Source: Notolepis coatsorum (taxonomy: Eukaryota > Chordata > Actinopteri > Aulopiformes > Paralepididae). From it: a stretch of DNA of 64,000 nt. The number at the start of each line of letters is the position of its first letter. Position 1 is the stretch's first letter. The stretch lies in NCBI GenBank assembly GCA_963971535.1, contig OZ020593.1, forward strand, positions 17,630,822-17,694,821. Direction: 5' to 3'. A program made the position numbers and the translations under genes. Below the pieces are notes generated by a model, which saw nothing but the letters and a program-made list of their open reading frames with translations, was not told the origin of the DNA and ran no database searches. Below, piece after piece: positions 1 through 64,000 of this stretch.

Positions 1-2927
1 ACTCCCCTCCTTTGCCATTGAGGAATATTAACCGGCTTGTGTCCAACAAGTAATTGCTGGTTATTAAAAATTGGAGAGTCCAGGTGCCAAGGGCATTTAA
101 CCCCACACGACCTCTGTACATTACGCCACGTTTGGATCACGTGAGTTATGATCGGTCCATACCTCAGCCGGCATTTCGCAATAGAGACAGTGGAGTACAC
201 TACATCCTGTAATCTTAGCGGAGACACCGCCGCCGCTTCTAAGGAGCGCCACGATACAGCCTCTACAGGGTCTAGCCAGCACATCAAAGGTCTCAGTGAA
301 AAGGACCAGAAATACAGTTTAAAATCAGGGATTGCGAGGCCCCCATCTTGTTTCCTACGTTGAGTAGTAGCCCTTTTGATTCTCGGGCGTTTGTTATTCC
401 AGACAAACTTAGATACCATCGATTGTACCTTGCGCCAGTGGTCTATTGGAGGGGGCAGGGGGAGCATTGAGCTAATAAAATTTATCCTAGGCAGGATGTT
501 CATTTTGATTATGGAAGCCCGGGCTTGTAAGGAGTTAGGAAGGGACGACCACCTGTCTAGATCCTGGCGTATTTTATCATAAGTACCCGTGAAGTTGTAC
601 TTAGTAGTTTGGTTCAGCGTGGGGAATATCTCTATGCCCAGGTATTTGAAATGTTCTACTATGGGGATATCAGCTGGTAGTCGTACCGCCTTGGCCAGTT
701 CATTAAGAGGTAGGCAGGCTGATTTGTTCCAGTTAATCTTAAAACCTGACAATTTACCAAAGTCGTCGATTATCCTCAATAATTTTGTGGCCGACCGGGA
801 GGGGTCGTCCATGAAAATCAGCAGGTCATCCGCATAGAGAGCAATTTTGTGTGGAGTATTGTTGACCATTATGGGGACGATGTCCTCCGATTGCCTAATA
901 AATTGGGCCAAAGGTTCGAGGGAAAGCGCGAACAGTCCCGGGCTCAGAGGGCAACCCTGTCTAGAAGATCTGGAGACTGGAAAGAGTGTGGAACAGTTTT
1001 TGCCTGTCAGTATCATCGCAGACGGCGAGGCATACAGGACTTTAATCATATGAATAAAACTCTTTCCAAGACCCATGACCTCAAGTACCTTCCACAGATA
1101 TGACCACTCAAGTCTGTCAAACGCCTTCATGGCATCCAAAGACAGAACTGTGGATGGAGTTGTATTGTCTTTACTGTTATCGATTACATGCAACAGCCTC
1201 CTAAGATTATCTGCAGCCAGACGCCCCGGGATAAAACCAGTTTGATCGCAGTGTACCAATACAGACATAAATCTCTGCAGGCGACGGGCCAGCACCTTGG
1301 CAAACACCTTTAAATCGGCCCCGAGAAGACTCAAGGGTCTATAGCTACCACAATCATTGGGATCTTTGTCCTTTTTGAGAAGTAAAGAAATCAACGCCAT
1401 ATTGACATCTCTTGAGAACTCCCCTTGTTCGATAGCGTAATTGATCATATCGAGCATCAATGGACCCAGTTGGTCCCAGAAAGCTAAATACACTTCGGGT
1501 GGAATACCATCCCAGCCTGGCGCCTTACCCCTCTGCATTTCAACAATAGTCTCCCTCAATTCTACGAGAGTAATCGGTCTCCCCAGTTCCTTGGCCTCTT
1601 CCTCAGAAATGTGGGGTATCTCAAGCCCGCCAATGAACGATTCAAATCTAGAGTCATCCAGATTACCCTCTGAGCTATATAACTGTGAGTAAAACTCTTT
1701 AAAAGTGTCATTGATCTTTTTCGAATCAGTAGTGACTGCACCCTGGCTCGTCCTAATCGAGGGGATATCTGAGAAATGATCATTTGATCGTATTTTCATT
1801 GCCAATAGATGGCTAGGTCTGGAGCCGTGAAAATAGTAATTTTGTCTTGTCCTGTGTATCAAAAACTCAGACTGTTGTTTAAGTATGGAGTTTATTTCTT
1901 TTTTGACTATCTTACGTTGTGTGTTTAGTCGTTCATTATAGTCAGTTTGCAAGGATGCGTATAGGTCCGCATATAATGATTCCAGTCCTTCTAGCTTTTT
2001 TGACCGGGATTTTCGCAAATTGGAGGCAAATAGTGTGACATGACCCCTGATGAATCCTTTCAATGCGTTCCACAGGACCCTAGGGTCTTCTACTGTGCCA
2101 ACGTTGATCTGCAAAAATTCAGCTAGTTTACTCCTGAACTCAGAACAGAAGTCATCGTTCTTTAGCAAGGTCGAATTAAAACGCCATCTGGGAGCTCTTG
2201 CGGAGAGCCTGCCAAAGGTTGCCGTAAGGAAAATCCCCTTGTGGTCTGAGAGAGCCAAGGGAACCAATGAGACATCGAAACTATCAAACATATTAGGGGA
2301 CGCGAATGCATAGTCAATTCGAGAGAAGCTTTTGTGTCTGGCTGACAGGTGAGAGTAATCTCTGAGGGTGGGGTTGCATAAGCGCCAGAGGTCTGAGAGC
2401 CCCGTGTCTTTGGCCCACATCCTGAGGGCCTTAGAGGCCCGTTTCTGGTCGCTCGTTTCAGAGGGCCCAGACCTATCCATCTCCGCATCCCAGCACGCAT
2501 TAAAATCGCCACCCACAATGAGAGCGTATCCATTAAGTTCCAACATATTCTTCGTGATTGTATTATAGAACGCTGAATCAAATGTGTTAGGAGCATACAA
2601 TGCTATTATAGCCATCTTCCTATGCAAGAATTCAACTTTTGCTATAGTAATCCTTCCCTCCGTGTCCGACCATACATCCAAGATTTTGATATCAAGGTTA
2701 CGTCTTGTAACTATGACTACTCCTTTCGTCTTATCATCGGCTGAGGATGCGGAGATAACGTGATATTGCCGATTTGCCAGTCTTGACACGTCACCTACCA
2801 TTAAATGCGTCTCACTAAGGAGAGCAAGGTCAATATTTCTCCTCTTCAATAGCCAAAGGACACTGGCACGCTTGTGTGGGGCGTTAAGCCCTCCTGCGTT
2901 CCAAATTAAAATATTCAATTTAGCCAT
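1..2927 (-). CDS. L1-clade non-LTR retrotransposon ORF2 (endonuclease + reverse transcriptase), partial at left edge
   Basis: Reading the minus strand from the ATG at 2927, I find no stop codon down to base 1, about 975 codons, so the ORF continues outside the window. The N-terminus (MAKLNILIWNAGGLNAP) begins an APE-type endonuclease: SETHL around residue 38, GGDFN around 139, SRIDYAF around 202 and SDHK around 227. The reverse transcriptase follows, with SYRPLSLL, DAMKAFDRLEW near residue 600, SRQGCPLSPGLFA, and the catalytic YADD at residues 698-701 (bases 825-836). The protein would nick genomic DNA and copy its own RNA by target-primed reverse transcription. L1 ORF2 proteins are usually 1,200-1,300 residues, so roughly the last quarter is missing from view. 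No frameshift or stop is visible, which suggests a young copy. Assignment to the L1 rather than Tx1 branch rests on the N-terminal wording and is less certain than the LINE call. Confidence 0.93.
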   Translation of the reverse strand, partial: MAKLNILIWNAGGLNAPHKRASVLWLLKRRNIDLALLSETHLMVGDVSRLANRQYHVISASSADDKTKGVVIVTRRNLDIKILDVWSDTEGRITIAKVEFLHRKMAIIALYAPNTFDSAFYNTITKNMLELNGYALIVGGDFNACWDAEMDRSGPSETSDQKRASKALRMWAKDTGLSDLWRLCNPTLRDYSHLSARHKSFSRIDYAFASPNMFDSFDVSLVPLALSDHKGIFLTATFGRLSARAPRWRFNSTLLKNDDFCSEFRSKLAEFLQINVGTVEDPRVLWNALKGFIRGHVTLFASNLRKSRSKKLEGLESLYADLYASLQTDYNERLNTQRKIVKKEINSILKQQSEFLIHRTRQNYYFHGSRPSHLLAMKIRSNDHFSDIPSIRTSQGAVTTDSKKINDTFKEFYSQLYSSEGNLDDSRFESFIGGLEIPHISEEEAKELGRPITLVELRETIVEMQRGKAPGWDGIPPEVYLAFWDQLGPLMLDMINYAIEQGEFSRDVNMALISLLLKKDKDPNDCGSYRPLSLLGADLKVFAKVLARRLQRFMSVLVHCDQTGFIPGRLAADNLRRLLHVIDNSKDNTTPSTVLSLDAMKAFDRLEWSYLWKVLEVMGLGKSFIHMIKVLYASPSAMILTGKNCSTLFPVSRSSRQGCPLSPGLFALSLEPLAQFIRQSEDIVPIMVNNTPHKIALYADDLLIFMDDPSRSATKLLRIIDDFGKLSGFKINWNKSACLPLNELAKAVRLPADIPIVEHFKYLGIEIFPTLNQTTKYNFTGTYDKIRQDLDRWSSLPNSLQARASIIKMNILPRINFISSMLPLPPPIDHWRKVQSMVSKFVWNNKRPRIKRATTQRRKQDGGLAIPDFKLYFWSFSLRPLMCWLDPVEAVSWRSLEAAAVSPLRLQDVVYSTVSIAKCRLRYGPIITHVIQTWRNVQRSCGVKCPWHLDSPIFNNQQLLVGHKPVNIPQWQRRG

Positions 2928-3817
2928 GGTCGAGCTTGTATAAGTGCGTAGAGAACATACCCGTGCAGCCAGGCTGAGTACAGAGGTGCCGATCCCGGCG
3001 GGCCCGGACGGTCAATCCCAGGAGTTCAGAGGAGGAACACTTACACATATATAAGACAACAGTACATAGAACACATAAAAATACCACCCCAGCTACAACC
3101 CCCCCTCCTTCTACTCTAAACCCTAACCCACCCGTCCTACTATAAGTTCCTCTATACCCACTCTCCAATCCCCACCCTATGCCCCACCCACTGAGGATGG
3201 TCATCTTCCTATCACTTCCCACTAGAGACATGGATCAATAAGACGCTTCCCACTCCCACCCCCCTCTAGATAAACCCCTGAGTAAACCCCCACTAGTCCA
3301 ATAAACACAAATAATAATAAAATAAAATTCAATAAAGATATCGGTCGAAAACCACCTGAGCCCTGGCCCCAACATGAGAAAACCATAATGGTAAAAATAG
3401 CCATTATTAAATAATAACTCCGCATCAACCTGCAGCCCTCTATTTCGGAATCTGCGCTTCAACATCACATTGTTATAGCCCAAAAAGGTATAGGAAAATT
3501 CAATACAAAATTAAATTAAAGCATCCCAGCCGATAGTCTAAGGCAGGTTCGGGTCACAGGTTAATTGTGCAAAATTGTGTGAACAGTGTCAATTAAACAA
3601 TGACAAAAAAAAAGGGAGGAAGGGAAAAAAAAAGGTTATGGTCAAAGTGCACCCCTTTAGCCGTCCCTCTGATCAGGCACAACGGCTGAAATGACCCAAC
3701 CTATGTAAGATTAGAATTAAACACAATCATTCATTAATCAATCCGGGGATGGTAATAGGCAACACCTGACACCACCTGTCATCATACATTGTTTCAATAA
3801 AGATATCGGTCGGAGCA
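2928..3817 (-). mobile_element. 5' region of the L1-like element, no ORF1 recognised
   Basis: This stretch lies directly upstream of ORF2 on the same strand. It contains a 103-codon open frame (3231-2920) whose TAA overlaps the ORF2 start in ATGGCTAA, but its product shows no coiled coil, RRM or zinc knuckle and I do not take it as ORF1. Bases 3485-3570 and the phrase around 3332/3796 (ATAAAGATATCGGTCG) repeat material found in the 294-bp monomers further upstream, so this is probably a diverged part of the same 5' UTR array. Confidence 0.5.
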
Positions 3818-4445
3818 GTTAGTCCAAGGTAGGATCGAATCACATTTAAATTGCTCATTCAAATGCCATTAAAACATATAGGAAAATTCAATACAAAATT
3901 AAATTAAAGCATCCCAGCCGATAGTCCAAGGCAGGTTCGGGTCACAGGTTAATTGCTCATTCAATTGCCCTTAAAACAGCGACACTAATTATTATATAAT
4001 TACTCAGCATCAACCTGTAACCATCTACCCTGGAGTCTGCATATTAATGTATCAACGTTATAGCATAAGTGCCTCACGGAAAATTCAAAACAAAATTAAG
4101 GCGAGTCAGTAGTTAGTCCAAGGTAGAACCGGATCACATTTAAATTGCTCATTCAAATGCCATTAAAACATATAGGAAAATTCAATACAAAATTAAATTA
4201 AAGCATCCCAGCCGATAGTCCAAGGCAGGTTCGGGTCACAGGTTAATTGCTCATTCAATTGCCCTTAAAACAGCGACACTAATTATTATATAATTACTCA
4301 GCATCAACCTGTAACCATCTACCCTGGAGTCTGCATATTAATGTATCAACGTTATAGCATAAGTGCCTCACGGAAAATTCAAAACAAAATTAAGGCTTGT
4401 CAGTAGTTAGTCCAAGGTAGAACCGGATCACATTTAAATCGCGCA
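3818..4445 (-). repeat. Tandem 294-bp monomers, probable L1 5' UTR/promoter array
   Basis: The phrase GTTAGTCCAAGGTAG occurs at 3818, 4112 and 4406, exactly 294 bases apart. The first two full copies are nearly identical from about 3840 on; the third is truncated around 4440. The array sits 5' of ORF2 on the element's own strand. Tandem 5' UTR monomers act as promoters in mouse L1; that the same holds here is inference. Confidence 0.8.
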
Positions 4446-4738
4446 TATAGATGACATAAAAACAGCGACAGTAGGAAAGAAAAAAGAAAGGAAGAGAGGG
4501 TAATGGTTAGAGTGCAAGCCATATAACCATATAGCCATTAAGTGCAAGCCATACCCGACCCAACCTGTTATCAAATATTGTTTATGCATATTCAACCGAC
4601 CTTGGTATCTACTTTGGATCACCAAAGCTCAAAACAACCTGGATATAAAAATAAAAAGCATACCAGAAGGGGGAAACTCATGACCTCTATGCCTCATGGT
4701 CATACTCTTTTCAGATAAGAAGTCCAGGCATTATAGCA
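4446..4738 (-). mobile_element. Outer end of the L1-like 5' region
   Basis: Bases 4455-4600 weakly echo 3590-3700 (A-rich run, GGTTATGGTC-like phrase, CCCAACCT), so the element seems to continue to about 4738, where a run of G begins. I cannot define the exact 5' end or a target duplication because the 3' end is outside the window. Confidence 0.4.
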
Positions 4739-4739
4739 G

Positions 4740-5000
4740 CATGGGGGAGGGGGGGGGGGGGTACAGGTATGGGCAGGATAATAGTAGAAGACATAAATAT
4801 AGGCAAGAAAACTATAGTAAAGATAAAAATAAGCAGTGTAAACAAAATAATTAACTGTGAATATAAGTACAAGTAAACAGTGTAATCAAAGGTGCAGATG
4901 AGGGTATGTATGCCCTGTTATAGTATACATTACAATAAACACTTCTTCAATCTGAATATATACTATGAGTAAGTAAAGTATACAGTATACACAGGTGCAG
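4740..5000 (-). mobile_element. LINE 3'-end fragment (same family as 33640-33995)
   Basis: The reverse complement of this stretch matches 33640-33995: a C-run, then upstream TACCTGCCCATACCTGTA and a TATACTGTTTACTT-like region. The plus-strand G run (4743-4761) is the counterpart of the C run there. It lacks the AATAAAG tail. Confidence 0.55.
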
Positions 5001-5930
5001 TATAGCCACTCTTATTGTCTGGGACCAAATACGGCCATGCCCCACTCCCAGCAAAAAGTGGGAATCTCTAGAATTCGGGCGACGCTGTATACGGAAGTGA
5101 CTCTAAAGGTGACGATTAGACAACACTTTCTGTTGTCAGTAGATGGCAGCATTGGTTTAAAATTAAAAGGTGAAAATGTTGAAAACTACATGAATACATT
5201 TCCCAAGATCCTTAGCACAGGTCACAGGTCACTGGGATGTGTGTATATTCTTCGACGTAATCTGAACAGCGGTAAACTATTACTGCGGCCTCGGTATAGC
5301 GACCGCGAATGGTAAACTAATTATCTTAGCAAAAGTGCGCTGGTAGCGTTACATATGTTGTCTAAAGAGGGACATATGGTACAATTTAAGATTTGAATGA
5401 TAATCGGCATATAAAGGACAAATAAAACATCGTTAATTTGTAAGAAACCTCAATGAAAACAGCACAGGGTAAGTTATATTTGCTATTGTTATGAAAATGT
5501 GATCGAATCCTATAAAAATGTGGACGCATTTGGTCTATGTTTCGTTAAATCAACATTAGAATTTTAAATTTTTAATAAAAAAAAACTATCTTTTTTCTTT
5601 AATATTTTTTTCTATTAATTCTGTTTAAACCAATGGGGTTTTTCTTCACAGTTGCAGATAAAGATTAGGCTACACTAATATTATAGTATTAAAAGAAACT
5701 GATGAGTTATATTCATTAAAGAAAGTTGATTTAATTGATTTAGTTGGGCTGGGGCTTCTCCCTGGGCTGGGGCTGGAAAGTTGATATAATAAAAAAATAA
5801 ATACTAATTTAATCAGATTAATCACTTTATTCAAATTGAGGATTTAGTTTGAGGATATAAAAAAAAAATATATATTATTAAATTATCGGGGACAGCCTTA
5901 GTGCAGTATACATAAGGTACCCTAACTGAC
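5001..5930. other. Unassigned AT-rich sequence
   Basis: I see no gene and no recognisable repeat. Codons in all frames are interrupted often; the only open stretch of note (4995-5315 plus, 106 codons) resembles nothing I know. Bases 5560-5900 are strongly A/T biased. Confidence 0.5.
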
Positions 5931-6530
5931 ACGCAGCAGGTCCAATGAAGGAATACACTCTGTGACTACGGGAGGCTGACGGTTATAGATGCTCAAGTGG
6001 TATTTTTTGTGAAGATAAAGTGTTAAATAGCTCTATATTTCCACAGCCATCACTGATATAGAGTGTTTGGTCAGTAACAAGGGTCTCTCCCGGTCTCTCC
6101 GCTTTCCAGTAAATATTAAATAAATGTTCTGGCATCCCATTCCCACTTCATCCAATCAGGACTGAGAGAAGATAACCCAGCCTAGATGTTATTTCAAGAG
6201 ATATGGCCGTGCCAAATTAGCTCATTGCACTGGCCGAATATTGTACTTGTTTCAGTATTTGCTTAGAACTCGTTTTTATTTCTTATTTTTGAAGTGCAGA
6301 GTTCTCTCTCCTGATTGGATAAAGTGGGAACAAAAATGTATTTTCCATTAACTGCAGAGGAACTGGGAGACCCATGTTACTGACCAAACACTGTATCAGT
6401 GGTGGCTGTCATAATGCAGAGCTATTACATGAGCAAAATAACACTTACAGCATCTTTAATAACTAAACCCCGCCGCACATCTTGGTCCAACGAAGGAAGA
6501 CACTCTGTGACTACATACTGACGGTTAATA
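5931..6530. mobile_element. Foldback (inverted-arm) element, family F1, copy 1
   Basis: Bases 6048-6180 and 6285-6430 are inverted relative to each other: CATCACTGATATAGAGTGTT and TCCAATCAG on the left reappear as AACACTGTATCAGTGGTG and CTGATTGGA on the right. An outer direct repeat (GAAGGAATACACTCTGTGAC at 5946 and a near copy at 6491) flanks the arms. The same arms occur at 50740-51345 and 57375-57775. No coding capacity. Confidence 0.7.
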
Positions 6531-7060
6531 ATAACTAACCCCCCCCCCCCGATAAAAATAGGACGTTTTATCTGACGTGACTAAATCCAGTTCGAGCTGT
6601 CCTGGCGTGTGTTATGATTGCCCAACCCTCTATTACAATGTACTAACACTTTTGGCACAGGCATAAAGGACTGGCAATAACCCACCACTTAATGAGTGAG
6701 GCCTATACCGCCACCCTCGCCAAGCGATAATCTCCTCTCTGCATTACCCAATCAGAGACAGAAACGTCCTTATCAGGGAGGAACAGCAGACACTTCCACC
6801 AGGCGCCCGCCGGACCGCTCTCTTAATTGATTCTCCTCGTCCCCGAAAGAGGCCCGTCGCCTCGGTGCAGTCGGCCTATTTGATTCGCTCCGCAATTTGT
6901 TCGGGGCGGTAAATTCTTCCTGTGCCATTTGTTTTGATTCCGTGATTCAGGTCGAAGATGGTTTTGCGTGGGCGGAGAATAGCTGGGCGCAAGGGCGGTT
7001 TTGTTATTATTGATTTCGTTTCTACTAGAACGTTCACTTCATCTATAATGCGGTGAGTGT
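6531..7060. other. Non-repetitive GC-balanced stretch, possible conserved non-coding element
   Basis: After a short C run (6540-6550), bases 6690-7050 have high sequence complexity, retained CG dinucleotides (for example around 6830-6870) and homeodomain-type cores (TTAATTGATT at 6823). It is not repeated elsewhere in the window. Conservation is a guess that only alignment can settle. Confidence 0.25.
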
Positions 7061-7501
7061 TCGTTCCTGCAGCCGTCCTCGGTGTGTTTGTTTACTGTTG
7101 TTGTTGTTGTTAGGAGAATAACTTGTTCACACCAGAGTATGCATAAACAAGCGGAAAAGAAAAGCGCACGACCTTGCGACAGATGCCTTTCGGCTTGCTC
7201 ATCATAGAACACTTATAAGATGTAATTATAATAGTTTTTTCCCCCCTCAGAGATGTCACATGCATGTTCCGTTACGCTGCATATGATTTAAAATAAACAT
7301 TAAGGGTGTTATAGATGAAATGTTTATGTTGAGTAATCTTTTTATTGATTTTTTTTAATAATACATCCACAGAGTTTTTTAGATGGTGGTGCTCTAGTGC
7401 AAAATCTAGTTGCTGAAGGTTATCTATTCTATAGCACCTTTAAAATAAGTCATTGCATGTTGACCCTCTACAGTATATACTTTAGATCCAAGATGTTGTA
7501 A
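7061..7501. other. Unassigned intergenic sequence
   Basis: A short TTG repeat near 7095 and AT-rich DNA. I see no gene. Confidence 0.5.
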
Positions 7502-7506
7502 CTTTG

Positions 7507-7972
7507 TGTCATAATCACGGCGAGAGCCTTCTTCACCCCTCCTCCTTCCGTACCCTTATATGGGCAGCATCCGGTCCCTGCGTTCCCACGCTGTCGGAGG
7601 GAGATCAATCAACACGGCTGTGAGGGATTCCCTCATCATCAGACCCCTACTTCAGCCCACGGATCCTGCTCTCCCTCCTCGCAGTGTTAACCTAACAACC
7701 TAAGTACGACGACGAACCCTAGCCTTGCTACTCTGTCCTTGTTGAAATACCTTGTCCTAATCTTGTTCTCTCTGTGCCCAGGACCACCGCTCCCGAGACA
7801 CCACCCACCTGGACGCTCCTGTGCTGCACAAGGAGTGCACCTGCTCACGTCTATTGCACATTCCTGTTGTCATACCTGTCTGCTTGGTGCCTACAATTAA
7901 AACCAACCTAAAACGCTCCATTCTCTCTTCTCCTGTGTTCTGCTATTGGGCTCCGCCACTGCTGCCCTAACA
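7507..7972 (+). mobile_element. Solo LTR, probably Ty3/gypsy-type
   Basis: The segment begins TGTCA and ends TAACA, an imperfect short inverted pair, and is flanked by the 5-bp direct repeat CTTTG (7502-7506 and 7973-7977). A TATA-like TTATATGG lies near 7555 and a polyadenylation hexamer ATTAAA at 7896-7901. Length 466 bp fits an LTR. No second LTR, primer-binding site or gag/pol frame is adjacent, so internal sequence was probably lost by LTR-LTR recombination. Superfamily is inferred from the 5-bp duplication and general look. Confidence 0.7.
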
Positions 7973-7977
7973 CTTTG

Positions 7978-8165
7978 AACTTGTGAGCTTGTGCTCCGCA
8001 AAAGCCGTGTCAACCAGTTGAGCTAAAGGGTCCGACCCGTTAGCAGGTACTGGTTAGTTTACATACGTCCTCCCCCCGAGAAAGTGTGTCCTCGCACGTA
8101 CCATCCCAGGGGTTAAGGCACTGAGATCCCACCCCCATTGCTACGTGACACTGCTTTCATGCTTT
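7978..8165 (-). mobile_element. tRNA-like repeat, family S1, copy 1
   Basis: Reverse-complement reading gives GGGTGGGATCTCAG, GCGAGGACACACTT, a CACCTGCTAACGGGTC-like phrase and TTTAGCTCAACTGGTT (A-box type). The same order occurs at 22750-23003 and, split, at 25108-25632. Likely a SINE or a dispersed tRNA-derived unit. Confidence 0.6.
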
Positions 8166-8231
8166 CACAGGCTACAATATAGATATATACAATATAGTTT
8201 ACAATATCATCAATTTAACAGGGACCATTTG

Positions 8232-8787
8232 CAGGGGTGTAACAAGTACCTAGAAATTATACTTAAGTGAAAGTATGGGTACCGTCTCAAAATCGTACTC
8301 AAGTAGAAGTCAGAGTATCTGGCTAAAAACACACTTTATACTTTTAAATGTAGTAAATTTTTTTACTAAAAAGTAAAAGTAAAAACCTTTTTTCTGACTG
8401 TCTATTCTTCTGATAGCAGGTGTTTAATCAAAGATCCTCGCTTTCTAGTCTTGCACAAGGACCAATCAGCATGGGTATGGGCGGGTTAATTTTCCATTGA
8501 TTGGCTGTTTTTAAATAAAGTGCGGCTGCAGGATTAATAACGTTAACGTTAGTTCAGCCAGAGAAACAAATATACTAATTAAAATAGTTGAACCTGCGAG
8601 ATTTGTACTTTGTAGGTCTGCATTTTAAATGTATGGAGTAAAAAGTATGTTTTTTTTTCTCTGAAATGTAATTGAGTAAAAGTACATGTATACAAGCCTA
8701 ATAATACTTGAGTAAAGTACAAATCCCCCAAAAACAGTACTTAATTATTGTAACAAAGTACAATTACTCAAGTACTTTACATCCCTG
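8232..8787. mobile_element. Non-autonomous hAT-like element (556 bp)
   Basis: Terminal inverted repeats CAGGGGTGTAACAAGTAC (left) and, inverted, CAGGGATGTAAAGTAC (right) enclose internal AGTAAAAGTA-rich DNA. Both sides carry the 8-bp direct repeat ACCATTTG (8224-8231, 8788-8795), the hallmark of hAT insertion. There is no transposase frame. Confidence 0.85.
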
Positions 8788-8795
8788 ACCATTTG

Positions 8796-9387
8796 TAACA
8801 TGATTCCCCTCGTCATGGTCATTATGCTCCGCATTTGAATCAATCACTTTCTGAGCATTTCCATGACCTTGTACAAACTCAACACATTCTATTGGTTTGG
8901 TTCATCATGTTCACACGTCAGTCTTCATCTTCAAGAACCTCTAGTCAAAATCACAAAAAGTATTGAGTTATTCTCAGTCCTCGCTTGTATAAATAAATAT
9001 GTGTAATTGACAGACCATCTATTTCTATTGTTTATTTATTGTTTTGAGTAAGAGGGCGGGCGGGCTAAATAAGATTTTCTTCTCCCTGCTCCTTTCCGCT
9101 CATGGCATGTGCAAATTGAGAGGTGCTCTGATTATGAAACGATGCTGTTGTGCTTTTGTGGAGCTGTGCAGTGCCATGGACGGAACACATACCAATGAAA
9201 TGAAATGAAAACTGTATGCAAGTTCCTACATTTACAGTAGTAGTTTACATTTTTACATTTACATACAAAAGTTTATAATTTAGCTAAGTGCAGTCCTACA
9301 GTAGGCTATGTCCATCTTATGTAGCGTCACTGTTCACAATGCCATCAGAAGGTTGTGTTACTCACTCGAGTCAGTGTGATGGCTGTG
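8796..9387. other. Unassigned intergenic sequence
   Basis: No gene or repeat recognised apart from short A/T runs. Confidence 0.5.
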
Positions 9388-10107
9388 ACTGAATACAGTC
9401 TGTCAGTGCTTTGTAGTTTGGCTCATACCTACAGACAGCCAGTCTGAGACAGTCTGTCAGTACTTTGTAGTTTGGCTCATGGCTACAGACAGCCAGTCTG
9501 AGACAGTCTGTCAGTACTTTGTAGTTTGGCTCATGGCTACAGACAGCCAGTCTGAGACAGTCTGTCAGTGCTTTGTAGTTTGGCTCATAGCTACAGACAG
9601 CCAGTCTGAGACAGTCTGTCAGTGCTTTGTAGTTTGGCTCATAGCTACAGACAGCCAGTCTGAGACAGTCTGTCAGTGCTTTGTAGTTTGGCTCATGGCT
9701 ACAGACAGCCAGTCTGAGACAGCATGTGAGTACTTTGTAGTTTGGCTCATGGCTACAGACAGCCAGTCTGAGACAGTCTGTCAGTACTTTGTAGTTTGGC
9801 TCATGGCTACAGACAGCCAGTCTGAGACAGCATGTGAGTACTTTGTAGTTTGGCTCATGGCTACAGACAGCCAGTCTGAGACAGCATGTGAGTACTTTGT
9901 AGTTTGGCTCATGGCTACAGACAGCCAGTCTGAGACAGCATGTGAGTACTTTGTAGTTTGGCTCATGGCTACAGACAGCCAGTCTGAGACAGCATGTGAG
10001 TACTTTGTAGTTTGGCTCATGGCTACAGACAGCCAGTCTGAGACAGCATGTGAGTACTTTGTAGTTTGGCTCATGGCTACAGACAGCCAGTCTGAGACAG
10101 TCAGTAC
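9388..10107. repeat. 54-bp minisatellite, about 13 copies
   Basis: The unit contains GGCTCATGGCTACAGACAGC and CTTTGTAGTTT. Two subtypes alternate: GTCTGTCAGT in the first part and GCATGTGAGT in the later part. Since 54 is a multiple of three, open frames of 215 codons (plus) and 97 codons (minus) arise without being genes. A lone copy sits at 14885-14950. Confidence 0.95.
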
Positions 10108-10242
10108 GGCGGCTCCTGCACTTTGATTGAATTATTTTCCTCTGTGAAAACGCCGTCTCACAGAGGTAAGTGGATCCAATGTGCAGACGAGGTGAGGAGA
10201 GGAGACGTGTCTCTGCTGACGAGTCCCCGGAAGTCTCCTGTC

Positions 10243-11134
10243 CAGGGTTCCCACAGACATTGCAAAATGAAATTCAAGGACTTTTAAGTACTTTTCCAAT
10301 CACTATTTTTCATTTTCAAGGATGTCACTCGAAGGATACAATTCACTTTTAAATGCTGTTTTTTTTAAAGCTTCTTCTTGGCCTGCTTGCCAGCTAGAAA
10401 AAGCTAGAGCATCACACGAGAAGAAGAAATGAGGAAAAGCAGTTGGAGCGAGCGAGACAGCGACAGTTAAATATATTTATTACATGGTGTTTTAACATTC
10501 ACCGAAATGCTTGATTGTGATTGGTCAATAGCCCCCGACAGCGGTGAATTATTTTTCGATAACCACCGGTGATTATTGTTTTTCGCAGCTGGAGTAATCA
10601 AGCCCCACTGACACACACTGTTTCAGTGCAATCAGACACACCTGCCGGGCTGCCCGCGATAATAATAATCACTTTATTTGGGCTGACAGAGCCACAGAAC
10701 AACTGCGATTTGTCAAATGAATTAGGTATATTGTTAGTAAGTTAGCCATGTAATAAGCGGGATAATGTATAGCTATACTCGGTCATCATCGCAAAATAAT
10801 TGACCTTCACTGACGTTTAAAACACCTCGCCTCTGTATTTTAAACTCTGTGTCGGTCAATTATTTTGCGACAATGACCTCGTTATTTTATTATATTATAT
10901 TATATATATTATATTATATTATTATATACATTATCCCTTACATATATTTTTTAAATCAAAACGATTTCTTGATGGATGAACAAAACATTCAATGCGAATG
11001 GTTGGTTTTAATGTCAAGGACTTTTTAAGCACCTTGTTAAAAAAAATCTGTTTTCAAGGAATTCCAGACCTACCTTGACTTTTTTGTAAAAAAACAAGCA
11101 CTTTAAGCACTTCAAGGACCTTGTGCAAACCCTG
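10243..11134. mobile_element. hAT-like element carrying a nested MITE
   Basis: Left end CAGGGTTCCCACAGACATT and inverted right end CAGGGTTTGCACAAGG are terminal inverted repeats. TTCAAGGACTTTT phrases lie inside both ends, as in a common fish hAT-derived repeat. CCTGTC is present on both flanks, but the flanking DNA is itself the 27-bp minisatellite type, so the target duplication is ambiguous. Family F2 is inserted at 10468-10935. Confidence 0.65.
10468..10935 (+). mobile_element. MITE family F2, copy 1 (nested)
   Basis: Shares a long collinear sequence with 16530-17030 and 54572-55035: TTACATGG near the start, GATTGTGATTGGTCAA, CACACTGTTTCAGTG, AATAATCACTTTATTTGGGC, and an inner hairpin. 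In this copy the last part of the hairpin is replaced by a TATTA-rich run (10883-10930). Confidence 0.8.
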
Positions 11135-13800
11135 CCTGTCTCTCTGCTGACGAGTCTCCTGTCTGTCTCTCTGCTGACGAGTCTCCTGTCTCTCTGCTGA
11201 CGAGTCTCCTGTCTGTCTCTCTGCTGACGAGTCTCCTGTCTGTCTCTCTGCTGACGAGTCTCCTGTCTGTCTCTCTGCTGACGAGTCTCCTGCCTGTCTC
11301 TCTGCTGACGAGTCTCCTGTCTGTCTCTCTGCTGACGAGTCTCCTGCCTGTCTCTCTGCTGACGAGTCTCCTGCCTGTCTCTCTGCTGACGAGTCTCCTG
11401 TCTGTCTCTCTGCTGACGAGTCTCCTGTCTGTCTCTCTGCTGACGAGTCTCCTGTCTGTCTCTCTGCTGACGAGTCTCCTGCCTGTCTCTCTGCTGACGA
11501 GTCTCCTGTCTGTCTCTCTGCTGACGAGTCTCCTGCCTGTCTCTCTGCTGACGAGTCTCCTGCCTGTCTCTCTGCTGACGAGTCTCCTGTCTGTCTCTCT
11601 GCTGACGAGTCTCCTGTCTGTCTCTCTGCTGACGAGTCTCCTGTCTGTCTCTCTGCTGACGAGTCTCCTGTCTGTCTCTCTGCTGACAAGTCTCCTGTCT
11701 GTCTGCTGACGAGTCTCCTGTCTGTCTCTCTGCTGACGAGTCTCCTGTCTGTCTCTCTGCTGACGAGTCTCCTGTCTCTCTGCTGACGAGTCTCCTGTCT
11801 CTCTGCTGACGAGTCTCCTGTCTGTCTGCTGACGAGTCTCCTGCCTGTCTCTCTGCTGACGAGTCTCCTGTCTGTCTCTCTGCTGACGAGTCTCCTGTCT
11901 GTCTGCTGACGAGTCTCCTGTCTGTCTCTCTGCTGACGAGTCTCCTGTCTGTCTCTCTGCTGACGAGTCTCCTGTCTGTCTCTCTGCTGACGAGTCTCCT
12001 GTCTCTCTGCTGACGAGTCTCCTGTCTGTCTCTCTGCTGATGAGTCTCCTGTCTGTCTCTCTGCTGACGAGTCTCCTGCCTGTCTCTCTGCTGACGAGTC
12101 TCCTGTCTCTCGCTCTGCTGACGAGTCTCCTGTCTCTCGCTCTGCTGACGAGTCTCCTGTCTCTCTGCTGACGAGTCTCCTGTCTGTCTCTCTGCTGACG
12201 AGTCTCCTGTCTGTCTCTCTGCTGACGAGTCTCCTGTCTCTCTGCTGATGAGTCTCCTGTCTGTCTCTTTGCTGACGAGTCTCCTGTCTGTCTCTCTGCT
12301 GACGAGTCTCCTGAAGTCTCCTGTCTCTCTGCTGACGAGTCTCCTGTCTGTCTCTCTGCTGACGAGTCTCCTGTCTGTCTCTCTGCTGACGAGTCTCCTG
12401 TCTGTCTCTCTGCTGACGAGTCTCCTGTCTCTCTGCTGACGAGTCTCCTGTCTGTCTCTCTGCTGACGAGTCTCCTGTCTCTCTGCTGATGAGTCTCCTG
12501 TCTGTCTCTCTGCTGACGAGTCTCCTGTCTCTCTCTCTGCTGACGAGTCTCCTGTCTGTCTGCTGACGAGTCTCCTGTCTGTCTCTCTGCTGACGAGTCT
12601 CCTGTCTGTCTCCTGACGAGTCTCCTGTCTGTCTCTCTGCTGACGAGTCTCCTGTCTGTCTCTCTGCTGACGAGTCTCCTGTCTGTCTCTCTGCTGACGA
12701 GTCTCCTGTCTGTCTCTCTGCTGACGAGTCTCCTGTCTGTCTCTCTGCTGACGAGTCTCCTGTCTGTCTGCTGACGAGTCTCCTGTCTGTCTCTCTGCTG
12801 ACAAGTCTCCTGTCTGTCTCTCTGCTGACGAGTCTCCTGTCTGTCTGTCTGCTGACGAGTCTCCTGTCTGTCTCTCTGCTGACGAGTCTCCTGTCTGTCT
12901 CCTGTCTGTCTCTCTGCTGACGAGTCTCCTGTCTGTCTCTCTGCTGACGAGTCTCCTGTCTCTCTGCTGACGAGTCTCCTGTCTGTCTCTCTGCTGACGA
13001 GTCTCCTGTCTGTCTGCTGACGAGTCTCCTGTCTCTCTGGTGACGAGTCTCCTGTCTCTCTGCTGACGAGTCTCCTGTCTGTCTCTCTGCTGACGAGTCT
13101 CCTGTCTGTCTCTCTGCTGACGAGTCTCCTGTCTGTCTCTCTGCTGATGAGTCTCCTGTCTCTCTGCTGACGAGTCTCCTGTCTGTCTCTCTGCTGACGA
13201 GTCTCCTGTCTGTCTCTCTGCTGACAAGTCTCCTGTCTGTCTCTCTGCTGACGAGTCTCCTGTCTGTCTCTCTGCTGACGAGTCTCCTGTCTGTCTCTCT
13301 GCTGACGAGTATCCTGTCTCTCTGCTGACGAGTCTCCTGTCTCTCTGCTGACGAGTCTCCTGTCTGTCTCTCTGCTGATGAGTCTCCTGTCTGTCTGTCT
13401 GCTGACGAGTCTCCTGTCTGTCTCTCTGCTGACGAGTCTCCTGTCTGTCTCTCTGCTGACGAGTCTCCTGTCTGTCTCTCTGCTGACGAGTCTCCTGTCT
13501 CTCTGCTGACGAGTCTCCTGTCTGTCTCTCTGCTGACGAGTCTCCTGTCTGTCTCTCTGCTGACGAGTCTCCTGTCTGTCTCTCTGCTGACGAGTCTCCT
13601 GTCTGTCTCTCTGCTGACGAGTCTCCTGTCTGTCTCTCTGCTGACGAGTCTCCTGTCTGTCTCTCTGCTGACGAGTCTCCTGTCTGTCTCTCTGCTGACG
13701 AGTCTCCTGTCTGTCTCTCTGCTGACGAGTCTCCTGTCTCTCTGCTGACGAGTCTCCTGTCTGTCTCTCTGCTGACGAGTCTCCTGAAGTGTCCTGTCCC
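11135..13800. repeat. 27/23-bp minisatellite, about 100 copies
   Basis: The unit is CTGTCTGTCTCTCTGCTGAC followed by GAGTCTC; 23-bp variants lack one CTGT. A degenerate founder-like unit lies at 10201-10242, beyond the hAT-like insertion, and the right edge (13776-13800) ends in a similar GAAGTGTCCTGTCC phrase. On the minus strand all three frames are free of stops inside the array, which makes overlapping open frames of 947 and 737 codons made of RDRQETRQQ-type repeats. Confidence 0.95.
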
Positions 13801-13867
13801 TCGAGTCGCCCTTCAGCTCCCTGTCGTCTTGCAAACCAACCGTCTCCATGTCGACGAAATTGAAATG

Positions 13868-13925
13868 GACTGCATCTTTATAGCAGCTTTTATCCAAAGC
13901 GCTTTACAACTTCACATTCACTTTT
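13868..13925 (-). mobile_element. SINE 3'-tail fragment
   Basis: The reverse complement reads GTTGTAAAGCGCTTTGGATA followed by AAAGC, the common tail of tRNA-derived fish SINEs, also seen at 34790-34860 and 55270-55320. Confidence 0.6.
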
Positions 13926-13939
13926 TCTCTCAGGGGCGA

Positions 13940-14183
13940 CAGGGGGAGGTATAGCAGTCGTCTGGTAATCCGGAGGGTTCCCGGTTCGATTCCCGCTCCT
14001 CTCAGGCAGCATGTCGAAGTGTCCTTGAGCAAGACTCTTAACCCCCTAATTGCTCGTGATGAGCAGGTCGGCACCTTGCATGGTCGCCTCCGCCCTCGGT
14101 GTGGGAATGTGTGACTGAACCTGTAAAAATGTAAGGAACAAATTGGATAAAAGCGCTATATAAATGCCGCCTTTACCATTTAC
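13940..14183 (+). mobile_element. tRNA-derived SINE (nearly full length)
   Basis: It has an A-box-like TATAGCAGTCGTCTGGTA (from 13950) and a perfect B-box core GGTTCGATTCC (13983-13993), then GTGTCCTTGAGCAAGACTCT and the tail GGATAAAAGCGCTATATAAA. RNA polymerase III would transcribe it. A second copy lies head-on at 14165-14310. Confidence 0.8.
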
Positions 14184-14310
14184 ACCGACGGCGGAGGCGG
14201 GCGGCCATGCAAGGTGCCGAACCTGCTCATGGGGAGCAGTTTAAGGGGTTAAGTGTCTTGCTCAAGGAACTGGGACCCTTCCGATTACCAGATGGCAGAT
14301 CGCCTCTCAT
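14165..14310 (-). mobile_element. Inverted copy of the same SINE
   Basis: Reverse-complement reading gives GATTACCAGAT/CTTGAGCAAGACACTTAACC and GCACCTTGCATGG as in the plus-strand copy next to it, so the two form a large imperfect palindrome. The tRNA-like head is degraded. Confidence 0.7.
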
Positions 14311-14329
14311 TCTCAGTGGCCAGGAATGG

Positions 14330-14770
14330 GTTTGAGACGAATGCAAGCGATATCTTCCATGACGTCTAACTCACCAAAGCGCCCTTTTTTTCTCCAATCT
14401 TTTTGTGAACAATTGTTTTTTTTATCATACAAAACAGGGTCAACAGATGTTTGTAAGACAAATACAGGAAACATAATGGAGAAAAGAAAAAAGTGAATAA
14501 AACAGGTAGACAGTAAACATATATTCACATACACACAGTGTTCTTATGCATAATGTATGTTATTGCAAATGGGCATCTCATTTTAAAATGGAAGGTGTAT
14601 AGCTGTACAGTATACAGAGATGTATCTACACACGTATACACACGTTAAATAATTAACACACAAAATTATAGTATGTGTATATTACAGTGAGAGTTGAACA
14701 TACGATACACACAAATATTGCTCAATCGTACGCATGTATTCACATCCAGAGCACAAAGAGATGAGAAAGA
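14330..14770 (-). mobile_element. Probable LINE 3' UTR remnant
   Basis: T-rich start then a long A-rich tract without genes, similar in texture to 15033-15492 and to L1 3' UTRs inserted in reverse. Identification is weak. Confidence 0.3.
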
Positions 14771-15032
14771 AGAAAAGATAAATAAATCAAATCAAATCAA
14801 AAGGCGGAGCCGAATTAATGAAGGGGGAGTGGCTATCCAGCCCTTCTGATACAGTAAAATAAAATGTTATTAAAAATACCAAAATGCCAGTCTGAGACAG
14901 TCTGTGAGTGCTTTGTAGTTTGGCTCATAGATACCAACAGCCAGTCTGTCAGTAAGACGGAAAAAGGGAAAATAAATCAATCAAATAAAAATCAGGAGCC
15001 GAATTGATGCAGGGGGAGTGGCTATCCAATTT
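14771..15032. repeat. Local direct duplication with an orphan 54-bp minisatellite unit
   Basis: GGGGGAGTGGCTATCCA occurs at 14826 and 15013, each preceded by AATAAATCAA-type sequence and GGAGCCGAATT. Between the two copies, 14885-14950 carries one unit of the 54-bp repeat from 9388-10107. Confidence 0.7.
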
Positions 15033-15492
15033 TATTTTTTATTTTTTTATTGATATTCTTGCACAAATCTTACAAATATTCAAGAGACATCTTTCAACAG
15101 CATAATATGCTAAATCCAAGATTTGTCTTTATCTTTTTCGTATTGACATATAAAACATACAAAGGACGTATACAGACATACCAAAAACAGACATGGAAAT
15201 TAAAAAAGTACTTACAAAAAAAGAAAAAAAAAACATTACTATATATTGTGCATATATAACCAAGATGCATATACGTTACATGTAGTCCGATTCTACCTGC
15301 GATGCAAGTATGTGCTGCATCTCTATCGGGATGCCATCTTTCTCCATAGTGAGTGTGAGAGGATGCGTGTGAGAACGTGTACGAATGTGTGTCTCAGATA
15401 TGTGTATGTGGGTACGTGTCTCACGTATGTATGTGTGTATGTCTCATATGTGTATGTGTGTATTTCTCAGATACGTGACTGTGACCCTACAT
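15033..15492 (-). mobile_element. Retrotransposed insertion with target-site duplication
   Basis: GCTATCCAAT is present at 15023-15032 and again at 15493-15502. The insert starts, on the plus strand, with a T-rich run (reverse poly(A) tail), consistent with a 5'-truncated LINE on the minus strand. The far end is a TGTGTATG-rich stretch. The duplicate locus at 14826 shows the sequence without the insert (GCTATCCAGCCCTTCTGATA). Confidence 0.6.
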
Positions 15493-15502
15493 TGCTATCC
15501 AA

Positions 15503-16520
15503 TCTTTCTGATAAAGTAAGAAATCTAAAAAAATACGCCTATTGAACTCTGTTGCCACTTTGTCCAGACGAGCGCCGTGCCGGCGCTCAGGGTGAAGAAA
15601 CGTCCTCGTCTTCGATGGGCTGTGACATTTCCTCCAGGTTGGGGAATTGTGTCAGCCTCCCGTTCTCTTAGATGTGGCCTTGAACGTGTTCACTGCGCTT
15701 ATCGTAAGGGGGCAGGTGTCTGGTCTGGTCCCCGAAGCTCGTTGTAGAGCAGGGGCTCAGGGGGACTGTTTGAAGGGCAGGGGGCGAAAAGAAAAGAAGG
15801 GCACCTACTGTCCTGGGGGGCCCCATCAGCGAAAAGCTATGAGGCGTCATGTATAGTGAATGCAGGCCTTGACTGGAATAATAAAAACAGAGGTCAATTG
15901 TGGGTAGTTTTGTTTGTAGTTTACTCCTCGAAAACCAGGACAAAGGGATATAGAATGTTGGACACGGGAAAAGAGTTCAATCAATATGTCTTGTTGTATT
16001 TATTGAAAAGATCAAAATCATAATGATGACATCATATTCACGTAGGGTGGTCCATGGAACACTTAACAGACATCAATGACATGACAGCGGAATGTGACGA
16101 AAGAATAACCAGGAAGGGGATAGAGAAGTATATTAGGAAATAAGAGAATAGATGGAGAATACGAGAGATTAAAGATAGAAGCCCAGAAAGACAGAAAGGC
16201 AGAACGAGAGAGTGTGACTCCAGAGAGTAGTGTCCAGAAAAAGAGAGGCACCAGAAAGAGAGAGAGAGCTAATGCCCTAGCCCTCATTATTATACTCTGT
16301 TCTGTCCATATAGGCGTATGGTCGGTGGCCAATCCTAAACACGGCATCTGTGCATTTTCCCACGTGTTTCTCCGCTACCCATCTAGCTACACGTTGGCCC
16401 AGAGATAACTAGGCCATGTGCTTGGCCTTGACACAGACACACTGTAGTCCAGAGAGGCCTGAACAAACTTACAATATGTCATAATTCATGCTCAATATTC
16501 TATATCGATAGTGATTGTAC
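15503..16520. other. Unassigned sequence
   Basis: No gene is supported. Open frames here are short and unrelated to known families. Bases 16130-16270 are purine rich. Confidence 0.5.
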
Positions 16521-16529
16521 CTAATAATA

Positions 16530-17030
16530 TTTATTATTACATGGCGTTTTCACATTCGCCGAAATGCTTGCTTGTGATTGGTCAACAGCCCCCCGACTGC
16601 GGTCATTATTTTTCGATAATGACCGCAGATTTTTCAATAATGACCGCAGAGCGCAGCTGTTTGCAATCAAGCCCACTGACACACACTGTTTCAGTGCTGC
16701 CGGCGATGACAGGGGGCGGAGCAACGAGCGGAGCCTGAACACAGCGGAGCCAGAACAGAGGCTGCTGCTCACGATAATAATAATAATCACTTTATTTGGG
16801 CTGACAGAGCCACAGAACTGCGATTTGTCAAATGAATTAGGTATATTGTTAGTAAGTTAGCCATGTAATAAGCGGGATAATGTATAGCTTTACTCGGTCA
16901 TTGTCGCAAAATAATTGACCTTCACTGACGTTTAAAACACCTCGCCGAAGCGGCTCGGTATTTTAAACTCCGTGTCGGTCAATTATTTTGCGACAATGAC
17001 CTCGTAGCTATACATTATCCCTTACATAAT
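16530..17030 (+). mobile_element. MITE family F2, copy 2
   Basis: Collinear with the copies at 10468 and 54572. Its inner hairpin is complete: CGGGATAATGTATAG at 16872 pairs with CTATACATTATCCC near 17010, with GGTCATTGTCGCAAAATAAT and its complement inside. No coding capacity. Confidence 0.8.
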
Positions 17031-17640
17031 AACTTTTTACTTTTAAAAAGCAGTACGAAGTCAACTGAATAATTCTCGAGCCTGACACTAATTTCCCACA
17101 CTATGGTTGGTCAATTTAAATGTTTACTTCTCTGTCCAAAATGAGCATTCTCTGTGAGAATCCAAACCATGGCTCTGTGAGACGAGCTAGTACATAGATA
17201 GCAGTGAGGTCTTACAAATACACACATCCGTATCTCCTCCCTTACTGATGCTGTTTGGACCCAGTCTTTCAAAGAGAAGCTGCCTCTTGCAACATTTTAC
17301 AGCTGCTTTTTTAATGTTCTTCAGATTTATTTCTCTCCGTGGCAATAAATTCCTAATACAAAAAGGCACAGCAGGACAAGAGAATACAAACAGACAATAG
17401 GACAAGACAGTACAATCAGACAATAAGACAACAGTAGGCCAACACACGGATAGTGTAGCACAAAGTACAATATATCACATAGGACAATAGCGGGACACTA
17501 GACATGGGGTTATTTACTAAAGTACAATTAAGCAACCTACAGGATAATGGAGCACAAAGGACAATGTGGCACAGGGGACAATAGAACACAAGCACAGATA
17601 CAAGGGGGAAGGGGCAGGATAAATGGCATGGGAGTGTGAA
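17031..17640. other. Unassigned sequence with degenerate ACAATAG-type repetition
   Basis: Bases 17380-17600 repeat GGACAATAG/GACAATA-like words irregularly. No gene seen. Confidence 0.4.
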
Positions 17641-17644
17641 TGAA

Positions 17645-17708
17645 TGAATGAATGAAAACTTTGCAGAATGGGTACAATACAGTACGGCTCAATACACACA
17701 ATTGTTAA
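17645..17708 (+). repeat. Interspersed repeat R1, left half
   Basis: GAATGGGTACAATACAGTAC and the following CAATACACACAATTGTTAA match 38245-38290 and 42265-42305. It is separated from its right half by the piggyBac-like element. Confidence 0.75.
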
Positions 17709-18641
17709 CACTTAGAGCGCCACTCACGGCTAATCTCGGGTTTACGATTGTGACGTTGAAAGCCACGTCACAGCTTTTCTCTGGATTTTTTTTTTTTTTT
17801 TTTTTTTTAGCGATCTGAAATCATATTGCATCACGCGAGCCTACCGTTGGAGATCCAGGGGCCGCCAGCGATCAGATGTGAAAAAAGCGCCCCCTATCGT
17901 CTCCCAGATGGTAAATCACCCTTTTGGAATGGACTCAATGAAAATGGATGGGGGAAAAAAATATTCCAGTCCACATTTTCCAGTCCACTGATGCAGCCGG
18001 AGTTACCAGAGTTAATTCTGGAGCCTCTGAGCCGCGGCGAGCATGGGTTATACTGTACACACGTTGGATCAATATACTTATCGATTTTTTCGAATGGTGA
18101 TCAGGAATTGGAATATACCATTTGGATACCATCTGATGTCAGGTAAGGAATCTATGTTATCAGTGTTAGGATAATCAGACTCGTCTTCATGGAGATATAA
18201 GCGTTTCCACTATGTGATATGGCTGTTTCACTGTAAAAGCCATGAGGAAATAATAGCAGCGATTATCAGCGCACGGCACAAGCGCGCGTGCGCACACATA
18301 TACTATCGACCATCTAGCGTTTATTTGAAAACGATTCATAAATAGACCGACAAATGATAACGTTCTGGAATATTCCAGTAAAAGGCGATTATCAGGGAAT
18401 GTGTTGTTTTTTCTTCGAAACCGAGTGGTTTTCAAAATGCTATAAAAAGGAAATGAAGATGAAATGAAAAACACAATCTGCTTTGCCAATGTTGACTGGA
18501 AAATGATTCTTTGATAAGCAATGGGCAGATTAGACACATAGCATAATTTAAAACATAGATTAGGCGATATTAACGTTACATGGGCCGTGGACCGTGGCAT
18601 CAACGGGGTAAAAAGGAAAACACGGCCTGGCACTGAAAGTG
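17709..18641. mobile_element. Non-autonomous piggyBac-like element (933 bp)
   Basis: TTAA flanks both sides (17705-17708, 18642-18645). The ends are CACTTAGAGCGCC and, inverted, CACTTTCAGTGCC, matching at 10 of 13 positions. TTAA duplication is diagnostic for piggyBac-type transposition. The element interrupts repeat R1 precisely at its TTAA, and two uninterrupted R1 copies exist at 38286 and 42301. No transposase frame; a poly(T) run lies at 17788-17808. Confidence 0.82.
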
Positions 18642-18770
18642 TTAAGGGGATGCAGACCAGAGAAAGACGTTTGTCTTGTTTACATCAGGGTCCCCCATTT
18701 TCAATTCATAGTGACATTTATGACATACACAACATACATGACATCATGACATTTATGGCATAGGGACATA
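18642..18770 (+). repeat. Interspersed repeat R1, right half
   Basis: GGGGATGCAGACCAGAGAAA followed by CATCAGGGTCCCCCATTTTC matches 38290-38355 and 42306-42370. Confidence 0.75.
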
Positions 18771-18789
18771 CATGACATACAGGTATATA

Positions 18790-19225
18790 CTGTTAAATTC
18801 TTTTTTATCTACTTTTTCTCCCATTTTCTATTTTTCTCCCATCCCAATTTCGTATTGTCCAATTCTACCCTCCCCTGTCTTGAACGCTGTTAGACCATGC
18901 CTCCCACAGGCCGGCTGCAATGTGGACAAAGCCTTGCATCACGTGTCCCCTCCGGTACACGAGGAGGCAGCCGTCGCATCTTTTCACCTGCACAGTGCGA
19001 TCTCTCAGCGGCGAGGGTCTGCGTGGGAGGGACACGCCGCCCTCGTCGCTTCCTGATTCTGCTGCGCAGGCGCACCAACCGACCTGTAGGAGTCGCTGTC
19101 CACAACGTCCGATCCCCACCCACCAGCTTTCCACCCCTAACACTGCCAATTGTGTTAGTATGAACGAACCCAGCATCTCCTGCATTAGTGGCGAGCGCCT
19201 TGCCCACTGCGGCACTTAGCCGCTA
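18790..19225 (-). mobile_element. Long tRNA-derived SINE, family S2, copy 1
   Basis: Reverse complement of the 27529-27976 element: tail TTTTTCTCCCATTTTCTATT at the left, TGTGTTAGTATGAACGA and GCGAGCGCCTTGCC at the right. Flanks TACTGTTAAATT (18787) and TACTGTTACATT (about 19226) agree at 11 of 12 bases and are a likely target duplication. It makes several open frames of 90-116 codons that are not genes. Confidence 0.75.
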
Positions 19226-19405
19226 GTACTGTTACATTTGTGACATATACGATATGCAAATATACAGTACTGTTACCCATAGATCCTAACAGAGAATATA
19301 CATATGATGGGGAGGAGACTGTACATTAGGAGGGGGTGGGTGGGCGGGAGAAAAAATATACATACGGTGGGGAGAGAATAATACATACGGTGGGGAGGAG
19401 TGTGG
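19226..19405. other. Unassigned, GGGGAGG/ACATACGGTGG repetition
   Basis: ATACATACGGTGGGGAG appears twice (about 19360 and 19380). Nothing else seen. Confidence 0.4.
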
Positions 19406-19870
19406 GAAAATCAGGGTTTATTGAAGACTAGGGAGTAAAAGTGTGTTCTTAGTCTGAACTTAAATGTCTCCAGCGAGGGGGCAGTTCTGATCTCCAGAGG
19501 TAGCTGGTTCCACAGCTTGGGGGCCACAGCCTTGAAAGAGCGATCGCCTCTCTTTTTGAGCCTGGTTGGAATATCTTAGTGACCTGGGTGCTGAGTAGGG
19601 GGTTATGAGCACTGTAATGTAAAGGGGGATGCATCCGATAGTGCCTTAAAGGCCAGGAGGAGGATTTTGAAGTCTAGCCTATATGGGACTGGGAGCCAGG
19701 ATAGGGAGGCTAGAACTGGTGTGATGTGCTCTCTCTTTCTGGTGCCGGTAAGGAACCTAGCTGCAGAGTGATGGACCATTTTAAGGCGGGACATGGCTGC
19801 TTGACTAATGCCGGTGTAGAGGGCAATGCAGTAGTCAAGGCGTGATGTGATGGTTGTGCTGTGTACTAAT
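19406..19870 (-). pseudogene. CR1/L2-type LINE ORF2, C-terminal fragment
   Basis: Minus-strand translation contains TSRLDYCIALYTGISQAAM, RFLTGTRKREHITPVL and LSWLPVPYRLDFKILLLAFK, then after a frame change KAVAPKLWNQLPLEIRTAPS and FKFRLRTHFYS ending in a stop near 19408. These are the typical end of the CR1/L2 reverse transcriptase protein. The 5' part is missing and there is at least one frameshift near 19630, so it is a dead, 5'-truncated copy. Confidence 0.85.
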
Positions 19871-19940
19871 ACTGTTGCAAACCAAATTGCCCCTTGGGGA
19901 TAATAAAGACTATCCAATCCAATCCAATCCAATCTTAACT
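19868..19940 (+). mobile_element. LINE 3' tail with ATCCA repeat
   Basis: GCCCCTTGGGGATAATAAAG followed by four ATCCA units is the kind of tail that ends CR1-like elements. It abuts the minus-strand LINE fragment. Confidence 0.55.
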
Positions 19941-20620
19941 GTAGTTGAGATTAGTACTATATTTTACGTTTTCTGATGAGACCGTGTTGGTTTGGTGACA
20001 CAGCATACATTAACACTTGTCTTTCACAAGGTAAACATAAATTCCTCTTCCCATTTTAGATTGTTTCCATCTAGCTACCTCGCAGGCTATCACCAGCAAG
20101 TGTCAATCGCAAACATTATTGATGTAACGGTTAACATACTGGTAGGCTGGATCAGGAGACAGCGAGAGAGAGAGAGGCGCTTGCAAAACTGTATCTGTGT
20201 ATTTATCTTCGTATTATCTTTGGGAGTAGGCTGGGCGACTGGAGTTTCAATTTCAATTACGGTTTTTGGCTTCCCGCGATCATGAAAACAAGATACAATT
20301 ATTATTGTGCTGCATGTTGTGTTGCTTTCATTTTGTCTTGTGTTGTAAATGGAGCGCACCCTTCCTTCACAACGGTGCCCCCCCCCCCCCCCCCCCCACC
20401 TCCCCAAACAGTAGTTTCAGGAGGGAGGAGGGAGCCGTGCTTCTCCAGTTATTTTGAAATGTATTTGGTAACTTGTAGAAGATGACAGAAAGCCTTTGAT
20501 CAAGAAGAAAGCTAAAACAAATTCAGTCGTCATCATATCATGTTCTCAAGTCAATTGTGCAATCGAGTAACCATGTTTAATAATCATGCCATAATCGAGC
20601 AGCCCTATTTGGGAGCTACG
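19941..20620. other. Probable non-autonomous DNA element relic with a C run
   Basis: TAGGCTGGGCGACTGG (20226) and CATAATCGAGCAGCCCTA (about 20590) look like the two ends of a decayed inverted-repeat element. A C run lies at 20381-20398. No gene seen. Confidence 0.35.
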
Positions 20621-20629
20621 GGGAAAGCC

Positions 20630-20830
20630 AAAGATCTCTGTACATCATATCTATAATTCCCAATATCTCTGTACACCATATCTATAATTCATACTATGTA
20701 CGTCAATGCTCCACTTGATTTGTCCATACTTTGCTAGCTTGTCATTCTACAGAGATCCAGGCTATAGGCCCATTGCTGTAACCCAGGTCTCTCCATGTTG
20801 CAACATGTCATTCCGGCAGTAAACTCTATC
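20630..20830 (+). repeat. Interspersed repeat R2, copy 1
   Basis: GATCTCTGTACATCATATCT, TCCACTTGATTTGTCCATAC and CATGTTGCAACATGTCATT are found in inverted orientation at 26170-26390. Confidence 0.7.
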
Positions 20831-20980
20831 CTTAAAAAAAAAGCTGTCGTCGGCCTCCGTGAATAATATCTGGTCAAAGAAAGTCAAAGATCTACCAGTG
20901 GATCGTGATTGACGGGTTGGTGTCCACTGCCCCAGAGCTATGATTAGTCTTGTAACGTGAAGCAGTCCCCTGACCTGATT
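20831..20980. other. Unassigned
   Basis: Nothing recognised. Confidence 0.4.
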
Positions 20981-21640
20981 TTTTGATTTTGATTTTATTA
21001 CGGATCCCCATTAGTCTTCCTGGGGTCCACACAAAAAAACATACAAAAACAATTATTGCAAAACAGAATTATTAAAAGCCACTACTCAACATACAATACA
21101 CAATAAAACTAACAATTAAGATGGCTAAAATTACATGCAAGCAAAGAAACAGAAAACAAAAAAACAAAACAAAACAAAATACAAAATACAGTGTTAAATA
21201 CAATTTAAGATTGTTTTTAAAATTGAATATTTTTAAGAATTGCTTTTAGAATGCTCATCAATGTTACTAAAACATCAATTTCACCATACCTTTAAAAAGA
21301 AAAGAAAAAACACACAAAGTAATCAGAAGAAGTTTTGGATAACATGGCTGCAGCTACACTCATGCATGACATATATTAATTTCCTTCCGGATTATGGCTC
21401 CTTTGAGTTTCTTTTTGAAACTGTCCTTGTTTTCCGTCCGTATAATATGTAATGGGATCCTATTCCAGTATGTTATGGCTCTATACATTGCAGTTTTCTT
21501 TAGAGCGTTGGTTCTAGGCAGAGGTAGGGTGAAGCAAAACACTGCTTCTACCTGGGGTCCTAACACACAACCTACAACATTACAGTACATTACATTACAG
21601 TAACAAAAAAACAATAAAAACATAAGAAACACCTTAGCCT
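20980..21640 (-). pseudogene. LINE 3' end with C-terminal ORF2 remnant
   Basis: The minus strand encodes LPLPRTNALKKTAMYRAITY followed by WNRIPLHIIRTENKDSFKKK (about 21555-21400), the usual C-terminal motif of non-LTR reverse transcriptase proteins. The 3' end reads GGACCCCAGGAAGACTAATG, GGGATCCGTAATAAAATCA, a familiar fish LINE terminus. The rest of the protein is absent. Confidence 0.7.
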
Positions 21641-22109
21641 AAGCACATTCTCAACATCTTCAAAATCTCACAAAAAAAAACACACAAAGGCTCCAACCAC
21701 AAATACAATACTAACTAAACTAACTATTACTAAACTACCAATACTAACTAAATAAATCAGTAACTCAACTGTATTTCACCATTCATAACAGCATCTTTAT
21801 CTTCACAGGTATACAATTCCAGTATGCAGCAGCTCTGGTGAGTGCATAATCAGCGTATCCCCCTGAAATGAAAATCATACGAGGGAGTAGTTATTTGGAT
21901 AATTGTACGCAGCTCCCTTCTCCTCTTCTGCGGTTCTCCCTCGTGCCTCCTCAGACCATGAAGACGGGAGGACGAGGCTGGACGTCTGAAGTGAACGACC
22001 CGTCTGGAATAACGCAGTAGCTGTGGAAGACGGAGGTTCAATAACTTTTTTTATTTCACTTCTGAAGCATGATCGATATCTATAGCTCAAATCACAAATG
22101 CACCGTGTG
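21641..22109. other. Unassigned A-rich sequence
   Basis: CAAACTAACTATTACTAAAC-type low complexity up to 21760, then unique sequence. No supported gene. Confidence 0.4.
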
Positions 22110-22215
22110 GAGTCTTTTCACCACGTCAATCAGCACCTGCTAAACGGGTCTGAGCCTTTAGCTCAGCTGGTCAGTGCAGCCGCCTGTGGATCCAAAATCC
22201 GTCTGCCAGGCTACT
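22110..22215 (+). mobile_element. tRNA-like repeat S1, partial copy 2
   Basis: GTCAATCAGCACCTGCTAAA then CTTTAGCTCAGCTGGTCAGT and GCCTGTGGATCC match the other S1 copies. The B box is lost. Confidence 0.65.
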
Positions 22216-22234
22216 CACTAAGTCCAAAGAAATC

Positions 22235-22530
22235 ACATCACTAGCTCCCGGTAAACTCCAGAGTAAATTACAAGGTCCTGGTGTTCGCCTACAGAGCCCT
22301 CCATGGGCAAGACACCCCCACTCCCTCAGAGCTCATTTTTAAAAGGCAGCTAAAAACGTACTTCTACAGGCAGGCTTCTTTCTGCTTATGTTTATGTCTT
22401 CTTTTTGTTTTTTGTTCTTTATTCTGTTGTTTTAGCTCATTTTAATGTTTTATTATTTTGTATTGTATTTTTACTGATGTTTTATGAAAATGCTGTAATA
22501 TACATGTATATAGGGCACTATATAAATAAT
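22235..22530 (+). pseudogene. L2-type LINE 3' end
   Basis: Codon fragments (CTCCCTCAGAGCTC, AAAACGTACTTCTACAGGCA, encoding a KTYFYRQAF-like end), then GGGCACTATATAAATAATG and a TTAC simple repeat as tail. This arrangement is typical for L2-type LINEs. Strongly 5' truncated. Confidence 0.75.
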
Positions 22531-22728
<198 letters not shown>

Positions 22729-22749
22729 TGGTCCCAGGTTAAAATATAC

Positions 22750-23003
22750 TCTGTAACCAGGTTTGTAGCGACAGGGGTGGGATCTCAGTCCCTGGGAAAG
22801 TGTGCGCATGAAGGAATAACGCGCGAGGACACACTTCATGGAGGGAGGATGACTGTAAACTATACAGTACTAACGAGTCGGGTGCAGTCAACCAGCACCT
22901 GCTAACGGGTCTGAGCCTTTTCGCTCAGCTGGTTAGTGCGACGAATGCCTGTGGATCCTACGGTCCCAGGTTCAAATCCACTCGGTTACATTGGTGATAA
23001 CAA
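22750..23003 (+). mobile_element. tRNA-like repeat S1, copy 3 (best preserved)
   Basis: GTAGCGACAGGGGTGGGATC, GCGCGAGGACACACTTCATG, then an A box GCTCAGCTGGTTA (22923-22935) and B box GGTTCAAATCC (22969-22979). Box spacing is close to that of a tRNA gene but the arms do not fold into a clean cloverleaf, so I call it tRNA-derived rather than a tRNA gene. Confidence 0.7.
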
Positions 23004-23140
23004 ATCAAATCAAATCAAATTTATTTGTAAGGCCCGACAACACACATTAATGTCCCCATGGGCCGTACATGTCTTCTTTAAACAAGTCAAGAAGAAACAT
23101 AACAATAAGTCAAGAACAGAACAAGAACACCATAAGGTCC
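23004..23140 (-). mobile_element. LINE tail fragment, family also at 34528-34600
   Basis: Four CAAAT units, then ATTAATGTCCCCATGGGCCG and CTTCTTTAAACAAGTCAAGA, shared with 34528-34600. The CAAAT units read as a reverse tail. Confidence 0.6.
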
Positions 23141-23551
23141 AACAAATTTAAAATAAATGCAAATAAATGAAAGAATGCAAGCACTCCCAGACAGGCAGTG
23201 TGGAGGAAATACACCTTAGAAGGGCCATTCAAGGGGGGATCTCCCTTCTTAGATGTCGGTGATAGTAGTGTTGCAGACTAACAGTTGGTAAGCATGCACT
23301 CATGTGTGTAGTGAAACACAGATGAGTGCATGCAATAACTGAACATTTTGAAAGATTAAAGATAGAGCTGATAGCGATAGTAACTGAACATTTTGAAAGA
23401 TTAAAGATAGAGCTGATAGCGAATCTATTTGAGGCACAGGGGCGGCGCAAAGAGGGTCGCGTCCTCCCCGTCTTAATCACGGGACATTCAACACTCCGGT
23501 CATTGCTCCGAGACAGCCGGAGACAGGGAGATAGGGGGCGGCGCAGAGAGG
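23141..23551. repeat. Short local duplications
   Basis: AACTGAACATTTTGAAAGAT through GATAGCGA is duplicated in tandem (23338 and 23383). GAGGGTCGC is preceded by GGCGGCGCA both at 23442 and 23538. Confidence 0.7.
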
Positions 23552-23726
23552 GTCGCAACCAGTGGCGGCCGCCACTGTCTTCTCCACTAGGGGCGCTATA
23601 ACAAACATTTTGCAAACATGTACAAGGCACGCATTGGCGAATATTATCACCATTGCCATCGATCAATATATGATCACAGTCAGTCAAATGCAACCACGTT
23701 TCCAATAGCCCAACACAAACACGCAC

Positions 23727-23893
<167 letters not shown>

Positions 23894-23997
23894 GATGATG
23901 TCAGATCGATTCAATAATAAGCACATATGTATATCTCGTCATTTTAAACAAGTTACCATTCATTGTCTGAGTGGTTATGCCCCACACGCGGTGAAAT

Positions 23998-24032
23998 GAG
24001 AGAGAGAGAGCGAGAGCGAGAGCGAGAGCGAG

Positions 24033-24084
<52 letters not shown>

Positions 24085-24122
24085 CGAGAGAAAGAGAAAG
24101 AGAAAGAGAGAGAGAGAGAGAG
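23998..24122. repeat. (GA)n microsatellite
   Basis: GA repeats with regular GCGAGA variants; complementary to the CT tract 100 bases to its left. Confidence 0.97.
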
Positions 24123-24329
24123 ATCCAACTATACCTTGTTGAGGTGAAACGCACAGTGGTCCAGCAGGGCAGAAGGGCTTGATAAAGTATATCCACTCCA
24201 CTCCACTGTCCAGATTGTGTTGATGTCCATTTTCCATGCATGTCCAGTTGTCCACACTGCATCAATATAGCTTGTTGTTAACCAACAACGGCAACAAGTA
24301 CTGTGAAGAGCTGTGTCTTTGCCCATTTC

Positions 24330-24600
24330 CTCGTCAAACAGCCTGCAAACTACCTGGCGTTCTATCGCCCTGCTCTAAGACAAACTCTAACCTTAACCAA
24401 CTTTGAAAGAGTGCCTAAGCTTAGTTAACCGTCGAAAGAACTTGCCTTCACGTTCTAAGACAAATAGCTGCATAACAACAACACAGTCTGCCAACCTAGA
24501 AGCTAGAAAATGGTGTTGGCCAATCAGAGAGAGCGTCTCCGCGAAATGCGGCTAAGGAAAAAAATGCTGCTACGGAAAAAAATTATAGACGCTGCTGCTT
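24330..24600 (-). mobile_element. F1-related internal fragment
   Basis: Reverse-complement match to 50900-51130: CAAACTACCTGGCGTTCTAT, AACCAACTTTGAAAGAGTGC, CTAAGCTTA, and CCAATCAGAGAGAGCGTCTC. It is followed by GAAATGCGGCTA as in 51250. Confidence 0.7.
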
Positions 24601-24960
24601 AGACCGCTTCAAATCGCGCCCGGCTTCCATCATAAACATCATATTTCAACGCACAGCGCATTACGCACTGATTGGCTGCGACGGATACAGCGATCAAACA
24701 GTGACGCCCACTCAGAGCGCTATTGCGTCTAGCCCGAGATAAATACGGCAGGAGAAATGCGGCTAAGGTAATGGAACGTTCTTTATCAGACAGAATCGTC
24801 ACTTCCTGTTCAGGAAAACGATTATTAATATTTTATATTTTAACGTTATATTGTGCATTGGAAACACAAACATACTTAAAATGAGTAAATATTATTCATT
24901 TTAAACATGTTTATTTTATTTTTAGGGGTCTAAAATAAAAATAAAAATAAAACATTTTCT
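24601..24960. other. Unassigned interior of the hAT-like element
   Basis: GC-balanced to 24830, then AT-rich. GAAATGCGGCTAAGG recurs at 24542 and 24752. No gene seen. Confidence 0.4.
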
Positions 24961-25216
24961 TCTTCTCTTGCTCTCTTTACCAAGGGGGCGGCAGGGGGGG
25001 CGGCGCCCTAGCGCCCCCCAGTGGCGGCCACTGGTCGCAACCTCCCCGACATCATCATCATCATGTTATCATCATAACAGTGGGATCTCACTGCCCTGTG
25101 AATCTAACCAGGTTTGTAGCGACGGGGTGGGATCACCTTATATGTGTACTGTATACTTACTTCATCAGAGCATATATTTCGCCTTTTTAGATTATATATA
25201 TTAGATTAGATTATTA

Positions 25217-25217
25217 G

Positions 25218-25300
<83 letters not shown>
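25217..25300. repeat. (TA)n microsatellite
   Basis: Pure alternating AT. Confidence 0.97.
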
Positions 25301-25304
<4 letters not shown>

Positions 25305-25442
25305 AATTGTTTTACTGTACTATAATTGTATGACCTGTATCATGTCTTCTACTACCTGTACCTCCCCTCCCCCCTCCCCCATGCTGCTATGGTGCCTGAA
25401 TTTCCCCAAGGGGATCAATAAAGGAATATCTTATCTTATCTT
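25301..25442 (+). mobile_element. LINE 3' end with (ATCTT)n tail
   Basis: CATGCTGCTATGGTGCCTGA then TTTCCCCAAGGGGATCAATA, AAGGAATATC and ATCTT repeats. The same tail closes the fragment at 33640-33995. Confidence 0.65.
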
Positions 25443-25639
25443 AACCCTGGAAAAGTGTACACATGAATGAAGGAACGCCCAAGGACACACTTCTCGAGGT
25501 GAGGATGACCTTAAACTACTACCGGTAGAGTCGGTCGCAGTCAATCAGCAACTGCTAGCGGGTCTGTCTGACCCTTTAGCTCAGTTGGTTAGTGCGGCCA
25601 CCTGTGGATCCACTCGGTTACACTACTGTATATATGGTC

Positions 25640-26165
25640 GTCGGACACATGCGACTTCTCTCATGATGCCTGAAAAAGACCAGTGCAACAACAGCATGAC
25701 CAGGACTTGAACTAACAATGCTTGGGCACCCAAGTGGCGACCCATGTAACGCGCTGCGTCGCGTATTCACGTTACGTTTAAGTTAAAAAAAAATATATAT
25801 ATATATATTTTTTTACTTAAACGTAACGTGAATATATTTTGTATACAATATGGAAATATATTACGTATATGACTATAACATAATGTACATATTTTCCCTG
25901 TGGTTGATAAGCACTTTATTTATGTATTTTAAACATATTTCCGTATCCTTCCATCGGGCTGCATGATTTTAAAACAGCTAGAACATAAATAAACAGAACC
26001 CTGTAATGACATTCACCGTGTGCTGTTCACTCTGTATGCTTTCACAGCTATAGCAGTAGCACACATACTGTAGTAGTACCGCTGCTAAGCAACTACTGTA
26101 TATCAATATGATGTGGAACAATTGGACCAGATATTATTCATGGGGGCGGACAACAGAGTTTTTGA
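25640..26165. other. Unassigned, with a 71-bp AT palindrome
   Basis: Bases 25764-25834 form an inverted repeat: arm TATTCACGTTACGTTTAAGT and its complement around an A/T core. The rest is not recognised. Confidence 0.6.
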
Positions 26166-26169
26166 TTAA

Positions 26170-26390
26170 GTTTACTGGCGAAATGACATGTTGCAACATG
26201 GAGAGACATGGGTTACAGCAATGGGCCCTATTGCCTGGATCTCTGTAGAATGGCGAGCTAGCAAAGTATTTATACAGGAGAGTGGACAAATCAAGTGGAG
26301 CACTGACAAACATAGAATGAATTATAGATATTGTGTACAGAGATATCGGGAATTATAGATATGATGTACAGAGATATCTGGATAACGATG
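26170..26390 (-). repeat. Interspersed repeat R2, copy 2
   Basis: Inverted relative to 20630-20830 (CATGTTGCAACATGGAGAG, CAAATCAAGTGGAGC, TATGATGTACAGAGATAT). Confidence 0.7.
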
Positions 26391-26735
26391 TATACATGAA
26401 AAGGCTGTGTGTGTGTGTGTGTGTGTACAGGTTGAAGGCTATGTGTAGAAAGAGTGGGAGATAGTGTAGATAGGTCTAGGACTGTATACAATTGTACTGT
26501 ATGTGTGTGCGTGCATGTAATAGTAAGTGAGAGGGAGAGATAGTGTCCTAGTGCATGTGTGTATTAGAAAGAGAGAGGTGTGTTGGTAAATAGGACACAT
26601 ATGATCACAGAGGCTTAACAACTGTATCGATATCATATTTATTGTCACAGGAGCCGAACAACTATATCAATATCACCTTTATTATCACAGGAGCTTAATA
26701 ACTATGTAATGCCATGCTCGCGGTGGCCATATTGA
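26391..26735. repeat. Low complexity TG/AG-rich sequence
   Basis: Short TG run at 26408-26425 and AGTGAGAGGGAGAGA words. TTATTGTCACAGGAGC recurs at 26640 and 26678. Confidence 0.6.
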
Positions 26736-26739
26736 TCGG

Positions 26740-27139
26740 TTTCTTTTGGGAGTTAAATTATGGAATAGCCTTAGTGACGGGTTGAAGTTGTGTACTTCTC
26801 AGGGGAGATTTAAAATTAAAATTATTCAGGAGTACAGTTTTGAGTAAAACATGAAACATTTGTTTTTTTCAAAAAATTATATTTTTTTTTATCTTGCAGC
26901 ATATTTTAAGTTATTGTTTGTATAAAATATATTTAGTTTTTAAGAATTTGTAAAGGATAGGCATCTGCTTCAGCCTATTCCTTTTTTTAGGTCATTGATT
27001 TTCGATTTTCTGTGTGAGCTTACCTTGAATATGTACATTTGTGATTTTATTTCTTTTTCTATTTGTAAGTCCACACAAGTGTGTTTTTGATTTATCTGTA
27101 AACAAGACCGAAAAATAAACTTTTTTCATTCATTCATTC
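26740..27139 (+). pseudogene. LINE 3' end with (CATT)n tail
   Basis: A short coding remnant then CATCTGCTTCAGCCTATTCC and, near the end, GACCGAAAAATAAAC followed by CATT units. This 3' UTR wording is common in fish LINEs. Family not certain. Confidence 0.55.
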
Positions 27140-28155
27140 AAGTTTGCAGATGATGACACAACGGTAGTGGGCCTCATCAAAAACAATGAGGCCTACAGGG
27201 AGGAGGTCCAGCAAATAACAACTCCAGCTTCAAATTCATGGGTGTCCGTCCACATCTCCGAGATCCTCTCTTCGACCCTCAACACCTCATCACTGGTCAA
27301 GAAGGCTCACCAGGGCCTCTTCTTCCTGAGGAGACTGAGGAAAGCCCACCAGTCCCCTTAGATTCTGGTGAACTTCTACCAGTGCACCATATAAAGCATA
27401 CTGTACTCACCAACTGCTGCACTGCCTCAGACCGGAAAGCACTGCAGAGGGTGATGAAAACCGCCCAACGCATCACCGGTACATCACTCCCTGCAATTAA
27501 GACTATTCATTAAAAACTGAGGAAGGTGGGCGGCTAAGTGGCAAGGCGCTCGCCACTAATGCAGGAGATGCTGGGTTCGAGCCCAGCTCTCGGCATTGCT
27601 ACCAGCTTGGCTGGTCGTTCATACTAACACAATTGGCAGTGTTAGGGGTGGGAAGCTGGTGGGTGGGGATCGGGCGTTGTGGACAGCGACTCCTACAGGT
27701 CGGTTGGTGTGCCTGCGCAGCAGAATCAGGAAGTGGCGGGGGCAGCGTCATGTGTTACTCCTCGCCACTGAGAGATCGCGCTGTTCACGTGAAAAGATGC
27801 GACGGCTGCTTCCTCGAGTACCGGAGCGGACACGTGATGCAAGGCTTCGTCCACATTGCAGCCGGCTTGTGGGAGGCAAGGCCTAACAGCGTTCGAGACA
27901 GGGGATGGTAGAATTGGATAATACGAAATTGGGATGGGAGAAAAATAGAAAATGGGAGAAAAAAGTAGATCCAAAAAAAAACTGAGGAAGGTGTCGCAAC
28001 ATTGTCGAGGACACCTCTCACTCCAATCACAGACTGTTTGCCCTCCTTCCCACTGGGAGGCGCTATAGGAATCTCCGCTCCAAGTCAAGCAGGCTCAGGA
28101 ACGGCTTCTTCTCCTCAGCTGTCATCTCTCTGAACTCTGTACCACTATGACCATA
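27140..28155 (+). pseudogene. CR1/Rex1-type LINE reverse transcriptase relic, split by a SINE
   Basis: FADDTTVVGLIKNNEAYREE (about 27143-27200) carries the catalytic FADD box. After an internal deletion the reading continues with SWVSVHISEILSSTLNTSSL, VKKAHQGLFFLRRLRK, then in another frame RKALQRVMKTAQRITGTSLP. Beyond the SINE (27529-27976) it resumes with codons for SHRLFALLPTGRR-like and RSKSSRLRNGFFSS-like residues up to about 28130. Several frameshifts and deletions: a dead copy. Confidence 0.85.
27529..27976 (+). mobile_element. Long tRNA-derived SINE, family S2, copy 2 (full length)
   Basis: The head has TAAGTGGCAAGGCGCTCGCC (A-box region) and a perfect B-box core GGTTCGAGCCC near 27576. 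The tail is GGGAGAAAAATAGAAAATGG. It is flanked by the 17-bp direct repeat AAAAACTGAGGAAGGTG (27512-27528 and 27977-27993). About 448 bp, long for a SINE. Confidence 0.88.
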
Positions 28156-28525
28156 GATATATAGATATCTATGACTATGACAGCCCCACCCCCATACCGT
28201 ATAAACTCTGAACTCTGAACCCCATTGCCTATATTCAATATGGGCTCTGTTAGCCATATTGTTACTCATACTGTAAGAACTCTGAACTCTGTTGCCATTT
28301 ATACCTGCCTACAACTTCAGTGTCTACAACTGCCCTACACTGTAATAACTACCTACCTCAAACTATAGTCTACCCATATATGTAACTGTATGATAGCATG
28401 TACAATAATGCTTTGTATACCATATATATATAATTATATATTCATATTTACTGTATATATATGTATCCACATGTGTCTGAATATACTGTACCTGCATATA
28501 CAAATGTTTTATACCTGTATATAAC
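28156..28525. other. 3' region of the CR1/Rex1-type relic
   Basis: GAACTCTGAACTCTG words and TA-rich DNA, no gene. Probably 3' UTR of the preceding LINE. Confidence 0.35.
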
Positions 28526-28526
28526 T

Positions 28527-28605
28527 TCGATGCCCCGAGTGGGAGTTGAACCCCGGTCTCCCACACCGCGGGCAGCAACACAGACCGCTATACCAAGAGG
28601 TGAAT
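28527..28605 (-). mobile_element. tRNA-derived fragment
   Basis: Minus strand reads CCTCTTGGTATAGCGGTCTG, then CCCGCGGTGTGGG (3-bp stem with 7-base loop) and GGGGTTCAACTCCC. Boxes A and B are recognisable but the T arm mispairs, so a pseudo-tRNA or SINE head is more likely than a functional tRNA. Confidence 0.45.
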
Positions 28606-29215
28606 TCACTTCTAAGTACTGGGTTTATGCGTCTTTTGAGGATGTGAGAGTGAGTTTAACCCATAGCACCGCTACTCACCCCAGCCCTTCTTGACTGCGC
28701 TTCACGATACCATCCGTTACATATATATATGTACATAAACTACATATCCCTTACCTACTCTTACTTTAAACCGCTCGCAAGTATGGCTTAGGAACCATAG
28801 TGTTTTTATACCTGTATCACTGTACATAATACTATAACATCTGATTATCATTATTACTCAGTAGTACTCGTACTACTAGTATTTATATATCCTCCAGTTT
28901 AATCACTTGTACATTGTATATTGCTATTGTACGTCTTTACTGCTACATTTGCTACTTTGGAATCTAATCGAATCAATTGCATGCAATAATAAACAGGTCA
29001 TGTAATGGTTGAATTAGTCTGTGTAGCAAATACAGGAGTTGGGTATAGGGGGTCCCCTGGCAGAATTTAGCTTAGGGCCTCAAAGAGGCTAAGACCGGCA
29101 CTGAGGATAACCTTGGGCTTGGGTATATTATAGATCTTGCCAATTATAGCCCATATATTTCACCTGTGTCTCCACTCAGAGTAACATCATGAATGAATGA
29201 ACAGGTGTCTTTAAC
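28606..29215. other. Unassigned
   Basis: No gene. AT-rich with TACATATATAT at 28720. Confidence 0.4.
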
Positions 29216-29220
29216 TTGAC

Positions 29221-29250
29221 CTGACGAAGGTCCATCACGGATCAAAAACG
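29221..29250 (+). ncRNA. Decayed hammerhead-like motif
   Basis: CTGACGA, a 5-bp stem GGTCC/GGATC (one G-T pair) and AAAAAC. The invariant G of GAAA is replaced by A, so it would not be active. Compare 58264-58293. Confidence 0.3.
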
Positions 29251-30060
29251 CTGTCTGATTAATGAGGACATCTAAACGAGGGTTCCACCTTCAGATCATT
29301 GTTCTGCACTGAGGCTGTGATCACATTTGGACGCCTTTTTATTGCTCTCACGTGCGAGGCGTGGAGGTGTATGTTGTAGAGAATGGAACGTGCACAAGGG
29401 TGCAGGCAGCGACACCGCTTATTACCATGGCGACCTCGGCTAACATTACACAAGTCACATACATTACTGTACTCACAGCCTTCCAGGGTTCATATCTCGG
29501 TAAGACCTGCTCGTACAAACAAGGTTTGTCATAAACTGACTAATTAGCTCATTAGCGGTTGATTTGATTGTTTTTTTCAACCGAGAGCGCCAGAAAGAAG
29601 CGCCGCTCTAAAACGCGAGGGCGCATAGCTTGTAGAAGACATGCGCCCATCGCGACAAAACCATTGAAAGCAATAGAAAACAGCCTTAACAGAACCCACT
29701 GTCCATACGCGGTGCAGCTAATCTGTTACATTAGCACCCGGAAACTCATCCCATTGCTATGGCTGACCGAATGCCATTGCTTTCCCATGAACAAAGACAC
29801 ATGGACCATCTGGAGCCTATTTAGCCAAACATCGATACCTCAAAGGGGGAAACGGCAGCCTCCATTCTTTATTGGCTCTCTGGTAATAATGTTATGTTGT
29901 AATGATGCTCTCGCAGAGACTCAGCCCCCCATGCCAGGCATCATTTTCTGGCTCTCTGTTTGTTTTCCCCTCTCGGCCAGCTCCTCCTCCGTTCAATAAT
30001 TGTACCTCTTGATGCTTTATCATTCTATACCCGGGGATGAAAGAGTTTGAGTCTCTTTCA
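29251..30060. other. Unique sequence, possible conserved non-coding element at 29690-29995
   Basis: Bases 29690-29995 are complex, unrepeated and rich in AT-core words (GTAATAATGTTATGTTGTAA), unlike the surrounding repeats. An open frame of 143 codons overlaps but resembles nothing. Regulatory role is a guess. Confidence 0.25.
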
Positions 30061-30099
30061 TCTGCGACCACCGACCCCCCCCCCCCCCGTCCACCACTC

Positions 30100-30563
30100 C
30101 CCTCATCTCTCTCTTGCTTGCTATCTGTCTCTCCCTCACTCGCTATCTTGCTCTCTCTCTCCCTTCTCTCTTTCCCTCTCTCTGTCTCTCTCACTCCCTC
30201 TGTCTCTCTCTCCCTCGCTCTCCCTCTCTCTCTCACTCTCTCTCTCGCTATCTCTCTCCCCCTCACTCTTTTGCGCTCTCTCTGTCTCTCTCTCTCCCTC
30301 ACTCTCTTTTGCTCTCTCTCTCTCTCTCTCTTTCTCCTCTGTCTCTCTCTAGCTCTATCTCTCCCTGCTCTCTGTCTCTCTCGCTCTGTCTCGCTCTCTC
30401 TCCCTTACTCTCTTTCGCTCTCTGTCTCTCTGTCTCCCTCGCTCTCTCCCTCTCTCTCCCCCACTTTTTCTCTCTTCTCTCTCTCTGCTATCTCTCCTCT
30501 CCCTCACTCTCTTTTGATCCATCCATCTCTCTCTCCTCTCCACTGTCTCTCTCTTCCTCTGTC

Positions 30564-30595
<32 letters not shown>

Positions 30596-30648
30596 CCCTC
30601 ACTCTGTCTCTCTCCCTCGGCCTCTCTCTCTCTCCCTCAGTCTCTTTT

Positions 30649-30722
<74 letters not shown>

Positions 30723-30796
30723 CCTCTGTCTCACTCTCTCCCTCACTCTGTCTCTCTCTCTCTCCTCGCTCTCTCTCCTTCACTCGCTCTCTCTCC

Positions 30797-30856
<60 letters not shown>

Positions 30857-30919
30857 GCCCTCTGTCTCACTCTCTCCCTCACTCTCTCTCTCTCCCTCGC
30901 TCTCTCTCTCCTTCACTCG

Positions 30920-30985
<66 letters not shown>

Positions 30986-30995
30986 CTCTCTCTCC
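30100..30995. repeat. Long (CT)n-type polypyrimidine tract
   Basis: Almost 900 bases of C/T with words CTCTCTCCCTC and CTCTGTCTC. A C run precedes it (30074-30088). It produces spurious open frames up to 382 codons on the plus strand and RERERE-type frames on the minus strand. Confidence 0.97.
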
Positions 30996-31230
30996 AGCCT
31001 GGAGGGACTCAGCAGTTGACAAAACACCCCTCAGGCATGGCCTATCCGCGTTCAGTGGCAATAGATACAGTAGAGTATATACCCCCCCCCCCCACCCCCC
31101 ACCAGCCCCGGGAAAGCATGATTTACGATTATTATATTTCATTTTCTCTTATTTTTTGGTTTCACCTGACAGAGTGTTGAGATGAGGTGAGGGTAGTTTC
31201 ATCCAGAATTTCATCCTCTGCTTTGGTAGT
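30996..31230. other. Unassigned short unique segment
   Basis: Contains a C run at 31081-31092. No gene seen. Confidence 0.4.
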
Positions 31231-31252
31231 TTCTCTCTCACACACACACACA

Positions 31253-31330
<78 letters not shown>
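31231..31330. repeat. (CA)n microsatellite
   Basis: One ACC interruption at 31258; otherwise pure. Confidence 0.97.
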
Positions 31331-31331
<1 letters not shown>

Positions 31332-31755
31332 ATCCATGGCCCTTACAGTATAGCTACAGCCAATCTCTCTCTCACTTCACTGACCCCATTCTTGGCCTTT
31401 TCTACCATGGGTCATGGTTTTGATTCTGTGTGCGTGTGTGTGTGTGCATGTGTGTATGTGTGAGTGAGAGAGAGAGAGAGAGAGAGGTGGGGTCCATTCT
31501 CATATCACCACACCGAAAGCCTAATGAAGGCCTACAGTATACAGTATATACCCAAGAACCAGAAACCTCAACCACCAAGAAATGTTTCCTCGACAGTAAA
31601 TTGGTTAAATATTTAGATTTGAGCTGCACTCCGTGCAAACAAGGCACCTTTCAGTGTGGAGCCTATAAGGCGGGGAGGGTGTTGAAAAGGAGTGACGTCA
31701 AAATAAGTACATACTGTACTATATAAGTAACTGCATTAACGACATTCCTTCTTCA
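31331..31755. other. Unassigned with short TG and GA runs
   Basis: TG run 31430-31462 and GA run 31465-31487. No gene. Confidence 0.5.
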
Positions 31756-31804
31756 CAGTGGTGGAAAGTAACTAAGTATTTGTACTCAAGTAATAATAAT
31801 ATAA

Positions 31805-31915
31805 AAATTGTTCATTGTAAATCATTACATTTATATAGCGCTCTTCTAGACACTCAAAGCGCTCCCCACAATGTATGGTGGAAATTGCCTCCTTCACCAC
31901 CACTGGTAGCACCCA
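31805..31915. mobile_element. Interspersed repeat R3, fragment
   Basis: CATTTATATAGCGCTCTTCT and AGACACTCAAAGCGCTCCCC match 62670-62725. Confidence 0.75.
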
Positions 31916-31999
31916 ACCTTTAACCTCGTTCCCAGTTTTATTTCCTCCGTGAGATAAAGACTGGTAAAGCACTACGGCCGAAAGTGTCTGTGGGGTAGA

Positions 32000-32240
32000 A
32001 TTTCCGGTGTATGTACTTCCCCTGGAAGCTGCCTCCGAACGGACCAAACTTTTCCCGAATCCTGTCGGCAAACAAGCTAGAACGTCCCGGTCATGTAGTA
32101 AATTCTTCATGCAAAGCCGTTGCAGTGGCTTAAACGAGGAAATATTGTGCACTTCACACGTTTCTATAATTGTTTTGTTGAAACCGGAAAGCCTGTAGCC
32201 GGTACTTGCTGTACTTCCGTTTGCACACTTTAGGAGGCAT
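32000..32240 (-). pseudogene. RecQ-like helicase fragment
   Basis: Minus-strand translation around 32134-32042 reads FKPLQRLCMKNLLHDRDVLA followed by CLPTGFGKSLV. PTGFGKS is a Walker A (motif I) sequence and the preceding Q-containing helix fits the start of a RecQ/Werner-type helicase domain. Immediately after SLV the match stops, and no motif II (DEAH) follows. It lies inside the broken hAT-like element, so it is a captured or retroposed scrap, not a gene. Frame is open for 178 codons only because of chance. Confidence 0.55.
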
Positions 32241-32535
32241 AGCTTTACCAGCCTACCCAACCTTGGGCTACGCACGCTCAATGGCTGCCATACACTGGCA
32301 CCAGGCACACATCACACTACACAATGGCTGAACGGCTCAGTGCTGTACTTAAGTATACGTTTGAGGTACTTTTAGGCAACTTTGTACTTTCACTCCATGA
32401 CATTTCAAGAAAATAGTGTACCTTTTACTCCACTACGTTTATCAGCTCCTAGTTACTTTGAAGAAATGGACCACATACCACTTTAACATGAAATATAAAA
32501 TACTTCTCTACTTTTACTTAAAATTAAGTGGGATT

Positions 32536-33330
32536 TAGACTTTCGGTATGCCGTTAGAGGGCACAGACGCATAGACGACCGCTCTCCCGGGGCGAAATAT
32601 AATTCTTCCACTTTAAGAATTCAATGAACACAAATATCTAAATCAATAGGTAGATGAGTGGAAGAAGGAAAGGGAAGGACCGGAAAAGACTCAAAAAACG
32701 AGACCACAGAGGAGTCCGACATCGAAGCTAACGTGGTCGCTAGCTTAAACAAAATGTGGCAAGCTGAAGAGCACGGAACACGAATATACAACCAAGGAGC
32801 TGGTGCCGAGAGAAGCATACTTTGAAAAAGCACTGAAGATAAAAGGAACCCGCTTCCAAGACTCCACATTCCAACATAAAGATTCAAAGAAGTACTGGAA
32901 GGAGGCGAGGAGGGAATCGGGGGCATAGGCGCCTCATAACGCAAGAGACGGGACGAGCCGACGGCACCAGCACTAGGCAGACAGAGGAGCCATGTAGCTG
33001 CACTGAGAGCGAGAGAGAGGCTCAGCGAGTACACACATCCTTAAAAAACAATGAGAAAGAAACCATAGGACTCCTCTTGTTTTTGTGATCATGGCAATGT
33101 TTTACTAAGTGCCCGGGAGGGGTAAGGTAATTTGATTAGCATAGGTTTTCTTTAGCAGCCAACGTTGGACCAAGGGATGGAGGGGTTTTGGATAGACGCC
33201 TCGTCACACACCCTTAGCGCAGGCCCCCCCCCTAACGAGGGGCTCTCCCTCACACACCAACGGGGTTTATGCCAAGAGGAGCGGGTGTTTCCCCCCTCGC
33301 TTGGAGGTCGAATTCAATAACGTGTTAAAT
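32536..33330. other. Unassigned; possible retroelement remnant
   Basis: Bases 32650-32930 have a coding-like texture on the plus strand (KALKIKGTRFQDSTFQHKDS in one frame) but with stops and no family I recognise. Confidence 0.3.
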
Positions 33331-33639
33331 GTTATATGTTAAATGTTGGGAAGAATATAGGGTACGGGAGGCAACTAACACATGCAATAACTGGGAAATG
33401 AATGTCAGGACCAGACCAAACAAGACAAAAACGGCTATCCTCATATACCAATGCCCTGTCCTGTGAGTCTTGTTTGTCTTGTGGTGGTGGTTGTCTTATT
33501 CTAGAAAAATGTGTAGATTGGCTATGCAAAAGTGAAACATCATACTGTAAAGAAATAAAAGGTTGATGTAAAATGTGAAAAGGTGATTTTGGATTTGAAA
33601 AGGACATATGACATATATCATGCCAGTTAGGGCACCCTG
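33331..33639. other. Unassigned
   Basis: No gene. Short GTGGTGGTGG run at 33481. Confidence 0.4.
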
Positions 33640-33998
33640 TGTATACTGCACCTTGTGTATACTGTTTACTTTTACTCTTACTCATAGTATACATTCAGAT
33701 TGAATGCTTCTTTGTCCTATGTATTGTAATGTATAATATAACCGATAGGCATACAGACCCTCATCTGCACCTTTGTCTACACTGTTTACTTTCCTCATAT
33801 TTTTATCCAGAGTTAAGTATTTCTTCTCGTCTATATTCAGATGCAATTGTATTGCCTATATTTATGTCTTTCTACTCTTACCTGCCCATACCTGTAACCC
33901 CCCCCCCCCCCCCCCCCCTACCCCATGCAGCTACGACGACCACATTTCCCCAAGGGGATCAATAAAGGAATATCGTATATCTTTTCTTATCTTACTGA
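33640..33998 (+). mobile_element. LINE 3' end
   Basis: TATACTGTTTACTTTTACTC, a C run (33898-33918), ATTTCCCCAAGGGGATCAAT and AAAGGAATATC tail. Related to 4740-5000 (inverted) and 25301-25442. Confidence 0.7.
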
Positions 33999-34527
33999 TT
34001 ACAACCTAGGAAAGAGTCGATAAAAAGATAATTTTACACTATTCCAATGTCTGACAACAAGTAGTCGACTACCAGGTCTGCCTGAATCTCATCAACAGCA
34101 AATTGATTGCTTATCTGTGCCTCTCATTCAGAGGTACACACAACGGAGCGGCAGTCATTTCAATTGCTCGAGCAATTTTGTCATGTTGCTGTATTCTCAG
34201 TATGCCTCAAGACGTGCTGATCTGTGACACAATGTACCCCACGATGCTTGTTTGAAATTACTGTAATTACATCATTGTATTGTAAAGGAAAATGCAGGAT
34301 CAATCCTGGGTCCTGTTTTATTTACCATTTAGATGAATATTGTCTCATCTTTGAGTGGCTGTCTTGTCTCATCTTTTATTTGTGTTTTAATATGCCTGTA
34401 AAATTACAACATCATTGTAAATGAGAGTTGGCTCTCAACGATCCCATCAGGATTAAATAAAGATCTAACTGAATTATGTATATCAAATTTGTATATATAT
34501 TGTGTATTTTCTCAATCTACCAAAATC
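33999..34527. other. Unassigned
   Basis: GATTAAATAAAGATC at 34451 may be the end of another LINE 3' UTR. No gene. Confidence 0.4.
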
Positions 34528-34600
34528 CCACACTCACAAGTTAATGTCCCCATGGGCCGGACAAGTCTTCTTTAAACAAGTCAAGAAGAAACATAGAATA
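34528..34600 (-). mobile_element. LINE tail fragment (as at 23030-23110)
   Basis: TTAATGTCCCCATGGGCCGG and CTTCTTTAAACAAGTCAAGA. Confidence 0.6.
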
Positions 34601-34779
34601 TTTACACTCTGTATGTAAAACGTGTACATACGAAATTTTTTGAAAGATTGAAATAGAATAGAGCTAAGAACAACAACAACAAAAGGGAAAGCATAGGGAA
34701 ACGAGCACTAGTATGAAAATAGGATCAAGCCCCCACACCTGTTGCTACTCTATTGAGTCTCCCCTTCTCACTCCCACGG

Positions 34780-34865
34780 CCGGCGTGAATATGAGACATA
34801 AGTTGTAAAGCGCTTTGGATAAAAGTGCTGTATGAATGCAGTCTACCATCCAACGCTGTAAAAAC
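34780..34865 (+). mobile_element. SINE 3' tail
   Basis: AAGTTGTAAAGCGCTTTGGA, TAAAAGTGCTGTATGAATGC: the tail shared with the SINEs at 13940 and 55085. Confidence 0.65.
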
Positions 34866-35535
34866 CCAGTTGGGGACGGACAACGCGCTGTCATCATGAG
34901 ACCTCCGGCATGAAGTAGTCTGCCATCTCGGAGATCACCTGCCATTATAAGCCCAGGTGTTCAGCCACGATATCATCACGCTCCTATGGGTGACTTGGAA
35001 AACAGCGGGGGAGGAATCCTAGGGGCAGATTGAGCGCCCACTCAACCAATCCGCTGCGGAAAGCAGACGCCTCAGGTCCTCCCATGATTGGTTGACATCT
35101 CCCACTGCTGTGCATGACTTATCTGATTACAGGGCAAAATAAGTACGCCACATAGTAATCTATATGTTGCAGTATGCGGTATTCATAAAAAATTGAAAGA
35201 CTTCCAAGGCTATTAAATCTTTACAAGTTCATGTTACAAGTTCATAAGAGGTTGAAAGACAAAATTGCCAAGCTGACAGCGTCAAATGGTTGCCTAGAAA
35301 CACACGTTGAATAGACCACTGCACTTCCATGTTACATTGAGCTCATGGGAGAGAGAGCGGGGGGAGAAAATGAATGAATGTGGATGAGAGCCTTGACATT
35401 AAGTGGTTGTAGCTACGGCTGTGGGGGTGCAGGAGACATGATTCAATAGACTTGTATATACGCCTGAGTCTTCTGAACACGGAGAGACCAATCCCTTTCA
35501 CTTTCTCTGCCGACTTATAGTCACCTTTCCGCACC
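34866..35535. other. Unassigned
   Basis: No supported gene or repeat. Confidence 0.4.
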
Positions 35536-36235
35536 TACTCCCGAACTCTGAATGCGCAGATTGCCCACGGAGTCTCTGAATTGTCCAGAGATCTAGATTT
35601 ATCATTCTGTGCATTCACAGTTTGTGCGAACACAGTTTGCAGACAAGGGAGAAGGAACAGAGGCAGAGACGAGGATCGATGCTTGAAGAAGGGGTGTTTA
35701 CTACTGATCCAATATACAATACAAATAAAAGACACTACTACTAACAAAACAACGAAGGAAAACAAGAAAACGACAGGAGTATACAGGCAAAGACTCACTA
35801 GACATCAACGGGGAAGGCAGGCACGACACAGGGACAACACGGGGTACTGGAGGAAATGACACCACAAGGAAATGAGGACAGACAGACACCTAAATACCCA
35901 CACTAATTAACAATGATCAACACCTGGCCAAAACACAGAATCACAAACACAACCTAGACACAAAAGCAATGACACCATAAACACAACTAGACACTAAGGC
36001 AATGACACACTACAACTCAACAGGGGGGTGACATCAAACACAGACAGGGATGGCCCAGGATAACAGAATATTAGAAACAAATCAATAATGTGCAACCAAC
36101 ATAAAATGGCAGACCGCACCATCGGGCTTAGGTCACCAGAGGCAGGTAGGGAGCCAATGTCAGGCGGAGAGCACTGTCCAATGTTATTCTCATGCCCGGT
36201 CCAGCCAGGACCGGGCCTTGGAACGTAACAGTTAT
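35536..36235. mobile_element. Purine-biased interspersed repeat, family not identified
   Basis: ACACAACCTAGACACAAAAG and similar AGACACTAAGGCAATGACAC words between a GTTTACTACTGATCCAATAT start and a GGACCGGGCCTTGGAACGTA end. The look is that of a fish retroelement end, but I cannot place it. Confidence 0.3.
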
Positions 36236-36930
36236 AAGTGAAATTGAACTTCTCAATATCTGTTTTATCTTATGACAACATTTCAGAGTTCAATCTTAAC
36301 ACATTTTAGAGAAAGGGGGTATAAAGAATTGCAGTGACTACAAAATCTGGATAGTCAAAGAAATGTAAAGTGTTCTCAGTTTCACCGTTTACTGCAGTTA
36401 GCTTCTGCAGGGCAGTGACGTGCATCAGTCAACTTAGGCTATACAGTGGACCGAGTGTCGATAGGTCAAAAATAAATGAAAACCATCTCAGAGGGGAAAA
36501 CTGGCTCTCGAGAAATCCACAATGGATGGGAAAATGAACGTGCTGTGCATAGATAGTTCCAGAGACGTTTTTTAGCGCATGGTAAGCTGGATATGTGCAC
36601 CCAATTTCATGTCACACAGACATATTATGGTGTGGGAGAAAGGGCTTGTTGAAATTCTAAATGCATTTTAGCAGCAGAGAAATGCATTATACACCTTGAC
36701 ATTTCATCACCAGACCGTGGTGTCTGAAATCTAGCACATCAGGGACAAATTAATAGACAAATGTAGTTTCCCCACTTAGGCCAACCGGTGCAACAGTGGT
36801 GTGTAGAGACTGTGTTGAGCATGCAGCGCAAATTATAGTCTCACTTAATAAACAGTTTAGTTTATTTATAACTGTATATATTTTTTTATTGTATAAATAC
36901 CGTGGACGCTGAGCCTGATGTACAAAACAC
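36236..36930. other. Unassigned
   Basis: No gene recognised. Confidence 0.4.
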
Positions 36931-37064
36931 CCTTAAACTCACTGCCCTCACATCGCTCACTGCTTTTAAACAAAATCTGCAACAGATCATAACCGACTGT
37001 TGCACCCGCTGACTGCCTCCCAATCGCACATACAGTATAGCCCTCAGACTCTTCTCTCCTCCCC

Positions 37065-37370
37065 CCAGGCCCCCTCACCTACCTCCCTCCTTCTCCCCCC
37101 AGGCCCCCTCACCTACCTCCCTCCTTCTCCCCCCAGGCCCCCTCACCTACCTCCCTCCTTCTCCCCCCAGGCCCCCCCACCTACCTCCCTCCTTCTCCCC
37201 CCAGGCCCCCTCACCTACCTCCCTCCTTCTCCTCCTAGGCCCCCTCACCTACCTCCCTCCTTCTCCCCCCTAGGCCCCCTCACCTACCTCCCTCCTCCTC
37301 CCCCCAGGCCCCCTCACCTACCTCCCTCCTTCTCCCCCCAGGCCCCCTCACCTACCTCCCTCCTTCTCCC
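37065..37370. repeat. 34-bp minisatellite, about 9 units
   Basis: Unit GGCCCCCTCACCTACCTCCC followed by TCCTTCTCCCCCCA. Pyrimidine rich; its complement has closely spaced G runs. Confidence 0.95.
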
Positions 37371-37695
37371 CCTTTCTCTCTCTCCTCTCTCCCTCTGGTT
37401 CTCACTCTCCCTTTCTCTTTTCCCCCCTCTTCTCTTTCCTTCTACCCTTTATTTATTGTAAATTGTCCTTGTATTGCTATTGCTACGGTATTTTTTTTTA
37501 AATTTGATTTACTTGCATGTACATCATTTGTTTTCGTTGCAGTCTCCCACCCCCCCCCCCCCCCCCCTCTTCCCCCAAAAGGCCTTTGCTTTTTGGTCAG
37601 GCTGATTTTGTATATACGATTTGTTCTTACCTGGGTATGTAAAGATTAAAAAAATAAAATTATTATAATAATGTAGAAGGTTAAACCATCGTGTC

Positions 37696-38130
37696 ATGTC
37701 TGCAACAGATATGGATGTCGCTGCGCCGTCCCCCGGAATGGAATCATATTACTTCCAGTGTAGGCTTGGGAATGTGCTTTTTAAAAGGAATGCCATTTTT
37801 ATCCAAGGAAATATCGACCTTTTCTTCGTCGGCCGACTCGAAAAGACACTTAGCGTGGTGTTTCCCTCTCTACCTCGGGGCAGACGGGATCCTCTTTAGG
37901 AACTTCGGGTTGAACGTATCACTTCACAAGTTCAGGAAAACGGCTGGAATATATATATATCGATGTCTGTCCGACGACGAGTCCTTTCACTTTTGCACCG
38001 TGTTCGCTTCAAAGGTGTCACTAGTCGATGACACACGTACTGTAGCACCTTTGAGGCATATCACACGTTTGAACCCTTTCACTACCACACTACCGAAGGT
38101 TAACCTTTCACCACCACACTACAGACCCGT
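37696..38130. other. Non-coding remnant, probably piggyBac-like internal sequence
   Basis: A 67-codon frame (37696-37899) is conserved in copy 2 at 41786, but a one-base G difference near 37881 shifts its end, so selection on it is unlikely. TTAA-flanked termini lie downstream. Confidence 0.3.
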
Positions 38131-38183
38131 CTGTAGTGTGGTGGTGAAAGATTAACCTTCGGTAGTGTGGTAGTGAAAGGGTT
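38072..38183. mobile_element. Near-perfect 112-bp palindrome of TTAA-flanked ends
   Basis: AACCCTTTCACTACCACAC on the left is mirrored by GTGTGGTAGTGAAAGGGTT on the right; only the centre and one other position mispair. An inner 48-bp unit is bounded by TTAA at 38100-38103 and 38152-38155. Ends of the CCCTTT type with TTAA targets suggest piggyBac-related miniature elements. Confidence 0.7.
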
Positions 38184-38214
38184 AACCCTTTGTCGTGTGG
38201 CAGTGAAAGGGTTT

Positions 38215-38365
38215 GATTGATTGAACATTTTATTTAACAGATTGTAGAATGGTTACAATACAGTACGGCTCAATACACTTATTGTTAAGGGGACGCAGAC
38301 CAGAGAAAGACTTTCGTCTTGTTTACATCAGGGTCCCCCATTTTCAATTCATAACAAACCTGAAC
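38215..38365 (+). repeat. Interspersed repeat R1, uninterrupted copy
   Basis: CAATACAGTACGGCTCAATA, TTGTTAAGGGGACGCAGACC and the following CATCAGGGTCCCCCATTTTC, with no insertion at the TTAA. Confidence 0.8.
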
Positions 38366-38805
38366 CTTAACCTTCTGTATTGTCGCAGTGAAAGGGTTAA
38401 CCCTTTGGTAGTGTGGTAGTGAAAGAGGGGTACTGCTTATTTCCTGTTTAACCTTCTGTAGTGTGGTAGTGAAAGGGTAAAATAACCTAGTGAGAAAACC
38501 TACGCAGAGATACTTGAGAGCAGTGTTGTAGTACTCAAGTCCTGGAGCGATGTTCAGGACTCGTGACTCGACTTGAGGACTTGAGCACTGATGACTGGGA
38601 CTTGGACTTGGACTCGAGCATTCACTGCATTCAGACTCGGAAGATGCAGACGAGGACTCTGACTTGTTAATTGATGAATATAGTTAATAATATTTTTTTT
38701 AATAGGCCCTAATCATTTGGCATAAGATATTGATGCATTTGTTTGGCTATTGTGTCACAAAGTAAATGAACTCCCATTGAAATGGTGACCGCTGTGTCAT
38801 TTCTT

Positions 38806-40165
38806 ATTTTTTTATCCACTTTTTCTCCCATTTTCTATTTTTCTCCCATCCCAATTTTCGTATCATCCAATTCAACTCTCCCCTGTCTCGAACGCTGTTT
38901 CATGCCGCCAGGGGCATCAATTTGGTATGGCAAGGTATGGCACTCGCCATACCTTGGCAAATAAAAATGTAAAAAAAAAAAAAAAAAAAATTACAATTTC
39001 TTTTTTTTATATATAATTTTATTATTATTTTTTAAACAAACACATAAACATAAACATGACAACATAAAATTAGATATACAAGCATTAATTAACAGTGCAC
39101 ATCCAATGAAATTACCATTTAAATAAATGTAATATACAAGGTATACACCTAATACTTGCTATCTAATACCCTATACATATATGCTCTCGCTCGCCCCCCC
39201 CCACCGGGCCCCCCCCTTGGATAATCCATCCAATTATTTACAATTTTTTATGTTGATTTAGAATTCCAATGTCAACATTATGAACAAAGCTTCGAACTAT
39301 TCGGTACAGCCCTAGCATGTTTTGATATTGTCAATTATCTCACTTTTACTAGGTGACTTTTACTGTGACTAACTGAAATATGCCCAAAAAAAAGGAAAAT
39401 GGACATAGGGACGTTTTTTTATCAAAGGGCAGCAGAGACAAGTGATACAGGGACACAGGTAAGGTCTGGCTTAGTGATTATAACAGTGCAGTTCAGCATT
39501 CAGTAACCCATACTTTTTGTAAATGTGTTTTTGATACTACATTCTGTTGAACACACACCTCAAAACCGTACCTAAGGAAAATTGGCTCAATTGCAAGAAA
39601 AGTAATAGACAGTTATGATATTACACTCTGCATAATTCGTATGCAAAATATTGTGGTTCCCTGCTTTAGTCTGTTGACACATTTCTATACTAAAAATGCT
39701 TGTGTAGTCCTGTGTCAAACCTAAATGTCATATAACTGAATTGTATAGAAACAACTCACCAAAAGTGACTATTGCACAACTGATTTGACAAAAAAAAATC
39801 CACCTTCATCCCGCCCCCCCCCCCCCCTCCGATACTCGAGATAACAGCAGTCGCATCTTTTCACCTGCGCGGCTCGATCTTTCAACGTCAGGGGTCTGGG
39901 CTTTGGAGGGGCCCCGCCCCCGTCGCTTCCTGATTCTACTGTGCAGGCGCACCAACCGACCTGTAGGAGTCGCTGTCCACAACGCCCGATCCCCACCCAT
40001 CAGTTTCCCACCCCCTAATACTGCCAATGTGTATTAGTACGGACGACCAGCTAAACTGAAAGCAATGTGGAGCGCTGGGCTCGAACAGGGAGGCGTACCT
40101 GTTCGAGCCCAGTCTCCAGTATTCGTGGTGAGCGCCTTGCCCACTGCACCATGTAGCCACCCCCC
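38806..40165 (-). mobile_element. SINE S2, copy 3, carrying its own insertion
   Basis: CGCTGTGTCATTT occurs just before (38793) and just after (about 40164) the segment, a likely target duplication, and copy 2 has that sequence once (42824). Left part is the S2 tail (CTTTTTCTCCCATTTTCTAT), right part the S2 head (GTAGGAGTCGCTGTCCACAA). Between them 38907-39828 is foreign, with a poly(A) run (38970-38990). Confidence 0.75.
38907..39828. other. Insertion inside the SINE, unassigned
   Basis: GGTATGGCAAGGTATGGCAC with an inverted echo GCCATACCTTGG, an A run, and AT-rich DNA with C runs near 39195 and 39815. No gene. Confidence 0.4.
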
Positions 40166-40481
40166 GCTGTGTCATTTATGTGTAGACCTTTTTTTCCAGT
40201 CAGCTCTTTGACTGCCAGAGTGGAGTGGACTTGGACTTGGACTCGAAATAGGTAGCTAACCCATTTAGACCGAAAACGCCTGCTAATAATGCATTTATAG
40301 CCTAATGGGGACTCGACTCAGGCTCTTCTTTGGTGACTCGGACTTGGGACTCGGACTCAAACACTGGGGACTTGAGACTCGACTCGGACTCGAGATTTAG
40401 TGACTCGACTACAACACTGCTTGGGAGACACTTGGAAGCAGTAAGCTGCGGCAGACCAACCGCCAAGCGTGCATAGAGAGA

Positions 40482-40762
40482 ACTGAGTCATCTGAAAATG
40501 TGATGATTTGTGATGTCAGAGAGACACCGCTGCATGATAATGTGGCTGTGTGGCATCAGGTACATGATGAGCTGCACACAGTGGCTGGAGCCCAGGCTCA
40601 AAACGGCTTAAGATCTTGAGGTAGAAAAATGCTGTTTTTGAGGACTTGATTAGAAATACAAAACAATGAATAAAAAAATATAAAAATTACAGAGGTGTTC
40701 CATAGACTCACAGGAATTGTGTAAAAGTGCCCAAATAGTGAAAGAAATAGTAAAATAGTTCC
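40482..40762. other. Spacer between the duplicated copies
   Basis: Unique 281 bases, no gene seen. Confidence 0.7.
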
Positions 40763-40896
40763 CCTTTAAACTCATTGCCCTCACATCGCTCACTGCTTTT
40801 AAACAAAATCTGCAACAGATCATAACCGACTGTTGCACCTGCTGACTGCCTCCCAATCGCACGTACAGTATAGCCCTCAGACTCTTTTCTCCTCCC

Positions 40897-41472
40897 CCAG
40901 GCCCCCTCACCTACCTCCCTCCTTCTCCCCCCAGGCCCCCTCACCTACCTCCCTCCTTCTCCCCCCAGGCCCCCTCACCTACCTCCCTCCTTCTCCCCCC
41001 AGGCCCCCTCACCTACCTCCCTCCTTCTCCCCCCAGGCCCCCTCACCTACCTCCCTCCTTCTCCCCCCAGGCCCCCTCACCTACCTCCCTCCTTCTCCCC
41101 CAGGCCCCCTCACCTACCTCCCTCCTTCTCCCCCCAGGCCCCCTCACCTACCTCCCTCCTTCTCCCCCCAGGCCCCCTCACCTACCTCCCCCCTTCTCCC
41201 CCCAGGCCCCCTCACCGACCTCCCTCCTTCTCCCCCCAGGCCCCCTCACCGACCTCCCTCCTTCTCCCCCCAGGCCCCCTCACCTACCTCCCTCCTTCTC
41301 CCCCCAGGCCCCCTCACTGACCTCCCTCCTTCTCCCCCCAGGCCCCCTCACCTACCTCCCTCCTTCTCCCCCCAGGCCCCCTCACCTACCTCCCTCCTTC
41401 TCCCCCCAGGCCCCCTCACCTACCTCCCTCCTTCTCCCCCCAGGCCCCCTCACCGACCTCCCTCCTTCTCCC
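40897..41472. repeat. 34-bp minisatellite, about 17 units
   Basis: Same unit as 37065-37370 with ACCGACC variants clustered in the later units. It gives a meaningless 243-codon open frame. Confidence 0.95.
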
Positions 41473-42229
41473 CCTTTCTTCTCTCTCCTCTCTCCCTCTG
41501 GTTCTCACTCTCCCTTTCTCTTTTCCCCCCTCTTCTCTTTTCTTCTACCCTTTATTTATTGTAAATTGTCCTTGTATACTATTGCTACTGTATTTTTTTT
41601 TTATTTGATTTATGTACATCATTTGTTTTTGTTGCAGTCCCCCCCCCCCCTTCCTCCAAAAGGCCTTTGCTTTTTGGTCAGGCTGATTTTGTATATACGA
41701 ATTTGTTCTTACTTGCTTGCCTGGGTATGTAAAGATTAAAAAAATAAAATAATTATAATAATGTAGAAGGTTAAACCATCGTGTCATGTCTGCAACAGAT
41801 ATGGATGTCGCCGCGCCGTCCCCCGGAATGGAATCATATTACTTCCAGTGTAGCCTTGGGAATGTGCTTTTTAAAAGGAATGCCATTTTTATCCAAGGAA
41901 ATATCGACCTTTTCCTCGTCGGCCGACTCGAAAAGACACTTAGCGTGGTGTTTCCCTCTCTACCTCGGGGGCAGACGGGATCCTCTTTAGGAACTTCGGG
42001 GTGAACGTATCACTTCACAAGTTCAGGAAAACGGCTGGAATATATATATCGATGTCTGTCCGACGACGAGTCCTTTCACTTTTGCATCGTGTTCGCTTCA
42101 AAGGTGTCACTAGTCGATGACACACGTACTGTAGCACCTTTGAGGCATATCTTCACACGTCTTAACCCTTTCACTACCACACTACCGAAGGTTAAGGGTT
42201 AACCCTTTGTCGTGTGGCAGTGAAAGGGT

Positions 42230-42375
42230 TTGATTGATTGAACATTTTATTAACAGATTGCAGAATGGGTACAATACAGTATGGCTCAATACACACAATT
42301 GTTAAGGGGATGCAGACCAGAGAAAGACTTTCGTCGTGTTTACATCAGGGTCCCCCATTTTCAATTCATAACAAA
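42230..42375 (+). repeat. Interspersed repeat R1, uninterrupted copy
   Basis: CACACAATTGTTAAGGGGAT shows the empty TTAA site matching the filled site at 17705. Confidence 0.8.
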
Positions 42376-42551
42376 CCTGAACCTTAACCTTCTGTATCGT
42401 CGCAGTGAAAGGGTTAACCCTTTGGTAGTGTGGTTGGTAGTGAAAGAGGGGTACTGCTTATTTCCCGTTTAACCTTCTGTAGTGTGGTAGTGAAAGGGTT
42501 AAAAAAGAAAAGAAGGCCCAGTGAGAAAACCTATGCAGATATACTTGAGAG

Positions 42552-43095
42552 CAGTGTTGTAGTACTCGAGTCCTGGAGCGATGTTCAGGACTCGTGACTC
42601 GACTTGAGGACTTGAGCACTGATGACTGGGACTTGGACTTGGACTCGAGCATTGACTGCATTCGGACTCGGAAGGTGCAGATGAGGACTCTGACTTGTTA
42701 ATTGATGAATATAGTTTAAAAAAATATATATATAATAGGCCCTAATCATTTGGCATAAGATATCAATGCATTTGTTTGGCTATTGTGTCACAAAGTAAAT
42801 AAACTCCCATTGAAATGGTGACCGCTGTGTCATTTATGTGTAGACCTTTTGTTTTCAGTCAGCTCTTTGACTGCCAGAGTGGAGTGGACTTGGACTTGGA
42901 CTCGAAATAGGGTAGCTAACCCATTTAGACCGAAAACGCCTGCTAATAATGCATTTATAGCCTAATGGGGACTCGACTCCGATTCGGACTCGACTCAGGC
43001 TCTTCTTTGGTGACTCGGACTTGGACTCGGACTCAAACACTGGGGACTCGGGGCTCGACTCGGACTCGAGATTTAGTGACTCAACTACAACACTG
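42552..43095. mobile_element. hAT-like element, 544 bp, intact homologue of 38521-40419
   Basis: CAGTGTTGTAGTACTCGAG at the left, CTACAACACTG at the right; flanks CTTGAGAG and CATGGGAG match at six of eight. Interior rich in GACTTGGACTCG words. Confidence 0.75.
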
Positions 43096-43158
43096 CATGG
43101 GAGACACTTGGAAGCAGTAAGCTGCGGCAGACCAACCGCCAAGCGTGCGTAGAGAGAA

Positions 43159-43243
43159 GACAGGAGGGAATTGGGGGAATTATTCTATATTCCGTGAGCT
43201 GGCGTCCTTGGGGGCAGGGAGCCAGTCTGTGGGGGGTGTGGTT

Positions 43244-43295
<52 letters not shown>

Positions 43296-43608
43296 ATTCA
43301 GGAGAAGGGGGATGAGTCACACCAGGGGGGGCAACATAACAAGGGAACGGGGGGTCACAGTAGGGGGTAAAGACACTTAATAGAATTATGAAACATTGTA
43401 GGAACAAAGGTTTTCGGATTACCTCCCGCCTGTGCTCTCCTCTACCCGCTCCAGGAGGTACATGGGGGGGGGGGACCACTAGTAGCGTTGGCCACGCATG
43501 AAAGGGAACATTAAATTACTTTACATCCCCCAGATTCATCGGGAACACTTATGTCCCTGTGCGCTATCTGCAGGTGAGCCTGTTTGATGCCACTCGACAC
43601 GAGAGGGC

Positions 43609-43612
<4 letters not shown>
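43159..43612. repeat. Low-complexity DNA with (GT)n at 43238-43291
   Basis: GT run, then G runs (43465-43475). No gene. Confidence 0.7.

Positions 43613-43656
<44 letters not shown>
43613..43656. repeat. (GA)n microsatellite
   Basis: Pure GA tract. Confidence 0.95.
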
Positions 43657-43797
43657 CATGGAGATGGCATACAGAGTAGTTGATTTCCAAGTGGTGCCAG
43701 GCGCGTTGTGTAATCAGTGTCCCTCTGGTCCACAGGCCTAACATACTTATTTGAGCGTCCTCCTTTTATTATGTGTCTCTGCTCCCAGCATCCCCCT

Positions 43798-43798
<1 letters not shown>

Positions 43799-43871
<73 letters not shown>

Positions 43872-43884
43872 TCTCCCTCTCTCT
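43799..43884. repeat. (CT)n microsatellite
   Basis: Pure CT apart from CACT and CCCT near the end; forms an inverted pair with the GA tract at 43613. Confidence 0.95.
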
Positions 43885-44239
43885 CAGTTGGCGGGTGGAG
43901 CAGCCCGCTCTCCACAGAGGCGTCCGGGAGCGTTGCCCAGGGGAGAGGCTCGTGGATAATTACAAAGCATTCAGCAAACACAGCCACAGTCGGCACGCAG
44001 ACACACTCTTGACGGGGAGCCAATGGGGCAAACAGAGCTGCGACGAGCGAGGGGAAGACAGACAGGCGACATTAGAAGTACACGAGTCGCGGGGCGTCGG
44101 CCAAATACAACGCCGCATGGCGCCGCCCCCCCCCCCCCGGGGGAGGAGGCGGAGCCGATCTGAAAAAGGCGGCGGGATTCCTTAGATTCGGGAGGGAAGT
44201 GGAGAGAGGACCTGGTGGCCACAGCTGAGGTGAGGCTGT
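43885..44239. other. Unassigned GC-rich segment
   Basis: CG dinucleotides are frequent (43910-44160) and a C run lies at 44127-44138. The open frames are not recognisable. A remnant CpG-rich element is possible. Confidence 0.3.
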
Positions 44240-44247
44240 GTGTCATC

Positions 44248-44747
44248 CAGCGGTGGAAAGTATTTTTTACTCAAGTACTGTACGGTTTTGAGGTACTTTT
44301 TGTACTTTTACTCCACTACATTTCAAAGGAAATATTGTTTTACTCCACTGCATTCATCCAACGCCATCAGTTACTAGTTACTTTGAAGAATAGGATTTTG
44401 CATAGAAAACATGGCAAAAATGTATGAAGATAATGTTTTTATTTTATTTTTTCATATCTGAACCCTGCCAACTTGAGGGTTGAGGGTATTCCAAGCACCG
44501 GAATACACAAACATTACGTAGAATGTGTACTTTTACTTTGGATACTTAAGTACATTCAATATCGAATACTTCTCTACTTTTACTTAAGTCGAATTTCGAA
44601 TGGAGGGCTTTTACCAGAATACTATTTTATCTGGGTATTTATACTTTTACTTAAGTAGAATTTCGAACGGAGGACTTTTACTTTTACCAGACTACTATTT
44701 TATCTGGGTATTTATTATTGTACAACTGTGTACTTCTTCCACCACTG
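44248..44747. mobile_element. Non-autonomous hAT-like element (500 bp)
   Basis: Left end CAGCGGTGGAAAGTA, right end (inverted) CAGTGGTGGAAGAAGTAC. Flanked by the exact 8-bp repeat GTGTCATC (44240-44247, 44748-44755). Interior of TTTTACTTAAGTA words. Same family as 31756. Confidence 0.88.
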
Positions 44748-44755
44748 GTGTCATC

Positions 44756-45371
44756 TCATAACAGAGTAGTAGTAAACAACATGTTAACCGGTCCCGTTGG
44801 ATTTGAATGGTTTTGGCAAAATGAAGACGATAATCGCGCCGAAAAGCTTATACCGTGATGGCAAGGAGGTTAAAAGGAGAGGGTAAATGGGGCGTAAAGT
44901 GTTCTCGTCCTCTCTGATCCCCTCCAACCATATTTTCCTGTCTCATTATCATTACAATCACCTCTGTGATCAGCATCATCACCACCACGACCACCATCAT
45001 CACCACAAGTCATGCCACTCCACTTCCCAGACTTTAAGTGTAATTACCCCCATTAGTAAATGTCACCTCTATCTGTGTCCAGACTCAATATAACCACTGG
45101 AGTGGAGAGGAGGAAAAGGAGAGAGATAGAGGGGGGCGGGGGGAGGGAGAGAGAAAGGGGGAAAGAGGGGGGGAGTGAGAGAGAGAGACGGAGGTAAGGA
45201 GGGAGAGAGGGAAGGAGGGAGAGAGAGAGGGACGGAGAGAAAGAGAGAGGGGGGAAGGAGGGAGAGAGAGAGGGGGGAGAGAGAGGGGAGGGGGACTGTG
45301 ACGTACGTGGGTTGGTCATTATCATTATTACTGTATTTGGAAGACCATGTGAACATCAGATTAGTATCGTT

Positions 45372-45375
<4 letters not shown>
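44756..45375. repeat. Unique sequence then purine-rich GA/GGAGG tract
   Basis: CAC/CAT-rich words at 44960-45010 and a polypurine tract at 45105-45295. No gene. Confidence 0.7.
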
Positions 45376-45423
<48 letters not shown>

Positions 45424-45430
45424 TGTGCAT
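45376..45430. repeat. (GT)n microsatellite
   Basis: Pure GT followed by GCGCGTGTGC. Confidence 0.95.
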
Positions 45431-45770
45431 GTACGGAGTATGGATGCAGACCAGGCACATGTTGCCCATAATGTAATTGCGTGTGATCAACAGTATGGAA
45501 CAGCTGCTCTCCTTCTTCTTCTTCTCTTGTTCTGCGGTCCTGTTAAACCTGATGTCTTCTTCTTCTTCTTCTGCAAATACAAAACACAACAACGTAATTT
45601 GAGCCAATGCAAAAAGGTTACTTGAAAATGTGATGAGAGAACTTATAATACATTTTTGTATTTCTTTCGATTTTGGGATTTCTCTTGAGTCTTGTGTTTT
45701 CAACTCACCTTGTTTTATAATTTTTTTTTTAATACAGGCTTCAACAGAACTGGCACCGAGCAGAGTATAG
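45431..45770. other. Unassigned
   Basis: CTT-rich runs at 45510-45570. No gene. Confidence 0.4.
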
Positions 45771-45774
45771 AACA

Positions 45775-46300
45775 TTCTGACTTGATGACCCTTCCTTATT
45801 TTATAGTTCCCTTGGTATAGAACGCTGGTATTCTGACATGATGACCCTTCCTTCTTTTATAATTCCCTTGGTATGGAACGCTGGTATTCTGACTTGATGA
45901 CCCTTCCTTCTTTTATAATTCCCTTGGTATGGAACGCTGGTATTCTGACTTGATGACCCTTCCTTCTTTTATAGTTTCCTTGGTATAGAACGCTGGTGTT
46001 CTGACATGATGAACCTTCCTTCTTTTATAGTTCCCTTGGTATAGAACGCTGGTATTCTGACTTGATGACCCTTCCTTCTTTTATAGTTCCCTTGGTATAG
46101 AACGCTGGTGTTCTGACATGATGACCCTTCCTTCTTTTATAGTTCCCTTGGTATAGAACGCTGGTGTTCTGACATGATGACCCTTCCTTCTTTTATAGTT
46201 CCCTTGGTATAGAACGCTGGTGTTCTGACATGATGACCCTTCCTTCTTTTATAGTTCCCTTGGTATAGAACGCTGTTATTCTGATGTGATGACCCTTCCT
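45775..46300. repeat. 56-bp minisatellite, about 9 units, cut by the gap
   Basis: Unit contains TTGATGACCCTTCCTTCTTT and CCCTTGGTATAGAACGCTGG. Successive TGATGACC words are 56 bases apart. Confidence 0.95.
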
Positions 46301-46500
46301 NNNNNNNNNNNNNNNNNNNNNNNNNNNNNNNNNNNNNNNNNNNNNNNNNNNNNNNNNNNNNNNNNNNNNNNNNNNNNNNNNNNNNNNNNNNNNNNNNNNN
46401 NNNNNNNNNNNNNNNNNNNNNNNNNNNNNNNNNNNNNNNNNNNNNNNNNNNNNNNNNNNNNNNNNNNNNNNNNNNNNNNNNNNNNNNNNNNNNNNNNNNN
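46301..46500. other. Assembly gap (200 N)
   Basis: A round number of N adjoining a tandem array: the true length is unknown, and the link across it may be inexact. Confidence 0.99.
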
Positions 46501-46703
46501 GTGAGCGGAGGTGTTTGTGGAGGTTTTTCTTTTCTTCTATTTTCCTTTTTTTTCTTCTTATTTTCCCGTTTCTTTTCTATGTGCACAGTGAGGTGTGGTT
46601 TTATGGGTTAATTTTCCTATCAGGGTAACTGGTGTAAGTGTACAGTGTTGGAGGCGAGTGTATTTTGTTTGGTGAGTGGAGGCGGCGCGCTGCAGGCGGT
46701 GAC

Positions 46704-48039
46704 ATGGCCTCGCAATCAGCAGGACCTGAGTCTGTGTCGCTCAGACACGGGGTGAGGTGTGTCCCCGAGGGGTCTGCTACGGTGGAGGAGGTTCTGAAAG
46801 CTGTCGGCGAGCAGGTAGGATGCGAAAATCTCGCTTATGCATCGCGGATGAATAAAGCTGTGGTGGTTTTTTTGAAAAAGGAAAGTTTGGTAAACAAAGT
46901 AATTGCGAGTGGCATTTTTGTGAGGGATGTGCTTGTGGCCGTATCGCCGCTGTCGGCTCCTGCTACACGGGTAGTCGTGTCTAACGTGCCGCCGTTTATC
47001 AAAGACGAGGCTCTGTCGAGAGAGCTGATGCGCTTCGGGAGGTTTGCGAGTGGTTTCAGACCTATTGCTCTTGGGTGTAAGGAACCTGGGCTGAAGCATG
47101 TACTCTCGTTGCGTAGGCAAGTGTTTATGTATTTGAAAAGCGCAGACCAAACGTTAAATGCTAGTTTCACTGTGAAGTTTGGGGAGAGCTTGTATGCTGT
47201 GTATGCGAGTACTGACAGCTTGCGCTGTTTTGAGTGCGGGGATATTGGACATAAGCGATTCGCTTGTCCGCATCCAAAGCGCGCAGCGGGAGGGGCATCG
47301 CGTCAGCCAAGTGAAAAAATAGTAGAGGTTAATGTGGTAATCACTGCAGAGCAACAGGCAGATACAGGGGGAGTGGAGGATGTTACTGGTGAGACAGAGG
47401 GGCTGGTGGTGGAGGGAGAAGCTGTAGGAGGAGTTGGAGTAGAACTAGAGAGTGATACTGAGACAGGGGGGCTGGTGCTGGAGGGAGAAGCTGCAGGGGG
47501 GAAGCATGCTCCCGAAACAGGTGCACAGCCAGGGCCGGTGCTAGGTTCATCAGATGGAGGGGGGGCCCCTTTCCCCGTGGTTGTAGGGGGGAGTGAAGTT
47601 GACGCAGAGGCCAGTGGTGGTGTGGAGAGAGGGGGGGGGTGAAGTGGTGGAGGGGGGGGGGCAGAATGGGAAGGAGAGGGAAGTTGAGGGGAGCACACTG
47701 GTGGGTGAGGAGGGGATGGATTTAGGGGGGGGTGCTAAGGAGAGGGAGAGTGGGTCTGAGGAAGAGGCATCGGTATCTGGTGATGAGAGTGAGGATTTGG
47801 AAAAGGGGGAGGTGTATACTGCAAGGGAGCTCACCCGGTTTCTTAGGGAAACCAAAAACAAGAAACATTTTCCATTGGGACGTTTTTTCCCAGATCAGGA
47901 AAAGTTTTTAAGGTCTGTGATACATGCTAACAAGGTCACAGGTGGGGGATCAATGATGACACCCAGGAGGAAGTTCCGACTGAATAAGTGGGCTACTAAT
48001 GTCAGGAAAAGAAGATTGTCATCAAAAACAGATGTATAA
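46704..48039 (+). pseudogene. Tx1-like LINE ORF1 (zinc-knuckle nucleic-acid-binding protein), one frameshift
   Basis: The start MASQSAGPESVSLRHGVR is preferred over an ATG 66 bases upstream because homology-like sequence begins there. A CCHC knuckle CFECGDIGHKRFAC lies near residue 174 (CX2CX4HX4C), typical of the ORF1 RNA-binding protein of Tx1-group LINEs. A glycine/glutamate-rich linker follows. The frame ends at 47640 in a run of nine G (47631-47639), and the C-terminal part (KKHFPLGRFFPDQEKFLRSV, basic PRRKFRLNKWATNVRKR) continues in another frame to the stop at 48039. A one-base slip in the G run explains the break; a sequencing error is possible. Confidence 0.85.
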
Positions 48040-48119
48040 TGTATGGACTGTATGGTGCACATCTGCGGGTGGTTTTCTTTTTCTGGTTCTTGTTCTCTGT
48101 TTTCTCCCTCTTTTTTCAC

Positions 48120-48368
48120 ATGGAGGTCCTTCGGATTGATTGTGCTGGGGATGGTGTGAAAGGGGGGCTGTTTTCTGATTATGCAAAACAGAAACATTTA
48201 AATGTTATTTTTGTACAAGAGACCCATAGTGATGTGGGTAATGAGGTTGACTGGGGACTCAGTTGGAGGGGGGGTTTGGTGATGAGTCATGGCACTAATA
48301 ATAGTGCAGGGGTGGCTGTCCTGTTCTCTCCTGGACTTGGGGTCAATATTACATCGCAGAAGGAGGTG
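48120..48368 (+). pseudogene. Tx1-like LINE ORF2, N-terminal endonuclease fragment
   Basis: Starting at ATG 48120, the product contains LNVIFVQETHSD (the catalytic-glutamate box of APE-type endonucleases) and SAGVAVLFSPGLGVN, both typical of Tx1-group ORF2. It follows ORF1 by 80 bases as in a two-ORF LINE. The match ends near SQKEV, where HLTF-like codons begin, and the frame stops at 48384. The reverse transcriptase, which should occupy about 3 kb more, is absent. Confidence 0.8.
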
Positions 48369-49078
48369 AAGGTGTGGTGGCACTGATGATCCAGATGCCG
48401 GTTACTCAGGGCGACAAGACCCTGGTGCATCACCCTCCGGCGCACCAAGAGCAGTGAGGTGAACGAGCTGCGGGGGCGTCTGGTGGAGCGCCTGGGGCGG
48501 GGCCTGTTCAGCGGTTCAGACGAGGAGTGTTCTGTCTGCCTGGAGTCGGTCCGCCTGCCTGTCATCACACACTGTGCTCATGTCTACAGCCGTTCTTGCA
48601 TCACTCTGGTCGTCAGCACGGAGCAGGAACATGCGCGCTGTCCTCGCTGTCGAGGTGAGATCAGGGCCAGTCGGCTGGTGGAGTTCCCACAGGAGATGGA
48701 AGAGGAGGAGGTTAAAGCTCTGATGGACAGCCTGCTCAGGGTGCGCGATGAGGACGGCAGCATCAAGAGTGTGGTGGTCTCTCAGTTCGAACGTTTCCTC
48801 ACCATACTAGAGACCCCATTCAGGGACCATGGTTTCAGTTTTGTGCGTCTGGACGGCAGATTGACCCAGAAGAGGCGGGCCCAGGTCATCAGGGAGTTCC
48901 AGAGCCCCGGCCGCGGCCTCGTCATCTTGCTCCTGTCACTCAAGGCTGGACCCTGCATCGGACCGTTTTGGGTAGACCAGGAACGTGGTCGTCACCAAGT
49001 TCATCGTGAGGGACTCTGTGGAGGAGAGTATGGGGGAGATCCAGAGGGAGAGGCAGGACCGGGTGGAGAGTGCTTGGG
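48369..49078 (+). pseudogene. hltf: HLTF-like retrocopy: RING finger plus helicase C-terminal domain, joined to a Tx1 LINE
   Basis: HLTF is a SWI/SNF-family translocase and RING E3 ligase of DNA-damage tolerance. From 48375 WWH and, after a frame change, IQMPVTQGDK, ITLRRTKSSEVN lead into DEECSVCLESVRLPVITHCA at 48525. RING ligands in the 249-codon frame starting at 48459 are C24, C27, C39, H41, C47, C61, C64; the ligand expected at position 44 is serine. Helicase parts follow: SIKSVVVSQFERFLTILE, FSFVRLDGRLTQKRRAQVI, ILLLSLKAG. Then another frame gives TRNVVVTKFIVRDSVEESMG near the C-terminus. About 100 residues are missing before ELRGRL, about 26 after LKAG, and the DRCHRLGQ region is damaged by a stop. 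No introns occur although vertebrate HLTF has many exons, so this is a processed, dead copy. Confidence 0.87.
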
Positions 49079-49356
49079 GACTGGGGAATGCAATGGGTAC
49101 TGTGGGGGGGGAGGGGCTGAACATATGTTTTTGAATGTCAAGTGGTTTTATGTGCTGGAGGAGGTTTTTGGAGTGTGTAGGGGTGGTTGTGGGTGTGTGT
49201 GTGTGTGAGTGTGTGTGTGTGTGGGTGTGTGCGTGCGAGTGGGTGTGTGTGTGGGTGAGTGTGTGGGTGTGTGTGTTGTTTTTATGAAGATGCCGTGAGA
49301 TTTTTGTGTCTCTATTGACTGTTTTTAGTTGACATGTTTTAATAAAAGAACATCAA
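49079..49356 (+). mobile_element. Probable Tx1 LINE 3' UTR
   Basis: G-rich then GTGTGTG-rich sequence, TTTTTATGAAGATGCCGTGA, and TTTTAATAAAAGAACATCAA with an AATAAA signal near 49341. Attribution to Tx1 is inferred from position and look. Confidence 0.5.
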
Positions 49357-49429
<73 letters not shown>

Positions 49430-49455
49430 TCTCTCTCCCTCTCCCTCTCTCCCTG
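49357..49455. repeat. (CT)n microsatellite
   Basis: Directly follows the polyadenylation signal region. Confidence 0.95.
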
Positions 49456-49660
49456 CCAGTACTCATCCCTGCTCATCGTGTCTCTAATATGTATGCAGGC
49501 TCACACATGCTCTCCAGTACAGTATGCTAATCCTTTAATCTGTAGATTAAACATCAAACATGGAACTTTCTCTTGTGTTTAACGCCCCGTCCAGGGACCA
49601 GCAAATCACCGGGGGACGGCGAGGATTTGGGAATGGAGAAGAGGGATATAAAGCTGTGTG
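49456..49660. other. Unassigned
   Basis: Nothing recognised. Confidence 0.4.
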
Positions 49661-49668
49661 TGTATGTA

Positions 49669-49751
<83 letters not shown>

Positions 49752-50009
49752 GTGTGTGTGTGTGTTGCATGTGAGCACATTAGTATGTGTTTGTGCCTGT
49801 GTGTGTGTGTGTGTGTATGTGTGCTGCATGTGTGCACATGTTTGTGTCTGTGTATGTGTGTGCATGTGTGTCTGTGTGTGTGCTGCATGTGTGCACATTA
49901 GTATGTGTTTGTGCCTGTGTGTATGTGTGAGCGTGTGTGTGTGTATGTGCGTGTGTGTGTGCTGCATGTGTGCCCATTTGTGTGTGTTTGCGTCTGTGTG
50001 TATGTGTGT

Positions 50010-50079
<70 letters not shown>

Positions 50080-50158
50080 ATGTGTGTCTGTGTGTGTGTG
50101 TGCGGAGTGTGTGTGTGCGGCGCATGTGTGTGTGTGTGTGTGCGGCGCATGTGTGTAT
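49661..50158. repeat. Complex (GT)n array
   Basis: GT repeats with interspersed TGCATGTGTGCACAT blocks that recur several times (49765, 49827, 49883, 49963). It creates open frames of about 200 codons on both strands that are not genes. Confidence 0.95.
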
Positions 50159-50395
50159 GCCGCTCTGCCCGGAACACATCTGTCTCTTTCTGATAGCACT
50201 AAAACAGGCTCACAAGCAGATGTTTCTCAGCCTCTTCAAAGCAAGTGGAACGACTTGCGACCGAGAAGCACTTTCATCGGTCCGTGTTTAAATCTGTCAC
50301 CGTATTCTCAATGTTCAGGAACATATAACGCATAGTACAGTGTGTATAACACATTACAGCCGCGCTCACGCTATTCCCCAAAGTCCCATATCTGT
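50159..50395. other. Unassigned
   Basis: Nothing recognised. Confidence 0.4.
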
Positions 50396-50510
50396 TCCCG
50401 CCTAGAATCACTACAGCGCTTGGCACTTTGAACATGGCCAAGGTTAGGGGTTCAATTCCCACCGGGGGCCTCCCGTACTTTTTAAAGGATGTTTAGAGTA
50501 GTAGTAGTGC
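50396..50510 (+). mobile_element. tRNA-derived SINE head
   Basis: CAGCGCTTGGCACTTTGAAC and CCAAGGTTAGGGGTTCAATT, followed by CCCACC: a B-box-type GGTTCAATTCC at about 50447. The tail is lost. Confidence 0.5.
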
Positions 50511-50735
50511 TATAGAAAATCAATTCACGAGACAATTTCGCTCCGTGAAAAGACATGTCGTGAAAAGACATTCATGTGTACAGCAGCCTGCAGAGCTTAT
50601 AATGGGTCATACATGTTTAACATATACAGTAGTGAAACATATAGCATAACACAGTACATTATTCATGGTCGTATGGTTTAGTTTAAAGTGTACCCGTGTC
50701 GTTTTCTTCTGCCATTACCAGAGATTGTCCCTCTC
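50511..50735. other. Unassigned
   Basis: No gene. Confidence 0.4.
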
Positions 50736-50739
50736 TTTA

Positions 50740-51345
50740 AAGCTGCTGTAAGTGGTGTTTTTCTGTTAGAATAAGTGTTGAATAGCTCTACATTCTGACA
50801 GCCATCACTGATACAGAGTGTCTGGTCAGTGACATGGGTCTCCCAGTCCCTCCTGCTCTGCAGTAAACACACAATATATTTCCGCGTTATTTTTTTCCCT
50901 AGCCGCATTTCTCGGAGACGCTCTCTGATTGGCCGACGCCTGTTTCTACACCGGTTAAGCTTAGGCACTCTTTCGAAGTTGGTTAAGGTTAGAATTTGTT
51001 TTAGAGCATGACGGCAAGTTTTTTCGACGGTTAAGCTTAGGCACTCTTTCGAAGTTGGTTAAGGTTAGAGTTTGTCTTAGAGCGTGGCGATAGAACGCCA
51101 GGTAGTTTGCAGGCTGTTCGACGCGGAAATGGGCAAAGACACAGCTCGTCACGCGATTGGGCAAACATGTCAGTGGCCAATCAGAGAGCGTCAGTCAGTG
51201 GCCAATCAGAGAGCGTCAGTCAGTGGCCAATCAGAGAGCGTCTCCGAGAAATGCGGCTAGGAAAAAAAATAACGCTATATTTCCTGGTATCCCTTCCAAC
51301 TTCCTCCAATCAGGAGAGAGAAGCCTAGATATTTTTTTTTACTTG
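50740..51345. mobile_element. Foldback element F1, copy 2, with internal duplications
   Basis: Outer arms CATCACTGATACAGAGTGTC on the left and ATCCCTTCCAACTTCCTCCA, ATCAGGAGAGAGAAG on the right; GCCGCATTTCTCGGAGACGC (50901) is the inverse of GCGTCTCCGAGAAATGCGGC (51237). Inside, TTAAGCTTAGGCACTCTTTC is duplicated (50955, 51032) and CAGTGGCCAATCAGAGAGCG occurs three times (from 51171). Confidence 0.78.
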
Positions 51346-51360
51346 TTTCAAGAAATATTG

Positions 51361-52925
51361 CCATCCTTCTCCACCTCAGAGCTCCACCCTCCTCCCTCTC
51401 AGAGCACCATCCTCATCCCTATCATCCCTCCATCTTCCTCCCTATCATCCCTCCATCTTCCTCCCTATCATCCCTCCATCCTCCTCCCTCTCAGAGCTCC
51501 ATCCTCCTCCCTCTCAGAGCTCCACCCTCCTCCCTCTCATCCCTCCATCCCCCTCCCCCTCAGAGCTCCATCCTCATCCCCCTCAGAGCTCCACCCCCTC
51601 CCTCTCAGAGCTCCACCCTCCTCCCTCTCATCCCTCCATCCCCCTCCCCCTCAGAGCTCCATCCTCCTCCCTCTCAGAGCTCCACCCTCCTCCCTCTCAG
51701 AGCTCCCCCTCCTCCCTCTCAGAGCTCCCCCTCCTCCCTCTCAGAGCTCCACCCTCCTCCCTCTCAGAGCTCCCCCTCCTCCCTCTCAGAGCTCCACCCT
51801 CCTCCCTCTCAGAGCTCCCCCTCCTCCCTCTCAGAGCTCCATCCTTCTCCCTCTCAGAGCTCCATCATCCCCCCCTCTCAGAGCTCCCCCTCCTCCCTCT
51901 CAGAGCTCCACCCTCCTCCCTCTCAGAGCTCCACCCTCCTCCCTCTCAGAGCTCCATCATCCTCCCTCTCAGAGCTCCATCATCCTCCCTCTCATCCCTC
52001 CATCCTCCTCCCCCTCAGAGCTCCACTCTCCTCCCTCTCACAGCTCCACTCTCCTCCCTCTCAGAGCTCCATCCTCCTCCCCCTCAGAGCTCCACTCTCC
52101 TCCCTCTCAGAGCTCCACCCTCCTCCCCCTCAGAGCTCCACCCTCCTCCCCCTCAGAGCTCCACCCTCCTCCCCCTCAGAGCTCCACCCTCCTCCCTCTC
52201 AGAGCTCCACCCTCCTCCCCCTCAGAGCTCCACCCTCCTCCCCCTCAGAGCTCCACCCTCCTCCCTCTCAGAGCTCCACCCTCCTCCCCCTCAGAGCTCC
52301 ACCCTCCTCCCTCTCAGAGCTCCATCCTCCTCCCCCTCAGAGCTCCACCCTCCTCCCTCTCAGAGCTCCACCCTCCTCCCTCTCAGAGCTCCACCCTCCT
52401 CCCCCTCAGAGCTCCACCCCCATCCCTCTCAGAGCTCCACCCTCCTCCCTCTCAGAGCTCCATCCTCCTCCCTCTCAGAGCTCCATCTTCCTCCCCCTCA
52501 GAGCTCCATCTTCCTCCCCCTCAGAGCTCCACCCCCCTCCCTCTCAGAGCTCCACCCTCCTCCCCCTCAGAGCTCCAGCCTTCTCCCCCTCAGAGCTCCA
52601 TCATCCTCCCTCTCAGAGCTCCACCCTCCTCCCCCTCAGAGCTCCACCCTCCTCCCTCTCAGAGCTCCACCCTCCTCCCTCTCAGAGCTCCACCCTCCTC
52701 CCCCTCAGAGCTCCATCATCCTCCCTCTCAGAGCTCCATCATCCTCCCTCTCAGAGCTCCATCATCCTCCCTCTCAGAGCTCCACCCTCCTCCCTCTCAG
52801 AGCTCCATCATCCTCCCTCTCAGAGCTCCATCCTTCTCCCTCTCATCCCTCCATCCTCCTCCCTCTCAGAGTTCCATCCTTCTCCACCTCAGAGCACCAT
52901 TCTCCTCCCTCTCAGAGCAGCATCA
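51361..52925. repeat. 23-bp minisatellite, about 65 units
   Basis: Unit AGAGCTCCACCCTCCTCCCT followed by CTC. Plus-strand frames lack stops so a 594-codon proline/serine/leucine frame appears. Because 23 is not a multiple of three, the three translations alternate with a 69-base period, which argues against coding selection. Confidence 0.95.
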
Positions 52926-53260
52926 TCGAGGGTCAAGATGATGTCACCGGCTATAAATACCTCGCTTCAATCATCAATAACAATCTCACTTTTGAATGCA
53001 ATAATACTGAAGTGGTTTTGTAGGAGAGATCAACAGCGACCTTTCTGCCAACTCAGAAACTCAGAGCTCCCCGACGACTCTCTGCTACGGATCCTACATA
53101 GAATCCATTTATTAATCGTTCATCCGTCGGCATTGGGCAGTCTAAATATCAAATCCAAGAACTCACCGGCAAGAGATTATGAATACAAGCAGCAAAATAG
53201 CAGGTATATCCAGCAGAGCAGTCTGTCTGTTCTGTATAACAGAAAGACATAAAAAGACAT
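52926..53260 (+). pseudogene. CR1/Rex1-like LINE ORF2 remnant
   Basis: TGYKYLASIINNNLTFECNN (about 52950-53010), then with frame changes SLNIKSKNSPARD and KIAGISSRAVCLF-like residues, correspond to the end of the reverse transcriptase region. Stops and frameshifts throughout. Confidence 0.7.
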
Positions 53261-53430
53261 GCTATGCTATATCCTGCCGCTGCCCTTGACCGAGGTTCTG
53301 GCAGTACAACTGGAGTCGGTCCCCCTAGGGCGCCACACTGTGTGGCTGCACACTGCTGCTCCTCAAGAGTTAGGATGGGTCAAATGCAGAGGACGAATCT
53401 CCCAGAGGGGATACAATAAATGTATAACTT
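53261..53430 (+). mobile_element. LINE 3' tail
   Basis: CACTGTGTGGCTGCACACTG, GGGTCAAATGCAGAGGACGA and GAGGGGATACAATAAATGTA: a very common fish LINE terminus. Confidence 0.7.
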
Positions 53431-54085
53431 TACTTAACACTGGAACAGAGGGCCTATATCACCCCTATTTGGAACGAATAAACCACCCCAAACAGAATTA
53501 AGGCTTCCCCCCCCCCTGGCCTTCCCTGTGAAAGAGCCTCTATATATAGATTGCCCATAATATTTGTGTGATTTTCTGAACAGAAAAGGTCCAAGCATGC
53601 TTACACGTGCACAGTTTGAATAAGAAACATGGACTGAAATGCATTTGCACATTTGACATCATTTGAGAAATAGAACTATCCTTAAAAAATGCTCAGACTG
53701 TCTGCTACAAATTCAAATTGGCCCGTGTTGGAGGTTTCCACACAAGAATGATAAATAGCCTCAATATGAAATCTAAGGCTATTTTGCATAAATGAGGAAT
53801 GAGGCGAGGATAGCGCCCCGTGTCCGCTGTGTAGTTTCCCCCGAGTCTGATCATTAAAAAAAGCATCCTATAGTCAAAAGATTAATTAGTTATTTTATTC
53901 TTGATTTGGAACAGTGGACATTTTTTTAAATATGTTTTGGGTGAAATGTGCGTCTGGAGAAAAGTGAAAGAAAGAAAAGCGTCTCAGTGTCTCAGCTGAG
54001 TTAACTTACCAGTGACTGCGTTTGTATTTGTCATCACCATGACGATGACTCATGACAACTTTTGAACAGATGAATGCTATCTATA
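53431..54085. other. Unassigned unique sequence
   Basis: Bases 53700-53900 are unrepeated and AT-core rich (AAAGATTAATTAGTTATTTT); a conserved element is possible but unproven. No gene. Confidence 0.3.
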
Positions 54086-54164
54086 AATCATATCCCTGCA
54101 TGGGATTGGCGTGTCGGTGAAGGCATGCTCTCTCTGTGCACGGACACGGGAGGGGAGGAGAGGA

Positions 54165-54275
54165 CAGGCGGGGGAGACGGGGCAGACGGGGGAGACAGTG
54201 AGACAGGAGAGAGACAGTGAGACAGGAGAGAGACAGTGAGACAGGAGAGATACAGTGAGACAGGATAGATGGTGA
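54165..54275. repeat. Short GACAGTGAGACAGGAGAGA tandem repeat
   Basis: About four units of 19-20 bp. Confidence 0.85.
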
Positions 54276-54571
54276 GACATTGATTGATTAATACACTGTA
54301 GACTGGTTCCTGCATAATAACTTTTTTTGTTTTATCCACACAAAAAATATGCAAACCTTTTGTTCATGGGACAACAGCCACAGAGTGGGCAATCAGGAAA
54401 CACCGGCTCGGCTGATTTGACACAGTCCTCCTCTGAGCTGTCAGTGAAGGAGGGAGAGGAGAGGGTGGAGAGAGGGGGGCAGTTATATAACCAACACACC
54501 ACCGCAGTCGAGGGCTAAACAGCATCTAACTTTTCCTCTCTATGTTCTTTCAACGTTCAAACATTATAGAT

Positions 54572-55035
54572 GTTTATTACATGGCGTTTTAACATTCGCC
54601 GAAATGCTTGATTGTGATTGGTCAATAGCCCCCGACAGCGGTGAATACTTTTTCGATAACCACCGGTGATTATTGTTTTTCGCAGCTGGAGTAATCAAGC
54701 CCCACTGACACACACTGTTTCAGTGCAATCAGACACACCTGCCGGGCTGCCGGCGATAATAATAATCACTTTATTTGGGCTGACAGAGCCACAGAACAAC
54801 TGCGCGTCTGCATTTGATCTCGTCTTGTCGATTTTGTAAAATGAATTAGGTATATTGTTAGTAAGTTAACCATGTAATAAGCGGGATAATGTATAGCTAT
54901 ACTCGGTCATCATCGCAAAATAATTGACCTTCACTGACGTTTAAAACACCTCGCCGAGGCGCCTCGGTATTTTAAACTCTGTGTCGGTCAATTATTTAGC
55001 GACAATGACCTCGTAGCTATACATTATCCCTTACT
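54572..55035 (+). mobile_element. MITE family F2, copy 3 (complete)
   Basis: TTTATTACATGGCGTTTTAA at the start, hairpin arms GGGATAATGTATAGCTATAC (54884) and GTAGCTATACATTATCCC (55011), with TTTAAAACACCTCGCC and its partner GGTATTTTAAACTC in the loop-proximal part. Confidence 0.82.
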
Positions 55036-55084
55036 TAACTTAAATAACAATTTCTTTTTGGAAAAGTCAACGTGGGAGGGTGTT

Positions 55085-55325
55085 GTATCTAGTTGAGACA
55101 GTGGCTCAGGAGGTAGATCAGTCGTTTGGTGATCGGAAGGTTTCCGGGTTCTATTCCTTGAGCAAAGACACCTATACTGTAACCCATAACTGCTCCCAAT
55201 GAGCAGGTCGGCGCCTCGCTTGGTCGCCTCCGCCGTCTGGGTGAGTGAATAGATGAATGCGAAGAAGCGTAAGTTGTAAAGTGCTTTGGATAAAAAGCCA
55301 TATATATATAAAGGCTGTCCATTTA
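55085..55325 (+). mobile_element. tRNA-derived SINE
   Basis: AGATCAGTCGTTTGGTGATC (A-box region), GGGTTCTATTCC (decayed B box), GATGAGCAGGTCGGCGCCT-like phrase at 55196, and GTAAAGTGCTTTGGATAAAA tail. Same family as 13940. Confidence 0.78.
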
Positions 55326-55349
55326 TGTATCTTGTTTGGGTGAAATTCA

Positions 55350-55557
55350 AAGACAGTCTGGCCCAGCTGTCCTATAGCTGTTGACAGGCAGGTGGTGAAC
55401 AGAGCAGATCCCATCCGGTCTGACGGCACCCTCCTCTTCATCAGGAGTTTCAATCCCTACCCTCTGACACCTCAAATTCCCCTCAGTCAAGACACAAGAT
55501 ACAAACACTCCTTCATCCCCACAGCCCTTACCCTCCTCGATGAGGCAGCTCGCCCAT
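55350..55557 (+). pseudogene. LINE ORF2 C-terminal fragment
   Basis: Plus-strand translation SDGTLLFIRSFNPYPLTPQ and RYKHSFIPTALTLLDEAARP ends at a stop near 55557. The FIPTALTLL-type ending is common in fish LINE proteins. Family not assigned. Confidence 0.6.
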
Positions 55558-55562
55558 AAATT

Positions 55563-55914
55563 AGGGTTGGGCATCGTTTGGATTTGAACGATTCCGGTTC
55601 CGGTTCCGATTCTCCATTTAGATTCCTGTTCTAAACGATTCTCGATTCCGATTCTTTGAGGTGCAGGTCAAAACAGGTCACAGCTTATTTCGCAGGAGAT
55701 CCTTTTTTTTTTGGAAACATCTTTAATTTTTGTCATACTATTCACATTGTCAGTTGACTTGATACAGTTTCATTTGGTTGCTGTACTGTAACTAGGGTAT
55801 TAATTGACAAAGTAAAATAAATAGAAATTAAGAATCAAAATGCAAATATGTTACTTCCAGAACCGGAAGTTAGGAACCGGTTCCTATTAGAACCGGTTCT
55901 CGGTGCCCAACCCT
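55563..55914. mobile_element. Inverted-repeat DNA element (about 350 bp)
   Basis: Left GGGTTGGGCATCG and right CGGTGCCCAACCC are inverse. GGTTCCGGTTCCGATTC and GAACCGGTTCC words lie near the ends. No coding capacity; superfamily uncertain. Confidence 0.7.
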
Positions 55915-56110
55915 TTACGTTTATTTCAGATTCATATTCAGCTTTATTGTTGCATCTTTGTCATATAATTGGGCCTTGCCCCCTCGACCTACAGCACGGC
56001 AATAAATACACAATAGAACAATACAATACACAAAAACACAATAAAAACCTGCATGATAATGATGTATGAGAAAGGTGACAGTGCTGAGAGTGGTTAATAT
56101 AAAAAGTGCA
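55915..56110 (-). mobile_element. LINE tail in reverse
   Basis: TTTATTGTTGCATCTTTGTC followed by AATACACAATAGAACAATAC reads, reversed, like a LINE 3' UTR. Confidence 0.35.
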
Positions 56111-57370
56111 ACAGTAGAATAAAATCTACGTAAAGAGGGCGATTTGCCCACCGGCACTTTGGTGACCTCTAGTGGCTCGGGTGTGCATATTTTGTAAGAA
56201 AATATATATATCGAATTGAAGGCTTATTCGTTGCCTGTCGATAGCGACAACATCTGGCAAAATCCGTTCAGCGGTTCTTGAGTTACATGCCTGTAAGCCT
56301 TGTGCAAAGTACACGGTATTGCGCAAAATACCACTCCTGACTCTTGGGGCTCTAGTTCCGTCAATCATTTGGCGATCTCGAAAATTATTGTGGAGGGTTG
56401 TAGCCAACTAGTGTGGCTTTCCAAAGATACCCCACGTGGGGATGTATGAATCTAAAAAACTCAAAAAAAACTAACGAGCGAAAACAGGAAGAGAAAAACA
56501 ACCGGATGAATTGAAGTCTATGAGAAAACTTTTCCTTTGTACACAGTTTACCAAAATCACTCCTAATCACTCATTTCTGAATGGGTCTTTATGAAATTTG
56601 GACATGTACATAAGGCTTCAGGCTATGGGTCTGTATGGATTTGTAAGCCATACCACCTTCTTGGGAAATACTACCTCTGGACTACTAACTACTACAGAAA
56701 AACTTGAGTAATACGTTTTTCTACAACTCAAGTTCAGACCTATGTTACTCTATTTCATTAGCACCAAAAGTGAAATTTCTTCCAGGAATCAGAATTTTCA
56801 GAATGTCATCTTTCAAAAGAGACCAGTCTCATGCATGTGCTATAAGTAAAAAGTATGTTGTTTTGGTTTGCAAAAAAAGTATGCATTCCTCAAAAACTAA
56901 AACTAAAAAAGCCAACTTTGGGGGCGCAGGTTAATACTTAAAATACTAAATACATACATTTATACAATCAAATCTGAATGATTTCCGATCATGTTGTTGC
57001 CGTTGAATTTTTTTTATTTAGCTTGTAAAGCTCTGCTGGTCATTATTCTATGCAGAGAGGGGGGGTGACAGGATAATCAGCATTGCAGTGTTGCATTGTG
57101 TTTGCTTGTCCATAACAGGCAGCGCTTCTGAGTCTGTGTTTGTTTTTCTCTCGCACTTTATGCTGCAAAACCAATTGCCCTCCTGGGACGAATAGAGTTG
57201 AACTTGTATGTTTTTTGTAGATCTCAGCATATACCTTCCACACTCGCCATCTGTGTTGAAAAGGAATGGGATATGCTTCACCAGTCGCCTGGTGTAGGTA
57301 ATTCACCCTTGTGAAAACCATTTTATACCTTACTGTATTACTCTACTGCGAAATCCACGCATCAACCAGG
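56111..57370. other. Unassigned, 1.26 kb
   Basis: No gene or known repeat. Bases 56200-56300 (GTTCAGCGGTTCTTGAGTTA) have the look of an interspersed repeat. The codon texture is poor. Confidence 0.4.
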
Positions 57371-57374
57371 TGTT

Positions 57375-57775
57375 AAAGGTGCTGTACGTGGTATTTTGTG
57401 GTTGAAACAAGTGGTCTACACGGTCTAATAGCTCTACACTCCGACAGCCATCACTGATATAGAGTGTTTGGTCAGTAACATGGGTCTCCCAGTCCCTCCG
57501 CTCTGCAGTAAACAGAAAATAAATGTCCTGGTATCCCTTCCCACTTTATCCAATCAGGAGAGAGAAATGGTCTGTCAAAAATATGAAATAAAAACTGGTT
57601 TTAACTTAAGCAAATATGTGCTTGAAACAAGTCAAATAATCTGCTGTAGCAGTAAGCAAATCTGTCTTGGTAAGAATACAAATATCTAGGGTTCTCTCCT
57701 TATTGGATAAAGTGGGAAGGGATACCAGGACATGTATTTGGTGGTAACTGCAGAGTGGATGGACTTAGGCTCTGG
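57375..57775. mobile_element. Foldback element F1, copy 3
   Basis: CATCACTGATATAGAGTGTT, TGGTCAGTAACATGGGTCTC and TCCAATCAGGAGAGAGAA on the left; inverted TCCTTATTGGATAAAGTGGG and GGGATACCAGGACATGTATT on the right. Confidence 0.78.
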
Positions 57776-57815
57776 AGGTAGAGTGGTCATCTGGTAATCA
57801 AAAGGTTCCCAAGAG
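57765..57815 (+). mobile_element. SINE head fragment
   Basis: GTAGAGTGGTCATCTGGTAA and AAAAGGTTCCC match the head of the SINE at 13940. Confidence 0.5.
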
Positions 57816-58195
57816 CAGATGATTTAGAGTGGTTTATGTAGATACCGTACAGGATTTTGCCATACGGACACATGCAATTTGAAATATGAATATAGAATAT
57901 AGAATATATCAGGCCTATAAATGACCTTATTACGGCCAAGTCGGATCGGCCCAAATCTCCTCTTTCCAATGGCAGAGTTAAATCTGGAGTACCACCAGGT
58001 ACCTGTTAGAGGGCAGCAAAGACCGTGAATGAAATCTACTGGAAGTACTGTTACTTGTGTTCATAGCTCCGCCATTTTTTACCGGATTGAGATAAATTTT
58101 TTTCCCTAGACGTTCACAGAAAGGTGAAGAAACAATATATGTTGTATTTTATGGCAATAACGTTGAGGTTTGTTCGACCTGTGAGATATTAGAAA
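57816..58195. other. Unassigned
   Basis: GAATATAGAATATAGAATAT at 57890. No gene. Confidence 0.4.
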
Positions 58196-58199
58196 AAGA

Positions 58200-58600
58200 A
58201 AGCAATACGCTTGGACCAGCACTCACAGATTTTGATTATTTAATGGCAGCCTGAAACAAACATGTTTCGGAACAATTTATGTTCCTTCCTCAGTGTTGAT
58301 GGCTAGCAAATGTTCTCACCGACAATACTGTTTATATACCAAGCAAAGCAGGAAATGACATCATCCACAGGTGTGTTGAGAGTTGCTATAAGGTCGAATT
58401 TGACCCAGGAAGTACTTTGATACCAAGAGTCCATTCTTAAGTCAAAATTAACACAATATAGAAATAATAAATGTAGATATAAAATATATAAACATAAAAT
58501 TGTTGTTATACTAGAAGCACAAATAAAACAAAAATAACATCTAGTATGTATGGCTAGATAGATGCACTCTAATGCCTTATTCATTTTAAATTCATTTTAA
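58200..58600 (-). mobile_element. Penelope-like element terminal region (tentative)
   Basis: A hammerhead-like motif at 58264-58293 sits in a context (GAAACATGTTTGTTTCAGGC) often found at ends of Penelope-like elements. No reverse transcriptase or GIY-YIG frame is nearby. Confidence 0.4.
58264..58293 (-). ncRNA. Hammerhead ribozyme-like core
   Basis: Minus strand reads CTGAGGA, one A, a perfect 5-bp hairpin GGAAC/GTTCC with a 7-base loop, then GAAAC. All invariant core bases (CUGA.GA and GAA) are present. The following AACATGTT palindrome could be a short stem III, as in dimeric hammerheads, and TGTT/AACA could start stem I. Activity is not shown. Confidence 0.45.
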
Positions 58601-59050
58601 AGGGGAACAAACAGGAAAAAACAGGAAAAAACATCACCACTTCGGTGTACTTGAGGTTGTTGGTCAACTCACCTCTAAACAGGTTGTTGGTCAACTCACC
58701 TCTAAACAGACCTTTAAATATACCTGAGACGTCTGTTCGAGAATATCTCTGTGTGAATGTCCAACAAAATGAAATATATACAAAGTACATTCAAACTTAT
58801 TACATAAGTATACTCGAAACTAAATTGCTAAATTGCATTGTGATATAAACACGATTTCCACGTCGTTTGTCTGCGGCTGGTGTGAGCTGGGTAGTGTAGT
58901 TTTATGAAATGTAGACATCCACCGAAAGCCCTGGATCTCCTCTTTCTTAGGACTACAACGATTTCACGACGGCTTCCTGTCCTTGTGTCTAAATTGTCCG
59001 TTTTCTGGTGCAATGCGCAGATATTTTGACAAGCTCATATTTAGCTAATA
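58601..59050. other. Unassigned, with one 28-bp tandem duplication
   Basis: AGGTTGTTGGTCAACTCACC is duplicated at 58653 and 58681. No gene. Confidence 0.6.
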
Positions 59051-59054
59051 ACAC

Positions 59055-59115
59055 TTAACCCTTTCACTGCCACACGACAGGTTAACTTTCTGTAGTGTGG
59101 CAGTGAAAGGGTTAA
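59055..59115. mobile_element. 53-bp TTAA-flanked hairpin
   Basis: TTAA at 59055-59058 and 59112-59115 enclose CCCTTTCACTGCCACACGAC and its near inverse GTAGTGTGGCAGTGAAAGGG. It looks like two piggyBac-type ends with almost nothing between. Confidence 0.65.
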
Positions 59116-59815
59116 TTAACATCATTGCTAAATAAACGTAGTGCTGAAAATATATACTTTGACTGCTGTTTTGATAGGGTTAGGGTCTTTACTCTTGGCT
59201 ACATTTGAAAAAGAAACACAACATCACTTAATACGGACTGTATTGATCTATTTGTGACATGAAATAAATCTCAGCCATCAGGGCTCAGGAGGTTAATAAC
59301 AAGCGCAACCCAACTGAATACGGGAATTCATTGTGTGGGCTTGTAGTAGAGTGTAAAAGGGCGCTGTAAGGGTTAATTACTAATGACTTTTCAAGTCTCA
59401 TGGAGTATTTTCCACCCACCTGTTCAATGTCACCGGCAGTGTGAATGGTGTTTAGTAAGAGATCTGAGATCTGCTAAAACACGCACCATATACACACCTA
59501 CTGCACAACCACAACATGAGTTGTATCTCTGGTGAGGGGCGAGAAGTCGAAGTTAGACTGGTATGGTCTTTTAAGTAAGGTAATAATTCACTGTGTCTTT
59601 ATGCAATTTGTTCATGTTCACTTTGAGGGCAAGGATATTATTGATTGACAAATACAATATATTACAACATAATATACACGGTAAACCTAAATACACATAA
59701 CATACATAATAAAGTAATTTGCATATATTATGCCACCTTGGTCATTGTCCATGTGTCTTAAATCCATGAATCCCTATTAGACTGAGAAGCCCCACTGAGC
59801 TGTTAGGTGCCTGCA
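59116..59815. other. Unassigned
   Basis: No gene or known repeat; short AT-rich stretches. Confidence 0.4.
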
Positions 59816-59817
59816 AG

Positions 59818-59990
59818 AATGCTGGTGCTGTCCATGGTGCTGAAACAGCCTGCTGCAACACAGTGTGAGTGCTGTCCATGGTGCTGAAACAGCCTGCTGC
59901 TGCACAGTGTGAGTGCTGTCCATGGTGCTGAAACAGCCTGCTGCTGCAACACAGTGTGGGTGCTGTCCATGGTGCTGAAATATGGCTGCT
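59818..59990. repeat. Short minisatellite, about 4 units
   Basis: GTGCTGTCCATGGTGCTGAA recurs at 59825, 59871, 59912 and 59960 with CAGCCTGCTGC between. Confidence 0.9.
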
Positions 59991-60035
59991 GCTCATTTAT
60001 GAAATGGTTTGACTCTGAATCACTAGTGTTTTTCT

Positions 60036-60158
<123 letters not shown>

Positions 60159-60185
60159 GCTTTCGTATTTTATTCCTCTTTTTCA

Positions 60186-60490
60186 TCCTTTCATCCATTC
60201 ATTTATCCATCCATCCATCCATCCATTCATTCATTCATTCATTCATTCATTCATTCATTCATTCATTCATTCATTCATTCATTCATTCATTCATTCATTC
60301 AGTCATCCATTCATTCATTCATTCATTCATTCATTCATTCATTCATTCATTCATTCATTCATGCACTCACTCACTCACTCACTCACTCACTCACTCACTC
60401 ACTCACTCACTCACTCACTCATTTGTTCATTAATTAACTAATTCGTTCATTCATTCACTCACTCATTCATTCATTCATTCCCTCATTCAT
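60186..60490. repeat. (CATT)n, (CATC)n and (CACT)n compound microsatellite
   Basis: CATC units, then CATT units to 60360, CACT units to 60420, then CATT again. Confidence 0.97.
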
Positions 60491-61080
60491 TATCTTTGCG
60501 GATCTTGCACCGCGAAGGTGTGATAAATCCCCTGATCCTCGTGTCCTGTCAGCACAAACAGAGAGAGAGACATCTGCTCCCAAAGCCACCTCGCCCATAA
60601 ACACCGTGCCCACCCGCCAAGAGCTAACGTGCGTCTGGCACGTCTGTCACACGCCATCCAATCACGCGGCAGGTTGTAAACCTCCCCCCAATCAGCTTTT
60701 GGACCTCTCTCTCACTGTACTGCGTCCCCTCGTGCCGTTGTGTGTGTCAGACTGTCCATCCGGTGCAACGCTGGCAGTCAGTTGACGTGGAGAGAGCTTG
60801 CCTGAAAGAGAGCTTAAGGCAGCTTGTTAAGTAGCCTTCCTCTAACACTGAGATTACAGGGGGCTTAACGTGATCATGCTAGTAGTGTAAGAGCCCCGTA
60901 GCAAGTGTTGTGAGATAGTCTGTGAGGATTGGAGATTGGCCCTGTTAACACTGTGGGGGTCAGCCCTGGCTGAGTCTTTGTTGTTGTCGTCGTCGCTTGT
61001 GTTCATTTCATGCTGTGCTGAACAGGCAGATTATGTAAAGTGAATTATGGTTCCAAAAAATCGTCCACCCTGTTGAGTGT
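60491..61080. other. Unique GC-balanced sequence
   Basis: Bases 60491-60730 retain CG dinucleotides and have high complexity (CGCGAAGGTGTGATAAATCC); possible conserved element. No gene frame. Confidence 0.25.
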
Positions 61081-61089
61081 GAGATGGAC

Positions 61090-62206
61090 GCCGCCTGCGT
61101 ACTATGTCCTATTCTGTATACATGTCCTCCTCATCTTTCTCTTGTCTCTTGTCTGCTTACTATGATATGTCCTATTCTGTTAGTACAGTACATGTCCTCC
61201 TCATCTTTCTCTTGTCTCTTGTCTGCTTACTATGATATGTCCTATTCTGTTAGTACAGTACATGTCCTCCTCATCTTTCTCTTGTCTCTTGTCTGCTTAC
61301 TATGATATGTCCTATTCTGTTAGTACAGTACATGTCCTCCTCATCTTTCTCCTGTCTCTTGTCTGCTTACTATGATACTGTATGTCCTATTCTGTTAGTA
61401 CAGTACATGTCCTCCTCATCTTTCTCCTGTCTCTTGTCTGCTTACTATGATACTGTATGTCCTATTCTGTTAGTACAGTACATGTCCTGCTCATCTTTCT
61501 GTTTTCTCTTGCCTGCTTACTATGATATGTCCTATTCTGTTAGTACAGTACATGTCCTCCTCATCTTTCTGTTTTCTCTTGCCTGCTTACTATGATATGT
61601 CCTATTCTGTTAGTACAGTACATGTCCTCCTTATCTGTCTCTTGTCTCTTGCCTGCTTACTATGATATGTCCTATTCTGTTAGTACAGTACATGTCCTCC
61701 TCATCTTTCTCTTGTCTCGTGCCTGCTTACTATGATATGTCCTATTCTGTTAGTACAGTACATGTCCTCCTCATCTGTCTTTTGTCTCTTGTCTGCTTAC
61801 TATGATATGTCCTATTCTGTTAGTACTGTACATGTCCTCCTCATCTGTCTTTTGTCTCTTGTCTGCTTACTATGATATGTCCTATTCTGTTAGTACAGTA
61901 CATGTCCTGCTCATCTTTCTCTTGTCTCTTGTCTGCTTACTATGATATGTCCTATTCTGTTAGTACAGTACATGTCCTGCTCATCTTTCTCTTGTCTCTT
62001 GTCTGCTTACTATGATATGTCCTATTCTGTTAGTACAGTACATGTCCTCCTCATCTTTCTCTTGTCTCTTGTCTGCTTACTATGATATGTCCTATTCTGT
62101 TAGTACATGTCCTGCTCATCTTTCTGTTTTTTCTTGCCTGCTTACTATGATATGTCCTATTCTGTTAGTACAGTACATGTCCTGCTCATCTTTCTGTTTT
62201 CTCCCC
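61090..62206. repeat. 70-bp minisatellite, about 16 units
   Basis: Unit contains TCCTATTCTGTTAGTACAGT, ACATGTCCTCCTCATCTTTC and GTCTGCTTACTATGATA. Successive CTTGTCTCTT words are 70 bases apart (61141, 61211, 61281). Confidence 0.95.
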
Positions 62207-62665
62207 CCGGCGCAGTGAGAGGGTTGTTCTGATGGACCACTAGGGTCCTGGCCCTGGGACTGTTTGCCCACTGTTCTGAGGGAACTGTCAAGGAGAGGCC
62301 CCGCAGCTATAGGGAGAGGAGAGATTCCTAGGTGTTGACACTAGCTACAGCCTATATGGACCCACGTGCGGATGCTGGATCAAAGCGTGTCGGCCGACAC
62401 CCCCCCCCACCTCCCCCCGGTGGATAGGAGAATGTTCGGAAACTTCAAGCATTGTGAACGAGCCGTTTCCTTATGCCCACCCCCCTCTGACCTCATGGTT
62501 TATTTATCGACTAGCTGTATGCCTCGCTGTAGCGCTTCACCACACCATAACAATGGGGGGTCTCACCGCTGAGGTTACCCAGCTTTACAAGCAACATCGG
62601 GGGAAGCGCAGCAACTTGGAGCATAGAAGGGAAGTGAAGGGAATTCAGTGACTCGAGACGTGAAT
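62207..62665. other. Unassigned
   Basis: A C run at 62401. No gene. Confidence 0.4.
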
Positions 62666-62669
62666 GAAT

Positions 62670-62985
62670 GAATGATCATTGCATTTATATAGCGCTTTTC
62701 TAGACACTCAAAGCGCTCCCCAGGATGTAGGGTGGAAATTGGGATTGATATCAGCCAATTAAGGGGGAAGGGATGATTAGGTGGCCTTGATGTCAAATAC
62801 CTGATTTGGGAATTTGGCCAGGAACATCGGGGAACCCCCTACTGTTTGTGATATGCACCCTGGGTTCTTTAATGACCGAATTCAGTCAGGACCTCGGTTT
62901 AGCATCTCATCTGAACGACGGCACTCACAGCTGTACGGTGTCCCTATCAGCGTAACAGGGGCATTGTTACTGTTACTGGCAAGTC
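62670..62985 (+). mobile_element. Interspersed repeat R3
   Basis: TTTATATAGCGCTTTTCTAG, CAAAGCGCTCCCCAG, AACCCCCTACTGTTTGTGAT, GTCAGGACCTCGGTTTAGCA and ATCTGAACGACGGCACTCAC: a widespread fish repeat. Its last part runs directly into the 44-bp array. Confidence 0.75.
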
Positions 62986-64000
62986 CAGAGGACAGAGTGC
63001 TCCCTGCTGGACAACAACACCACCAGGTCCAGAGGACAGAGTGCTCCCTGCTGGACAACAACACCACCAGGTCCAGAGGACAGAGTGCTCCCTGCTGCAC
63101 AACAACACCACCAGGTCCAGAGGACAGAGTGTCTCCCTGCTGGACAACAACACCACCAGGTCCAGAGGACAGAGTGCTCCCTGCTGGACAACAACACCAC
63201 CAGGTCCAGAGGACAGAGTGCTCCCTGCTGGACAACAACACCACCAGGTCCAGAGGACAGAGTGCTCCCTGCTGGACAACAACACCACCAGGTCCAGAGG
63301 ACAGTGCTCCCTGCTGGACAACAACACCACCAGGTCCAGAGGACAGAGTGCTCCCTGCTGGACAACAACACCACCAGGTCCAGAGGACAGAGTGCTCCCT
63401 GCTGGACAACAACACCACCAGGTCCAGAGGACAGAGTGCTCCCTGCTGGACAACAACACCACCAGGTCCAGAGGACAGAGTGCTCCCTGCTGGACAACAA
63501 CACCACCAGGTCCAGAGGACAGAGTGGAGCTGGACAACAACACCACCAGGTCCAGAGGACAGAGTGCTCCCTGCTGGACAACAACACCACCAGGTCCAGA
63601 GGACAGAGTGCTCCCTGCTGGACAACAACACCACCAGGTCCAGAGGACAGAGTGCTCCCTGCTGGACAACAACACCACCAGGTCCAGAGGACAGAGTGGA
63701 GCTGGACAACAACACCACCAGGTCCAGAGGACAGAGTGTCTCCCTGCTGGACAACAACACCACCAGGTCGAGAGGACAGAGTGCTCCCTGCTGGACAACA
63801 ACACCACCAGGTCCAGAGGACAGAGTGTCTCCCTGCTGGACAACAACACCACCAGGTCCAGAGGACAGAGTGCTCCCTGCTGGACAACAACACCACCAGG
63901 TCCAGAGGACAGAGTGCTCCCTGCTGGACAACAACACCACCAGGTCCAGAGGACAGAGTGCCCCCTGCTGGACAACAACACCACCAGGTCCAGAGGACAG
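62983..64000. repeat. 44-bp minisatellite, about 23 units, runs off the right edge
   Basis: Unit GTGCTCCCTGCTGGACAACA followed by ACACCACCAGGTCCAGAGGA, CAGA. Variants with GTGTCTCC (46 bp) or GTGGAGCTGG (shorter). All three minus frames lack stops, giving overlapping frames of 307-352 codons that are not genes. Confidence 0.95.

Follow-up and report, generated by a model that had tools for sequence, protein, structure and literature searches.

A Tx1-like LINE family carrying a fragment of the host repair gene HLTF in place of its reverse transcriptase

Introduction

How does part of a DNA-repair gene come to lie inside a LINE, and is the result a single accident or a mobile family? A locus of Notolepis coatsorum raises this question. 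The window is the whole stretch of DNA analysed, 64,000 nucleotides of contig OZ020593.1 (positions 17,630,822 to 17,694,821). The preliminary description, made from the letters alone, read here a zinc-knuckle ORF1 and the start of an ORF2 endonuclease, running without a break into HLTF motifs up to the C-terminus and then into a polyadenylation-signal tail. It held that the reverse transcriptase (RT) was missing, and that a family still using Tx1 ends might exist. We followed this chimera through the genome, from its source gene to its parent LINE.

Results

The copy in the window

All features of the unit are on the forward strand. The LINE 5'UTR covers 46501-46703. Its initial 23 bases (AGGGTGCTGGGAGTGAGATTGAC in other copies) fall inside an N gap at 46301-46500. 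ORF1 follows at 46704-48038. It is recognized by its identity to the parent element (L014 versus L041, below) and by a weak zinc-knuckle match (zf-CCHC, E 0.034 in a Pfam search, below the Pfam cut-off); for the ORF1 of copy L012, Pfam lists no family at E <= 0.01. The window copy is frameshifted here, with frames at 46638-47642 and 47587-48039. A single long frame is present in some other copies, for example L012 and L021.

The start of ORF2, with about 83 endonuclease codons, occupies 48120-48367. Pfam reports Exo_endo_phos at E 0.012, below the cut-off. A protein search returned a sole match, YTX2 of Polyodon (50% identity, E 5.3e-10), and the identity to protein P0131 is 66%. The LINE meets HLTF at 48367-48368. 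The HLTF fragment (48368-49070) contains WW..VIQ, LRRTKSSEV, the RING and part of the helicase C lobe, followed by out-of-frame remains of the C lobe and C-terminus. Within 48390-49208, Pfam finds RING (E 4.3e-7) and Helicase_C (E 8.8e-5). The best fish HLTF protein matches at E 3.6e-52 with 67% identity. In total, 572 proteins match at E <= 1e-5. Most of the 120 matches listed are named fish HLTFs, and the remainder are unnamed or hypothetical proteins that share the SNF2, RING and helicase domains. The LINE resumes at 49071-49361 with the last ~20 ORF2 codons (AWGLGNAM..), the 3'UTR, AATAAA and a 3' tail ending in ..AACATCAAAAGTC. A (TC)n microsatellite at 49360-49451 follows this unit end at about 49361.

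The order and motifs first described were confirmed by Pfam and by the fish HLTF matches. The unbroken reading holds in other copies but not in this one, whose fusion frame is broken by deletions of 1 nt and 5 nt in comparison with the other copies and whose RING has one cysteine changed to Ser. Past SLKAG, the window copy is out of the HLTF frame, and about 85 codons are absent before the RING. The polyadenylation signal does stand at the unit end, and the sequence from about 49071 is LINE ORF2 end and 3'UTR. The window copy is a decayed family member.

The window has other repeats as well. A 23-bp tandem array of 68 copies at 51361-52918 leaves all three forward frames open for more than 500 codons, all Ser/Pro/Leu-rich. 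Minisatellites lie at 11131-13786 (27/77-bp), 61119-62203 (70-bp), 62983-64000 (44/218-bp) and 45774-46300 (56-bp). The last of them enters the N gap upstream of the chimera.

The junction recurs across the genome

A 33-base string spanning the LINE-HLTF junction occurs at 75 places in the 3.42-Gb genome (69 exact, six with one mismatch). The reversed pattern, used as a control, gave no match. Because of its deletions, the window copy is not among the 75. With a 501-bp query across the junction, at least 42 matches were obtained (40 of 145 candidates scored). Sixty-seven matches came from a protein query in the RING region. They comprise three host HLTF exons, 63 chimera places (window included) that start near the chimera's ELR breakpoint, and one match with 34% identity and internal stops. 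Contigs with numbers from 251 upward carry 13 of the 75 places. Some of these contigs are short (12-33 kb in the cases displayed), and the 13 places may be second haplotypes. Contig C1301 has two junction places 3.9 kb apart. We read 34 family loci, in part or whole, besides the window copy.

These counts bear on whether the chimera arose in assembly or read joining. The N gap at the start of the window copy would fit such an artefact. However, the identical junction stands on many contigs, and the copies read have differing flanks and graded divergence. We rejected an artefact, to which we give a negligible probability. The proposed search for the junction near 48366-48375 therefore did not end in a unique site at an assembly join.

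Shared ends and a (TC)n target

Among 33 oriented loci tested, 15 have a readable 5' end and 25 a readable 3' end. At the remaining loci, the end lies beyond the fetched stretch or in N, or is altered or missing. A (TC)n repeat stands immediately before 13 of the 15 intact 5' ends, and four or more TC units follow 19 of the 25 3' ends. Five of the six 3' exceptions enter imperfect pyrimidine-rich sequence; L036 does not. The units are mostly flanked by (TC)n microsatellite on both sides, where target-site duplications are not readable. The chimera family shows the target-specific insertion of the Tx1 clade, in which the element Kibi targets TC repeats.

Copies L014 and L028 have full 5' ends with flanks other than (TC)n, although (TC)n is present on their 3' side. 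A 5' template jump or a subsequent deletion is possible at these two sites.

The parent LINE

We searched for the parent with the related endonuclease P0131 as query, including the part without a counterpart in the chimera. It gave at least 17 loci at 57-65% identity and more than 160 bits (150 of 15009 candidates scored). Two of the 17, L040 and L041, were read. Both share the 5' and 3' ends of the chimera, are flanked by (TC)n at either end and have an ORF2 frame open over 1332 codons. They are 98.0% identical across 4520 bases. In L040, ORF1 is deleted; in L041, the ORF1 frame stops after 316 codons. The ORF2 of L040 matches RVT_1 (E 2.9e-32) and zf-RVT in Pfam. It has no endonuclease family at E <= 0.01, yet it aligns through the endonuclease region with a protein named YTX2 by its source (46% identity over 1311 aligned positions). 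On this similarity, the parental ORF2 appears related to Tx1 elements. The dN/dS between the ORF2 of L040 and L041 is 0.37 (p 0.009). The chimera ends are thus common to an RT-encoding element of the same genome, and the suggested family with Tx1 ends is present.

Compared with L041, copy L014 is 93.2% identical over 1950 aligned bases (5'UTR, ORF1 and endonuclease start) and 90.1% over 335 bases past the HLTF part. What HLTF replaced in L041 is a stretch of ~3.55 kb, from 2709 to roughly 6263; the HLTF insert measures 0.7-0.8 kb. In the 13 chimera copies whose two ends are readable, the length is 2.2-3.0 kb (L011, 2873 bp), and L041 has 5776 bp end to end. All 13 are therefore too short for an RT, whose absence had been correctly noted. 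Autonomy takes an endonuclease and a reverse transcriptase of the element's own, and the chimera has only the ~83 endonuclease codons.

A candidate RT-bearing member of the family at C30:124377174 was rejected. Its "1379-aa frame" is mostly N and TC repeat, and the locus is an old truncated copy.

A spliced HLTF source and its joins

The host HLTF gene bears introns and lies on contig C4. Its HIRAN domain is at 213561919 (one match genome-wide), with further exons at 213519480-213517577. The old copy L036 aligns to the host exons in four pieces, with 65/65, 60/65, 154/163 and 88/88 identical bases. L035 aligns like L036, except that its last piece has 87/88. The two exon joins inside aligned pieces are both exact GT-AG splices. 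As had been foreseen, the alignment to host exons is spliced and intron-free, with no HLTF introns on either side. The HLTF part is, by this alignment, derived from spliced mRNA.

Two details of the host gene stand apart. Its middle exons are 6-8% off L036, and the flanking pieces are identical. Also, the host SSMVN and SVHLPV (C4 HLTF, exons in L031) are unlike the three other fish HLTFs aligned.

The 5' join falls in the interior of a host exon, where one base (T) is common to HLTF and the LINE. The 3' join reads ..GTGGAGAG/TGCTTGGGGA, and on its right side the LINE ORF2 is in its own frame. In L032, the 5' join is in frame with a parent-like endonuclease start (GSLNINGARDG). In L035, the HLTF frame stays open across the helicase C lobe and ends at the stop of the LINE itself, with endonuclease and HLTF in different frames. 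So the frame is kept at the 5' join in L032 and at the 3' join in L035, and none of the copies read has both in one open frame. Two gaps lie inside HLTF. The first, of ~85 codons as counted on Diretmus HLTF (SSEVN/ELR), is between LRRTKSSEV and the RING and off exon edges. The second has 36 bases (EEV/KAL) and starts at an in-exon GT.

Could splicing have joined LINE and HLTF RNAs, as has been proposed for some human L1 chimeras? For human LINE-1/mRNA chimeras, joins at splice edges have been reported (PMC13174262). The 36-base gap opens at the in-exon GT (GAGGAG/GTCTCA), which may mean that the captured mRNA was alternatively spliced there. The 5' join, however, is within a host exon and has no preceding AG (CGACC/TGAAG), which disfavours splicing there. 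We regard it as very improbable as the origin of the chimera.

A further route is a separate processed retrocopy of HLTF, or recombination at the DNA level, bringing HLTF into a LINE copy that then lost its remaining ORF2. The very short overlaps at the joins would also fit end-joining, and the 85-codon gap off exon edges would fit a later deletion. The HLTF part is spliced and intronless, like a processed retrocopy. In the seven copies inspected at this point, it has no HLTF 3' end with a poly(A) tail of its own but passes into the LINE ORF2 end and 3'UTR. Moreover, this route requires more steps, and none of the 34 other loci read has HLTF together with remaining ORF2, or an HLTF poly(A) tail. 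We think it quite unlikely.

One copy, L018, has ~1.35 kb extra within its HLTF part (about 4758-6104 as oriented), with an end near AATAAA. It looks like a later insertion.

Age and subfamilies

Over ~1050 bases, divergence from the column majority does not exceed 0.6% in 18 of 26 copies and is 0.7-2.7% in the others. For this reason, the mobility of the chimera looks recent, and the family may still be active. In a tree of HLTF segments, the host and five old copies group together (98/96), apart from 27 young copies (100/99), with L034 and L025 intermediate; of the 31 inner branches, 27 lack resolution, and the bootstrap had yet to settle. The deletions follow a series. Compared with older copies, later ones have 21 bases gone at GLKNLQT, a shortened endonuclease start and the HLTF frame lost after SLKAG. 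The youngest subfamily has lost a further 63 bases.

A mosaic ORF1

We compared 14 copies from the two young subfamilies by 200-column windows. In ORF1, the differences from L011 reach ~4% per window. In the endonuclease window, they are 0-1.7%, mostly at or below 0.6%. The four-gamete test on 36 informative sites fails in 125 of 630 pairs. By region, the failures are 0/28 in the endonuclease and HLTF part, 32/91 in the first half of ORF1 and 14/66 in its second half. Several minor ORF1 alleles of the young chimera copies are the allele of the parent L041. From these patterns, chimera copies appear to have exchanged the ORF1 half with one another and with parental LINEs, for which template switching or gene conversion would suffice. 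Some of the failures could come from repeat mutation, or from misalignment in the repetitive middle of ORF1. Among the young chimeras L010-L028, the endonuclease and HLTF half is clonal, whereas the ORF1 half is mosaic. Because of this mosaic pattern, the ORF1 dN/dS of 0.08-0.41 (21 pairs, seven chimera copies) is not readable as selection in the chimera.

Coding capacity of the HLTF part and tests for selection

Of 26 copies, 13 have a fusion frame that stays open through SLKAG, and 24 retain the full set of eight RING ligands; the two without the full set are the window copy and L015. A structure prediction for the L008 fusion has a mean pLDDT of 57.9, better in the RING/helicase stretch.

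We estimated dN/dS for the HLTF part between old and young copies. It is 0.45-0.95 across all 24 pairs, with few changes. For example, L012 and L036 differ by eight synonymous and 15 nonsynonymous changes, in a stretch that includes ~20 endonuclease codons. The host and L036 differ by five synonymous and eight nonsynonymous (tally without the misaligned last block). With the 26 copies pooled, HLTF has a ratio of 0.83, compared with 1.77 in the endonuclease part and 0.70 in the tail. By dN/dS, neither the 24 old/young pairs nor the 26 pooled copies show selection on the HLTF part. The HLTF piece is most likely a passenger.

The main rival to a passenger is a functional, selected fusion of endonuclease stub, RING and part of the helicase. 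Such a protein might, for example, act as a RING ligase, dominant-negative or mis-targeted, and so weaken the repair that the host directs against the element. Besides the open frames and complete RING ligands, it is favoured by deletions that preserve the frame, namely the gaps in HLTF ahead of SLKAG (~255, 36, 21 and 3 bases) and the loss of 63 bases downstream. The frame maintained at either join, in L032 and L035, also speaks for it. Nevertheless, the dN/dS values above and the host-L036 tally argue against function. The copies read are without the helicase N lobe, the young ones are out of frame past SLKAG, and none joins both ends in one open frame. The open frame of young copies is partly a matter of their youth. 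Taken as an explanation of the family, a functional fusion seems unlikely.

Discussion

We think it very likely that the chimera is a non-autonomous Tx1-like LINE family. Its birth would have involved two template switches, and the parental ORF2 protein would move it. The ancestor would be a Tx1-like LINE inserting into (TC)n repeats. During reverse transcription, synthesis may have left the LINE RNA close to the ORF2 stop codon and continued on spliced HLTF mRNA; a second switch would have brought it back to the LINE RNA within the endonuclease region. The resulting element retains the two ends of the LINE, its ORF1 and its (TC)n target, but the reverse transcriptase is gone. The parental LINE, of which open ORF2 copies persist, presumably supplied the ORF2 protein that copied the chimera RNA in trans. 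Successive master copies, each with more HLTF deletions, may then have taken it to some 75 places. In a bolder version, the chimera, with a piece of a host fork-repair gene in the place of the RT, would make a fusion that hampers host HLTF, use the parental ORF2 protein and swap ORF1 with the parent. We consider this improbable.

HAL1 (half-L1), which retains ORF1, and SVA-type elements are non-autonomous and LINE-carried, and so, presumably, is the chimera. To our knowledge, neither has a host repair-gene fragment in the place of the RT. Like Tx1-clade elements such as YTX2 of Polyodon, with which the parental ORF2 aligns, the system inserts into a repeat. The chimera family differs from them in being without nearly all of ORF2 and in carrying host HLTF instead. 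Target specificity within the Tx1 clade is described in the part of the literature consulted (PMC4640811).

Fusions of a LINE with cellular RNA are known from the available portions of two other reports. These describe bipartite and tripartite template-switch chimeras in Magnaporthe (PMC2104539) and human LINE-1/mRNA chimeras (PMC13174262). As far as those portions go, the chimeras are single insertions or sets of separate ones. The chimera described here is unlike them in that the host mRNA lies within the LINE, the joins preserve the frame and the family has amplified. SymbioLINE-Dnmt, by the excerpt at hand, is also a LINE family with a host-derived gene (PMC5890265). There, ORF2 trees were built and purifying selection on the DNMT domains was described; in the chimera, the RT is gone and dN/dS did not show selection on HLTF. 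By title and start of abstract, we found no report of a LINE/HLTF chimera or of a captured-gene LINE of such structure. A search with the L008 fusion protein gave 20 matches; none of them aligns over more than 46% of its length, and none has both endonuclease and RING domains, so we know of no second species.

Here, one LINE/mRNA chimera has grown into an amplifying family with a host fragment inside the LINE. The parent, the source gene and the subfamily series are in one genome. Therefore, the birth of the chimera, its spread and a possible use of the captured repair gene can be tested. The family illustrates a way for LINEs to carry host RING/helicase sequence about.
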